Positions 1 to 64,000 of a stretch of 64,000 nt of DNA are shown here, in pieces. Positions within the stretch are counted from its first letter, which is position 1; each line of letters opens with the position of its first letter. A program made the translations under genes and the position numbers. Source of the DNA: Owenia fusiformis (taxonomy: Eukaryota; Annelida; Polychaeta; Sabellida; Oweniidae); NCBI GenBank assembly GCA_903813345.2, contig CAIIXF020000010.1, forward strand, positions 13,025,181-13,089,180, in the 5' to 3' direction. The notes beneath the pieces were generated by a model. That model was not told the DNA's origin. It ran no database searches and saw only the letters and a program-made list of their open reading frames with translations.

Positions 1-40
1 AATAACATAAAATCCTGTAAAATAAACGTTTCACAGGCCC

Positions 41-150
41 TAGTACTACTCAGGGGGAATTAAAAATTCCCACAATATACAATACATCTTCCCTCGGTCC
101 CTTCGGTCCCTCAGGAAGATATATTGTATATCCCTCGGAATATTCCCTGT
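41..150. repeat. Short foldback (inverted-repeat) element
   Basis: The left arm, around 52-105, reads through GGGAATT, ACAATATACAATA and TCTTCCCTC. The right arm, around 110-150, carries the inverse (AGGAAGATATATTGTATAT, then GAATATTCCCTG). The arms are imperfect and lie almost back to back, so the unit would fold into a long hairpin. It resembles the foldback units at 24.1 kb in having GGGAATA ends and CCCTCGG motifs. It is probably a non-autonomous element; no target duplication was identified. Confidence 0.55.
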
Positions 151-204
151 ATCCAAAACCTCCCAGTGCATAACCCCTATATCTGCCCGTTGATGAAAAT
201 ATAA

Positions 205-312
205 GTTTTTACAAACCGGCTTTATGTACCTGTAACACGTCCAAGTATGGGATAAAAGTTGTTACAAACCTGCTTTATGTACCCGTAACACGTCCAAGTA
301 TGGGATAAAATC
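205..312. repeat. Tandem duplication, two units of about 53 bp
   Basis: Two consecutive near-identical units contain TTACAAACC, GCTTTATGTACC, GTAACACGTCCAAGTATGGG and ATAAAA. The first is at about 208-256 and the second at about 261-311. They differ by a few substitutions and no function is apparent. The rest of 1-671 shows no convincing exon. Confidence 0.8.
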
Positions 313-671
313 CATTTGTGGAAAAGGTAGCAAAATTAAAGTATATTGCACGGATACTGTATCTCAACAAAATCAATAAATTTCTAGTCTGTGTGCATGC
401 CCAAAGAGAAAGAAAGAAAAACAAGGATGGCAGAGAAGGTGGGAAAAGGGGAGATAGAAGACCAGGCAAAGTGAAAAAGCCACGTATGTTTATAATGATT
501 TTTCATTATTTCCACACGATATTAATATTGTACCATAATGATATACTATTCACCTTCATTCATAATGTTCCGAATATCATATCGTTGAATGCTTTATTCA
601 AAAAACGTGTACATTTTGAACTGCAGCTTAAGTTCCATACTCTGCCACAAAGTCTTTAGTTTTTGTTTCAG

Positions 672-3600
672 GTCCAGGGACGGGTACTCCATGTCCAGAT
701 GCCAACAACGCTGCCTACGGTGAGTGAACAATACAAGCATTTTTTTTTATATAATCCATATATAATTTTGCTTCATGATTCTAAAACCTCAGTTACTTGA
801 TTTTAAGCAAGCATGCCAGGAACAACACCAAGGGGAGTTTCCACGTGCCAATCTTGACAGTAGCTAAAATATTTGCTCATGAATTTAAAGTTTTGATCTT
901 GGTATCTATTTTATGATTTTTATAATCCTTATTTGCTAATTATTATGTTATGTTGTTAGTTTTTATCCGAATATTAAGTTCTCAATTGGACAGACAACAT
1001 GTAAAATTCAATATATTCGAAGATATTTATATTTTAACAAAATATGCATGCATAGATAAAAAAGATATCCAAATGTGTATAAATGTATGAGGTAGTCACA
1101 TAAATGAAAATGTATGAGGTAGTCACATGAATTGAAAATGTATGATTCACATAATTGATGGTTGACAAAGCAATAAGTCATCAATTATTCTGTTAAATAA
1201 GAATATAATACACTCCTTATATATTTTTCAGAGATTGAATGGAAGGGTAGAAAGGCATGTTGCAAAGATGGTATATGGAAATGGCCGACAGGGGGCCCTG
1301 TGTTAGTCGAACAACCAAACGGCCAAGATAAAGCTGAGCCAGTCGCCAAGAGGTGCAGAGGATCAGGCATATTTACAGTGACTGGGCCAAACAAGTGTGA
1401 TTGCGTCAGATCTGGTAATTAATTTAATGATGAAAAACATTTTGTCCCAAAATATCTGACGCGGCTGTATCAAACGCTGACGTCTTTGTCATGATTTAGT
1501 TTTGTAACCTTGGCGCGTAGTAAGGGGTTCACTTTTCAAAAGATTCCTAGAGGGGATGGGGTTCAGATTTGACAATTTTGGAATAATCTTTGACCAGGGG
1601 AGAGGGTAAAACGTTATTTATTAGACTCTTGTAGTTACAGAACATATTATGCATGTGCCCTTGAGGCACATTTATTTTACTCATATTATTCCTAACTATT
1701 GAATGGCAAAAACAGTCTTGAGCAAAGCAAGGAAGAATATGGTCAACTACATTGTTAACCGCTCATCTTTAATGAATTCAAAACTGACATAAAGCACAAT
1801 AATTTACCTAAATTTCAACTTATATGTATTGAAGTGACATATTCTTATTTCAAAATTGTAGATATCTGTCCAGAAGAAGGAGACCTGAGATATGGTATGT
1901 ATTGAAGCTGGTTAAAGAAGCATACAGATAAAGGATATAAAAATACTAAATTGCGAAGTTGTTAAAATGTGGTGGTGTGGTGAGTGATGAATCATCGAGG
2001 GATGACGTTTGACCTAGGGTAAATCGGGAAGATAAGAATTTAGCCAAAGATAACTCATTTTGATTGTGACTCAAACATTCAAATTGTTAGAAATGTAAAC
2101 GTCGGGGTATATGTATGTATGCACCTTTCAGAGAACTGGTGCTGTGTCGACAATGTATGGAAGTATCCGAATGGCAACGGGGAGACGTACTTCAGCAGAT
2201 ACATCCAAGACGACGCCAAGGAAATAGAACTGAGGTGCAAAGGAGGAAGAAGATTCCAAATCATGGGGCCCCGTGATTGCGGATGCTTACCATATAGTAA
2301 ATAAATTCTTTTTTCAATAATGTAGAGCTAATTCTGTTCATTATAGGTAGTATCTAATCTAGCAAGTAGTTGTCAGATTACTCTTGACAAACCTAGCTTC
2401 AATTTTTGAATATGTTTGGCTAACATCATTCGTTGTCGTGTCTATTTTCAAATGTGTATTTAGTGGGGGAAAACTGAAAATTTTTACACTGGCTCCCATA
2501 TTTAATATTTGGGAATTTGTTTGGCACTTTGAAACAACTTCACCAATCGATGATGTATCTCTTGGGAGGTATTATATTTGATATTGTAAGAAAATTATTG
2601 GTAGGTCACCTGTACACGTTTCCTGCGATTTCGTCACTCCCTAAAGCTGTGATTCTCCTTTTAATAATTAATTTCCGTTTCAAGATTAATGACCTTCTTG
2701 ATTTCAGTATCTCAAGCAAATGTATATTTTCAAATCGATACTTGTACATTATTCAAAACATTTTCACCAAGGAAATATGCAGGTGTTTAGTCCACCCTGT
2801 ATATATGAACTAATAAGGGTGAAAATATAAAAAGTAGAAAATATGTAATAACAATTGTCTGTTTAAAAATATGGTAATTCAAATGGATATATAAGATAAT
2901 TTTTCGTTTGTAACTTTCAGCTTCACCTCGTCAAGGCCCAAACGTTGAACAAGCCGGGCTCAGTGTTCCTGATGGTACAGTAGCTACTTCATAGTACTAA
3001 GTTATAAAAACCAAGCAGTGTTCTCATTAAATTAACGTTTAACCAATACTGTATTGTAAAATGTACGTTTACCATGTAACTGTATTGTAATTGCTTTTTT
3101 TGCAATTGCTTTAACATGTTTTTTCTTTGAAATGAAATAAAAAACAAAAAACAAACTTAACTTGTGGCAGATACTGTACATACATGGAAAGCACAAGGCA
3201 AACTCAAAATACTAGTAACATGATATATATGTTTCTGTTCCACGATAAAATACATTTCATGCCAATACTACTTGATTGAAAAGCATTGTTTTAGTTATTA
3301 TATTCAACAAATGTTTACTTTATTTGTCACATTGGTTATTATGTCTATGGCCCACGTTCCACCTTATATTTTTCTTAGACGACGATCCCAGCTTCAACCC
3401 CTCTCCCAAAATGACCCACAGTAAGTTTTAATATTTCAGAGGTTATAAGTTTGGGACGTTGCAAGAAAAGTGGCGATTTCATCTTAATAAACAGGAATTA
3501 TAACGGTGATAACGGCGTTACCACAACGGATAGAAACATACCAGCTATGTGTACTCCCTCTCAGTCGGGACGTCCTACCTGGAATGTGCTATGCTGGCCT

Positions 3601-6258
3601 GATATGGAGGACCATCAATTCGCACAGGTACATACAGTATATCAAAGATAAGATCTGTATTTGTAAATGAAAAGAACAACAATTCAAGTGAAGTGATTTA
3701 CAATCAAAAAGGGTACATTGAGGGTTACAAAAGGGTAAATCTGGAGTTTTTAATGAAATATCGGGATGTCTCGCTCATAAATCGGGAGTGAAATAAAACA
3801 TAAAGAAATTTTACGAAAAATCTGGATTTTTTTCTCATAAATCTGGGATTTGAGTAAAAATCGTGATAAGCACTAAAAAAATCGGCATTTCTCCTGATAT
3901 TCTCTTTGGATAACTGGAACCCCTGACGCAGGATTTTAGCCAAGTGTCATTGATAAACTTTTTATTTCCTAAGGCTGTGTGCGAGGGATTACGTGGTTGT
4001 AAACAAGGTGGGAGTGCAACACAGCGAGACTGTAAAAACGTCAAGGTTGTCCCCATCGCAGAGTTCCACACGAAGGACAGAGTTGATCAGCGAGTCCGAC
4101 TCAAGTTTACATGCTCCGGACCAGCATCGTAAGTAAAAAGGTTGCGAGAAATAAAGTCATGGCATATGCTAATTTGAGTTTTATCTTACGTTAAATCCCA
4201 CTTGGGTAGCAACACAATAGAATTACCCAAATGCGAGTAGGTAGTTACCAGTTTCACCACCAGGTGGCTGATTCGGGTCAATTAACATGGCAGGTATATA
4301 AGAAAGTTCCCTTAAACTTGAATATTATCAATTTAAGGGGCTCAACTTTCATATAACCCTTATGTGCCTGATACTTATACTAATGAAAATATGTCCAGTA
4401 AAGCAAAATATTATCTGTCTACTAAAAGAAGATATTTTATTTTTTGTGATTTTATAGCATGGGGTCTATGGGGAATCTCCCCGAGCTAGAAGTCACATTT
4501 TCAAAGAAAATTAATTTTTCAAAGTTGATAAACACTTTTTAAAACCACATTTCTAGATGTAATTTTACATGTAGATTTCAAATATGATATTACTTTGACT
4601 GAATTTTGAATTTTTAATGACGTAAATCAAGGTTATTTCTACTCGCATTTGGGTTATTTGCTGTGGTTTATTTTTAAGAATGTATGGTTTTATCAAAAGG
4701 AAAGTGCATTATTTTTCTATTGTTTTTAAAGAATGTACACTTGGCAAGCTATCAAAAACAAGTGAGACATAAATGACCATTGACAGTTTTTGATAGTTTT
4801 CATTCCCTAAAAACAATATACAAAAATACATGTACCCTTCTCTTGTTACTGTGCATTCTTTAGAATAAAACAATTTATCAATTTTTGTTGCTATCTACAT
4901 CATTGATCTTATCTTACTTACAAATATTCTGCTGTATTCAAATTCAATGTTCTGGACTGGACAGTCACCTGTAGTGCACTGAAGCTAGACTAATTATAGC
5001 CCACTCAGTCACTTACATCAACTCACACTCGTGAGTTCAATGCAACCAACTCTTTTTGTTGTTACAATTAATTGGCTATATAACAACAAATTTTAACCAA
5101 TAAGAGCCAGGGTCATTGTGAGCCTGGTTGAAGTTTGCAAAATTCCCAGTTTGAATAGTCAACACAAAAGAAATAAAATTTTCCAGATTAGATCATTGAC
5201 CATTTACCTGCAATATACCATTAACCTGTAATAAGAATGTGTGTGATTTAAGTAAGATAAAGCATTCGGTGTATTATTTCTTATAAAATCTCATTCTTAT
5301 GCTTTATCCAGTACTGAAAGCCATTCAAAGTGAAATTGAACTTACTGTGAAACATTATTTCAATTTTTGAAAGACACATGTAAGGTCCCAATTTGTACTG
5401 AAATGTCAACCAATCCTGTGCCACGGAATGGATCACTTGGATAGGGTTCGGATAGCCCTATTTCTTTCGCCCAATGCTGTACTTCACAAAATGTGCTTCA
5501 AATAACAAATGATTTTTTGTGCTGAATTCAAACTTGTTCAGCTATGTTGAAATTCCTTTTCGAAAGGAAGTCGTATGTCAAGAAGGCACCATTCTATAAA
5601 ATATTAACACAATCTGACGACCAGTATTCGGAATGAATCGTCGACTATTTTGGATTACCACATGACCTTCGTTGACTAAATCAGTGGATTAATAAGTACA
5701 ACCTACATCCAGTATGTTAATTTACTTCATAATCATCAGTTGAACCTAAAAAATAAGAAATGCAAAGACCATTGTTCACTAATAGATGGGAAACATATTC
5801 ATACTGTACATGAATGACATTTGCATATCTTGGATTGCTTCTAAATTGGCTTATAAAGTCTGTAGCCACCTATATTTTGATGCTTTTTCGCCAAGTTCAT
5901 TCTGAAAGAATTATGAAAAATTTACATGGCTGAAAGCCCTGAAATTATAAGAGGGCACAGGCTTATTGCACTTATTGCACTTATTGCACTAAATAATCTA
6001 ATGTATACAAATATCATTCATGTTCAGTATGAATATGTTTTTCCATACATCATTGTGCAATGGTCTTTGAATTCCTTATTTTTTAAGTTAACAGACTTTA
6101 TATCACCAGGTACTTCAGGTACTTTTTATTTGATCTTCCTATGATTTACAAAAGATGTGTTTTCCAGGTCAGTGGAAAATTGTCAACCTGAGTTAACTGC
6201 TGGCTGCAACAAGAAGATGTTCAGGATAGAGGGATGTTATCCTCCCGAGAAGCAATAG
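672..6258 (+). CDS. Unrecognised secreted-type protein with two six-cysteine modules (3' part of gene)
   Basis: Nine exons join without breaking frame: 672-719, 1232-1414, 1862-1894, 2132-2296, 2921-2974, 3379-3420, 3440-3627, 3974-4128 and 6168-6258 (TAG). They give about 319 residues; the start and any signal peptide lie upstream or were not found. Exons 2 and 4 each encode one copy of a module of about 60 residues with the shared pattern W-x(5)-CC-x-D-x-x-WK-x-P, then RC-x-G, F, GP and a final C-x-C. Short Pro/Asp-rich exons link the modules. The C-terminal 140 residues (last three exons) form a different cysteine-rich domain, including WNVLCWPDMED and CKQGGSATQRDC. The even cysteine count and lack of hydrophobic stretches suggest an extracellular protein (inference). 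I do not recognise the family. An AATAAA lies at 6385-6390, 127 bp after the stop. Confidence 0.72.
1232..1414 (+). CDS. Cysteine module, copy 1 (exon of the unrecognised secreted-type gene)
   Basis: This is a phase 1-1 exon of 183 bp. Visible features are EIEWKGRKACCKDGIWKWP near the start, then KRC-RG and VTGPNKCDC near the end. Because the exon is symmetrical in phase and encodes one whole module, it could be shuffled or duplicated as a unit. Copy 2 at 2132-2296 is its evident paralogue. Confidence 0.75.
2132..2296 (+). CDS. Cysteine module, copy 2 (exon of the unrecognised secreted-type gene)
   Basis: This is a phase 1-1 exon of 165 bp. It shows ENWCCVDNVWKYPNG at the start, LRCKGGRRF in the middle and MGPRDCGC at the end, which line up with WKGRKACCKDGIWKWP, KRCRGSGIF and TGPNKCDC of copy 1. 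All six cysteines are shared. The acceptor is CTTTCAG and the donor is GTAAAT. Confidence 0.75.
4287..4660 (+). repeat. Dispersed repeat, copy A
   Basis: This stretch of about 370 bp in the last intron of the secreted-type gene matches 26803-27160 in the same orientation. Shared blocks include ATTAACATGGCAGG, TTCCCTTAAACTTGAATAT, GGGGTCTATGGGGAATCTCC, AGAAGTCACATTTTCAAAG and GACGTAAATCAAG. Its end (TTTCTACTCGCAT) recurs inverted at about 55215-55320. It encodes nothing evident and is a non-coding interspersed element. The rest of the 4129-6167 intron shows no exon. Confidence 0.8.
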
Positions 6259-6384
6259 GCCATATGGTTCATATAGCCATATCAATGATTCTATGAAGAT
6301 TATTACAGTGATTTAGAATTTGGACATACTGCTTTGAATTAACACATTAACATAAAACATCGAACCAATTAGTCTAACAAATGA

Positions 6385-6390
6385 AATAAA
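6385..6390 (+). terminator. Polyadenylation signal AATAAA (secreted-type gene)
   Basis: This is a canonical AATAAA 127 bp downstream of the TAG at 6256-6258 and on the same strand. Confidence 0.5.
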
Positions 6391-6458
6391 GAAAATATAT
6401 GGAACATTGACACTTTTAGACACTTCTAGTATACAATTTTTGTAACATATCAATATAC

Positions 6459-6870
6459 AGGGTGACCTTAAAACATGCTCTCTCATCAAGTTATTTTTAT
6501 AAAAAAAGCTTTTGAAAAATACAGTTTATTTTATTTTGGCTTTACTTTCCAAAAGCACGTAATTTTTGGATTGCTTTCATGCACATTATACTCGAGGCAA
6601 AATGTAATGACACAAGCAAGGCAATATGGACAGTCACTCAGTTTGTTGATTTGGTGTCACAAATAATAAGTTTATTGAATGCTAAAACATCTGTAGCACG
6701 GTTGTTGAGATATAGTAAACGTTGCATTTTAATGTATATGTACTGAACATTCAGTCTAGACAGGTACAGACTGTAATTAATAATTGTATCATGTTTATGT
6801 GTATTACACAATGTATGTGAATTGAAGTCCTGGGTTTTATCAATCTGTTTCGCTTTTACTGGATCACCCT
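6459..6870. mobile_element. Possible Tc1/mariner-type MITE
   Basis: The left end reads TA-CAGGGTGACC and the right end reads GGATCACCCTG, so the ends form an imperfect inverted pair of about 11 bp enclosing roughly 410 bp. CAGGGTG termini are common in mariner-like elements. The left flank is TA; the right flank reads CA, so the duplication is not intact. No transposase remnant is visible inside. Confidence 0.45.
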
Positions 6871-7144
6871 GCATTTATTGTGAATTGCATGCACTTTAAG
6901 AAATACAATGGAAAATTGACAACTCTATCAAATAAGCATAAATTTGAATATTGGAAATAGAAAAATGAGACTCATGTTTTTTACTTGTGTTCCGCTCTGA
7001 TGAAAGAAATAGTGGGAACGTTTGTGACAGAGCATAGAGACTAGGATTCATGGAAGTCTAAATAATAATTTTTTTATTCATGAAGTTTTTCTTTTCCTTG
7101 TATAAAAAGTGATAACCCAAATAGCATGAAACCATAACATAAAG

Positions 7145-7475
7145 CATTAGTCTAGGCCACAATAGCACATGTACACTTTATCCTATACCACAAAAATATT
7201 AGCTCATGCCACAATAATAGATGTATATATATCCTAGACCACAAAAGTATTATCCCATGCCACAAAAGTAAATGTACACTATTATCCTATACCACAAACG
7301 TATTAGCTCATGCCACAATAGAAGTTGTACAGTGTTATCCTATACCACATGAGTATAAGGTCATGCCACAATGGAAGCTGTACACTATTATCCTTTACCA
7401 AAAAAATATTAGCTCATGCCACGATGGAAGATGTACAGTATTATCCCATACCACAAAAGTATGTGCCCATGTGAT
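7145..7475. repeat. Degenerate tandem repeat, about six units of 50-60 bp
   Basis: The repeating block carries GCCACAAT, then GATGTACA, TTATCCTATACCACAAAA and GTATTAGCTCAT. Units begin near 7152, 7208, 7259, 7310, 7369 and 7418 with scattered substitutions. It lies downstream of the last supported exon of the SEA/EGF gene. The remainder of 6259-7986 shows no convincing exon, so the 3' end of that gene is unresolved. Confidence 0.8.
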
Positions 7476-7986
7476 ATTGAATAGGTCATTTCATTTTCTC
7501 ACTGAATATGTTTTTAAAATGTGATTCTTATTTCAAATTAGCCACCATACTACCTCATAATCAGCATGCTCATTCTGTTCTCAGCCTACTAACTCATATC
7601 CCAGTTTACACTTCATACAGTTTATGAAAAGCAGATTATTATGATATTGTGCACCATATATCAGGGTTTCACTCAAATATTCCCAAAATGTAAATTTTTA
7701 CCAGGAATGTATAATACTGTATAAAAATAAAAAATGAAATTTATTCTAGGGTGAGATCTACACGAATGTATATAGCAAAATCTAACATCTATTAAATTAT
7801 CTTGACGTTGCACATAAACATCTTGCTTCGTCATGTTCGTGGAGCTTCGGAGCTATCCTCAGAACGTAGTGATTGAGCATGGGAACCGACGATGGCACAT
7901 ACATGTAAACACATATCTTTCAGTTTCATCTACATCGTATAATTGTTAGTACATAAAAGATGAGCTATTTTCCAGTAACAGCTTAC

Positions 7987-8763
7987 CTATTGCAGCATCG
8001 TGCAGAACGATAGGTTCACTTAGAGGGAGTTCACCAAGGTCACCAATCTGATTAATGGTCGAGACCGCAGCCTTTACATCTTCTATTACTTTCCTGACGG
8101 GACCATGGTGGTCCAGATCAATTCCTGTGAGCAGGAAGACGACTCAAATAATTTTATCAAAACACTGACAGGGCGAATTGCGTGTATGGAGGGGGTAGAT
8201 TTAAATTGAAATAGACACAAGGTTGGCTGGAGTATATGTTTGTTGGAGTAGATGTGGCCACACGATGGGGAATATCTGTTATGTAGTGTATTTGTATAAT
8301 ATGTATTGTGTGTGAGGTACATGTACAATGTGATAACTTACATGTACCTGATATTTGAAGTGTTCCAAAAGCGATCACACTCCCTGGAGCCAAGGCTCTA
8401 ACCTGGATCCTGACCATTGGTACATTTGGCAGCTGGCCTATCGTCCTGGAAACCTTAAATACAAGAGGACATATTTATACATACATTGTCCAATCAAAAA
8501 TGCCATTGTTGATCGCTTTTTTTTTATCTTGGGTGTACATGGATATTGCATTTTTTATTTAGGTTTCTGAAGATCTCTCAACCTTGAAAAACTCTTAAGT
8601 TTGGTATCTTTAATTAGTGGGCCTACTATATCTAGTATTACCTGGTCGTTCAAGGAAAACACAAACGTCCTGTATTCTGGAGACGACCTTAGTCTGTAAC
8701 CAGGGAGATAAGGCCTGTTAATTGGAAACAACACAGGGAACCTAATTCTCCCTGGTGTTGAAA
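7987..8763 (-). CDS. SEA domain, three exons (of the mosaic extracellular gene)
   Basis: Exons 8763-8583, 8445-8348 and 8124-7987 join in phases 2 and 1. The read begins VSTPGRIRFPVLFPINRPY, continues through SSPEYRTFVFSLNDQVILD, and reaches VRIQVRALAPGSVIAFGTLQ. The G-S-V core followed by hydrophobic residues is the SEA autoproteolysis site. The helix VRKVIEDVKAAVSTINQ then completes the fold. The last donor (GTAAGC) shows that the gene continues downstream, below 7987. Confidence 0.8.
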
Positions 8764-11700
8764 CTAAAACAGAAATTGTAAAGGAGGGGAGAAAGTATCG
8801 CAACAGATTTCGAACAGTCATATGTAGGGTTTTGGCTATTTTCCGAGGATTTAAACAGGTGCATATGTTAGGACAATGCATTAAGTCCAGGAAAAGTACT
8901 CATAGAGATGGTAAAATATTTTCGACATTGGGACAGGGAAGATGCACACAACCAACTCACATGTTTTTCTGAAACTTTGTTCTGATTTTCAACCCCTTCC
9001 ACCCCTGCTTTTTCAATTTTTGTTGCATCAATATCTTGCGTTTTTGACACACAGTTAATCCCTTAAAAGGAATAAGTAATTCCTTTTCGATTAAGTGGAA
9101 AACAATATTCCCCATGTTATTTTCCTATAAGGAAAACTCATGCAATCCATTGCTTTTAGCTCAATTTTGGTCACCCATAATTAAAATCTTTAAAATCCCC
9201 AAATGAATTACTTATTTCTTTAAAAGGGTTAACTGTGTGAAATCAAAATATATTGATGCAACAAGAATTGAAAAAGCAGGGATGGAAGGGATTAAAAATC
9301 AAAACAACATTTCAGAAAAACCATGTGGGTCGGTTGTTTGCATCTTCTCTGTCTCAAAGATAATTTATCTTTATCATCTCTATGAGTGCTTTTCCTCGAG
9401 GTTATATATTGGCCTAACATATGCACCTGTTTAAATCCTCAGAAAATAACCAAAATCCAACTATGACTGTCCGAAATCTGTTGCAATATATTCCCTCCTA
9501 ATTTGGATGCACAAACCATGTATTTCATGAAAAATGTTTGATTATCCACTTACAAGTAAGAAATGAATAAATAATATACAAAATGAAAATACACGATTGA
9601 GCTTACAGGTACATAACTACTGAAAATAATTTGTTTGATTAGGAAATACTATTAGTACAAACCATTGAACTGACATAAGTTGCCATAGGTACCAGGGTTA
9701 CATCTACAGCGAAAGAATCCGAAAAATGTCTCAATACACTCTGCATCGTTGAAGCAAGGCATTGTAGAACACGGACCCAAAACTATAGCAAAGAGGACAA
9801 AATCCTACATTCATTGTCATCATTAATCTGAATTCAATAAATGTAACTAAGAACTTGAAGTATAGAGAAATCAAATAATATTTCGAAGAGACATCTATTA
9901 TTTGTACTGTACTGTATTAGAAAAATTAAAAGTTCTCATCTTCTGAATTGTCAAAATCTGAACTAACAGCATAGATATATTTTACCAAATGAAGGAAACA
10001 AAATAGATATTTACCCTCAGTCTGGCATCGTGACCCAGTGAATCCTTGGGTACATGCGCAATAGGCTGACCCACTCCTGGATACACGACACTCCCCACCA
10101 TTCTCACAGGGGTTTGGATCACATAATGCACTCACTGTAACATATTATCCTGTTACCCTCTAACGTTACTACCATGATGTCACAACTACATTATAAGTTC
10201 TATCATATATTATGTATGTCTATGATTTACGTACAACTTAAATACAAAGCTTTTAGAATGCGCAGTGATCATGAATGAGAAAATGAGGTAATAACAATTA
10301 GATCGAAGCTAAAGTAAATGCACATGATAACATCACATTTCTTATGGTGCCTTCTGACTCCAATGTTAATCATACAATTAAGTGTCCCAAAGAACAGAGT
10401 CAACTATTCCCACCATTAGTTTGGCAGAAGACTCCTGTGAATCCGCTGGGACAAAGACAACAGACTTCCAGACGGCATCCACTCCAGTGCTGTAGACAGA
10501 GCCCATCATTCATACAAGGATCACTGGCACAACCTTCACCACCTTTGTCACAAAACACAAAACATTGGTCTGAATAAATGAAGCAATTTTTTAGTAACCA
10601 TGTTTTGTTTGTACAGTAAAACCTTTATATAGTGAACATTTTTGCCGAGAAAAGGCGTTCGATGTTGGTACGTTTTTACTACAGAAATGGTAATATATAC
10701 AGAAGTCAGTAGAGTTTATGCGGATGAAGGGTGTTCATTAGGTACAGGTTTTATATGACTAGTTTAACTGTTCAGCAGTTGTTCATTGGCAAAGATTGGC
10801 TTTATCTTTTAGCATAGGAGCAATGATGTGAAGTGTTCGGCTTTAGAACTTATTATATTCCGTTAAATTATACTTTTAAAACGTATGTTTGAGCGGGATC
10901 ATTCATAGTCCTGTATAAAATTCATATTCAATATCTCCCTCTAAATAACTTGATACTAACCTTCGGGTTCTATTTCACAGTTATAACCTCTATAGCACCT
11001 CCGACACAGGCAGAAATAAAAAGGTGGCCAGAATCTCCTAACGCACAAACCATTTCCACGGCAGGTCTCAGGATCTGAACATGGATCTAGCACTGCGTGA
11101 AATATGGGATTCCAACTCTTGACACGTCTAGAAACTGGTCTTTACACGCCGGGTTTCTAGACGTGCCAATTATTTACACCTCTTGACACGCGATGAATTC
11201 AACTCTTTACACCTCTTTGCACTTCTTGGCACACGCAGTGCAAAGACGTGTAAAGACCATGTCAAAAAGTCTTTACACGCCCTGTGACAATTAATGGAAT
11301 CTCTTGACACGCTCTTGGCACACTGAACAACATAATTATGTGTAAACAACTAACCTAATTACCAATAGCAATACATACAGTATTTTAACGATTGCAAGTA
11401 TTTTCTCTGATACTTTTAATTGATATATTTTTTAATCATTCTTTCGCAGACTGTTTGGAACAAGTACATGTAGCAAATATTAAACAGACTATTTTGTATG
11501 TACGCTGACACATTGACTTATTTAAACATTTTGGCAATTTCATGCCGCCTTTTGAAAATATAAATCAGTTACAGGCAATGCTAATCGACGCATTGATCCT
11601 AAGTGAAGGAAATACATATCATAAGAAAAAGAAAGGCGTTTCAAGGATAAAACGTGCAATAAACTTTGAAAACACTGATACATCAGGCCTATTTATATAT

Positions 11701-14700
11701 TTATTTTGTATTAGCTTAATATAAAGATAACCTTACTTTTCGATGAGTATTTGGATTTCGGAGTAATTTGTTTCAAGTTAAGTCAATACAAATTGTCGCC
11801 GACTTAACTTGTGACCATACATATGATAAATGAGGGGCATTTTAATACACAATTGGGCAAAACAAGCATATTCAATCGAATGTACCATTCTCTCTGCTGT
11901 TCTTTCCCAGCCTATCCATAAACAGACAGGTACAAGTTCCCATAGTTTTCGCAACATCTAATTCTATGATCAATTGCTAGACACAGCAAATATACTAATT
12001 AATTGTCTGATTGTGATTCGGGAACGTATGGTTTTTACATAAACAGGATACTTGGCTGTACATAGCCTGAGAACACCGGATTGACCCCCCCCCCAATCGA
12101 CGCCTAGGCGCTGCTTATGTTTTAATAAGAAACATTCCCTTGTAAAGAATTATCGGGATATGAATTGATACAAGGTCAAGTATTCTGCCCCTTTTGTGTG
12201 ATAAAAATATGTATTTAATTGGTGCTTTAACTTTTTGAACAAAGAAATGAAATAATCGCACTGAATGTCTCAACATAGATCAGTGATGTTTAATTAATAA
12301 ATGACACTATTATGTCAGTCTACGCACTTCATGGACATGGACGGGGGGGGGGGGGTGTTACATTTTGTATTAACGAGTAATCAATAGGTCGTGAACTCCG
12401 ATTGATAACCAACTGTAGCATACTACTTAATTTGTTTGACTATTGATATTAAAAAGGAGTGAATTTATGATATTCATAGAGGTACAGGTACATTGTATTG
12501 GTATTAATATAATAATGATATTGGGGACAATAAACCACTTTGTTTCGCAAGTAGCTTTAGGATCGCGGTTTTATCTTCACATGTTGCCATTTGTGCAATT
12601 CGAAAATGAAATATTTTAATCTATAATTTATATATCATTTGCAAAATAAATGTAATTAAGAGACATGGGGGAGGGGGGGGGGTTAACGGCTAGAAATTGG
12701 AATGAATTTGGGAATTTCAAGGATTGATTCACTTAATGTTGTTCACTGGAGTCGATACACACACCTGCATAACAATCGGAGACAAAACTGACTTAATCTG
12801 ATATGATAACAAAATATTAATAACTTAGTCTATGTTTTTGTTTTTATAATTGCGGAAGTGTACCAAAACCACCTTGATTACAGAAGATATCGTCTAGGCT
12901 TTAGATTTAATGAATAGATTTTTTGCCCTAGTCTCATTTAATAAAACAGGCTATTTGCGTATTTAATTAATATTTGTGACAAAATATTTCAGTTAGACTC
13001 AAAATCAAAACGAATTTCTCCATTATAGCCCCCCTTGCAACTGTCCCGAGTCTGCATCTGTTTTTCATGCTTCCGATCCACCTTTGGGATAGAGAGAATA
13101 GATGTAGATTGTAGATTTGTAATTTGGGGGGGGGGGTGGCATTAAATGTGTTCTCATACAAACTAAAATAAACCCCAAAAAGCCATATCAAATGTCCAAA
13201 CACAAGACCAATGCCATGTCAAACATCCAAATATAGAACCAATGCCATACCCCCGGGTACCAAATATCCAGAATATAAGACCAAGGCCATTCGAAATATC
13301 GAATGCCCCGAGAAGAAGGCAGATCTTTGAGTAAAATGATCATAAACAACCTCAAATGAAGGATATGTGTAACAACTAGACCAATGCCCCGGGACCAATG
13401 CCGTACCACAATTGAGGGGTAACATATTTTCCACACCGATTCTTATACCAGAAAATGGAAAAATCTGTCTTAAAATGTGGGTCCATTGGCTTGACATACC
13501 AAATGTAAAAAAGGTACCCCACCTGAGCCGAGTGTGAACCCCCGGGGTGAATGGTGAACACACGGGGCAAGGAATTCTTCGATTTTGATTCAAGTAATTT
13601 TTTTTATAAAATTCATACTCATGTTAATAGCGGACGCCTCGGCCAAATAATCTTTCAAATCATGCACTTTCCAAGTGATTTTGTAGCAAAATTGTGATAA
13701 TATATGAACCCCTTGGAATTATTCAAAGACGGACCCCCGCCAGCCCATCCCCCATTCTTACCTATGCTAAACACTAAGATAAACATATAGAATGGTATCT
13801 AACACTTTTTTCTAAATGTTGATATCCAAAAAAACATATCTTTTTGGTTTATCAACACATACCGCTCACAATATAACAAGTATACAGATTGTAACATAGA
13901 TAAGCGAATTGGGGAAAATTACAATCCCTTTGATCAAATTATTATAAGATTTAATCTCCAGCTGAGGTGCAATCAAAATGTTGATACACATAATTAGCAG
14001 TCAGAAAGATGCTCTTACCACTGTAGTTTTCAATATTCCCTTTGTTGTAACATCTTATTTCAAAAGAATGGATATTGATGGTTGTATGGAAGTATTCATA
14101 TCAAACATTCACATTATAGTTTACAGTGGAATTCCCTCCATAAATGCAACATATTTACCATTTAAGATTTCATATTGGACTTTCCGCATAATGATAAAAT
14201 GTTGACGATATAGTTTTCGATAAAACCCCAGGGCCGTAGCCAGCTTTCAGTCGGGGGGGGGGGGAGGGGTGATGCAATCACCAAAATATTTTAGGTTTTC
14301 AGTCGGGGGGTGCGATCGTGACATAAATGAGGAAAAAATATTTGTTTTGAATTTTTACGAAAATGATGCAACTTCCTTCAAACCTGAGCTAGAAGCTTCA
14401 AACAAAAATTCAATTTAATGCTCTTTTCTTCCTCTACCTTATGGTACCTTTTATTGCTTGTAGGAGGGGGTGCGAACCCACCGCTTCTCCTCGTTACGCT
14501 TATAAACCCAATAACGTATTCCCAAGGAATCGACTTTATTAATTTATATGTGAAAAATGAGCTTGCATGTACAAATTGCATCGTATGCAAACCTTCCCCT
14601 GACCGACCCGGTCATGTTTATGTCTTTTGAATGATGTCTACCCCTTGATGCATGCATCCTTTAATAAGTGGTGTTAAGAATATTGGTGTAGGCCCTGGTG

Positions 14701-17700
14701 AAGGGATATGTCATAAAGATTTCACGTTATCGCGATATACATGTAGCCGCGTCCCCTTTGTCTTTATCCTTCTAAACGCAAACGGCAGATAAGAGGGGTT
14801 CTTAGTGATTGATCTGATGCTTAATAAGCCACTTACAAGATACAGTTTTAAATATTGATATTGTGTAAAGTTTTAACACATAGGCGTAACCAGGGGGGGG
14901 GGTGCGATTCGTGAATGATCGCCCCCCCCCCCTGCTTAATCAATGGAGAAGGAAGAAGAAAGGAGCTTTGAATTGCTTTCATTTGAAACTTCTAGTTCAA
15001 TTTTGAAGGAATTTGCAATGTCTGGTTCACATTTGCTCAAATTCATCGTCCGGCCTCCGGCCGATTGAGTATTTCGTTTAAAATTGTTTTCATGTTTGAA
15101 AAAACACTCAATCGGCCGGCCCCCGGAGCAAATATGACCCAGGCATATGAGGGGCAACATTTTAGATATAGTATTGTTTGAAATCCTGGGAAAATGCACT
15201 CCCCCAATTTTGCAAATCTGGTCTGCGGTGCTAATGAACCCTCTAATTTGTTTTCGTTTACATGAGCAACTAACAGATATGTTTATTCTCATTCTGTCTC
15301 AGCTTGATTTTAATTAAATTTTACCCCCACCCTTCGAACGTCTTTGTCTCCCTCATTTTTGCAACCCTACATTCAGTTTCTTTTTAAACCAAATCAAGAA
15401 ATATCCGTCCACATATCAGATATTAAACCAATAGTTGTTCATTATAAGAACAACCATATCAGGGCCGTCAGATGGGGGGGTGCGATGGGTGCGACCGCAC
15501 CCCCCTTTGTCACCCCCCCAAAATAAATTTGAAAGAAAAATTTTGAAAAAAATCTTTTTTTGAAAATTTTTTTTTTTGTAATTTTTTTTCATTGACTCAT
15601 ACACTTTGAAAGTACTCAGAAAGCACCAAATAGCATCTTAAAATTGTAAAATTTTCTAGGGGTATTGGCCACCCCTCACACCCCCCACAAAACAATGGAA
15701 AAGTTCTAAATGTATTTAGAGTTTTGTCTCAGACACTTTTAAAGTGCCCAGATATCATCAAATAGCTCCTTGATATACATGTAGTTAGTGTTTCTGGGAG
15801 ACTTACTCCCCCTCTTGCATCTTGCACTTGCATAACAACCCCCCCCCCCCTCTGGCACCCCCCCCCCCCTTGACCCCCCCCCAAAAAAAAATTTGTGATT
15901 TTCTCAAATTCTTTAATTGACTCATACATTTTGAAAGTGCCGAGAAAGCACCAAATAGCGTCGTAAAATTGTACAATTTTCTAGGGGGAGTGGGCCACCC
16001 CTCACACCCCAAACAAAACAATGGAAAAGTTCTGAATTTGTTTTTTGTATTTATCTCAGACACTTTTAAATTGCCCAGACATCATCAAATAGCTCCTTGA
16101 TAAAGTTAATGATTCTGGAAGACAAACACTTACTCGCCCTCTGGCACCCTTAACACCCCCCCCCAAAAAAAAATTGAGATTTTTCAAATTTTTTTTATTG
16201 ACTCATACCCTTTGAAAGTGCTCAGAAAGCACCAAATACCATCTTAAAATTGTAAAATTTTCTTGGGAAATAGGCACTTTTAGGCACATACACTTTTAAA
16301 GTGCCCAAACTTCATCGAATAGCACCTTGATATTGTAAATTTTGATATGGGGGACAAACACTTGCTCCCCCTCTGGCACCCCAGCCCCACCTCCCCCTCT
16401 GGCACCCCTCCCCTTTGACACCCCCAAAGTTTGAGAAAAATTGTGATTGTTTTTCAATGTTTTTTATTCACTAATACACTTTAAAAGTGCCCAGAAGCAC
16501 CAAATATCATCTTTAAATTGTAAAATATTCTGAATTTCATTTATTGTCTCAGACATTTTTTAAGTGCCCAGACATCATCAAATAGCACCTTGATATGGTC
16601 AATGTTTCTGGGGGACAACCCCTTGCTCCCCTACTGGCACCCCACCCCACTTCACCCTCTCATCCTCTTTGACACCCCCAAAAGAATTTGAAAAAAATTC
16701 ACATTTTTCTTATTGACTCATAACGCACAGATGGTTGCAAATTCGCTCCAAATACAACCAAATTTCAAAATTTTCCTGGGGGACAACCCCCAGACCCCCC
16801 TGAATGTTCGGTTTTTTATTCACTCAACTCTTATTCCTGTGGTGGTGGTGTACTACTTAGAAACTTACACTTTGAAAGTGCCCAGAAAGCACCAAATAGC
16901 ATCTCAAAACAGTAAAATTTTCTAGGGGGAGTGGACCACTCCTCACACCCCCCACAAAACAATTGGAACATTTGGAAGTTGCATGCATTTGTTAATTCCA
17001 AACCAATATAGGGGGTAACTGCCCCCCCCTCTGTCTTACGCGATTTGATTTACGCGGCAAAAAATGACAATTTTATATTATTAAGCTATAGATCATAAGC
17101 TATTTTTAATTTCAGCTATAAAATTAGCCCTCTCTCCCCTCCTCTATCTCTAGATACGCAGAGTTTCTAGACCGGCTAAGCACGTCTAAAAATTACTAGA
17201 AATTCCACAATTTATACAGTGATATGGATTTCATGTTTCTATTGAATCCCTTATTTTGAAGTCTAGCTGAATAATCGAGTTTGATTTTAAACGTTTCGGG
17301 GATCCGGGCAGAACTCAGGATATGGTACTTGAGTACATTTGCATTCAGAATAATTCAAAATTCAAAATTGCAAATATCATGGAAGTTGATTGCAATTATG
17401 TTCGATGATCGTCAACATGAAAGAACAATATGTCTGAATAATTAGCTATTAAACATCTTTATCAAAACTTTCCTACACTTTTAAATGTTGATCTTGTCAA
17501 AGAGTACTCTCCATCTGAGATTCAGATGTAGATCGAAAATCAAATTGATTTCAAAGGTATTTATAGATGGTTTACATGAGGGGTTCTGTCCATGTGGGTG
17601 GTGTATTCCTTTCATAACAAAGAGTTGTTTTGCTTCCGGGGTCCTAAATTATTCAATTTTAAATAGTAACTAATAAGATTAAACAGATCAAAAAGACTCG

Positions 17701-20700
17701 GGGCACTGCCGTCGCCCCATCATGATCAATACAGGTGACAATAAGCGACACATGTTTCAGCGTCATGATAGTAAACCATGACATCTCAAGCCCTTGATTT
17801 TTGAGATCTTTCATCCCAGCTCATATTTCATCTAATTGGGGTCATAAAACTTGTGTAACTGTGCCTGTTGCATCCTCGCTGGAAGGGTATTTTACAAGTA
17901 TAAATGAAGTCCTTTGAAGAAGGATGTGCCTGTTGTTAAATACATGTACAGTGCCTTACTACATTATGTAATGTATTGACATTAAGGTAGATGATTACAT
18001 GATAACAATCACACTTATTGACATTCATAACTCTTCCCATCTGATATGCTCAGATCACAGAATATGCCTCATTATATCAGAGCATGTTTCAGGCGTTTCA
18101 GACCCATAGCCAGGATTTGCCAAGGGGTGGGTTATTTTTTTAAGAAATTCCAGGGGAGTTTACTTTTGGCAATGTTAGTTCAAAAATGAGCAAAATAATT
18201 TAAAAGGTGCTCAGTATGGGGTAAAAAATGCAATTTTGGTCACGGAGGGGGGGGGGGGGTCGCTAGAACCAATCTATCCCCCCTGTATTCGGGCCTGCAT
18301 GTGCTATCTACATATTTGACAATTTGATTGACACGGTTCAAAGTGGACTTTGTTAATTATTCAAACTGTTTTAATATCTAGGAATATGCGTCCAAGTTAA
18401 AATCACTCGAAATCAGGGTAGATAAACCTAAGAAAAACACATTTCTTGTTTTCATTTGATCTTTAACATGATCCTGTAAAAATGTCAGATTTAGCAAAAT
18501 ACATATGCGATCTCCATCTGCACACATCTACTCATTTCGACTAAGCTACTAGTATTGCCTATACTTACACGCACACGCATACTTTTAAATTAATTTTATT
18601 TTGATAATGATTTAAAAAACACAAATTATTATTAACACGAAATTAAAATGATTGTTATATTCCAATCCTAGTAAAGTATAATTAAGCGCGACTATAGGGC
18701 ATAACAATAACAACATGTGGCCGGTCTAATTATACTGTTTGTTTTGATAAGGCTGTGCAAAGAGATATCAAAACTCTTAACACGCTCTTTACACGCGAGG
18801 TCTTTGCACCTCTTGACACGTCTTGGAATCTCTAGATACGCAGAGTTCCTAGACTATCTTTGCACGTCTAGAAATTGCTTGGAATTTCACATTTGACGCA
18901 GTGTAGTGAATGGTTGAAAACAATGTTACACAAGTGTGAGAGCATGTACAGCCAATATGTTCTAAAAAGCAGGAGCCCAATGTCAACAAGTACAATTCAT
19001 GTGAGAGAGTATTGGTAGAATTCAATTTCAAAAATAAGAATAAGGCCTCTTAAATTGGACATTAAAGCTTAACTATGGCCTTTTTGAATTTTTTGATAAG
19101 CTCTATTATTTGTTTGAACATTTTAGATACTTGTGCGCGCCAAAGTTTAAAACTGCGCAGGCGCAGCACTCTCGCTAACCTATATAAAGAGATTACAAGG
19201 TACAGGCTTCAGAGGTAAGTCAGGAAGGTGAACAATCTTTGTCCCATGTTGATTTCCCGTATAATCGTAAACAGGCAAGTTTCACCATTGAAATTGAAAA
19301 TTACTATTAGATATACTTTGTAGATGTTATTAATGAGCTATTAAGTGTATGCATCAATCAAATGGCTCATTTTGAACATATAAAAAGTATTTGTGTTTTG
19401 TTTCCCAGGGAATCGTATTCCCATGTAGTACGTACACACATAAATAGTGCACATTATGTAGTACTTGAATAGCCTGGTTTATAAGTTATTGAATGATTTG
19501 AAGTGCAATACAGGATATATTCTGTTCGAGAAATTCCGTATTGGAACGAAACGAAGTCGAGTGCCAATACAGAATATCGAGACAGAATATATCCTGTATT
19601 GCACTTCAAATCATTCAATAACGTTTTTATCGTGTTATCCTCTGTATTGCTACTGAGATTGTCTCCTCCGTACCAATATTTTCTGTATTGCGACGGAGAT
19701 GATCAACGCGGACAATCTCAGTAGCAATACAGATTGGTACAGCACAAGAACTGACCAATCAGAGGGCTTCATTTTACAGATCATACGATAATATATAATA
19801 TTGAAGGGCATGCTGATTGTACACACGAGTACATGCATGAAGGCCTAATATTGATATTGCTTGCATACCTAAATAAAAGTAAACTCTTCTAATCCCCTAA
19901 TGTAAACACGGCGGTATACGTAGTCCGATTTATCGGAGACTTTAACTGAAAACTATATATGAACTTGTACATGTACATTGTACATCAAATAGTAATGGTT
20001 AAAAACCATAAAATGGTTTCACCTAAAGAAATTAAAAACCAAACTAAGCATCTCAAAGATTTTCTAAAAAGTATTAAGTTTTAAGGGAGTTCCTTTCACC
20101 TGAAGGATTGACTGTCACAGATGTTGTAGGTTCTATGGTAGTGGTTGTAGGTTCTGCTGTTGTCGTCGTAGCTTCAGTAGTAGTAGTTGGTTGGGTGGTA
20201 GTAGTTGTTGGTTCTGTGGTAGTAGTTGTTGGTTCTGTGGTAGTAGTTGTTGGTTCTGTGGTAGTAGTTGTTGGTTCTGTGGTAGTAGTTGTTGGTTCAA
20301 TTGTTGTTGTTGTAAGGACTAAATCATTTGGAAAAAGAAGTTTTTTTTACATTTAAGTAAAATGACCTATTGAAAGATGGAACAAACATGATTCAATTCT
20401 TTTTCAATAAATACTGTCTACTGTAGCTGGAAAAGAGTCCGAGTACATATAATTCAACTATCTGATTGTTAATGACGAAATCCAGCATACTAGAATAATA
20501 CTAATCTTTCTGAAATATTTTCAACAAATGAATTGCACGGCTAACATGTGCATCACTCACCACACAATTCAGGGTTGACCGTCTCCTTTCTCCAGTGTGT
20601 ACAACATGGTGCAGTGCCATCTTCAAAGCCTCCACCAAGATTCAAGGGCGCCTCGTGTCTCCAGCAGTTTGTAAAATCATTGTTCCAGTCCACAGCAGCA

Positions 20701-22548
20701 CACATAGGATCATTTAGGCACGACGCTTTACACAGTTCTTCGCTTGGTGCAGGACCAAGGTCTACAAACTGACCCCCATTTAAGTTGCTGTTTAGAAATG
20801 GTACTAAACATGGCAGTTCTAAAATACAACAACATTTTCTGAATATTATTCAATTGTTACGCTAAATATACCACATTAATATTCTTACCAGCATGTTTTA
20901 CACTTCTCTTACATGTATCATGGGCTCTATGCATGTATATTCAACAAATTGTCCCTTTCCATATGTGCTTTGAATTCAGTGTCGGCAACCAAACCGTTTG
21001 TTCATTGTGTATTCACAACAGTTCAAAATTGACAGTAGAGTACAGTGAAGTTACTGACCTTGCCCCTGGGTAAAATATTGAAGCTGAGCCAGAAACAGAA
21101 AAACATGGAATATTCCAGAGATTTGGTAAATAAACAGCATTTTCTGATGTACAGGACAACGAGCCTCTACCTATAAGCAAGGATAATTGGGATATTTAAA
21201 ATAATATGCAGCTGTGTTCTGTGAGAATGGAAGGACCTTGTTCAGATCGGTCTACGTTTATATAATGCTTCATGAAAAGCCGAAAAGCCCGTAATTGTGA
21301 ATATTTGCATTCTACATTGCATTCTGTCTATTTCCATAAGATACATGTAAAAAGGCTATAATCTGCAAAAGGCCTTCATTTATTTGTGGTTTTGAAATTC
21401 CTCACTTTATCTTTGAATTTTCAAGTTCAAATGTTGTTTTTGTGATTTCTCATTTTAACTCCATTCACGATTGTCCAAAAATGTAAATCTCGATTTAAAT
21501 CTTTCATCAACACTCATTACTGATCCAATTACTCACCATAATGTAATCATTGTTAATATATTGTTTGCTTTCATAGTATACCAGCGTATTCTATTGTCAC
21601 TTCACTCTCCCATAAATCTACAGTTTAAAAGTTGAAGCTGATTTATATTGTTTTTATCACCTTTGTTTCCCTGAGTATACTTTACTATGAACACCTGAAC
21701 ACCAAGATCAATTATAAACAATTATATTAGGTTGGTAAACAACTTGTACTAAAGTACATCAAGCAATGCATCATATTTAATGCAATTCATCGACAAATAA
21801 ATGTAAATTCCATGCCATGAGTTTGATCAAAATGAAATTGAATAAATAAACAAATTAAAGAAATTTAAACCTTGAAATGAAAAATTGTAGAATTCGTATT
21901 AGTCATCTTGCTTCAAATAGTTATGAAATAACTAATGATTATGCACCGTTCAAAGGTTTGTGTGATCCTGCCCAAACTTTACTTTGTCCAAATTCTGCAC
22001 CTCTTCCCTTCCTGTATGGGGGGAGGGGGACTCATGCAACAATTTGAGTGGTGCGCATGTCATACTTGGTACATACATGTAGTTCATTCGGGTCAGAATC
22101 TGCATCAATTTGTGAGACAATGTTGCTTATGGTGCAAGTCACTCACATGATAATTCAAGTAACCCCCCCTCGCTATAATACTACTACATATTTCTCACCC
22201 CGATTAATTAAAGAAAAATAAAGTAATTTCTTGGTGCACATTAATACTTGTTTTATTTCGATTTTTTCATAATTATTGTACTTCATAAACAATTACATTT
22301 TGTCCACAAATTGCATTGCATGTAGGCCTACATGTAATTTATATCTGATACTATCAGTATGCTATTTTCAGCCATCTTGGATTTGTTATACTTGTATGTA
22401 TGATTTCGGTTATGCTGAATCTTTTTCGAAATAAAATTTCTGTATACCTTTGATAAGTGTATAACTTGCATTGTCATTGTCACACCGGAATACCCTGACA
22501 ACGGTAAAGTTACAGGTACCATTTTCACATTCACAGACGACAGACATA
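7987..22548 (-). CDS. Mosaic extracellular protein: PAN-like, mucin linker, four EGF, SEA (partial)
   Basis: Ten exons are phase-compatible in transcript order: 22548-22448, 20818-20561, 20318-20100, 11092-10961, 10569-10414, 10134-10015, 9782-9663, 8763-8583, 8445-8348 and 8124-7987. Nearly all junctions are phase 1, typical of shuffled extracellular modules. They encode a Cys-rich segment, an apple/PAN-like domain, a Thr/Pro mucin-like linker, four EGF domains and a SEA domain. SEA domains usually sit just outside the membrane and self-cleave at a G-S bond; here the motif is APGSVIAFG. I infer a membrane-anchored mucin-like glycoprotein, but neither the signal peptide nor the transmembrane exon was found, so both ends are incomplete. 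Family assignment rests on domain order alone. Confidence 0.82.
9663..11092 (-). CDS. Four EGF domains, one per exon (of the mosaic extracellular gene)
   Basis: In transcript order the exons are 11092-10961 (DPCSDPETCRGNGLC), 10569-10414 (GCASDPCMNDGLC), 10134-10015 (ALCDPNPCENGGECRV, then GFTGSRCQ) and 9782-9663 (LGPCSTMPCFNDAECI, then CNPGTYGNLCQ). Each has the six-cysteine EGF spacing and is a phase 1-1 exon. None shows the full calcium-binding EGF consensus. The second is the largest, with extra cysteines before and inside the loop. Confidence 0.85.
10614..10755. mobile_element. Pogo/Tigger-like MITE
   Basis: The left end is TA-CAGTAAAACCTTTATATAG; the right end near 10746-10757 is the imperfect inverse (GTACAGGTTTTATATG). 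GTGAACA near the left end is mirrored by TGTTCAT near the right end. CAGTAAAACC ends are typical of pogo-type elements. There is no coding content. Confidence 0.5.
11110..11335. repeat. Cluster of TCTTKACACG-type motifs (left copy)
   Basis: A run of variants of one decamer (CTCTTGACACG, TCTTTACACG, CTCTTTGCAC, CTCTTGGCACAC) lies on both strands, with CGTCTAGAAACTGG and GTTTCTAGACGTG. A related cluster at 18770-18905 ends in an approximately inverted copy of the sequence beginning this one (CACTGCGTGAAAT and GATTCC here, ATTTCACATTTGACGCAGTG there). A fragment occurs at 17150-17210. Confidence 0.65.
13190..13440. repeat. Degenerate short tandem repeat
   Basis: Loose repeats of AGACCAATGCCATG / AGAACCAATGCCATAC / AGACCAAGGCCATTCG / GACCAATGCCGTACC are separated by ATCCAAATATAG-like spacers. 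The stretch is open on the minus strand in two frames, but the products are repetitive and unrecognised. Confidence 0.5.
15600..16960. repeat. Degenerate tandem array, units of about 270-390 bp
   Basis: The block TTTGAAAGTGCCCAGAAAGC followed by ACCAAATAGCATCTTAAAAT recurs near 15607, 15931, 16211, 16479 and 16870. A sister block (CACTTTTAAAGTGCCCAGA, then CATCAAATAGC) recurs between them. Each unit carries a C-rich stretch with CTGGCACCCC and GACACCCCC. The CACTTTNAAAGTG core is itself a perfect dyad. Confidence 0.8.
18770..18905. repeat. Cluster of TCTTKACACG-type motifs (right copy)
   Basis: This cluster contains ACTCTTAACACGC, CTCTTTACACGCG, GTCTTTGCACC and CTCTTGACACGTCTTGG, then CACGTCTAGAAATTGC and AATTTCACATTTGACGCAGTG. 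The terminal 25 bp are an approximate inverse of the sequence at 11091-11116, so the two clusters may be the ends of a larger element. Confidence 0.6.
19478..19795. repeat. Compound foldback element, copy 1
   Basis: Two nested hairpins lie side by side. The first pairs TTATTGAATGATTTGAAGTG (about 19487) with CACTTCAAATCATTCAATAA (about 19602), with CAGGATATATTCTGT and its inverse inside. The second pairs GTATTGCTACTGAGATTGTC (about 19646) with GACAATCTCAGTAGCAATAC (about 19711). The unit ends in CCAATCAGAGGGCTTCATTT. An inverted copy lies at 55495-55742 in the glutaminase gene. Confidence 0.85.
20100..20318 (-). CDS. Thr/Pro mucin-like linker exon (of the mosaic extracellular gene)
   Basis: This phase 1-1 exon of 219 bp reads, on the minus strand, as repeats of TTTTEP / TTTTQP / TTTTEA ending in VTVNPS. 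A 24-base DNA repeat (GGTAGTAGTTGTTGGTTCTGT-type) underlies about five near-perfect units. Such Thr-rich segments are usually heavily O-glycosylated stalks. The array is likely to vary in length between individuals. The long plus-strand Val/Gly frame over it is its shadow. Confidence 0.85.
20561..20818 (-). CDS. Apple/PAN-like domain exon (of the mosaic extracellular gene)
   Basis: This phase 1-1 exon of 258 bp encodes about 86 residues. Visible are LPCLVPFLNSNLNGGQF, SEELCKASCLNDPMCAAVDW, NDFTNCWRHEAP, CCTHWRK and PELCG. The C-x(3)-C-x(4)-MC-AAVDW pattern followed by NCW fits PAN/apple-type modules, which bind proteins or sugars outside cells. The extra C-terminal cysteines are unusual, so the class is not certain. 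Confidence 0.65.
22448..22548 (-). CDS. Cys-rich exon upstream of the PAN-like exon
   Basis: This exon of 101 bp joins in phase to the PAN-like exon (AAA-G|AA giving K-E). It reads MSVVCECENGTCNFTVVRVF, then RCDNDNASYTLIK, with N-glycosylation sequons NGT, NFT and NAS. Its acceptor is GGTTACAG; the first base completes a codon from an upstream exon I could not locate, unless translation starts at the ATG beginning at its second base. A partial duplicate lacking the acceptor lies at 22730-22798. Confidence 0.6.
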
Positions 22549-22729
22549 CTGTAACCATCCCTTCAATTATTCAATCACTTGGTCCCCATTTCATGGGACT
22601 CTATCGTCGCTAATTCTGTGTCTAATCTCATCATTTGACAATCCGTATTTAGAAACCATTACAGTAGTTCTACTGTGCGTCATAAAAAACAATGGTCTCC
22701 TTTAACACTAGAAGCCCTAAGAGGGCTTT

Positions 22730-22798
22730 TCACATTCACAGACGACAGACATAACCATCCCTTCAATTATTCAATCACTTGGTCCCCGTTTCATGGGT
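22730..22798. pseudogene. Partial duplicate of the 5' end of exon 22448-22548
   Basis: About 70 bp (CACATTCACAGACGACAGAC through GGTCCCC and TTTCATGGG) repeat 22526-22602 in the same orientation. They differ by one substitution and by lacking the five bases CTGTA that contain the splice acceptor of the neighbouring exon. This copy therefore cannot be spliced in the same way. Confidence 0.7.
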
Positions 22799-23118
22799 TA
22801 GGTTTTTTCCCCATAAATTTTTATTGGCATCTGATAGGATCTTCAAATTTTCAGTAGCTGGAGCTACAGATAGATATAACAAATGTGTCCTGAAAAAATC
22901 AGCAAAATTGCATAGAGGGTAATTGTTGATTTATTATGATGTACATGTACAATGTAATCATCAGCTCCAATACACAAAATCGGAAAAAGCTAGCAGTATT
23001 TCTACCATACGTGTTATCTTTAGAATACAATTATGCAATTTTACATCATCATAGTTGTTTAAGTTACAACAATAAGTTGTAGATAATTGAAGGTTGAACA
23101 TCCTAGCTTTACTAATTT

Positions 23119-23128
23119 TTTATTTATT
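23119..23128 (-). terminator. Polyadenylation signal AATAAATAAA (NIT2)
   Basis: The minus strand reads AATAAATAAA about 250 bp after the NIT2 stop codon. A CAGGGTGTCC mariner-like end lies just beside it at 23138. Confidence 0.45.
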
Positions 23129-23376
23129 CATTGTACAGGGTGTCCAAAACCGGGACCGAAGAAAAACTGGTTATTCTGGTCAATCTTGCATATTCTGCCT
23201 TGAACTTTCATTTGTAAATCACCTTGCTTCCAATGAATAATGAAATATATCAGAGTGGGAAAATAGGCTCACTAGGTTACTCCCCAATAATGAATTTTTT
23301 GAAACGAAATTCATGAAGCAGTGAATGGAGCATCATCGGGATTTGAGCACAGCGTTGTTCTCCGGGTTGTTGTACT

Positions 23377-26300
23377 TCAATTTGTTAAATCTTTCGTCTG
23401 GGAATAAAGTTCTGATCGTTTTTGTGTCTTTACAGGTATAGAGTCTCTCACTTCCTGAAGTTTTGTCAAATCTGAAAAAAAAATCAAAACGTTTAAACAA
23501 TGACAATATTGTCTCATGTGGATCTATGTTTCTTACAATCTAGGGATAAACTTGATTTAGTTTGATATCAACGTTTCAATATCACTTAATAGTTTCGGGG
23601 TACAATACATGAACGGGTCATGTAATAATTATTTGGGAGTTTAAACTTGCAATCGCCCATATAAATGCATTGCTTAAATATTTTCTGTCCACGTTTACGT
23701 TATGAAAAACATTGCAAGCTTAAACTCCCTATATTACATGTATTAGATGATGTCAAAGTTTCTAGTGTGACATGACATTAATATAAGGTGTATTTCCATA
23801 GCATGATACTTACCTATATCAACATACAGATTGGTTTCTTCATGACTAGCCTTTGCTAATATTTCACCCCTAAAATATTCAAGAAAATTATTCTTGTCAA
23901 AATATTCAATTAATTGAATAACATGGTACATGTATGATTTTCTATATTTATTTTCATTATGTTATCAATGTAACCCTTTGTAAACTCTCTTTATTTACAC
24001 ATGTAATGATAACAAATAATCCATTATGTTATAAATGTAAACCTTTGTAAACTCTCTATATTTACACATGTAATAATATACAAATAGTGACTGCCATTGA
24101 GGGCAATAGTGTAAATTATTTCCCCGAGGGAATATCCTCTACAATGTACTATTCCCGAAGCCGCAGGCTGAGGGAATAGTACATTGTAGAGGATATTCCC
24201 AAGGGGAAATCATTTACACTATTGCTCGAAATTAGGCAGTCACTATTTGTTTTATTATATACCCTATACTGTCTCTTGTCCCGTTTCCTCTGCGAAGGCC
24301 AAAAAGGCTTAGAAAGCCCACAGATCCGGAGCCAGATCCAGCCCCTGTTGGTAGTAGGCTCAAGGGATATATATTGAGCCTAGACACAGAGGAGCTTATC
24401 TGGCAGAGGTCCGTGAGAAAGCCTCCTCCCCGGGTCCATTGTTAGCATTATAAGCTGTGACGTCATCAGATGCTCAACAGAAATTTTTGCCTCTGAGACT
24501 CTCACTTGACAAATCCAATCGCGTTTAACACGCTGAATAGATTATCATAACACTTGAAATTACGCAGACGTATTGAGCTTAGGGAACTTTATACACGTTG
24601 CTTATATTGTATCGTTCACGCACGTCTGTCATGGTGAACGGAGTTGATTTGTGTTTGTGCTCATCCTCCATTTTTCTGTTTTTCGTCTGCGCAGTGATGA
24701 TGCGCAGACGTTTCCAAGGGTAATAGAAAGTGCAATCGTGACGTCAGCGGGCAATAGTTCAAATGTATATTCCCGCTGACGTCACATTTGAGGGAATATA
24801 ACTTTCCGAGGGAAATAGTCAATCTATTTCGGAACACGTGACTAGGTATTGACCAATCAGGATTAGTGTTACATATTGGGTATATAATAATATACAAATA
24901 GTGACTGCCATTGAGGGCAATAGTGTAAATTATTTCCCCGAGGGAATATCCTCTACAATGTACTATTCCCGAAGCCACAGGCTTTTTATATACTCTCTAT
25001 ATTTACCATGGGCTTTCAACTAGAAGGGTATGCAACTCTATGTAATAACATGAGACCTTCAAAATGAGCAATGACATGCTTCCCTTTTATGGCAATATTT
25101 CAAAAAGTATTAGATAAATGTATATGTTTTAGTATTATTTTGAATAAAAATCAGTATTTAATATGATTTAAGCATAAAATATATTCAATATTATATAAAA
25201 GTAAACAAAAGAGACCAATAAGAATAAGAGTTATCAAGATGTTCTCTTTGAGTATTGCATTGTGGGTAATTATTCAAGAACACATTCCAATAAAAAGATA
25301 ATTTGTGGGAGAATGTTCACTTTCTGTATTGTCATAATTAGGATGAATTCCAATTTTTATTAAATTATCAAGATGTATGTAGAAGATCATGTTTTTATTT
25401 TTGAGTTATTTCTTTTAATCATCAATAAAAAGTACAAAATAAGATTTTCTTGGAATGTGTACATTCTCCAATTTTGAAAACCCATGGCAATGTTTATGTA
25501 TGAAATATGGGAAGTTGCCTACCCTTCTAGTTGAAAGCCCATGATATTTACACATGTAATAATAACAAATAATCCATTATGTTATAAATGTAACCCTTTG
25601 TAAACTCTCTATATATATACATGTAATAATAACAAATAATCTATAATGTTATAAATGTTACCCTTTGTAAACTCTCTATATATACACATGTAATAATAAC
25701 AAATAATCCATTATGTTATAAATGTAACCCTTTGTAAACTCTCTATATACACATGTAATGATAACAAATAATCCATTATGTCGTAAATGTAACCCTTTGT
25801 AAACTCTCTATATACACACATGTAATAATAACAATTATTACCACCTTGCCGGGCCAGTTCTAGGGGTTTTAGTGCTAGTTTAGAAGGCATTCATTTTACT
25901 ATATCCACCTGAGAAATGTGTGACGTCATAGTGGTGGTCCATATGGACCGGTCTAGAATATATTCTGGACCGGCAATTTTCCCCGGGAAATTAGATATCG
26001 TTCAATGCGTAAGATTTTCTTGCTGTTTCAGTCCTGGTCGTTAATGGAGGTAATAATACTAATAACGTCATTTCTGCGAGCAATATAGTGAAATATTTTA
26101 CCTATTGCCCTTAGAAATGACGTTATTGTACTAATAATCCATTATGTTATAAATGTAACCCTTTGTAAACTCTCTATATTTAGGTGTTATGATAACAAAT
26201 AATCCATTACAAAGCAGTGTGGCTTGCTCACCATGGATTGATGGCTGTGCTGTGCCCCCAAGCAACATAGGTGGCGCCTGTGTCTCTAGCAGGGGACACT

Positions 26301-29300
26301 GTAGCAACAAACAGCTGGTTGTCAACTGCCCGAGCTCTCTGAAGCAGTTCCCAATGTGCAGGCCCCGTGGTCATATTGAAGGCCCCTGGATACAACAGTA
26401 GACTACATCCTGCATAACAAAAAGTGTTAAAAGTGAGACTTTATTTGATGACTATGCTTAATTGCCCTTCAAATGTGTACACATAGCAATAAATTATCGG
26501 TTACATCAATTCTTAACTTTGCGCTGTATTTGAACCCTTAGTGTATTAAATGACAGCTCCTTATTAATTGAAAAAGTGGTAAGTCATTTAAGCATACTCA
26601 TTTACGAGTATAATGGATGTTTATTCCATAAAAATATGTAAATAAATAATGAAACCCTGAACTTGTGAAAACTGACACTGTTCTTTCTATAGAAATTTTT
26701 TGGCAAAATAGTCTTACAAGATGTTCCAAAAACCTCTTTTCAAATGAATTTAATAATGACATAAACCTCTCAGACTAACTGATATTAGATAGCTCAGAAT
26801 TAACATGGCAGGGTATTACAAAATTCCCTTAAACTTGAATATGCATCAGTTTTAGTGGTTCACTTTTCATATTACCCATTTGTATCTGACAGTTATACAA
26901 ATTAACATATGTCAGTAAAGGAAAATATTATCTGCCCAACACAAGAAAAGATATTTCACTTTTTGTGGTTTTACAACACGGGGTCTATGGGGAATCTCCC
27001 CGACCTAGAAGTCACATTTTCAAAGAAAATTAAATTTTCAAAGTTGATAAACTCTTTTCAAAACCACATTTCTAAATGTAATTTTACATGTAGATTTCAA
27101 ATATGACATCAGTTTTTAATGACGTAAATCAAGATTATTTCTACTCGCATCTGGGATATTGAGAAAATCTAAGATAATATTGATCAATTTCATTCACAGA
27201 TCTGTTTCTAAACTGTCTTAAAGGATGAATAAATCAGCCTGACCGCATACTATTAACGAGAGGTGTCACGGATACCTTATCGTTCCATTCCGAAGCCAAA
27301 TGTTTCGAACCGAACTGTTACGACTTTGTTTTATTCCGTGACACCTCATACTATTAACACAGGTCATAATTTTCACTTCTAGATATAAATCAAATGTTGT
27401 ACAGTGAAAAGTTGTACTAGTGAGTATTTAGACTTACTACCAATCCTGATTTATCAGTTTTGAGAGTGACAATTATAATAAACATTGTGTACAAATTAAG
27501 AAAACTAAACAGGTCAGCGTGACCTGTCTGAAAAGAAATATTAGGCTTCACTGCAATGAATGAAATAAACAACTTGTCAAAATTAAAATTCAGGAATTTA
27601 AATAATTTAAAAGTTGATTAATAGAAAGAAAGAAATGCTGTTTTTCTATGAACTTTGATATTACCTATAAGAATAAATATATAATGTTCCATGTTCCAAA
27701 ATGTTACTGACTCAATATGTGTAGTTCTTGATCTTTCTCAGAATTGTTCTGTAAATTGGGGTGCATGGTACCACATTTTCTTTTTTCAGTTTGTCTTCCC
27801 TCATAATAAAGACCAATGCAGTACAATCCCTATTTGAAGTGGTTTGGTAAAAAAAACTGCACATGGGCTTTATTTTGAAAGTACTTTCAATGAACCCTCG
27901 TTGACCGTATCAAAAAGGGGTCATATTCCAAGAAAATTTCGTACCTTAACTTCTATAATAGTACATTGCACCTGGACCCAGAAATGTAATTTGGCTGTAC
28001 TCTATATGTACCCTAGCTTGAACATGGGGTAAACATTAATTTTACCTTTATCAGCATAAATCTGTGCCATTTCAGGGAACCTTATATCATAACATATTCC
28101 AATGCCCACTTTACATGCACCTACAATATACAGTAAATGAGGGTTGATCAATAAGTTATGAACACTTTCTATACAGACACTCCTTATGGACCAATTTCCA
28201 ATCCATTCATAAATGATACTAAATTCGATTATCTTTAAACTTCAAAATTCTGGGTCTATCCGTGTTTTGACATATTTTTTCACTAACAAAAATTCTTGGG
28301 ATAATGTCCTTAAAGCTGTCTCGTTTTGTTACTTGGATCATTGAGAAGGCGATCATGTACATGCTACATGTACTTCAATTTTAAATTATTTTCTTTTAGA
28401 AAATATTTTGACCCCACCCCTTGGTGCTCCAGCTTACCCATGTCAAATGTTGTAAAGTTGTTCCCTCCAGTGAGTACCTCTGATTCCTGGAATCTAATCT
28501 TCCCAGGAACGTCAATGTCAAACAGATGCATCTAGAATTATAAATTATATCACATGCATTGTCAAATAGATACATATAGATAAACCTTCAATTTTATTGA
28601 ATGGATTGAATTAATTTGATCAATGCAAATATATTTAACCATATAAATTCCCTTTTCCTTGTTCTGCGTTTACTTCATAAAAAGTTTGTAATACACAGTC
28701 TTAGGAATGAATTATACTATATACACATAGCTAGGCAAGGTGTGTCTGATTCCAGCCAATCAAATTACAGTATTTCATATAACTGCAGTGCGTTATATTA
28801 CCAATAACAGCATCCAAGGTTAGACCTTATGTGGTTGTCAAGGTGACAACTTGACTCTACACTCTACAGATTGCAATTCGCTTTGCCAACTTGACTCTTG
28901 CAAAAAGTTTCATTGAAAATATGTAAGTGCTTTTGTATCTTTTAAATGGCATGGTAGAAAATATTTTGTAATGTGTGAAAATAAATCAACCACAAGCTCA
29001 GGCATTATTTCCTAAAATTAACACTCGGTACTTTGCATAGCATGCAAATTTAAGAAAGCAACACCTCCAAGAAATGGGCATTCCACATTGCATTGCACAC
29101 TCCCTTCATCCATGTCATTCACATTAATAGTCTTACCTTTCTGTGCTTAGCTATGATAGAGCCACATGGTCCAAAAATTGCACATGTATTGTAAATTTTA
29201 CCATTGGCAGTCTCAGGTATAGACCCTGAAACAAGTCAAATCACATCATTAGTTTACATGGTTGGTCAATACATTGGTTGGTTTAGGTTAGGCCATGTAA

Positions 29301-32300
29301 TGCAAAAGAAATAAATATAAACTATATAAAATTGTATCAATAATTTTCGATACAAGCACCATATACACCTAGAGATGGCATGACAGTGTATTTACCTCCT
29401 ACTATATACACATTGTGCTCTTTGGCTACAGTCGCCAGAGCATCTGTGGTAGGGCCAGGTATAGTCTCTGCATAGTCAGCAAAATACTGTGTACCATAAG
29501 GGCAGTTGAAACACTCCTGAAATTATATAATTTTGCATCTCAGCATTTGCTTGGTGATACAGGGTGATCCAGAAGAAACATACATATTGGGTAACCATAG
29601 TAGCCATGAAATAAACTAATCAAACAGCAGAAGCTTTATTCTTGAGGTATCAACTCAATAATGTTCAAAGTTTCAAGAAAATTGGTCCAGGCGTTACTGA
29701 AATGGCAGCATACAGAATGCAGTACAGTAAAACCTGCAAAGTGGAACACCTCTAAAAGTGGAACACCTCAGACATGATAGTTTTGGAGTCCCAAGATCAA
29801 GTGACTTAATGTTAAATGACCTTCTTTAAATGGAACACCTCCATAATGGATCACATTTAAGAGTTTTCAAAGGTGCTCCACTTTGACAGATTTTACTGAA
29901 TATAAAGCACTTACAGGTAATGCTATAAGTTTGGCACCTTGATCGACTGCTTCTTTCACCTTCTGTATTGCATTTTTGACATTCACAAGTTTCTGACTCC
30001 CTACTGCAAGCTGGATCAATCCCAGTCGTAATGCTATAAAACAGCATGATACATATTGGCAAACAATAATACAAACAATTACATTTAAAACAACTGAAAA
30101 CAATTTACCTTGACTTAAATCTAAAATCAATCCTCATGGTGCAGCTGTCATTTAAACCTCACATCTAGTTTGTATCAACTGAATATTTTTCAGACTAATA
30201 GGATATTGTCTTCATATAATGATCATGAGCGTAGCGCTATTTTTTAACAACACCATGGGAATACTATTTGAGCGAAGCAAAAATGAGCATTCGGGGGGGG
30301 GTCTAGGTGGAGAAAATAAACTTCATAATCAGAACAACATACATGTACATGACAGCAGGTTACTGTTCTTCATCATGATGTTCTATCAAAATCTTTAAAG
30401 CATTGTATCTTCATGCAGCTATTCACATGTATTTCTGTATGTCCCATGCCTTGTGGGAGTTCCCAACCACATGACATGATTGACGCTGATTTACAGGGCT
30501 GTACATTTTCAAGTGTATTTAATTCATAAAGCTTGTATATGCACTGTAATCCAACGTAATTAGAGCTTTAACTGAAGTTACACACATGATATGATCATAC
30601 ATATTTATGAAGTGAGACAGCAAACATTCTGGAAAATTGAATACTAACTTTTTGACATTTTACTTTCGGATTGCGCTGGATTACGCTGCAGAATTTGGAG
30701 TTTTACGACATATATTCTTGGACGCAATTCGGTTGATTTGACATCGTTTGTGACATAAAATCACCTAAAATTACAAATAAATGCTTTATCATATGCATAA
30801 ATGCGATTTAATATTGTATTTTAGCACGAAAACTGGCCTTATCTGAAGACCGGAAATGAACCAACAATTGGTATTTTGATATGTTAAAAACGTGAAATAT
30901 TCGTAATCACAAATGGTAAGATATCTTGATTTATATAGCATTTCCATCGGTTATTACTCATAAGGTAAAACAATTTCAGTTTACACATGTTTTGTGGAAA
31001 ATTAATTATGCTATTCCCACGATTTGCTCGCAAATTTAAATGCAGAACATTGTAATTCAATTTTCATAATAATTTTCAATGTTTTCATCTCTAACTAAAG
31101 TTTGGAACATAAATAAATGACTATACTCTAAAAAGTATGCTGTTCGACAATCAAAAAATCCGTTTTCTGAAAAAGTTCATGTATTCTTTCTAAATCATTC
31201 AGCCTACTTACATTTGATGAATCACGGAGTTTTATGGCCAAGTGTTATCTATTTCATAGCTAGGAACAGAAATACTCGAAAATCGATACGAACTTCGGAT
31301 GACAGGTCAGTCATTTTCTACAAACAAATTCTCATTGCCCTTTGTTTGAGTGACGCCAGATTTTCAAATATTGGGCGAGTTTATCAAACAGGGGTGAAAA
31401 ATGATATTTATCTTGACTTCGTTCAGTACAAAGACCAATTAAAGAACCAATTCTCGAAATCGTTGTTCCCTCTTCAAAAGAGGAGACGCGAAAATCTTTC
31501 CTTATAAGGTCAAAATATTTCCCATGATGCATTTCGCGGAGGAACAAATTTATACTTCCTTGTTTTCCCTCATAGGTTTAACATGGGGATTTTCACACCT
31601 ATTTTTCAAACGATATATTCGTTCATATTCCCGTAAGAGAGTACAGAAAAAATATTATAAACGATTGATCTCTTATTAATCTTAATATAACAGCTATTTT
31701 TTTCATTGTATTGATTCATAGCGTGGTGTAAACGATTATTGAAAAGTGAGAAAATATTCCGGAAGAGAAGGTAACGTGATCAGTTGACTAGTCACCATAT
31801 TGGAAAAGAACAATTCCATTCGACTTTCAATACTTTCATGCCAATCTTACCGCACTACAAACTGCAACATCGATGCAACAACTGAATAAAAGTATTCATC
31901 TTCAAATAACATTATAGAGTTACGTTGAAAACCCACAAACAACTGAGCAGTAGACCAAAGAAGACGCGTCGCTATTATCTAGGTCAATCTGTTCAGTGGT
32001 CCGAAAGAAAATCTATAGTACTCGTTTCCGAATTTTGTTGTTCATTGTACAATCTTTTATTGATTAAACTCGGTAAACTGACTATTAAAGCAATGACAAG
32101 GAAGAATACTTCCGATGGTGTCATTGTTTTATTTAGCGTGCGGGTGTAAAAACAAAATTGGGTAATTAGTTTGATTTAGAACTTTCGGGTCACGCACATA
32201 GCTACGCGAAATGCATAGTGGGAAAATATTGACCAATCAAATTTTGTCCTTTTTGAGTGCTTTTTCAGTACATATTTGCGAACGTTCTGATTCAAAGAGC

Positions 32301-32470
32301 GAACTGCGAAAGGGAGAATTAGTATAAATTTGTCAATCCCGGGAACTGTAGGGATCACATAACCAGTCACGTATCTGTAAAAAAATTATTTACGGCAGGG
32401 TGCCTGCTGAAAGAAAGATAGCAGCGTTTGATATATACATACCTTGTCCCCTACGTTTCGATGAGTCCAT
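23377..32470 (-). CDS. NIT2: Omega-amidase NIT2 (nitrilase superfamily), complete
   Basis: NIT2 hydrolyses alpha-ketoglutaramate and alpha-ketosuccinamate to the 2-oxo acids, closing the glutamine transaminase pathway in cytosol and mitochondria. Nine exons join in frame: 32470-32443, 30033-29915, 29516-29396, 29225-29137, 28531-28438, 28120-28046, 26409-26232, 23869-23814 and 23471-23377 (TGA). They give 284 residues against 276 in the human protein. The catalytic triad is present as Glu50 ([11 protein letters not shown]), Lys119 (IIAKHRK) and Cys160 ([12 protein letters not shown]), offset by exactly 7 from human 43/112/153. [28 protein letters not shown] and VAWGHST are NIT2 hallmarks. The start is the ATG at 32470, the only one whose exon ends in the phase that exon 2 needs. 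Another ATG 35 bp upstream is out of frame. AAR2 diverges 1.1 kb away. Confidence 0.96.
23950..24080. repeat. Satellite array, left block (unit about 66 bp)
   Basis: The unit reads ATCCATTATGTTATAAATGT, AACCCTTTGTAAACTCTCTA, then TTTACACATGTAATAATAAC. Two units lie here. The same array continues at 25544-25840 and 26125-26210, separated by inserted elements. All are inside one NIT2 intron. Confidence 0.85.
24080..24985. mobile_element. Composite foldback element inserted in the satellite
   Basis: A strong hairpin occupies 24090-24250 (GTGACTGCCATTGAGGGCAA and ATTGCTCGAAATTAGGCAGTCAC, with TACAATGTACTATTCCC against GGGAATAGTACATTGTA). Its left arm is repeated directly at 24893-24985. Between them is a second hairpin near 24740-24785 (GTGACGTCAGCGGG and CCCGCTGACGTCAC). 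The 105-residue open frame at 24661-24978 spans these arms and is not a gene. Confidence 0.7.
25007..25543. mobile_element. hAT-like MITE with 24-bp inverted ends and 8-bp target duplication
   Basis: The termini are perfect inverted repeats: CATGGGCTTTCAACTAGAAG then GGTA at the left, and TACC then CTTCTAGTTGAAAGCCCATG at the right. The element is 537 bp. It is flanked by the direct repeat ATATTTAC at 24999-25006 and 25544-25551. Removing the element and one repeat restores the satellite unit (CTCTATATTTACACATG). An 8-bp duplication points to the hAT superfamily. No transposase is encoded. Confidence 0.85.
25544..25840. repeat. Satellite array, middle block
   Basis: Between four and five 60-66 bp units run here, including ATCCATTATGTTATAAATGT, AACCCTTTGTAAACTCTCTA and TACACATGTAATAATAAC. 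The units differ mainly in the number of TA steps (TATATATA versus TATATA). The array continues the one at 23950 after the inserted elements. Confidence 0.85.
25845..26122. mobile_element. Second foldback insertion in the satellite
   Basis: This stretch of about 280 bp separates two satellite blocks. It contains inverted motifs (ATGGACCGGTCTAGAATATA and TATTCTGGACCGG; AATAACGTCATTTCT and AGAAATGACGTTATT). The ends carry AATAATAC and TATTGTACTAATAA. Its class is unclear. Confidence 0.6.
26803..27160 (+). repeat. Dispersed repeat, copy B
   Basis: This is the same-orientation relative of 4287-4660, sharing ATTAACATGGCAGG, GGGGTCTATGGGGAATCTCC, AGAAGTCACATTTTCAAAG and ATTTTACATGTAGATTTCAA. It lies in a NIT2 intron. 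The open frame over it is not conserved in copy A. Confidence 0.8.
27246..27356. repeat. Small inverted-repeat element
   Basis: AGAGGTGTCACGGA near 27250 is mirrored by TCCGTGACACCTCA near 27336, and both sit beside TACTATTAAC. The result is a foldback of about 105 bp in a NIT2 intron. Confidence 0.5.
28740..29060. repeat. Dispersed repeat (inverted partner at about 38270-38620)
   Basis: Blocks GATTCCAGCCAATC, CAGTATTTCATAT, ACCAATAAC, CCAAGGT, GGTTGTCAAGGTGACAAC and CTCAGGCATTATTTCCTAAA recur as reverse complement in the lectin gene intron at 38270-38620. No coding content is evident. Confidence 0.75.
29555..29715. mobile_element. Mariner-like element fragment
   Basis: It starts ATACAGGGTGATCCAGAAGA, a typical Tc1/mariner-like terminus. 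The opposite terminus was not found before a separate MITE begins at 29725, so this looks like a truncated remnant. Confidence 0.4.
29725..29898. mobile_element. Pogo/Tigger-like MITE, 174 bp
   Basis: The left end is TA-CAGTAAAACCTGCAAAGTGG; the right end is CCACTTTGACAGATTTTACTG, nearly its inverse. AACACCT/AGGTG pairs extend the arms. The element ends only 16 bp from NIT2 exon 29915-30033, that is, just inside the intron's donor side. Confidence 0.75.
30034..32442. other. First intron of NIT2; no other gene seen
   Basis: Apart from a poly-G tract at 30294 and AT-rich sequence, no element or exon could be supported. The short open frames at 31214-31547 and 31925-32370 overlap on both strands and resemble no known protein. 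Confidence 0.6.
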
Positions 32471-33570
32471 TTGTCGATGACGTCATTTTCTTGATTCTCT
32501 TCCATGTTGGAATTTGAGACGAATGCGAGGGAGAAATGATTTGCGTGATATGAGAGAAGGGGATTTCTATTCAATTTAATGTGATTAACTGACAAAAGGT
32601 AGGTGGCGCTAGATAAGGGATCGGGCAAACTTATTGTATATAGAGGGAAAATTTAAGAATAAGGCCAAATGAGAGAATAAATGGATTTTTTGATTGTCAA
32701 ACACCAAGGTTTTTAGACTGTAGAATCAAAATGCAAATTGTGGTGAGCAGTTCATATAGTTAAAATAACGAAATAATGAAATGTTACCATGTGTCTACTT
32801 ATCAGTTTGTTCTATGTCATCCATCCTGCTAGGTTACATTGTGGAACGCAGCCAAACACGACAATGAAGGCAACAACATATTGATATTGATCTTAGCAGA
32901 ATTTTTGGAAATAAATGGATTTTCTATCAACTTTTCCAAACAATGGTGGTTTGAACGCCAAGAGTCTCTAATATTGTCTAGATACATATCCCTTAAAATT
33001 GTATATTTCACATTTTGTATACTCTCTGGCATGGCCTCTTGAAAAATTCAGCAAATTGATGAGTATGTTCCTAACTGTAGGCTTAAGGACTAGTCTAGGT
33101 ACACACATACAGCTGTAGCATCTTCATAAATAAATATGATATCATATGGTCTGATGTTAGTCAAAACTCCAATAGTCTATAACTCATCAGAACTGTGGCA
33201 TCCCCATCAAAGGCTGGTATACTGTATACTGTAACTCCAGATCATAGCACAGGAACACGTAGCGACATTTATCAGACATTGTTCTGAATGATGGAAATGT
33301 TGCTCACAAGGCAATGTTCCCATATTATAGTTCCATTTAGGTAGCATAGCCAGGATGAGGCACATTTTCCTTCCTGGGTACGCCACTTATAGTACATTTA
33401 TATTTGTTTGTGTTATTAATGTTTATGTACTATGTGTTTTATAGAGTACTCTGTTCTTTGAAACAACCTAATTTGATGAGGCTGTGCTATCAGAGCCTGG
33501 CAAGACTTAATACTGAAGAAACCTGTAGTTTAAAACTTTATCTGAGTCAATAAAACGTACGACCGGAGGA
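32471..33570. promoter_or_regulatory. Shared divergent promoter region, NIT2 and AAR2
   Basis: The NIT2 and AAR2 start codons face away from each other across 1.1 kb with no intervening recognisable gene. Both are broadly expressed housekeeping genes, so a bidirectional promoter is plausible (inference). No TATA box was assigned. An untranslated AAR2 exon may lie inside. Confidence 0.4.
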
Positions 33571-36500
33571 ATGGACCAAGAGACTGCACAGATTCTGTTT
33601 AGTGAAGGAGCAGTGTTAGTTCTGCTTGATGTACCGCCAGGTACAGAGTTTGGTATAGATTATAATGCCTGGAACACTGGGCCTAACTTCAAGGGAGTCA
33701 AGATGATTCCCCCTGGTATACACTTTGTTTATTACAGGTAAGACGAATGATTTATGTTCATCTACATAGTAGTCTCCACTAATAATTTTTTGTTCTTACA
33801 ACTGTTTTTTTTTATTATTAAGGACCTTATTCAAGAACAGTTATCTAGTGAACATGTCAAAATAATGATTTTAAAAAAGATCGTTTTCGGTTGACCCCTG
33901 ATTCATATACAGATTATAGGTGAATATAATTACATGTAATTTGATAAGAATGGTATCATGAGTGTCTCAATAACAAAAATATGTTTTAAATTTAAACATA
34001 TAATTCTGCATTTAGGATGATATCTATTTTATATTTTGTTTATTTATTTACTCCAGTGCAAGAAGTGGGCGTGGCAGTGATGTGGCTCCAAGATCGGGCT
34101 TCTTCTACAACTTCAAAGCAAAAGAAGTGTTGGTGAAGAAGTGGGACAGACTACAAGAAGGTAAAAGCCTCGCATGCTACAAGTACATGTATAGTCAGTA
34201 TACTGTATGCTGGCTCAAGAATAAAGTAACAACATTTTTACATGTATAGCCTTTTCATGAAGAAATTGCATTTTAAAAATTGATTGAAATGATGTGTTTT
34301 CAATAACGCCGTCCTTACATTACATACACGCAAAATATATCCCTTGGACCCGGAAATAAAAAGTGATTGCGTTTTGTGGACGCAGTGCAAGCCATACTCA
34401 TACTATCAACTTTGGATGAATGATTTGAGAAAGATCTTCCCTTCAATCTTTTTATTTCGTCAGAATCCACTAAGTAATTGAAGGAAATTCTATTTCTAAA
34501 AGAAATAAAATTTTCTTTCGAAATTCACTTCCCGGAAGTTGATTTCTGATCGAAATAGTACAAGGCATGTGATAAGACAAAAAGTTATCCAATACTCAAT
34601 TTCCGAGCAGTAATCAGTACGAATCCTACGATTGGCCGGTAGCTGAAGACCTGATTCAAACCATTTTCAATTGGTCAAGTGCGATCACGTGATCATTATT
34701 TGAGACTGCACATGCGTAAGAAACTGAACCAAAAAATTGAACCTCGCGCAGATTGCCCCTAAACTAAACATGCTAAAGCAAAATCAATAGCAAATTGCTT
34801 CGAAATTCGCAAATAAAATGTATTTTTAATGGGTGTATATAAGTTATACCTCACAAGTGAGGGCATCTGTATCATTCAATGACATACTAGACTCGCAAGA
34901 ACGCTGATTGAGACCGATAAATAGCAAAAGCGGTGATACAAAATTTCATCAATTTATTACATCCAGTGTAAAAGCGCGACTTTGAATTCCCGGGAACATT
35001 TTTTCAAGGGACGCAGTTTTTTGAGGGGAGACGCATTTTTTGAAAATCATTACGTCCCAGGGACGCAATCTTGGACAAGCCTACTGAAAACACTGGAAAT
35101 CATAATACGATAAAAGCCCCAATTTTCAAGGTGCCCTAATTTTCACTTGTTTCGCTGAAGAGGTTAGACTGTGAAATTAAAGGCAAAGTGAAAATTTGAT
35201 TTAACATTGAATTCAATTGGATGTTTCTTCAAACAGTGGAATTTAATGCCCATGAAACATTTCAGATTGACAAAATAGTGAATTTTTTTGCCAGCGAAAA
35301 TTTGGGCTTTTACAGTAGAACCTATTCCATGTCCTTGTAAATCTAATACTAGCTCTGAGACCCAGGAATTATTTTGATATAATGCACTGAAATGCTCAAA
35401 GCTGATTTGCTGAGATACAGCTACATGTACAGTTGGCATATTTGGATTATGTATCTTTACTGAAAAATCTGCTGCTTAAATCTTCAGAATTTTGTTTTGA
35501 GAAAATATTAAAATGATAATGCTTCAACTTAATGCTTTAACCAATGGTTAGTCTCCAATTATTTTGTAGATGGTATTCTGGGTTTGGCTGATGGTGGTTG
35601 GTGTTGAGCCGTTGGTGTTTGCCAAGTTTGGTGTAACAAATGGGAGGTGGTGACATTTTGCATGTTAATGCCTTGTTTTTGCCTTGCAGATATCACAAGT
35701 GGAGGTGTCTCACAGGAGGAGGTTGAGAGGATACAGAGCAACAAGAAAGAACTGGACAGATACCTTGGAGCTTACCCCTATGAAAGGTAAGCTTGTTCCA
35801 GTCATTGAAAATGCAATGTGTTTACATGCATATGATAACTAACAGGTCATATGGTTAATATATAGTAGAAAAGTAGTATATATGTCAAACTGTGTCCACA
35901 ATTATGTTTATCTTCTCTACACCAAAACATCATTTGAAAGAGTGGGATTTGCTTACAATACTTATTGAAACAAGTACCCTATGAAATATAAATACCGTTC
36001 AAATGAAATAGAATTTCAATTTAATGGATGTAATAAAGGATAAAGAATTAATAGAACACTCAGGAAAACTTGGATAAACTGAGAATAAATTAGGATGAAA
36101 TGCCAACTGGGAAATATGCTATCACCGGTGCTGGATGTGGACAGTGGAGAATATAAACATTCACATTTAGTCTTAAATTTTCAGCTATAAGAAATGGGTT
36201 TCAATGACTAACCACATCACCGAGCCAGTAATGGAGTCCCTTCAACCCATCAACAAAACCATCTGCTCTGTAGCCCAGTTTGTCTCCGAGAGGAGTGATA
36301 CCAAGACGAGGAAAGAAGATGCAATTAAAACAACAGACAAAACTACAGTGTCACATGATGACGATGATCCAAGATTACCAAAAATGGACACGATTCCTGG
36401 TACTCAAATACGGTTCTCTGAAATTCCTAAAAAGAAATACCCGGAAGGTGCCACTCCAAGTGAAATCACTAAATATAGTATTGACTCAAGTTATGTGACA

Positions 36501-36920
36501 GTGAAGATCATTCAATCTAAGAACCTTCCAAGTAATCATATTCTAGGTGAAGTACAATTTGCTTTTATTTGTTTTCTAATTGGACAGACATATGACGCAT
36601 TTGAACAATGGAAGCTTCTGGTACACATGTTGTGTACGAGTGAAGAGGCAATGGCTGACTATCCTGCCCTCTATAATGAATTCATATCAATGCTACACTT
36701 TCAAATCAAAGACATTCCCGAAGATTTTTTCATTGATATTGTCTCCAGGAACAACTTTCTTACATCTACTCTTCAGCTGTTTTTTTCTAATCTAGAAAGT
36801 TCTGGAATTTCTGAGAACGTTCTACAAAGAGGGTTGAAATTCAGAGATAACCTTACCAAGAGGTTTAAGTGGGATTTTACCACTGAGTTAGACGAGGATG
36901 CTCCAGTTGTAGTGGAATGA
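33571..36920 (+). CDS. AAR2: AAR2 splicing factor homologue, complete
   Basis: AAR2 is a U5 snRNP assembly factor that holds the Prp8 RNaseH and Jab1/MPN domains before Brr2 binds. Four exons join in frame: 33571-33737, 34057-34160, 35690-35786 and 36185-36920 (TGA). They give 367 residues; the human protein has 384. Recognisable segments are the N-terminal domain with [20 protein letters not shown] and [15 protein letters not shown], then [20 protein letters not shown] and [15 protein letters not shown]. The helical C-terminal domain has [69 protein letters not shown] and [21 protein letters not shown] linker of about 40 residues ([15 protein letters not shown] and following) is the least conserved part, as in relatives. 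The ATG follows GACCGGAGGA and begins the conserved N-terminus. Confidence 0.97.
35575..35683. repeat. Dispersed repeat with TGTAACAAATGG core
   Basis: GGTTGGTGTT / GTTTGCCAAGTTTGGTG, then TGTAACAAATGGGAGGTGG and TGACATTTTGCATGTTAATG, lie directly before AAR2 exon 3. Related copies are at 36960-37010 (AAATGGCAGTTGGTGACATT, ATGCATGTCAATGCC) and 43385-43515. An inverted GCCAACC-rich version is at about 42670-42790. Confidence 0.55.
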
Positions 36921-37931
36921 TTGTGAAAATTTTGTTATCTCACAACCAGAAGCAGTCGGTGTCTGTTACAAATGGCAGTTGGTGACATTATGCATGTCAA
37001 TGCCTTATTTTATGGTCATAATTTGAAAAAAAAGTCATCCTTAATTTTTTAACTCATTCATTAAGAGAATCAGCTTATTAAACAAATTAGCCAAAGTCAG
37101 AAAATATGATTTTTGAAGAAAAAAGCTTTCATTTTTTGTGTATTTTCTAACTACCTATGCTTCCGCAAAATATGTAACTGAAAAATATGCAGAGGTTTAG
37201 CTTCACATTCTTTTAGACCACAATAATTCTACACGTTCACGTTCAAGTTCTAGCAACATGTAGCTTAACTTTTCCAATGTCATATATTCTGGTGTCATAA
37301 CAAACACTTGTCTTCAAGAATTTTAATATTTATTAGAGGAGTACATGCACGTTGTAAGCAAACACCAAGAAAATATGTTTCAATATGATGAGATATGAGA
37401 CTATTTAGATAAATGAAGTGATCTTTACTGAAGAGTAGTATGAGTTAAAATAAGCTAAATGATTGTTGTGTAAAAGAGATCATCATATGTCAATCTGACT
37501 TTTAAATTTAAAGTTCAACATGTATTTGCCTATAGCAAGAATGTTTTATCATGATTTTAACATGATATGGTCATTCATCATCATAAATGATTGTAACTTC
37601 ACCATGCATTGTTTGTCTTTGTTGAATTGTCTTGGTTGTCTTCACTGGCAAGATTGTTTCCGAGATCTACTTTATAATTGCCTGGAAAATAATTAAAGAT
37701 TTAATAAAAAAAAAATTACAAATAGATCTTGCAAAAATAGTATTTTATTTAGTTAAGTGTACTATATCCAGCTGTTCTCCATGGGACAACGGAACATTGG
37801 TCAGCTGTGAGAAAGGGAAGCCGGGGTATTATCTTGCGAGCTAAGAAGGAATTTTGATATTTTAGCCAGTATGTCACGAGAGTGTATTACCATTTCTTGG
37901 ACACTCCTCCCTACAAGATCTTTCTACTGAC
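36921..37931. other. Convergent intergenic interval, AAR2 and lectin 3' ends
   Basis: No coding exon was seen. It contains a fragment of the AAATGGCAGTTGG repeat at 36960-37010, an AATAAA on the plus strand near 37700 that may serve AAR2, and TTTATT at 37743-37748, which is AATAAA for the lectin on the minus strand. Confidence 0.5.
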
Positions 37932-39885
37932 TTACGCGTATTCAATCTGCCAGTGCTGGTTAGTAGCGTTGCCATAGTCAAACATGATGATCTTGGCGTC
38001 TGGTTCTGTATCAGCTCCATCGATATCTAGCACTTTACCAGTGTCTGGGTTAAGGATTGTTGATCCTGCTATTGTCCACTTCTGTAGGGGGTTGTTGGGG
38101 TCATAGTGCCTCACCTCAAGGCGATCCTCTAAATAATGAAAAACATGAAACAGTTTTAAGAATAAATCCCTTATTACTGTAAATGGCAAACCAACAAGCA
38201 CATTATTGAAGGATTTTGAGCCTTGGAATCAGTGTAATATGGACTGTATCATTCCTCTAAAATGTGTTATTTCAACCTTGCTCAAGATGCGCATCATCGA
38301 GTGTGAAGTTTAGGAAATAATGCCTGAGTGGAATGAATTCGCCACAATGCATCAAGTCTTAGGCTTAAATTATTTTAACACATTGCAATATTTTGTTTAT
38401 GAAATCACCTAAAATATATAAAATCACTAAAGGAACATATGTTCAATGAATCTTTGAAAGGGTCATGTCGGCAAAGCATTAATTTCAATAGTTGTCACCT
38501 TGACAACCATTCAGCGAATGACCTTGGGTGAGTTATTGGTTATACTATGCTGTGCAGTGATATGAAATACTGTGTTAGGATTGGCTGGAATCGGACACTT
38601 CTTGCCTATGTACGTGCGAATCCATAATCAAATAGCTTGGTGGCTATCCCGATTACTTTCACATTTAAATATAGTTTATGAGGAGTGGTGAGGGGGAGGG
38701 GTGTTCAAGCGTGTTGAAAATTTTGAAGGTTCATTTTCTTCATCAATTTCAGTAGCATTTGAACTCATTGGTGGCCATCATACCTGCTGACATATCCAGG
38801 CAGTATCCAGTTAGAGCGGACCTAATTGTCTGGGACTCTACGTCCTCCCAGAAGAGTTGGTTAGCCCAGTCTTCCTTATCACCCTGGTCTGTCTTCTGTT
38901 CCCAGGTGACCACTTCTGTGCCAGAAGAGGTTGAGCTCCCAGAGACGTCCATTACCAGACCGTTTAGTTCACTCTTAATGAAGAACAATCCCCCGGCGGG
39001 TGCCCTGCAATGCCAAACCGTCATTAGAAACAAAGATGCAAATCAAAACCTTTGTAAAATAGATTTATGTTCCCTTGATGGAACATTCTTATTTATTATC
39101 AACAATATTTTACAAAGTCTGTTAGCAATAAGAGCCCATATGTTAAATTTCCCAATAACAAATATCAGTGTCAATTATTGTTAAACCGTTAATGAAATAT
39201 TGAACTGAGGGTTTCAAGGTTCTGATGAACGAGACTGAATTACCATGTGTCGAATTCCCATTTTTGGTTTTGCCCTCCGTTGTAGTCATAGGCGACTACC
39301 TCGGCCCACTCATCGGGGTTGTTACCCTCAATGTCGAGGCAAAGATTAGTTTGATCGGTGTTCTGTACTGTCTGATCTACCAAGAGCCAACCTTGCATAG
39401 GACCTCCATTGTCCGGATTTACGCACAACTTTCCCTCACCTAGAAATAGTCAAATCCCTAGAGTCAAATTGAGGATGATTCTCCGTTGATTATGCTTAAA
39501 CTATGATGCCAAAATACCTTTTAAACCCTATGCTTTTGCAAACTGCATATATCATTGTTAATTTTTATCAGTACTCGACTGCCTTTTTGCAAACACAAAC
39601 TGCAATCTTATTCTTTGTGTTTTTTTGAAATTTTACACCTACTATGTTCGCTTTTTTTAATAGAGACAAATAGCCTGTTCTCTTACCATCAATATCCAGG
39701 CAAAATCCTGTGAGCAAAGACCTGATGGTTCCATTTTCCTCATAGAAGAGTTGGTTGTCGTTGTTGTACTTTTTCTGGTTGTACATGACGATCCTGGTGC
39801 CGGCGTCCTTACTGCCATGTTTTACGTCCATCACATTCTCGGGGTTCAACACGCTCTTAATGTAGAATAACCTGCGTCCGGCCAT
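37932..39885 (-). CDS. Tandem-repeat R-type lectin (two beta-trefoils), complete
   Basis: Four exons join in frame: 39885-39687, 39439-39244, 39004-38784 and 38128-37932 (TAA). They give exactly 270 residues. Exons 1-2 form trefoil 1 (RRLFYIKSVLNPENVMDVKH, NDNQLFYEENGTIRSLLTGF, GGQNQKWEFDTW). Exons 3-4 form trefoil 2 (GGLFFIKSELNGLVMDVSGS, NQLFWEDVESQTIRSALTGY, NPLQKWTIAG, ATNQHWQIEYA). Q-x-W motifs and LDI/LDM turns mark the beta-trefoil carbohydrate-binding fold. Size, layout and the opening FIKS...DV pattern resemble the earthworm 29-kDa galactose-binding lectin group. No signal peptide is seen after the Met, so it is cytosolic or secreted by a non-classical route (inference). It may serve in recognition of microbes; that is not shown by the sequence. 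Confidence 0.9.
38270..38620. repeat. Dispersed repeat (inverted partner of 28740-29060)
   Basis: It carries the reverse complement of the blocks at 28740-29060: TTTAGGAAATAATGCCTGAG, GTTGTCACCTTGACAACC, GTTATTGGTTATA, ATATGAAATACTGTG and GATTGGCTGGAATCGGACAC. It lies in the last intron of the lectin gene. Confidence 0.75.
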
Positions 39886-40309
39886 GATGAATGGCTACAA
39901 GGAAAACATTTTAACTTTCAAACTTCATTGCTTAAGTTACCTTTTCCTGAATTCCCTGGCCTCAAAATTGTGAAAATACTCGAGGGTCATTCTCGCCAGT
40001 TTTAAGGTGTAGTATTTCGTTCACGTACATGTACGTATATGATTCAATATTGACCACTAAATGTTAATGTCAAATTAAGCCACCTCCCCTTTTTTGAATC
40101 CATAAAATAATAATATAGAAATGTAATGACAAAAAGTTTATACCAAATCAAGACCAAAAAGACCCTTACGTAGAAGGGTGACAGTAATGACAGTAAATGA
40201 GCACAAAATGTATGGCATGGCACATTTTAGCCTCCGCCAGTGGTTGACTCGGTGACATACTGCAAACTGCGGTTTCCAAGTAACACGTACGCTCAATCAC
40301 ATACTCAAA
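39886..40309. promoter_or_regulatory. Divergent promoter region, lectin and the 40310 exon
   Basis: Only 424 bp separate the lectin ATG (minus strand) from the candidate ATG of the plus-strand exon at 40310. The interval is non-coding. A shared promoter is inferred from the geometry only. Confidence 0.35.
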
Positions 40310-40486
40310 ATGTCTAATCAGTTTTTAGAGTTTTTAGAGGAAATAATTAAAGCCGGGGACTGGTCCATAGTTCAGAAAAACACTCACTATATCTATCCCT
40401 CATCGCCTGATATCAACGTGTTCTCGTTACCACTGGTATTAAAACTGATATCACAATTATTTTCTCCTAACTGTAGTAATAGTAAG
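40310..40486 (+). CDS. Candidate first exon of an unrecognised gene
   Basis: An ATG opens a 58-codon frame with balanced composition (MSNQFLEFLEEIIKAGDWSI at the start, FSLPLVLKLISQLF near the end). It runs into a good donor (AATA|GTAAGT), leaving phase 1. It starts 424 bp from the divergent lectin gene. The next exon was not identified; the exon at 43917 accepts phase 1 but is better explained by the ATG exon at 42987. The amphipathic helical look suggests an ordinary cytosolic protein. No family is recognised. Confidence 0.4.
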
Positions 40487-40499
40487 TTTGATTAATTAT

Positions 40500-42986
40500 G
40501 TTTATTAATATTTGATAAGGACTTTAGTCTCATCTAACGAGGGCGGTTTGCGGCCTGCACAAGGACAAGCGTTCGTTTTTGGCGCATTTTAGTGTGTTCT
40601 GGGTGTGATCGAATTGAGCCGGCAAAATGATATTGGTTTCCTTATGCGATAGCAGAATGGCGGGGTGTATTTTGAATCATTGATGTCATTAAAAATTCGT
40701 GACAACATTATTCCTGAAATATTTAATTTTAGAATAATTTCTATGAAGTAGATATAGTGTTGAAGATGGTAATTCATACCTGAGAAAATATTTATATTAT
40801 TCGCCAATTGCAAGTTAATGGGATAAAAAGAATGAACAAAAGCTAAACAAGGAATTAATTTAAAAATCCTAAAATATCTCCTGGTTGAATTCAAATAAAA
40901 TACTGTCTGTAATATACAATCAAGCAAAATTATTCAAGTAACAAGTTGTGAATATCAATAAAATTTATTTATTTACGTCCAACATGAAGTATTGTTCAAT
41001 TCACAGCAAGCAGCAGTTCTACGTAGGGAGTATCACACATAGTATTCCATTTACGGTTCCACGTGGTATTTCCATATTTTGTTTTAAAAAAATTGAACAA
41101 TTAAATACAAAAAGTTGTATCTAAATTGGCTAGGAAAAAATGAATAACAAGACAAATTCAAATCACTACTAGGCCGACCTGCATATTCCCTCCCTAAATT
41201 ACCCAGAATATGATCAAAATTCGTAGTTTGTCAGTTCGTAGGCGTTTTTCGAGAATCTGACAATACGGTAAAATTATAGATAATATTTTGCATTGAAAAG
41301 CTGTTTTTAAATGTTAGTACTTACTTTTGTATTTTTGAGTATTTCGATTAATTCGTTTAGATGTGTACTCCTCTACTATTTCTGCCTTGAAGTGAAGCGA
41401 CGAAACCAAATATCAATTTTTTAGTCAATGAATAACATCGACTTAAAATATATTTAGAGTTCAAAGCAAAGTTATGATAAGCTTGTCTATTTCAATTTAT
41501 ATTTTTATTAATTAGTGTGTAACTTTAGATATTCATCAAAACGGGTTAATAATTAATTAAGAATTATTTACTGAAATGATCCATCTGGTATAGTCCGTAA
41601 CTGGTACCTGCGTTAACGCAATAGTTCATAAATTATAAAGACCTGATTAGCTAAGTAAATTAGAAAATTTGATTAATTAGTTCTCTAAAGATATTGACGC
41701 AATCCTATCCAAATAAGTAAATGACTGTCTTCTTAAAAATGAAGTCGTCCGTTTTTCATAACTTGTCCAGGTCGCCTTTCTGTATTGATGATTACTTATA
41801 GCAGACAATACGTTTTGAGACGCCCTAGTTATTTATTAAACCTTTGCTTCGGAGCTGTAATAGTTTCTTGTTATTGGTAAACCCGGTCATATCAAAGATA
41901 CAGACCTCGTCAAAATTATACAGAAAAATTGTTTTCCGTTTTTTTCGCCATAAAAAATGTCACCAGTTGTATAAGTGTGTCTGGATCTTCCAATAAGTAA
42001 CATTTTTCTACTAAGCAGCTAATATGTAGTTATCGGCATACATGTAATTTCAAGCTATAACTTCAACTGAACCAACTCTACATTTTCATCCATAGGTTCA
42101 TTCAATGGCAAAACACAGTTGTTAGACCTTTCATGCTTGCAATTTTAAAGATTGCATTCGACTCAGGACTTATCCCTATCTCGTGTTGACAGGGAGTAGC
42201 TTGTTTAGTTTCAGTGAATATGTGAATGATGGTGTTTATAGATGGCGATGCTAATGATCCTGCTTAACATTTTCTCTAAGAGATTTTTACAAAAACTGAA
42301 CAAGGCATTAACATGTTAAAATGTCACCACCTAGTTGATGCAAGATAAAAAAGACCTTTTTGACCTTGAGGAGGTCATTAAAGTTCAAATCTATTTTGAC
42401 CTTGAGAATGTCATTTAAGGATCAAATCTTAGGTCAGATTTGAAATGTTAAGAACTTGGAGATGATTTTGAAAAAGAAGTGGGTCAATTTGAAGCAAGTT
42501 GAAAAATACCTTTTTGACCTTTTTAGACCCTGAAAAGGTCATTGAAGGTCAAATCTTAAATATAAAGTCAAATTTGAACTTCTGATCAAGGTGTAGATGA
42601 TTTTGAAAACAATAATTGTAGTCAGTCTATGCAGTGTTTGTTAAATTATTGGAAGTTGTAAGAATTTGTTACCGACGCCGACCGCCGATCGCCAACCTCC
42701 AACCGCCAACCACTAACCGCCGACCTCCGTCAAAAAAACGGAGACCACCACAAAAAAACAAACGACAAAATGGACCACAATGTTATATAATATATAAAAA
42801 ATGCATATCTGAGATATCAAATTTTTAATTTAGGGGAGGTCCAGCCATTTCAATTCTTTTGAGAAAATAATACATGTTTATTGTTATTAACAATAAAGGA
42901 ATATTTAATCAAAAGCGAATGGATAGCAAAGTTTTACACTGGTCAGTAACAAGCGAAGGTAACGGTCGTAACCCCTCGCATCTAAG
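40500..42986. other. Gap without supported genes
   Basis: The sequence is AT-rich. Around 42345-42590 a loose repeat of TTTTTGACCTTGA / GGTCATTAAAGGTCAAAT occurs. Around 42670-42790 there is a low-complexity CCGCCGACC/CCAACCGCC run ending in AAACAAACGACAAAATGG. The 64-residue open frame over the latter is an artefact of that repeat. Confidence 0.6.
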
Positions 42987-44012
42987 ATGGCGGATGGTAA
43001 GTGTCGATTTCGATATTTTCTGTTTTTCATAGAATTAAACCACTTTTTAGTTGACGTAATGCTTTGATATTTGAACTATTTCCAGCTAATATAAATCGGA
43101 AACCCTGGAGTATGATCATTTGTTCATATAGCATGCGTAGGCACCACAGTTCAACGACATCTTCCACTGCTTATGGGAATGTAACTTTTTTACTGATGAT
43201 AAGACAACTGATATGCTGCAACGTAACGTAAGATGTCCAGTAACCGCGTATTGAAAACTAACATGACCGTTACCGTATCGTACATTACCAGTTACCTTAG
43301 GTTAAGGTTCTACACATAAAAGCAATTGATTTATTATGTCATCAATAGAAGTCGTGGTGACATATTGATTGTCATAGTCACCAGCCTTTTGTGGACTGTG
43401 TTTGGCGTTTGGTGTTTGGTGGTAGGTGTTTGGCGCTAGGCGGTTTAGTTAGTGTTCTGCATCTGTAACAACAAATGGCAGGTGTTGATATTTTGATATT
43501 TTGCATATCAAAATGTTGCCCCAGCTTTGAGATATTAGTGTTCAGAAACTTAAAATTTTATTTTATGTTGTAAACCGTGTTGATTTTATCCGATTGTTAT
43601 CTTTACTAAACACCCTCTGTCCTTTGTTCTTTTTGCTCAGCTATATTTTCAGTACCATCTCAATACTCCCTATTAAGGTCTCATTACAGAGATATTAGTG
43701 TTCAGAAACTTAAAAAGGTCGTTACAAAAATATGCAAGACGTAGATGTATCGTTTACTTGATGAATGGGGTCTTGCACTCATCAAAGGCTCTATTTTATT
43801 TTTTCTTTACATATTTGTTGTAGTTCAGTGATTATGTAGAAAAAATACGTATGAGCTAAAAAACGAAAAACCTTATAAACATCATCTTTTTTCATGTTTC
43901 AAATTTGGGTGAACAGCAAGCTCCGTGCAGAGGAGTGAATTCGAAACTATCGCATATCCAAGGATCATCGGTGATGTTTTAAGAAATAAAACGCAATTTT
44001 TTCATCGAACAG
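42987..44012 (+). CDS. Two-exon 5' end of an unrecognised gene
   Basis: An ATG at 42987 (AAGATGGCGGATG|GTAAGT) gives M-A-D plus one base. An exon at 43917-44012 (acceptor GTGAACAG, donor GTAAGG) completes it in frame. The joined product begins MADASSVQRSEFETIAYPRI and continues IGDVLRNKTQFFHRT, ending in phase 1. All 32 codons of the second exon are open and balanced. The weak point is the acceptor, whose pyrimidine tract lies 20 bp upstream. Further exons were not found. It could be an alternative 5' end of a downstream gene, though its phase does not fit glutaminase exon 2 directly. Confidence 0.45.
43385..43515. repeat. GTTTGGCG-rich low-complexity repeat with TGTAACAACAAATGG core
   Basis: TTTGGCGTTTGGTGTTTGGT, GGTAGGTGTTTGGCG, then TGTAACAACAAATGGCAGGT and TTGCATATCAAAATGTTGCC. 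It is a member of the family at 35575 and is roughly inverted relative to the CCGCCAACC run at 42670, from which it is separated by the first exon at 42987. Confidence 0.55.
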
Positions 44013-45064
44013 GTAAGGAATATACTACATGCTATATCTGCATTCTCGTAAAATGAAAGCATAGAATAAATTGTTCATTTTGAATTGACAATTTTTTTTA
44101 AAAAGTCAGGATTTTTCAATATAAAGATATTATTTATCTCTTTATTTTGCCTAGCATAGTATGATATAACAGATAAAATAGTTTTTAAAACTTGTACTTG
44201 TCTAAGTGAATATAATGTTAAAACACAATACGCAATTTTCAAACTTCCCAACATTCTGTTTAGAGAACTCAGTTAACATGAACATTAAAACAACCATACA
44301 TATAGGTTTGCATGTCATCTATATTACAAAAATGATAACAAAATGTGACCGAGTTTCACTTATATTTCAAAATAAGAGTAAAAATTCCATTTGATGGCAA
44401 CGCTACAGCTTTTCCTCATAAATATTATGGAGGCTAAGCTTCGCGTTTTTAAGAGAATTTGTAGGTGAACAAATATATAATAGGGAGTTTAAGATTAGCG
44501 AAAATAACCCATTTACCTATACCATACTAAGTTTGTTATTACACTAAGCGGTATTTTACCTAAGTTACAGGGTTTACGATACGTAATTACTTAAAATGGC
44601 CGAAGATAGGTAATTCGATCGAAAACGTATGCTTTTATCCAACAAATTATGTCATCTCTAAATCAAATATCATCCATTAAACTTTTAAAAAGTAACAACA
44701 AACAATATTCATTCGATCTGCAAGTGGTCGAACACATTCATTGATGCAATAAACGATGCCATGTGATGATGCACGAAATTGTTGAATTTACACATTCTTC
44801 ATCAGTTTTGCTTATTGTAAATGTATGAAATCAGCCATTTTCTCGTGGTTTTAATTGTTTAACTTTACTATTTGGTCACTCTCATTGCTGGATCATGCTA
44901 GAAATTTAACATTTCGCCTAAAGTCACAGCCCCATTAGCGGGCCCACAAGCAACACCCCCTCCCAACTACAGTAGCTACACCACACTCTCTTTCAACAGT
45001 TCTTGGAGGTGACATGTACTCTCTAGTATATGCCATATAAGCCATCGCATGGTTTTCATTCTAC

Positions 45065-46190
45065 AGGGTGGGCCAAAAAAAACCAATACCCAACTTCAAA
45101 TCAGGATAAAAATAGTTACATTCAATATGGTACATTGACTTACATACCATTTTAAAGGTTATACAATTTCAAACAATTTGGTATATAACACCATGTCATG
45201 AAATCAATAGTAAAGTTTTATTATACTTATTTGGGAGGCCGGGTCGCTATTTAAGGTCTCCAGATTTAAGGGAGAAAATAGTAAATCTGCGGAATTATGT
45301 TAATTTTTTATTTATAGAATATCATTCTTTTGTTAGGTGAATACATGCTTGGATACTGATATTTTCATCATTGTGTGACTAAATTTATTGTTTATGAATT
45401 TCAGTGTTGTTTGATAACATTTTACACTTTATTTATTGAAACAATTTTCACAATTGCTCAATATACCCCACCCCCTCCCCTATGCATCAACAATAAGCTT
45501 CAAGTGGTAGCGCAATCTATCAATAACATTATTGAGAGATTTCTGTTGCAATTCATTTCAGCACTTTGGGATTCTGTTTCGGCACATCAAAGCTGTTTAT
45601 TGGATGCTTTTGACTGTACCATTTCCTCGATATGGCTCCATGTATCGTAATCAAACAAATTACATGTAGCATTGGGGCTGTTGGGTGGCCAAGCATCGAG
45701 ATCAATCAAATTGACACCTTGTTTGCAAAGGAATGCCAATGTCTCTTGAGATCTATGGTACGGGGCAATGTCTTGTTGGAAAATAAAATCCTCGTCACAT
45801 ACGTTTATTGTCTTTTAACAGACCCCCTTTGAGTACTTATTGATAATAAACAACACTAAAATTCATAAACAATAAGTTAAGTCACACAATATGCAAATAT
45901 ACAAGCATTTATTCCCCTAACAAAATGATATTCTATAAAAGAAAAATTAACATTATTCCGCAGATTTACTATTTTCTCCCTAAAATCTGGATATCTTAAA
46001 TACTGACCCGGCCTCCCAAATAAGCATAATAAAACTTTAATATTGATTTCATGACATAGTGTTATATACCAAATTGTTCGAAATTGGATAACCTTTAAAA
46101 TGATATATAAATCAGTGTATCATATTGAACATAGCTATTTTCAGTCTGATTTGAAGTTGGGTATTGGTTTTTTTTGGCCCACCCTGTATA
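45065..46190 (-). mobile_element. Tc1/mariner element, internally deleted, with long inverted ends
   Basis: The left end is TA-CAGGGTGGGCCAAAAAAAAC; the right end is its inverse, GGCCCACCCTG-TA. The inverted arms run for roughly 400 bp (for example CCAATACCCAACTTCAAATC, CTTATTTGGGAGGCCGGGTC, AGGGAGAAAATAGTAAATCT). The TA flank on both sides is the mariner-type target duplication. About 300 bp between the arms retain a decayed transposase fragment. Confidence 0.85.
45500..45810 (-). pseudogene. Tc1/mariner transposase C-terminal remnant
   Basis: On the minus strand the read contains DEDFIFQQDIAPYHRSQETL, then VNLIDLDAWPPNSPN and LFDYDTWSHIEEM, before stops. QQD-x-AP-H carries the second catalytic Asp of the DDE/D triad, and WPPNSPN with the following acidic residues is the third-motif region. 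The N-terminal DNA-binding half is gone, so it cannot encode an active enzyme. Confidence 0.75.
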
Positions 46191-47716
46191 ATTAGGATGT
46201 TAATTTTATCATAAATTGTAGCATACACAGTTTCGTAGCATTTTACGTTAATCTTAAACTCATTTTGCAATACGCATTACCCATACGTATCCGTAACAAA
46301 CATATGGATAGGGATAGGTACACGTATATTTTTACGCTAATCTTAACCTCCCTAATAGGGAAGTTAAAATATACATACGTGTATACGTACCTATAGTGCA
46401 ACTATTTGTACTCAGAATTTCATTACTAGTTTTTGTACCTTTGTGTTCAATCGGGGATATAAATATTACAAAGAGGAGAACTTAACACGTCCACGTACAA
46501 ATTCCTTTAAAACATGTAACTTGACTTCCATATTATTTTGTGGGAGTGCACAGGTAGGTTTGTTTCCTTCGTTTCTATTGGTTGAATATTGAAAAACTAG
46601 GTCTCATTTTGCAAAAAAATATCCTTGTTTTTCAAGGTCCCACTGTTTGAAAAACTAGCGTGGCTGGTGGTGTCTATCACTATGGTATGTTTTTATTTTG
46701 AATTCCTACTAGTATAGCCTAGCGATCTCCTTCAGAACTTGCCTTAAAACACAATCTCCATCCGTATAATAACAATAAAAGGCCACCATTTTCATTGATA
46801 TGCTCTACTATATATTTCATATAATAGACCGAGAAGTGTCCATGAACTTATCAAGAGCCAACAGAAACCAACGTGCGATCTACCAATCGAATTATTAATT
46901 AGAAAACAATTCTCAATTGATTAACGGCCGGGAGATGTGTCCTCCATTTGAAAATTAGATTTGATGAAAGTACCAACTCAGCCTATATTTAATTTATCCC
47001 ATAGGCTACCTTGCTATTGTTGCAGAAAATGGTATTATGTGGTATAATTCGGAAATCGAAGTGATGATGGTTTTGGTATTTCTTGGACGACTTGTATACC
47101 TACCACGTGTTTATAACAATGGTTCAATTCATTCCAGGGAGAATCAGTCCCATATCTACAGAGTTTATCATTATTTAATTATTCCTCATTGAGTGATTAT
47201 TCATAAAAGTACTTGAAAAAATCAGAAGTTAAAAATTCAGTTGGTCACTTTTGGAATGATAAAACGAAGCGGCCACATGGCAGTGAATAAGGAGGGTGCG
47301 CATAATGAAGAACAATTCTGAGTCTGACATATTCATCATTAAAATAAAATTCTGCACGATTGTTTTTGTTTATGTTGCATGTTGCCTCGATCGTACTTTT
47401 GAAATAGATAGTCTCAGTATATTATCCAAGCGGCGTCTGCTTGGTATCACATATCCTATTGAGGCCTATTATATAGAAGTAGATTTGATATATTCTCTTT
47501 CGTCACAGAATATGGCTCGAGCACTTACACCCTATACGCCGACATGTTTATCATTTAGATTTAAAATCATATATGTCTATTTCAACACAGTTCTTCCGAA
47601 TACAAAACAGTAACTAAACACAGCTCAAAGTCGAGTAGCGCTACTGAGTTTCAACAAAACATAATAAAAACGATCGTATTTTCGTGGGAGTTTTCATAAG
47701 CGATAGCTGTATCAGG

Positions 47717-47787
47717 ATGAGCCGTCTTAGAAAACAACTTTCATCAGAGACATTTCGGGATGGCCTAGATGTGTTAAGTAGAAAAAG
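47717..47787 (+). CDS. GLS: Glutaminase candidate first exon 1a
   Basis: ATG opens 23 codons ([18 protein letters not shown] and following) ending AG|GTAAAT in phase 2, which joins exon 53045 as AG|T (Ser), giving [11 protein letters not shown]. It is Arg/Lys/Ser-rich with few acids, loosely like a targeting peptide. An acceptor-like CAG sits just before the ATG, so it could instead be an internal exon. Confidence 0.5.
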
Positions 47788-50700
47788 GTAAATCGATCGT
47801 ACTTTTGGGTTTACATGTACATAAATTAGCAGAAATACAGAACCGTCAGGTATGTACTTCCAAAAAGAAAAAATACTCAAAGTACTCCAAATCAGAGCAT
47901 AAGGTAAGGTCATAATTCACAGGCTTGCTATGTCATTCTGACAGTCAAAGCCCCATTCTGCCTTGTAAGTATGGGAGAAACTGGTAGAATAACATGATAT
48001 CCTAGAGTATGAAATAAGTTCATGACTTACAAACGCATATTCGTAAACACCTTTCGTAAGTTAACTGTTTTCATCATCTTGTATCCAAGCGGAACAAAAA
48101 ATAAATGCGAATGATTAAAAGTTAAAGTAAAAATACTATCATGATATGTCAAAATAAAACCAGTCAGACACATAATTCATGTCTCTGAATCAGTATATGG
48201 TCCACGTGACATGAACGATAAGGATGCCCCATCCGCAACGGGGTTCGATGATCAGGTAAGACGAGATCCGTCCAGTGCATGATTTACAATAAATCAGTAA
48301 AGTGTAATACATATATGCGATGTTGTTTCGATAGAGCAAGAATATGGCGAATGAAACTCCCAGCAGCAGTCGACCCCAATTGAAGAAAAGGCCGTCCTTT
48401 TCCATTCCTTCATCTTGGTAGGTATTACCCAGGGTAGGTATATTGCATTCATAAATTGCCTTGCGTGTGGGTCCTACATCTAGTATTAGGCTAGAGCTAC
48501 CTAGCTAAAAGCTTCAATGTTTTCACCTGACATGACCTCATCCCTCAGGTAAAAATCAAGGTGAACTATTTATTGGCTTTGAATCAAACGTTAATTTCTA
48601 TATCTCATTAGGCCAAATGCATTGAAATTGTATAGCTTTGACTATCTAATTAAAACATTTTGAACAGTTCCGGGCAATCTCAATTTTATGATACACCATT
48701 TAGATTTTACTGTTTATGTAGGGGTAAAAGCTTTAAACAATTTCGCCCAGTCCTATCATTAAAGCTTAAAATTTCATCATTCAAACTGTCTCTCAACATG
48801 CTCAAATAGTGCTTTAGCTCACATGCTAAAAAAACTTCAACCATGCTTTAAAAGAACCAGGGAGTTGTGTTGTTTATTCATTCAGTGGGTAATATGATCA
48901 CACAATCTTTCGGTTCAACGTGAAAGATCGTAACCCAAAATCTAGAACTCTTGAACGAGAGAGGCTCAAATTCAAACCCTCTTGGCCCTAAATTATCTTC
49001 AAATACAAATATTACCTTTCAATTCCACAATATACAGAAATGGGTACCACCATCCCAAAAGGAGCCCGCAATGCAGTTTGCATAAGCTAGCCAAAAAAAT
49101 GATCTCGATCTAATGTTTCCCTTTGGATTTTCCCTTCATAAAGAACCATCACTTTGGCTTTAGTCTATGATGACCACTGCTGACAAGGACAAATCAATGG
49201 CAAGCACTAAGAGAGAGAGAACCAAAAGCTTCCAAGACCTCATATCGGCAAATTGGTAGGTGTCTGAAAGTTGCACAAGAGACCGTTTGCACGTTTCACC
49301 CAATTGCAAGCTTGATGCACCTTTGCAAACTGCCAAGTCAATTAAACTGCATGCTCTACTTTTAACAAACCGATAGATAAAACGACAATCCAGTCGACTG
49401 GTATTGGAATTGATATACCATATACTTCACCAATCAACAATACCTAAGGAGATATCCAAACTTCTGCAAGCGTATTGCAAGAACTAGATTCAGTTTGCAT
49501 GTTGAACTAAGTGATTTAGTTGGTTTGGCTTTTATCCAGTCGGTTATTTTAAATTGCTTGAACATCAAAATTAACTGACAAAGTTTCCCGGGCACATGCA
49601 CAAAATGCTTTCGCTAAAATGTTCTTAATTCTAAACTGCAGGTTAATATTTCAGGAAATTTATGAAGTTATTATTTGCTGTAGATTCCTCTTTCTAACAA
49701 TTACTGCTGGCCGTAGGATATATGGCATTTATGAAATACTCATGAGTATTTGGAATATGTTGCCCATATCTTCATGACCAGCCATATCTTCATGATCAGC
49801 CATTTCATCTTGCTATAATTAATAGTTTAGCCTAGACATGATATTTACACTTTACATGGTATCTAATTGTTTGTGTGTTCCCGCTTTGGTGATTGACAAT
49901 TTAAATATGCAATGTAGTCTGTTAACGGTGCACTGTAAACTATGTCAGTAAGTGTGGCCCGTGTTGAATGTGAAATAGATTTGATGTAAAATGTTGTCCC
50001 TGTTGACTGTGTAATATATTTGATGTAAAATGTGACCCCTGTTGAATGTGTAAAAGATTTGATGTAAAGTGTTTTCCCTGTTGACTGTGTAATAGATTAT
50101 GTAAAATGTGACACCTGTTGAATGTGTAATAAATTTGATGTTAAGTGTGGTAAGTGTGGCCCCTGTTGACTTTGTAATATATTTGATTAAAAGTGTGGCG
50201 CCTGTCGACAGTGTAATAGCTTTGTATAAAGTGTGGCCTTTATTCATGTTTATTGAATGTGTTTGGTCCATGTATGCTGTGTAATAGATCTGATGTGAAG
50301 TGTGACTCATGTTGACAGTGTAATAATTTTGTATATAAAGTGTGGCCTTTGTTGAATGTGTTTGGTCCATGTACACTGTGTAATAGATCTGATGTGAAGT
50401 GTGACCCTGGTTGACAGTGTAATAGCTTTGTATAAAGTGTGGCCTTTGTTGAATGTGTTTGGTCCATGTACACTGTGTAATAGATCTGATGTGAAGTGTG
50501 ACCCCTGTTGACAGTGTACTAGCTTTGTATAAAGTGTGACTTTTGTTGAATATGTTTGGTCAATGTACACTGTGTAATAGATCTGATGTGAGTGTGACCC
50601 CTGTCGACAGTGTAATAGCTTTGTATAAAGTGTGGCCTTTGTTGAATGTGTTTGGTCCATGTACACTGTGTAATAGATCTGATGTGAGTGGGACCCCTGT

Positions 50701-53700
50701 CGACAGTGTAATAGCTTTGTATAATGTGTGGCTTTTGTTGAATATGTTTGGTCCATGTACACTGTGTAATAGATCTGATGTGAGTGTGAACCCTGTCGAC
50801 AGTGTAATAGCTTTGTATAAAGTGTGGCCTTTGTTGAATGTGTTTGGTCCATGTACACTGTGTAATAGATCTAATGTGAGTGTGACCCCTGTCGACAGTG
50901 TAATAGCTTTGTATAAAGTGTGGCCTTTATTGAATGTGTTTGGTCCATGTATGCTGTGTAATAGATCTGATGTGAAGTGTGACCCATGTTGACAGTGTAA
51001 TAGTTTTGTATAAAGTGTGGCCTTTGTTGAATGTGTTTGGTCCATGTACACTGTGTAATAGATCTGATGTGAAGTGTGACCCTGGTTGACCGTGTACTAG
51101 CTTTGTATAAAGTGTGGCCTTTGTTGAATGTGTTTGGTCCATGTACACTGTGTAATAGATCTGATGTGAAGTGTGACCCCGGTTGACAGTGTAATAGCTT
51201 TGTATAAAGTGTGGCCTTTGTTGAATATGTTTGGTCCATGTACACTGTTTAATAGATCTGATGTGAAGTGTGACCCTGGTTGACAGTGTAATAGCTTTGT
51301 ATAAAGTGTGGCCTTTATTGAATATGTTTGGTCCATGTATGCTGTGTAATAGATCTGATGTGAAGTGTGACCCCTGTCGACAGTGTAATAGCTTTGTATA
51401 AAGTGTGGCCTTTATTCATGTTTATTGAATGTGTTTGGTCCATGTATGCTGTGTAATAGATCTGATGTGAAGTGTGACTCATGTTGACAGTGTAATAGTT
51501 TTGTATAAAGTGAGGCCTTTGTTGAATGTGTTTGGTCCATGTACACTGTGTAATAGATCTGATGTGAAGTGTGACCCCTATTGACAGTGCAATAGCTTTG
51601 TATAAAGTGTGGCCTTTGTTGAATATGTTTGGTCCATGTACACTGTGTAATAGATCTGATGTGAAGTGTGACCCCTATTGACAGTGCAATAGCTTTGTAT
51701 AAAGTGTGGCCTTTGTTGAATATGTTTGGTCCATGTACACTGTGTAATAGATCTGATGTGAAGTGTGACCCCTGTTGACAGTGTAATAGCTTTGTATAAA
51801 GTGTGGCCTTTGTTGAATATGTTTCGTCCATGTAAACTGTGTAATAGATCTGCTGTGAAGTGTGACTCCTATTGAATGTGCAATATTCCTTAATATGTGC
51901 ATTTTGGCCCCTGTTGACTGTGTAATATATTTGGTGTAAAGTGTCGCCCACGTTGACTGTAATACTTACGATGTAATGTGTGACCCATGTTGATAGTGTG
52001 GTAGGTTTGATATAACACAATATTTTTACAAAGAATTATCATTTGGAAACATTTCAACTGTTTGGTAAGTTATTCATTTTAATTTATGTTATTGTGAATA
52101 TCTAGACTGTTTTGTTTAAATTAAAATATGAACCTTTAAGTAACGCATTATTTTGAAAAGAAATATGCACACATATTGTGAATAAGTAATATGATGTTTT
52201 TAAAGTATATAATTGTAAATTGTCGAATTTCTGGAAAGTAATTTCTCGAGTGTTACAAATGCATGTACATGTATAATGATGTTGATAAAATGAAATAGTT
52301 CAAACTGTTAATTGCAAAATCATGTCAGACTCTCAAACTGCAGGTAAAATTGTCACATACGAATTTGACAAATTGATTGATGATACGTTTCTTTGCTTTC
52401 AGTAATGTGGAAAATTGTTCATAGCATTAAATAATTCTTAACACTTTTTAGACATCATCTTGTGTGGTAGGGTGTGATCTCCGAAATAGTTACCAATGCA
52501 TAAGACCTGATCCCATGTCAACTTCCAGTAATTATTTTGAGATGAAGGTCTCATCTGGAAATTGTAAATAGATTTATAAAATATGTGCAGTAATCTAAAT
52601 GAACATGAAGAACACCTGGGAATATGATTGATACTTGGTATCAACATTAATTCGATCTTGATTTTTATTCATGTTCATTGGACCACTTTAATGGATCAAT
52701 AGACCCTTTCAAATAATCACGACCCCTTTTCGTAAACTAAGGACACTAGGGTTTATTGACAATATTTATGATGTCATACTTTACAGGCACACTGTTTGGA
52801 AACAATTTAGTCTAAGTTTAATCCTATTTCTGCTCTGAAGCTGTAAGAATGACACCATGACCTAAAGATGGCAGGCTTTACTAAATTGGTCTATTCATGC
52901 ATTTGTCAAGATCCATGATAAAATTATTAACATTCTGTCTATTAGCACCATTCCCAAAATCAGTCCTGGGGTAAAGAGAGATAGATGAAAACTATTATCT
53001 ATATCATTATAAACTATTATCAATACTCATTCATTCATTTGCAGTGCAGAGCAGCTGAGTCGAGTTACCAAGCCCACAGACATTGAAGATGTTCTCTTCA
53101 ATCTTCTCAAGAACGGAGATATGGTCAGCATCCAGAAATACTGGGCTGTAAGTTTGATAATTTTCTTGTATACTTTGGATTCAAGGTTTGCATGATATGA
53201 TTCGCATAAGAATGCAAACTAAATTACGTTTCCCCACTAATATACAGAGTGTTTCATATGTTTGCACCCCCCATAAACTCAGACACGTAGCATTGCCACC
53301 CTATCATGTTATGTATCATTTTGTTTCGCTTAGAAAGTTAAATTCCCCTACATGGATTTGGCAACCTTAGCTCCCCCATTGAACTACGTGTTAAAGCCTC
53401 TTTACATTTGAATTTTTTATAACTTATAATATTGATGGAATCCTCTATTACTATAGGTCGAAAATTGTTGATAAATTTGATGAATAGGCCTATTTGAAAA
53501 TCGTCATTCCCATGTAAACCAATGGGAAATAATGGGTTCGGCGCAAATCAGAAATCAGGATATCTATTCAGTAAAAGATTCAGCAAAAATATTTTTATAT
53601 AGAAAATTGATTTGTCTAACTTTTTTGTACACAAAGTGTTTAGTTTACTTGATGAATACTAAAGTTACAGAGCTTCAAAGTAATTTTTGATGTGTTATTT

Positions 53701-56700
53701 CAATGGGAGATGTTTTTTTGAAAAATAATTTTGACTTTAAAGACCTATAACTTTGCTGATCCTGAAGAAAGGTATCAATCAACAAACAAACAAACAAACA
53801 AACAAACAAACAAACAAACAAACAAACAAACAAACAAACATATGACTTGCGGCAAACCTACAAATTTCCATTGGTTAACATGGGAATGTCGATTTAAAAA
53901 AAATCATCAAATGTATCATCAATTTTTGACCTATTGTAATTGAGAAAATTTGGAGTTGTCATCATGCAGTGGCTTATTATAGGAAGGTGAGGGACCCTGG
54001 TGCGACCTCTATCACTGAATAAAGGTATGAGAAAAGTTAACAGATCACCGGACTTAGTCCAAAAATGACCGTACCCGCAAAATTTGATAGATTGTATCTT
54101 TTTTCAAGAACACCCCTGGATTCTGAGACTTTGCAATCTTATGTAACTATAAAATGATAGGATGGCAATGCTACATGTATGAGTTAATTTTTTTTTGGGG
54201 GGGGGGGTACATACAAATGAAACACCCTAATAAGCGTAAATGGTTCCGATTTTGTTCTCATGTACTAAAGGTCTGCACTTGTATTTCCGAAATATCCAAG
54301 GTAAATTGCACAACCATCACTTCCTGGTTATTAAATGAAATGTTTATGCGCAAGGCTAAATAGCCCAAAACACACCACATGACCCAAATTATTTTATCTA
54401 ACTATTCATACTATTACGTATGTTTCTTTTTATATGCATTTGTTTGATCATAACACATACTTCATTTTGGACGAGTGTCTATCATGCTTTGCTTTAGCAC
54501 TGTGACATTAAGTCAGATTAACTTAGTCCTTTATGTTGAAGTTGTGGTATTTGAAATCTTCAAGATCAGCGTGGTATGACATTATCTTCTAACAAGGGTA
54601 GTAGGGCCACAAATGCCTGCTCATCATTCGTAACTGAAAAAATCCAAATTCTGCTTGACTGAAGACAACTTCAATACTTGCAATATGCAATTTGTCTTTT
54701 CGTATCAACCAATCGAATTGAATAATATAATTCTAGGAGACATTGTAATTAAAAAGCGGAGGCATTTGTGCCCAAACTGAAGTTATGAATCAGGGCAAAC
54801 CTTTACAGCTGATTTGACGTAGCAAACAACTTTGATTACATTTGATGGAAATGTTTGAATCTAACCAATTCGTTTTACAGGCGCTGCAAATGACCGGTTT
54901 GAGGCAGACCGACCCAAGGTTGAAAGAGACGAAATATAACTTTGATGACGTACAGGAGAAACACCTTTATGACACTGATGATAGCAACGATGCACGAGTT
55001 GACAGGGAAACATTTAAAAAGTATGCTTTACAGTAAAACTCTCCTGATTCTGGAGTTAACTTTTCGACCAGTGTAAAATTAGTTTTGATTCATGTATATC
55101 GTAGTATTGCTTGAGCTTTTATATTGTCAGTTTCTGGAATGCAAGTTATTTTGAAGTAAACATGTCCGATTCCTCGTATTAATTACGTAAACTTGCATTT
55201 TTATAATTACACGAGACGTAATACACTGCGAGTAGAAATACTTTGATTTACGTCATTAGCAATTCAAAATTCAGTCATAGTGATATCATATTTGAAATCT
55301 ACTTGTAAAATTACATCTTGTTACAAATTTGTAACATTCATTGTTTATTTGTTTAGGTGTACGCAGGACAATATTGTATTGATTGGCAAAGCTTTCAAGA
55401 ATGAGATGGTTATCCCGGAATTCTGGGAGTTTACAGGTCACATAGATGAGCTGTATTATTTGTGTCAGAAAAACACTTCAGGAACTGTAAGTAATCTTAT
55501 CGTTTGATCTGTAAAATGAAGCCTTCTGATTGGTCAGTTCTTGTGCTGTACCAATCTGTATTGCTACTGAGATTGTTCCCATTGATCATCTCCGTCGCAA
55601 TACAGAAAATATTGGTACGGGGGGACATTCTCAGTAGCAATACAGAGGATCACACGATAAAAACGACTTCGTCTCGTCCCAATACGTAATTTCTCAGCAG
55701 AATACATCCTGTTTTGCACTTCAAATCATTCAATAACTTATATTTTTGACAGCTTTATATTCAAGAAATATACTACTATATACTAGAAGACCGAAGAACA
55801 GGTATTATATCGATGAATAAAAACCGCAGGGCTGGGTACAAACGTTTTCGTTTCGAAAGCTATTGTGACTTGTCCTAAGGTATTCATTACTCGATATAAT
55901 ACTTGATCTGAGGTCTACATTATACATGTAGTTCGAACATGAAAAAACTGAACTCACCAAAATGAAATATTGACTTTGTTCACAATCTATAGAAGGTGTG
56001 AATTCAGTCAAATTCGAATGCTCATTTCAAAAATAGAATTTTAACTCAAATAATTTGGATAAGATTATGTTATAAATTTTAAAATTTTATGATAAGAAAA
56101 TAAGCATTGAGACAACTAACATTAACATGCATTTTAATGTAGCCTGCACAGTACATTCCACAGCTGGCTAGAGCGGATCCGAATCTGTGGGGAGTCTCAG
56201 TGTGCACAGTGGATGGACAGAGGCAAGTAATCAACATTTATAAAATATAAGAATGTTAAGTATAACAGTAACAGTACGTGTCGATAATATCCTAGACTGA
56301 CTACACTGATGTAAAGTATGAAGCATTAAATACCTGTCTACAGATCCCTGTTATTTGGGCAGAAACGGGATGGGGTTGTCAAATCCCGATCCGATATACG
56401 AGGGTTGATCATAAAGTTCTCATAATATCTCTCTAATTTCTTTATTTTTCAATATTTTCCTATGAAATTTTCACAGAATGTGCAGCATGGAATGGTTTAT
56501 TAATCCAGCAAACAGTATTTAGAATAACAGAAACATTAAATAAGAAATGGTTGCCATAGTAACACTTGAAATCAAGGCACCCGGGCAAATAAAAAACTAG
56601 CTAGAATAGCCCCCATTAACCATGTTTAAGCACATAATAAGTTGTCAAATAAGCTCTTGACTGCTCTTGAACTAGCATAATGGTCATGTGAATTGTGTGA

Positions 56701-59700
56701 TCTCATAATGAATGATTGCTATGTTTCATTAGAAGTGACTGTTAGAACCCATGACTGTTTTGTCAAATATCCTGAGGAAAATTGATTTTGCCCCTTTAGT
56801 TCATTTTTAACAAGCACAGACCACACACAGGGTGTAATTTTGTTGATGTCTTAGCAGTATATTTGTTTTAGATCATGTTTAGTCTGACCAAAGGATCTTG
56901 GAAACTTAACATAACATTTTATCAGGATGAATTTTATTTTTATCTCTGCATCTATTGCATTCTCTTACTAAGTTATTTCTGATCGTTAGCTTTGAGTCTC
57001 ACTCTGGTATCTCATCTAATGGAGCATGAAAGCACCCCCTATGACATCACACAATTCACACGATCGCTTTATTTAATTGTTAAAGCACTTTACAACTTAT
57101 TCAAGTTAACAGTTTACTATGTATGTAAACATGGTTAATTAAGCTCATTCTCTCAATTATTTTTATTTGCCCCGGGTGCCTTGATTTCCCGTTACTATGG
57201 CAACCATTTCTTATCTAATATTTCTGTTAAGCTAAATATTTTTTTGCTGAATAAATAAGACATTCTATGCTGCACATTCTGTGAAAATTTCATTAGAATA
57301 CATTGAAAAATAAAGAAATTAGAAAGGTATTATGAGAACTTTATGATCAACTCTCATATATGCGACTGTTTTTTCTTGTAACTTTACCAGCGATAATTTA
57401 TTTCAGACATTCGATTGGTGACACAACAAAGCCATTCTGTATCCAGTCTTGTAGTAAACCCCTCACATATGCGCTTGCTATGAGTGAGATAGGGGTAGAC
57501 GAAACACACAAATATATCGGCCAAGAGCCAAGCGGTCGTTCCTTCAACGAACTTACACTAGATAGTCGCAGTAAGTCACATTTGAGAATATGCAGGAACA
57601 TATAAAGTAGTTATTAAATGAATCGGGAATGTGTCAACATAGTACATTTGTAATTGTATTTTATACTCCAAGTATGCGATAGCTATCGTATGTAACTATT
57701 TGATATTCAGATGGATAGACAGAATCTGTTTGAAAACACTATGAATTCCCGGCAGTCGCTCCACCACTTGTTGGGGTTTTGTTGGTTTCTTCTTGAACTA
57801 CGCACCATATGTGTTTCAGATAAACCGCACAACCCGCTCATAAATGCAGGTGCGATAGTTACAGCTGGGCTTCTGAAGAGGAAACTTCCCATTTCAGAAA
57901 GATTCGAATATGTGAGTCTTGTATGCAAATGTCTGATTCAATTTGCTCATAACGCAATGATAGTCAGGATGTCAATTTGTACAAAAGTTTACTTTCTTAT
58001 TAAGTTAGTTATGAAAATATTTTAAAGGACAGATACTTATATCATTCATATAACTTGTGATTTTTTAAAACCGACACACAAAGTCCATTCGATTTTTAAA
58101 ATCCCCAGTTTGATTTAATTTTAGGCCTCACAAATGTACGAACTTTTAGCTGGTAGTGAATATGTCGGTTTTAGCAACTCAACATATTTATCAGAAAGAT
58201 CAACAGCAGACAGGAACTTTGCTTTGGGATATTACATGAAAGAACATAAATGTTTTCCCAATGGCGCAGATCTGGTAGAAACCCTTGAGTTTTACTTCAT
58301 GGTGAGTCGCAGTCAACAATCTCACAATACTCACTCTAACTCACATAGCACCATTTTTTTTTATATTTAGACACAATTAATGTACAACATTCTCGCGGGT
58401 GGTGAGTACACGGGATTCAGTAATCCGACATACTTAGGCGAGAGAGCAACGGCTGACAGAAACTTTGCCCTAGGCTATTACATGAAGGAATACGGTTGTT
58501 TTCCGGAGGGGTCAGATCTGATGGAAACATTAGAATTTTATTTCATGGTAGGTTAGACTAACATATTTCTTGTTAATAATTTTAACTTTCCTGGACTGTT
58601 GGGACTAGTAGTTTTAGTGGAGTGACCTCTTTCTCACTCTAGGAACTCATTAACGAAACATTCTATTTACACTCCCCTCCATAAGTTTGGCAACCTTTGC
58701 TCCCCCATTGAACTAAGTGTTAAAGCCTCTTTACCTTTGCATTTTCATTTACTTAACCTGCGGTGAAAATACTTTTACTATTAATGGAAACGTAATTTGA
58801 CTTCATTTCCAATACCTCCAAATTTTCTCAATTTTTTCCTCAATTACAATAGGTCGAAAATTGGTTTACATGGGAATGACGATTTTCAAAAATCTATCAA
58901 ATTTATAATACCAAAATAGTACATTCTTAAAAAATGACAGACGAGCTTGAACTGGATGCGAATCGATTGAAGGTGGTTAAAATCACCCTTCAATATCGGA
59001 CATCACCGTTGAAATACTCCTTCATCCTTCATCCCATTTGCATCTTGTTTACAAATAATCTTAATTCGACCATATTATATTACTTCAAAATTGATTAACC
59101 ATAATTCCGTGCAAAAACATCCAAAACAAAAAATGGTTCTGACTAAGCAAAAAATTTCCAGGCATTTATAATAGCTTGTCTTTAGTAGGCTGTATTTAGT
59201 AGTGTTTATTTCAGGACATTTTAACTCGATCACATCCATTTTTAAAATTTTAAGACGGCATTGAACATTTTGGAAACTAGTTTGGGGTGACAATAATGTT
59301 TTGCAAGATAGACTCCTAAAGACAATGCTTCATTGCAGTTGTGTTCCATCGAGATAACAGCAGAATCTGGAGCTGTTATAGCGGCCACTTTAGCCAATGG
59401 GGGGATTTGTCCCATTACAGGAGAAAAAGTCCTCTCAGGAGACGCTGTCAGGAACACTCTTTCGCTTATGTATTCATGTGGAATGTATGATTATTCTGGT
59501 CAATTTGCCTTCCACGTAAGTTGGTTTACATAGGTTTAAGAATCAGTTATCACCAATTTTGTTTTATTTTCTCAATTGTTTTACCTAAACGACAGGCATT
59601 AACTATATATGCATCGATATGTGCTTATGTTTTTCAATTTTGCAGGTTGGCTTACCAGCTAAGTCAGGCGTAGCTGGGGCAGTTCTTCTGGTTGTTCCCA

Positions 59701-62131
59701 ACCTAATGGGCATTTGTACCTGGTCCCCTCCCCTTGATCAGCACGGCAACAGCAACAGAGGGATCCAGTTTTGTCAAGTAAGCTGTTAATTCTGGTTGAA
59801 TAGCTACAATATTTCGTTTTAACGACGGCAAGATTGCTTTTGATTAAAGAAACGATCCATAACTCCAAAAAAATACTAAACTGTCCCTAATCAGAAACAT
59901 ATGTTCTGTGCAGGAACTTGTGAACAAGTTTAGCTTCCATAACTATGACAACCTGAAACACACAACTAAGAAGATGGACCCTCGAGTGAGGAAGGGGGAT
60001 ATCTCTGCAAATTCCATCGTTACCTTGCTCTTTGCTGCCGCTAATGGAGATCTGACTGCCATGAGAAGGTATTCATTTAGTATTCTTGAGATATAATGGG
60101 AAAATACTTTTGGATGGTCGGCATAATGAGTAAAATTAAAAAACGTGGATCAAATTGTCTTATTTCGGAACAATGTTTAATTTTGTAATGCACTTGTGTA
60201 ATCTACTCTTATTCTAACATTTTGTTATTCCCACTCATTTAACATTATTTGTGTGCATTGGAAAATATCGACTCTATTAATTTTAACATTTGTACAATAT
60301 TTAATTTGAAAATGTGGGTTGCAATATCACATTCTTTGAAGTTAAAAAGTTGAGCTACATTCATCATTATTGTTGAGGAAAGCTAATTGTGTTCTATGAT
60401 CGATCCCTGTGATATACCATGATTCTCAAATACACACGGTGCCTCAGAAACATTAAATTATCCATTAACTCTAACACCCTATAATTTAAAATACATGTCC
60501 TAAGATCAAATTTCACCCACTGGTTGATCCACTCATCCTCCAATCAAGCAAATATCAATGCATGGAAGGGAAAATGCATCAAATGTGTCCTCTGCAGCAG
60601 TAAAATCCCCCGGAAGTTATTCTCTGCTCAATATGTTCAGCTTTAATGTGCTATTTATTTCAACGAATCCGAGCTAGTTTCATACACCAGCTATGGTGTA
60701 CTATTATTACTTGAATTACCCTTCTGAAATAATAATGATAAATTAATTTTTGTGGAAGTGAAATGTGTGGAAGTGAACCATAAATGTGTTTTAGATTTGC
60801 CCTCTCGGAATTGGATCTAACTGTATGGGTGAAGTGTTATTCAAAGAAGTGGACAATAAATGTGTTTAGATTTGCCCTCTCGGGTATGGACCTAACTGCA
60901 TGTGTGAAATGTTATTCATAAAAGTGAACCAAAAATGCGTTTTAGATTTGCCCTCTCGGGTATGGACCTAACTGCATGGGTGAAATGTTAGTCATAGAAG
61001 TGAAGCGTAAATGCGTTTTAGATTTGCCCTCTCGGGTATGGACCTAACTGCACGGGTGAAATGTTATTCATAGAAGTGAATCAAAAATGCGTTTTAGATT
61101 TGCCCTCTCGGGTATGGACCTAACTGCATGGGTGAAATGTTATTCATAAAAGTGAACCAAAAATGCGTTTTAGATTTGCCCTCTCGGGTATGGACCTAAC
61201 TGCATGGGTGAAATGTTATTCATAGAAGTGAACCATAAATATGTTTTAGATTTGCCCTATCGGGTATGGACCTAACTGCTGCAGACTACGATGGTCGTAC
61301 AGCGCTGCATTTGGCGGCAGCAGAGGGGCGGATAAAAATTGTCCAGTTCCTACTGGAAAGATGTAAAGTCCCTGTTGATCCAAAGGACAGGTGATCTTTA
61401 TACTTCTTTGCTATCATTATAAATATTGACGTTGCTCATAAAGCATGAGTGTGTGCGTTACGTTTTTTTTACAATTTCAAGTTTCTTCTGTGATTTATAT
61501 CGTTTTTGAAATATATAAATTGACTTCTATAAAAGTAGAAGAGAAAGTATCGATTTCACTAGAAAATCAAATGAAGAATATGTGCACTTGAAGAAAAACA
61601 CTCTGTTAAAAAGTATCACAAAAATAATATTATTACTATACGTGTACTTGGACTGGAGAAGCCTCCCTATTTATACATAGGTGGGACTTTACTCCTCTGG
61701 ACGATGCAAAGAAATTTCATCATGGTGAAGTTGAGGAGTACCTCCGAAAATACAGTCCTGGGCAGATTGAAAGTTCTGAAAACGACACTACTCTTAAAGA
61801 GTTTATTCAATCCGTGATCCTGTCAGACTAAACTTAGATGAGTAATGCGTGTAGGTATGAATGTGATGTACGTGTATGTATTCTACAGAAACAATATTAA
61901 GATAATACCATTCGTGATTAAAATACAATGGCGAACAAACAGATCATAACCGCACCCTTTGGTTCATGTATTTCCAGATGGGACTTTACGCCGGTAGATG
62001 ATGCTAAGCGCTTTGGACATGCAGAGATTGTGACCTATATAAACAAATATATTAAAGGAGACATTGACATAGGGTCTCTCTCTATGGAAGAGTCTGGAAT
62101 AGAAGCCGACGATGAGTCAAATTCAACATAA
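47717..62131 (+). CDS. GLS: Glutaminase (GLS family), complete with alternative exons
   Basis: It hydrolyses glutamine to glutamate and ammonia, in mitochondria in animals. Core exons are 53045-53147, 54881-55020, 55357-55486, 56143-56222, 57407-57570, 57820-57911, one of 58125-58301 or 58371-58547, 59339-59515, 59646-59777, 59914-60068 and 61250-61390, then 61681-61831 or 61978-62131. With the 49167 first exon the protein is 576 or 577 residues. The N-terminal helical region is followed by the beta-lactamase-like glutaminase domain: [20 protein letters not shown], catalytic S-x-x-K in [19 protein letters not shown], the Glu/Asn/Tyr ligands in the duplicated exon, [40 protein letters not shown] and [16 protein letters not shown]-terminal ankyrin repeats follow ([20 protein letters not shown]). 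Strong mitochondrial presequences are not evident in the candidate first exons, so a further 5' exon is possible. Confidence 0.95.
48344..48417 (+). CDS. GLS: Glutaminase candidate first exon 1b
   Basis: ATG opens 24 codons ([20 protein letters not shown] then IPSS) ending TG|GTAGGT in phase 2, which joins 53045 as TG|T (Cys). An in-frame TAG lies 12 bp upstream of the ATG, which favours a true first exon. It is basic and Ser/Pro-rich. A minus-strand frame of 71 codons over it is its shadow. Confidence 0.55.
49167..49255 (+). CDS. GLS: Glutaminase candidate first exon 1c
   Basis: ATGATG opens 29 codons ([18 protein letters not shown] then [11 protein letters not shown]) ending TG|GTAGGT in phase 2, compatible with 53045 (TG|T, Cys). 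An in-frame TAG lies 6 bp upstream. Together with 1a and 1b it makes three ATG exons in 1.5 kb that all fit the same downstream exon. Confidence 0.55.
49940..52015. repeat. Minisatellite, 96/97-bp unit, about 20 copies
   Basis: The unit reads TGTTGACAGTGTAATAGC, TTTGTATAAAGTGTGGCC, TTTGTTGAATGTGTTTGGTC, CATGTACACTGTGTAATAG and ATCTGATGTGAAGTGTGACC. Successive GGTCCATG positions (50461, 50558, 50654, 50750, 50846, 50942, 51039, 51136) show a 96- or 97-bp step. Both ends (49940-50220 and 51860-52015) are degenerate. Because 96 is divisible by 3, the array stays open in several frames on both strands, including a 202-codon minus frame. These are repeat artefacts with no conserved protein. It lies in the long intron before glutaminase exon 53045. 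Confidence 0.95.
53244..54222. mobile_element. Inverted-repeat element of about 980 bp in a glutaminase intron
   Basis: The left arm ACAGAGTGTTTCATATG, ACCCCCCATAAACTCA, GTAGCATTGCCACCCTATCAT is mirrored at the right by ATGATAGGATGGCAATGCTAC, TGGGGGGGGGGGTACATACA and AATGAAACACCCT. The arms are about 75 bp. The interior holds an AAAC microsatellite (53782-53840). Parts of the interior (TTGGCAACCTT, GCTCCCCCATTGAACTA, GTGTTAAAGCCTCTTTAC) recur at 58675-58920. No transposase was seen. Confidence 0.75.
53782..53840 (+). repeat. AAAC microsatellite
   Basis: About fourteen consecutive ACAA/CAAA tetranucleotides (CAAACAAACAAACAAA and so on) run without interruption inside the inverted-repeat element. 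Confidence 0.95.
55215..55335 (-). repeat. Dispersed repeat, copy C (inverted, truncated)
   Basis: ACTGCGAGTAGAAATACTTTGATTTACGTCATTA followed by CATATTTGAAATCTACTTGTAAAATTACATC (quoted here as two short adjoining parts of the block) is the reverse complement of the 3' third of copies A (4287-4660) and B (26803-27160). It ends about 20 bp before the acceptor of glutaminase exon 55357. Confidence 0.75.
55495..55742. repeat. Compound foldback element, copy 2 (inverted relative to copy 1)
   Basis: GATCTGTAAAATGAAGCC, TGATTGGTCAGTTCTTGTGC, GTACCAATCTGTATTGCTAC and TTTGCACTTCAAATCATTCA are the reverse complement of 19478-19795. The internal hairpin (CTACTGAGATTGTTCCC against CATTCTCAGTAGC) is kept, but the AAGTGCAATACAGG arm on one side is shortened. 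It begins only 9 bp after glutaminase exon 55357-55486. Confidence 0.85.
56223..57406 (+). other. GC-AG intron of the glutaminase gene
   Basis: Exon 56143-56222 ends CAGAG and the intron starts GCAAGT, a classic GC donor (AG|GCAAGT). Only this border gives the family-conserved DGQ-R-HSIGD junction with exon 57407; the nearby GTAATC would put a stop in the next exon. The intron carries a mariner-like foldback. Confidence 0.85.
56399..57352. mobile_element. Mariner-like foldback element of about 950 bp
   Basis: The left end ATA-CGAGGGTTGATCATAAAG, TTCTCATAATA, and the right end TATTATGAGAACTTTATGAT, CAACTCTCATAT, are inverses. The arms extend for more than 200 bp (CCTATGAAATTTTCACAGAA, GGTTGCCATAGTAAC, CTTGATTTCCCG). 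The flanks read ATA on both sides. A related end, TGAGGGTTGATCAATAAG, lies at 28138 in NIT2. No transposase remnant was seen. Confidence 0.8.
58125..58301 (+). CDS. GLS: Glutaminase exon 8a (mutually exclusive candidate)
   Basis: This 177-bp exon (59 codons, phase 0-0) covers the segment that in human GLS holds Glu381, Asn388 and Tyr414. Here they are the Glu of YLSERS, the Asn of ADRN and the Tyr of LEFYFM. It reads [20 protein letters not shown] at the start. It differs from exon 8b at 15 of 59 residues, mostly outside the ligands. It is separated from 8b by only 69 bp. Confidence 0.9.
58371..58547 (+). CDS. GLS: Glutaminase exon 8b (mutually exclusive candidate)
   Basis: This is a second 177-bp, phase 0-0 exon for the same segment ([20 protein letters not shown] at the start, LEFYFM at the end). 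The Glu, Asn and Tyr ligands are kept in YLGERA, ADRN and LEFYF. Its acceptor is TTTTTTTTATATTTAG and its donor GTAGGT. Including both exons would duplicate 59 residues in the active site, so one per mRNA is expected. Confidence 0.9.
58665..58925. repeat. Fragment related to the 53244-54222 element
   Basis: GTTTGGCAACCTTTGCTCCC, CATTGAACTAAGTGTTAAAG, CCTCTTTACCTTTGCATTTT and AATAGGTCGAAAATTGG repeat interior blocks of the element at 53350-53520. The terminal arms are not evident here. Confidence 0.7.
60785..61249 (+). repeat. 76-bp tandem array copying a splice acceptor and exon start
   Basis: Six units precede glutaminase exon 61250. Each carries TTTTAG|ATTTGCCCTCTCGG, GTATGGACCTAACTGC, then TGGGTGAAATGTTATTCATA and GAAGTGAACCAAAAATGCG. 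The exon-like starts fall at 60795, 60870, 60946, 61022, 61098 and 61174, and the real one at 61250, so the step is 75 or 76 bp. The exon-derived part is 30 bases and matches the real exon with about one mismatch (CCCTC for CCCTA); unit 1 is more diverged. Unit 2 has TGTTTAG rather than GTTTTAG. Confidence 0.95.
61681..61831 (+). CDS. GLS: Glutaminase alternative last exon 13a
   Basis: Joined as AG|G (Arg) to exon 61250-61390, it reads [20 protein letters not shown] then [13 protein letters not shown] and ends [10 protein letters not shown]-stop. It completes the last ankyrin unit and adds a tail of about 27 residues. A possible ATTAAA signal sits at 61917-61922, before exon 13b. Confidence 0.85.
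61917..61922 (+). terminator. GLS: Proximal polyadenylation signal candidate ATTAAA (exon 13a)
   Basis: ATTAAA lies 86 bp after the exon 13a stop and before the 13b acceptor. Its use would tie the choice of tail to 3'-end processing. Confidence 0.4.
61978..62131 (+). CDS. GLS: Glutaminase alternative last exon 13b
   Basis: Joined as AG|A (Arg), it reads [20 protein letters not shown] then [13 protein letters not shown] and ends EADDESNST-stop. The ankyrin part is homologous to 13a, while the tail is unrelated and acidic. The acceptor is GTATTTCCAG. A distal AATAAA lies at 62359-62364. Confidence 0.85.
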
Positions 62132-63283
62132 ATACTGTAAACGAGAAAACAGCAACTCCATGGTGTAGCAAAAAAACAAAAACTGTTTTGATAAATGGCA
62201 ACCATCTTTCAGATTTCCTTTTGGACAGAGCTCCCTTGTCCCAGGTATCAGCATATAAAATTTGAACCAAATCCGCCAACTGGTATTTGAGTTATCTAAT
62301 ATTATGTTATAGAAAAAACAGCTTTCCTATATCCCCCTCGAATTTCGTCCGGTGGGATAATAAATGTTACTGTTTAATCTGAAATGAGGAGTAAAGACTG
62401 AGTTCTCTGAATACAGGGTGGGACCATTAGTATCTAGACTTATCGTTTTGATAAGTTCAGTTGTTGAAAAGTAGTCTCTATACGTACATGTTGCAACATA
62501 CATATATAAACTTGTAATCTGGTGTAAAGCAAACAGTTCGTCGTAACCACTGAATTGGATAAAAGTGACATTACTGTATTATACTGTATTATGTCGACCC
62601 TCAAAAGAATAGCATCATTCTATACATTTATTTTAGGATACAGCAACAAATATATTTCTTGCTGCAAGACATATGCTTTTAATTCAGTACGTTTATATTA
62701 TGTATTTAAAGGAGTGGTACCGATGTGGAGAACTTTTTGAACACACGTTTCTCTTAAACCAGTCATAAAAAATCTAAAAATTTAACACATCGTCAATTTA
62801 ATGGTCATCTTTTGAATGCTAACAATATAATTCGAAAAATATATATTTATTATTATGTATTTTTATCTATATTGTTTTAGAAATCACATCAACTTGTTTT
62901 GTTCTTGGTTTCATGTTTCCAGAGTGAAATGAAACATCTTTCCAAATTTTGTTTTAATTTTTTGAATACTTTTTTAAAATCAACCAAAAATTCCTTTGTA
63001 TAACTATAATATTGAGAGGTCTAAAAACACGTTGTATATGCTATTTTGTTCCAACAAGGTTCGGAAAGACATTTTGCACTAAAAAACAAACAAAAAAATG
63101 TGAACAAAAACAGTTATATCAAATATTTGTAAATAATTTTCGCATTAAATTGTTGTCAAACAGTCAACATAACATAAAATACCGGCAAGTTCATTGCCAA
63201 TAGTAAAACTGATTGCCCCTGCAATGATTTTGAACGCTGCTGTTAAGTTGGAGCGAGTCAAGCGCATCAGTTTTGCATTATTC
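62132..63283. other. Convergent intergenic interval, glutaminase and AbfB-like gene
   Basis: Glutaminase 3' untranslated sequence with AATAAA at 62359-62364, then AT-rich sequence. A CAGGGTGGGACC mariner-like terminus is at 62415 without a visible partner. No exon was seen. Confidence 0.6.
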
Positions 63284-63729
63284 TCAAGGAGAGGCTATCA
63301 ACTGAAAGCTTGCACTACTTTTGAATGCAGCTGTATCCTCATACCCTTGTGCAACCAACTGCCCTCCCGAAACTCTTAAGTAGTCCCCAGTAGACGAGTG
63401 TAATGTTATAAATCCTGGCCAAAATTCATCTTCAACAAATGTGAATGATGATTCTTGTAGAAAATTGACATTAGAATCATGATTCTCCTCGTTCTGAAGT
63501 GAGACGGTCTGAGCAGTTACATGCATCACGTTCCCCCCTTTGTCATCAGAAATTAGCGTGACCGAGTGGTTTAACCGCGTGAGCCCTGGTGTTTGGAAAT
63601 AGAAGGCTTCCAAAGTGGCCGTTTGGTTAGAGAGCCAGAGTTGGTTTGTGTTCATTACCCCAATGTAGCTCGAGTTATCACTTTTGGGCTGGAGATAGTA
63701 AGGGCCATCAAATGAGTCCAACGAGGGTC
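63284..63729 (-). CDS. Last exon of a gene with an AbfB-like beta-trefoil domain (partial)
   Basis: The exon opens after TTATAG and runs 146 complete codons to a TGA at 63286-63284. It encodes one whole trefoil-like domain: LDSFDGPYYLQPKSDNSSY near the start, TPGLTRLNHSVTLIS in the middle, then FWPGFITLHSSTGDYLRVSG and DTAAFKSSASFQL near the end. The FITLHSSTGDYLR / AAFKSSASF pattern matches the repeats of alpha-L-arabinofuranosidase-B carbohydrate-binding domains (CBM42-like). In animals such domains are usually attached to other modules; the upstream exons lie beyond the right edge. Sequons NSS, NQT and NHS suggest a secreted protein. Confidence 0.8.
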
Positions 63730-64000
63730 CTATAATACAGAATTGCAGATAGGCTGATATATAATGAATCTTGCAACTTTTTCAAGAGTACAAAATCAAA
63801 TTCAACACTCATGCACAACTTTATACACGCTAAACACAAAGGCAATTATGGGCAAATATCCCCATCGTCAGAATGAATCGTTTTAGGTGTAACATGAAGA
63901 ATACAATGTCACATAATACTTTGGAAAATATTTAAGCGTTTGAACCCATATGGGCTGAGGTTGAGATCATTAAATTAGGCCTTGTATTGGTGGAGTTTTG
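63730..64000. other. Intron upstream of the AbfB-like exon
   Basis: This is the sequence between the AbfB-like exon's acceptor and the window edge. No further exon was recognised. Confidence 0.5.

Follow-up and report, generated by a model that had tools for sequence, protein, structure and literature searches.

Does a tandem array that multiplies the splice acceptor of a glutaminase exon serve as a switch for that gene, or is it repeat noise that the gene tolerates? The question is raised by the window, i.e., the whole stretch of 64,000 nucleotides that was analysed, on whose + strand lie exons for the catalytic and C-terminal parts of a glutaminase of the GLS type. The partial protein obtained by joining these exons by hand matched the kidney-isoform glutaminase 5uqe in the PDB (E 3.1e-149), as well as PF04960 Glutaminase (E 3.3e-86) and PF13637 ankyrin (E 1.1e-12) in Pfam, with the glutaminase domain followed by the ankyrin repeats in the order typical of GLS-type enzymes. 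In total, six glutaminase genes containing these exons were identified, P1 in the window and P2 to P6. P2 and P3 lie within ~80 kb on contig C10, P4 on C10 at 6.8 Mb, and P5 and P6 on C1. Scans of the window against Rfam (gathering threshold) and for tRNAs were both empty. The features of P1 are as follows:

59646 to 59777, + strand: glutaminase catalytic-domain exon (paralog comparison)
59914 to 60068, + strand: glutaminase exon preceding the ankyrin exon, donor AG/GTATTC (sequence, paralogs)
60770 to 61279, + strand: 76-bp tandem array of 6.7 copies, comprising the intron end and the first 30 nt of the exon (TRF, unit alignment)
61250 to 61390, + strand: authentic ankyrin exon (DNA identity of 83% and 82% to two cluster paralogs; PDB, Pfam)
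61681 to 61831, + strand: alternative terminal exon a with its own stop TAA (sequence; conserved in P2 and P3)
61978 to 62131, + strand: alternative terminal exon b with its own stop TAA (sequence; conserved in P2 and P3)

Over positions 54000 to 62500 of the window, TRF reported this one array, with a period of 76 and 91% matches. Judged by its score (838 versus a threshold of 50), the array is not a chance match. Each unit starts with 30 nt copied from the beginning of the ankyrin exon and continues with ~46 nt that have an intron-like end including the acceptor. The exon copies of the decoys start at 60795, 60870, 60946, 61022, 61098, and 61174, and the authentic exon at 61250. Units 2–6 carry exon copies that are identical to each other and match the authentic exon at 29/30 positions; the copy in unit 1 differs from the authentic exon at 6/30 and from units 2–6 at 5/30 positions. 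The preliminary description had listed six 76-bp units, each copying TTTTAG and the first 30 exon bases. The array as such stands, while unit 1 is shorter and diverged, and unit 2 has GTTTAG as its acceptor. The decoy units and their predicted products are:

60795 to 60869, + strand: decoy unit 1, 75 bp, exon copy 24/30, frame runs open into unit 2 and stops later (unit alignment)
60870 to 60945, + strand: decoy unit 2, 76 bp, acceptor GTTTAG, product ...TACVKCYS* (splicing and translation)
60946 to 61021, + strand: decoy unit 3, 76 bp, product ...TAWVKC* (splicing and translation)
61022 to 61097, + strand: decoy unit 4, 76 bp, product ...TARVKCYS* (splicing and translation)
61098 to 61173, + strand: decoy unit 5, 76 bp, product ...TAWVKCYS* (splicing and translation)
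61174 to 61249, + strand: decoy unit 6, 76 bp, product ...TAWVKCYS* (splicing and translation)

A genome search with a 606-bp query, which skips very common words, matched at full length in one place. Elsewhere, solely the last 155 nt of the query (the exon and 14 intron nt before it) were matched, in two paralogs, and a dispersed element was rejected on this ground. The analysis went on without L006 and without the cut loci of this search and of the mir-2 search described below.

The consequences of decoy use were explored by joining 60068 in silico to each decoy and reading on to 61390. Acceptor AG and phase were retained in 6/6 decoys, as the preliminary description had claimed for the phase, and a stop was reached in all six, 165–469 nt upstream of the donor, within an exon of 217–596 nt compared to 141 nt via the authentic site. 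Every decoy would thus end the protein before the ankyrin repeats, in agreement with the earlier claim that decoy use removes the ankyrin tail. The 17-letter product quoted for units 3–6, followed by a stop, was exact for units 5 and 6 only; units 3 and 4 differ. By the usual rule, a stop well upstream of a splice junction marks an mRNA for NMD, and decoy transcripts are accordingly expected to go to NMD rather than to give a stable truncated enzyme. Given the distance of 165–469 nt between stop and junction, the stable ankyrin-less glutaminase proposed earlier is therefore less likely than was suggested. Mammalian glutaminase occurs as the isoforms KGA and GAC, of which GAC is without the ankyrin tail. 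A truncated P1 product would resemble GAC in this respect, but GAC arises via an alternative terminal exon, whereas in P1 an internal exon would be lengthened and bring in a premature stop.

Acceptor scores were calculated with a rough matrix from 33 script-picked sites near match starts in P2–P6, selected with a pyrimidine preference and hence biased toward strong sites and possibly including wrong picks. On this scale, units 1–6 scored -0.64, 0.71, -2.28, 1.49, 0.50, and -2.28, and the authentic site 1.09, compared to 3.72 for the corresponding border in P2 and P3 and 1.9–13.1 for the training sites. All seven P1 acceptors are therefore weak, with the authentic site second of seven, below unit 4. 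Leakage to the decoys is thus conceivable. For the same reason, acceptor strength was rejected as a sufficient cause of site choice: the local acceptor does not explain a correct choice, and exon definition from the downstream donor may account for it.

The early stops behind all six decoys, with AG and phase kept, and the weak authentic acceptor, which is not the top of seven, are what a regulatory device would call for, in which decoys divert transcripts to NMD or to ankyrin-less isoforms and the copy number tunes the share. We nevertheless regard such a device as unlikely. No P1-type array was found in P2–P6, either by TRF or in the border sequences of these five other glutaminase genes; in this non-random sample of genes, 1/104 conserved block ends of P2–P6 touches an array. 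Moreover, exon borders of unrelated genes carry similar arrays at about the background rate of their flanks (see below). Taken together, these two observations argue against the glutaminase-specific device that had been put forward. Comparable arrays in lancelet, furthermore, are described in the accessible part of the literature as leaving splicing undisturbed. P2 and P3 each gave a single match to exon 3. In P6, the corresponding ankyrin exon has a repeat of 45 bp x 2.0 across its donor border.

The lancelet arrays are known as mirage minisatellites and span intron/exon borders of genes including globins and Adh3, the latter encoding a metabolic enzyme. As far as the sources were covered, their units measure 10–72 bp in Adh3 and 150–160 bp in BflGb6, and the BflGb6 cluster has homogenised inner and divergent edge units. 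Canestro et al. 2002 reportedly dealt with Adh. TnC and PGBD5 are further lancelet genes with such repeats, according to the portion of PMC3902484 at hand. The P1 array is of this mirage type, and thus of an already known kind: its tandem unit extends across a gene's exon/intron boundary, is of minisatellite size (76 bp), keeps the splice signal AG in 6/6 decoys, and is homogenised in the inner units (identical exon copies in 2–6), with a diverged edge unit 1. This last pattern, shared with BflGb6, supports the assignment. Border-spanning units with splice signals are common to P1 and the lancelet mirages as far as described for Adh3, BflGb6, BflGb9, troponin C, and PGBD5. In contrast to these, the P1 host is protostome-like and the gene a glutaminase.

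Two human examples are related. In IFI6 (gene 6-16), minisatellite units serve as splice donors (PMC4526556, in the part available, citing Turri et al. 1995); like the P1 array, this minisatellite has increased the number of splice sites at one exon border. Internal tandem repeats also occur at the exon-intron boundaries of human genes located in segmental duplications (PMC2812944, in the part available); these repeats are likewise of minisatellite size, lie at exon borders of recent paralogs, and vary among them. The IFI6 units are donors and reported to be used, and the segmental-duplication repeats are transcript-backed and tied to new introns, whereas P1 repeats the acceptor side and is read from the DNA only. 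The earlier statement that no such case had been described for a metabolic enzyme is therefore wrong in view of the Adh3 mirage, with IFI6 providing a donor-side counterpart. In earthworm metallothionein, intron minisatellites and extra exon 4 copies absent from the final transcript are described (PMC12783039); the part of that paper covered contains no border-spanning array, so that the case is only loosely related. A search of the annelid literature gave no report of border-spanning arrays among the 8 of 29 papers listed, which is weak evidence of absence, and further literature searches for such arrays added no new case.

For the lancelet globins, the recruitment of mirage units has been proposed, in the text available, as a route of intron/exon gain. 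On this model, a P1 unit may be on its way to becoming a new exon or intron boundary, and it fits that the exon copy is followed by a possible donor, ATGGGTGAAnTG in 4/6 units and ACGGGTGAAATG in one. A 34-nt unit exon, however, would shift the authentic frame (2 + 34 nt give phase 0, while phase 2 is needed), and no recruited unit was seen. We therefore rate P1 as very unlikely to be such a gain intermediate.

How often arrays cover exon borders in this genome was surveyed on 116 kinase and ABC transporter exon matches, i.e., 232 ends, with HMM match ends standing in for exon borders. The protein kinase part comprised 60 regions with 65 matches plus 20 regions with 26 matches (91/144 matches); long open frames are frequent among the 53 kinase matches that were not taken up. 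The ABC transporter part comprised all 25 matches found. Arrays were counted if TRF gave a period of 30–200, and control points were placed 200–500 nt outward. Match ends lay inside arrays in 4/130 and 1/52 (kinases) and 0/50 (ABC transporters) cases, and control points in 18/513, 8/189, and 6/200. In total, 5/232 ends compare to 32/902 flank points (Fisher p = 0.41), numbers that are small, with control points that share loci and are non-independent, so that borders may still be moderately richer or poorer in arrays than their flanks. Arrays thus show no clear preference for exon borders and no clear avoidance of them, and an array over an exon border, as in P1, is no more than the genome shows generally. 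When inspected singly, each of the five array ends was found to repeat the border with its splice signals:

L025: acceptor side, 86 bp x 3.8; donor side, 71 bp x 2.0 (TRF)
L042: donor side, 54 bp x 3.9 (TRF)
L058: acceptor side, 51 bp x 4.8 (TRF)
L108: donor side, 80-bp units (TRF)

In L042, GTAAGT is kept in only 1/3 extra units, and the 54-bp unit keeps the frame without stops; NMD is therefore no general rule for such arrays. A blastn comparison of match ends with the adjoining 600 nt flagged 11/232 ends (7/130, 2/50, and 2/52), five of which are the TRF arrays counted above. L059, L102, and L075, with matches of 12–16 nt that may be due to chance, and L070, a whole-exon duplication, were not counted. 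Two further uncounted ends are border copies unreported by TRF, namely a 30-nt copy of the exon end in L049 and a 59-nt copy of the exon start (83%) in L076.

These arrays also bear on whether the P1 array is a false expansion of one or two copies in the assembly. The locus is represented in one assembly only, and the copy number of lancelet PGBD5 was unequal in two sequence versions (PMC3902484, in the part at hand). However, several P1 units are distinct at specific sites, and distinct arrays occur at other loci of the same assembly, which makes an artefact highly improbable.

A broader proposal would combine the ~2% of exon borders (5/232 ends) lying in decoy arrays with a glutaminase decoy number that sets an NMD leak and lowers P1 output, array length being an inherited, fast-mutating dial. 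We consider this combination unlikely.

The array is probably a mirage-type minisatellite that turns over neutrally while splicing stays at the copy next to the exon body. Most likely it is neutral, a repeat that the gene tolerates as noise and no dedicated switch, a reading supported by its absence from P2–P6 together with the near-flank rate of border arrays in unrelated genes. An ordinary tandem duplication would have happened over the intron/exon border, after which the units would have grown in number and partial homogenisation set in, the authentic border remaining as the copy closest to the exon body. Splicing would then occur mostly at 61250 because exon definition couples the downstream donor to the closest acceptor, giving the 141-nt exon. 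Leakage to any decoy would end in a stop and NMD; the array would therefore cost little and persist as neutral or slightly harmful variation. As a border duplication keeps the authentic site nearest to the exon body, whether that site is a donor or an acceptor, the tolerance of such arrays may follow from this arrangement. Counterweights to the neutral reading are the weak authentic acceptor, the proxy borders, the small numbers, and the ABC transporter ends.

A single array of this type is ordinary. The presence of border arrays across several unrelated genes, in what is probably a protostome, would however carry the mirage phenomenon beyond lancelets and provide numerous natural experiments on the choice that the spliceosome makes between nearly identical sites. 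Should the site closest to the exon body prevail in every case, exon definition would gain support as the reason why such duplications are tolerated. On the basis of mir-2 matches, the genome looks protostome and not lancelet, mir-2 being protostome-specific to our knowledge. A lancelet had been considered because mirages are known from that group; a search for the GFP family gave no match, but it gave none in the control genomes either. COX1 likewise gave no match, so that the mitochondrial genome seems to be missing from the assembly. The mir-2 family search gave four matches within 5.2 kb of contig C3, three of them over the cut-off, while one control genome, Caulobacter, also matched, below it.

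The glutaminase gene of the window (P1) carries a tandem duplication of a catalytic-domain exon (about 58131-58307 and 58380-58550), which spans about profile positions 118-174. Likewise, two copies of this exon were found in each of the paralogs P2 and P3, and the two copies in P1 are possibly mutually exclusive exons. At its 3' end, the gene contains two alternative terminal exons:

61681-61831, + strand, alternative terminal exon that codes for the last part of the ankyrin region and carries a stop of its own
61978-62131, + strand, alternative terminal exon that codes for the last part of the ankyrin region and carries a stop of its own

Both terminal exons are present in P2 and P3; the glutaminase genes P4-P6 gave a single match each. 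Within the decoy array in front of the ankyrin exon, the first decoy unit has an AATAAA hexamer in its end part (60855-60860), the sole such hexamer in 60761-61300.

Border-spanning arrays, i.e., tandem repeats covering an exon/intron border, and exon duplication were also observed at kinase exons. At L025 (C5:68850-70350), a single kinase exon is flanked by such arrays on the acceptor side (86 bp) and the donor side (71 bp). L108 (C4:22425590-22427600) has an array 3' of the kinase exon, on the donor side, with units of about 80 bp, some of which retain AAG|GT and others of which have lost it; this array runs up to the end of the sequence stretch taken. At L070 (C10:2256300-2257800), the kinase exon is tandemly duplicated, with about 200 nt between two similar copies, which may be a mutually exclusive pair.

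Elsewhere in the window, the following features were noted:

36177-36920, ORF containing the C-terminal region of AAR2 (PF05282 in Pfam, E 1.7e-50)
50249-51875, large minisatellite with a 97-bp period and about 16.7 copies
63284-63781 (-), ORF with a weak AbfB domain match (21.1 bits, slightly below the Pfam cut-off of 22.8)
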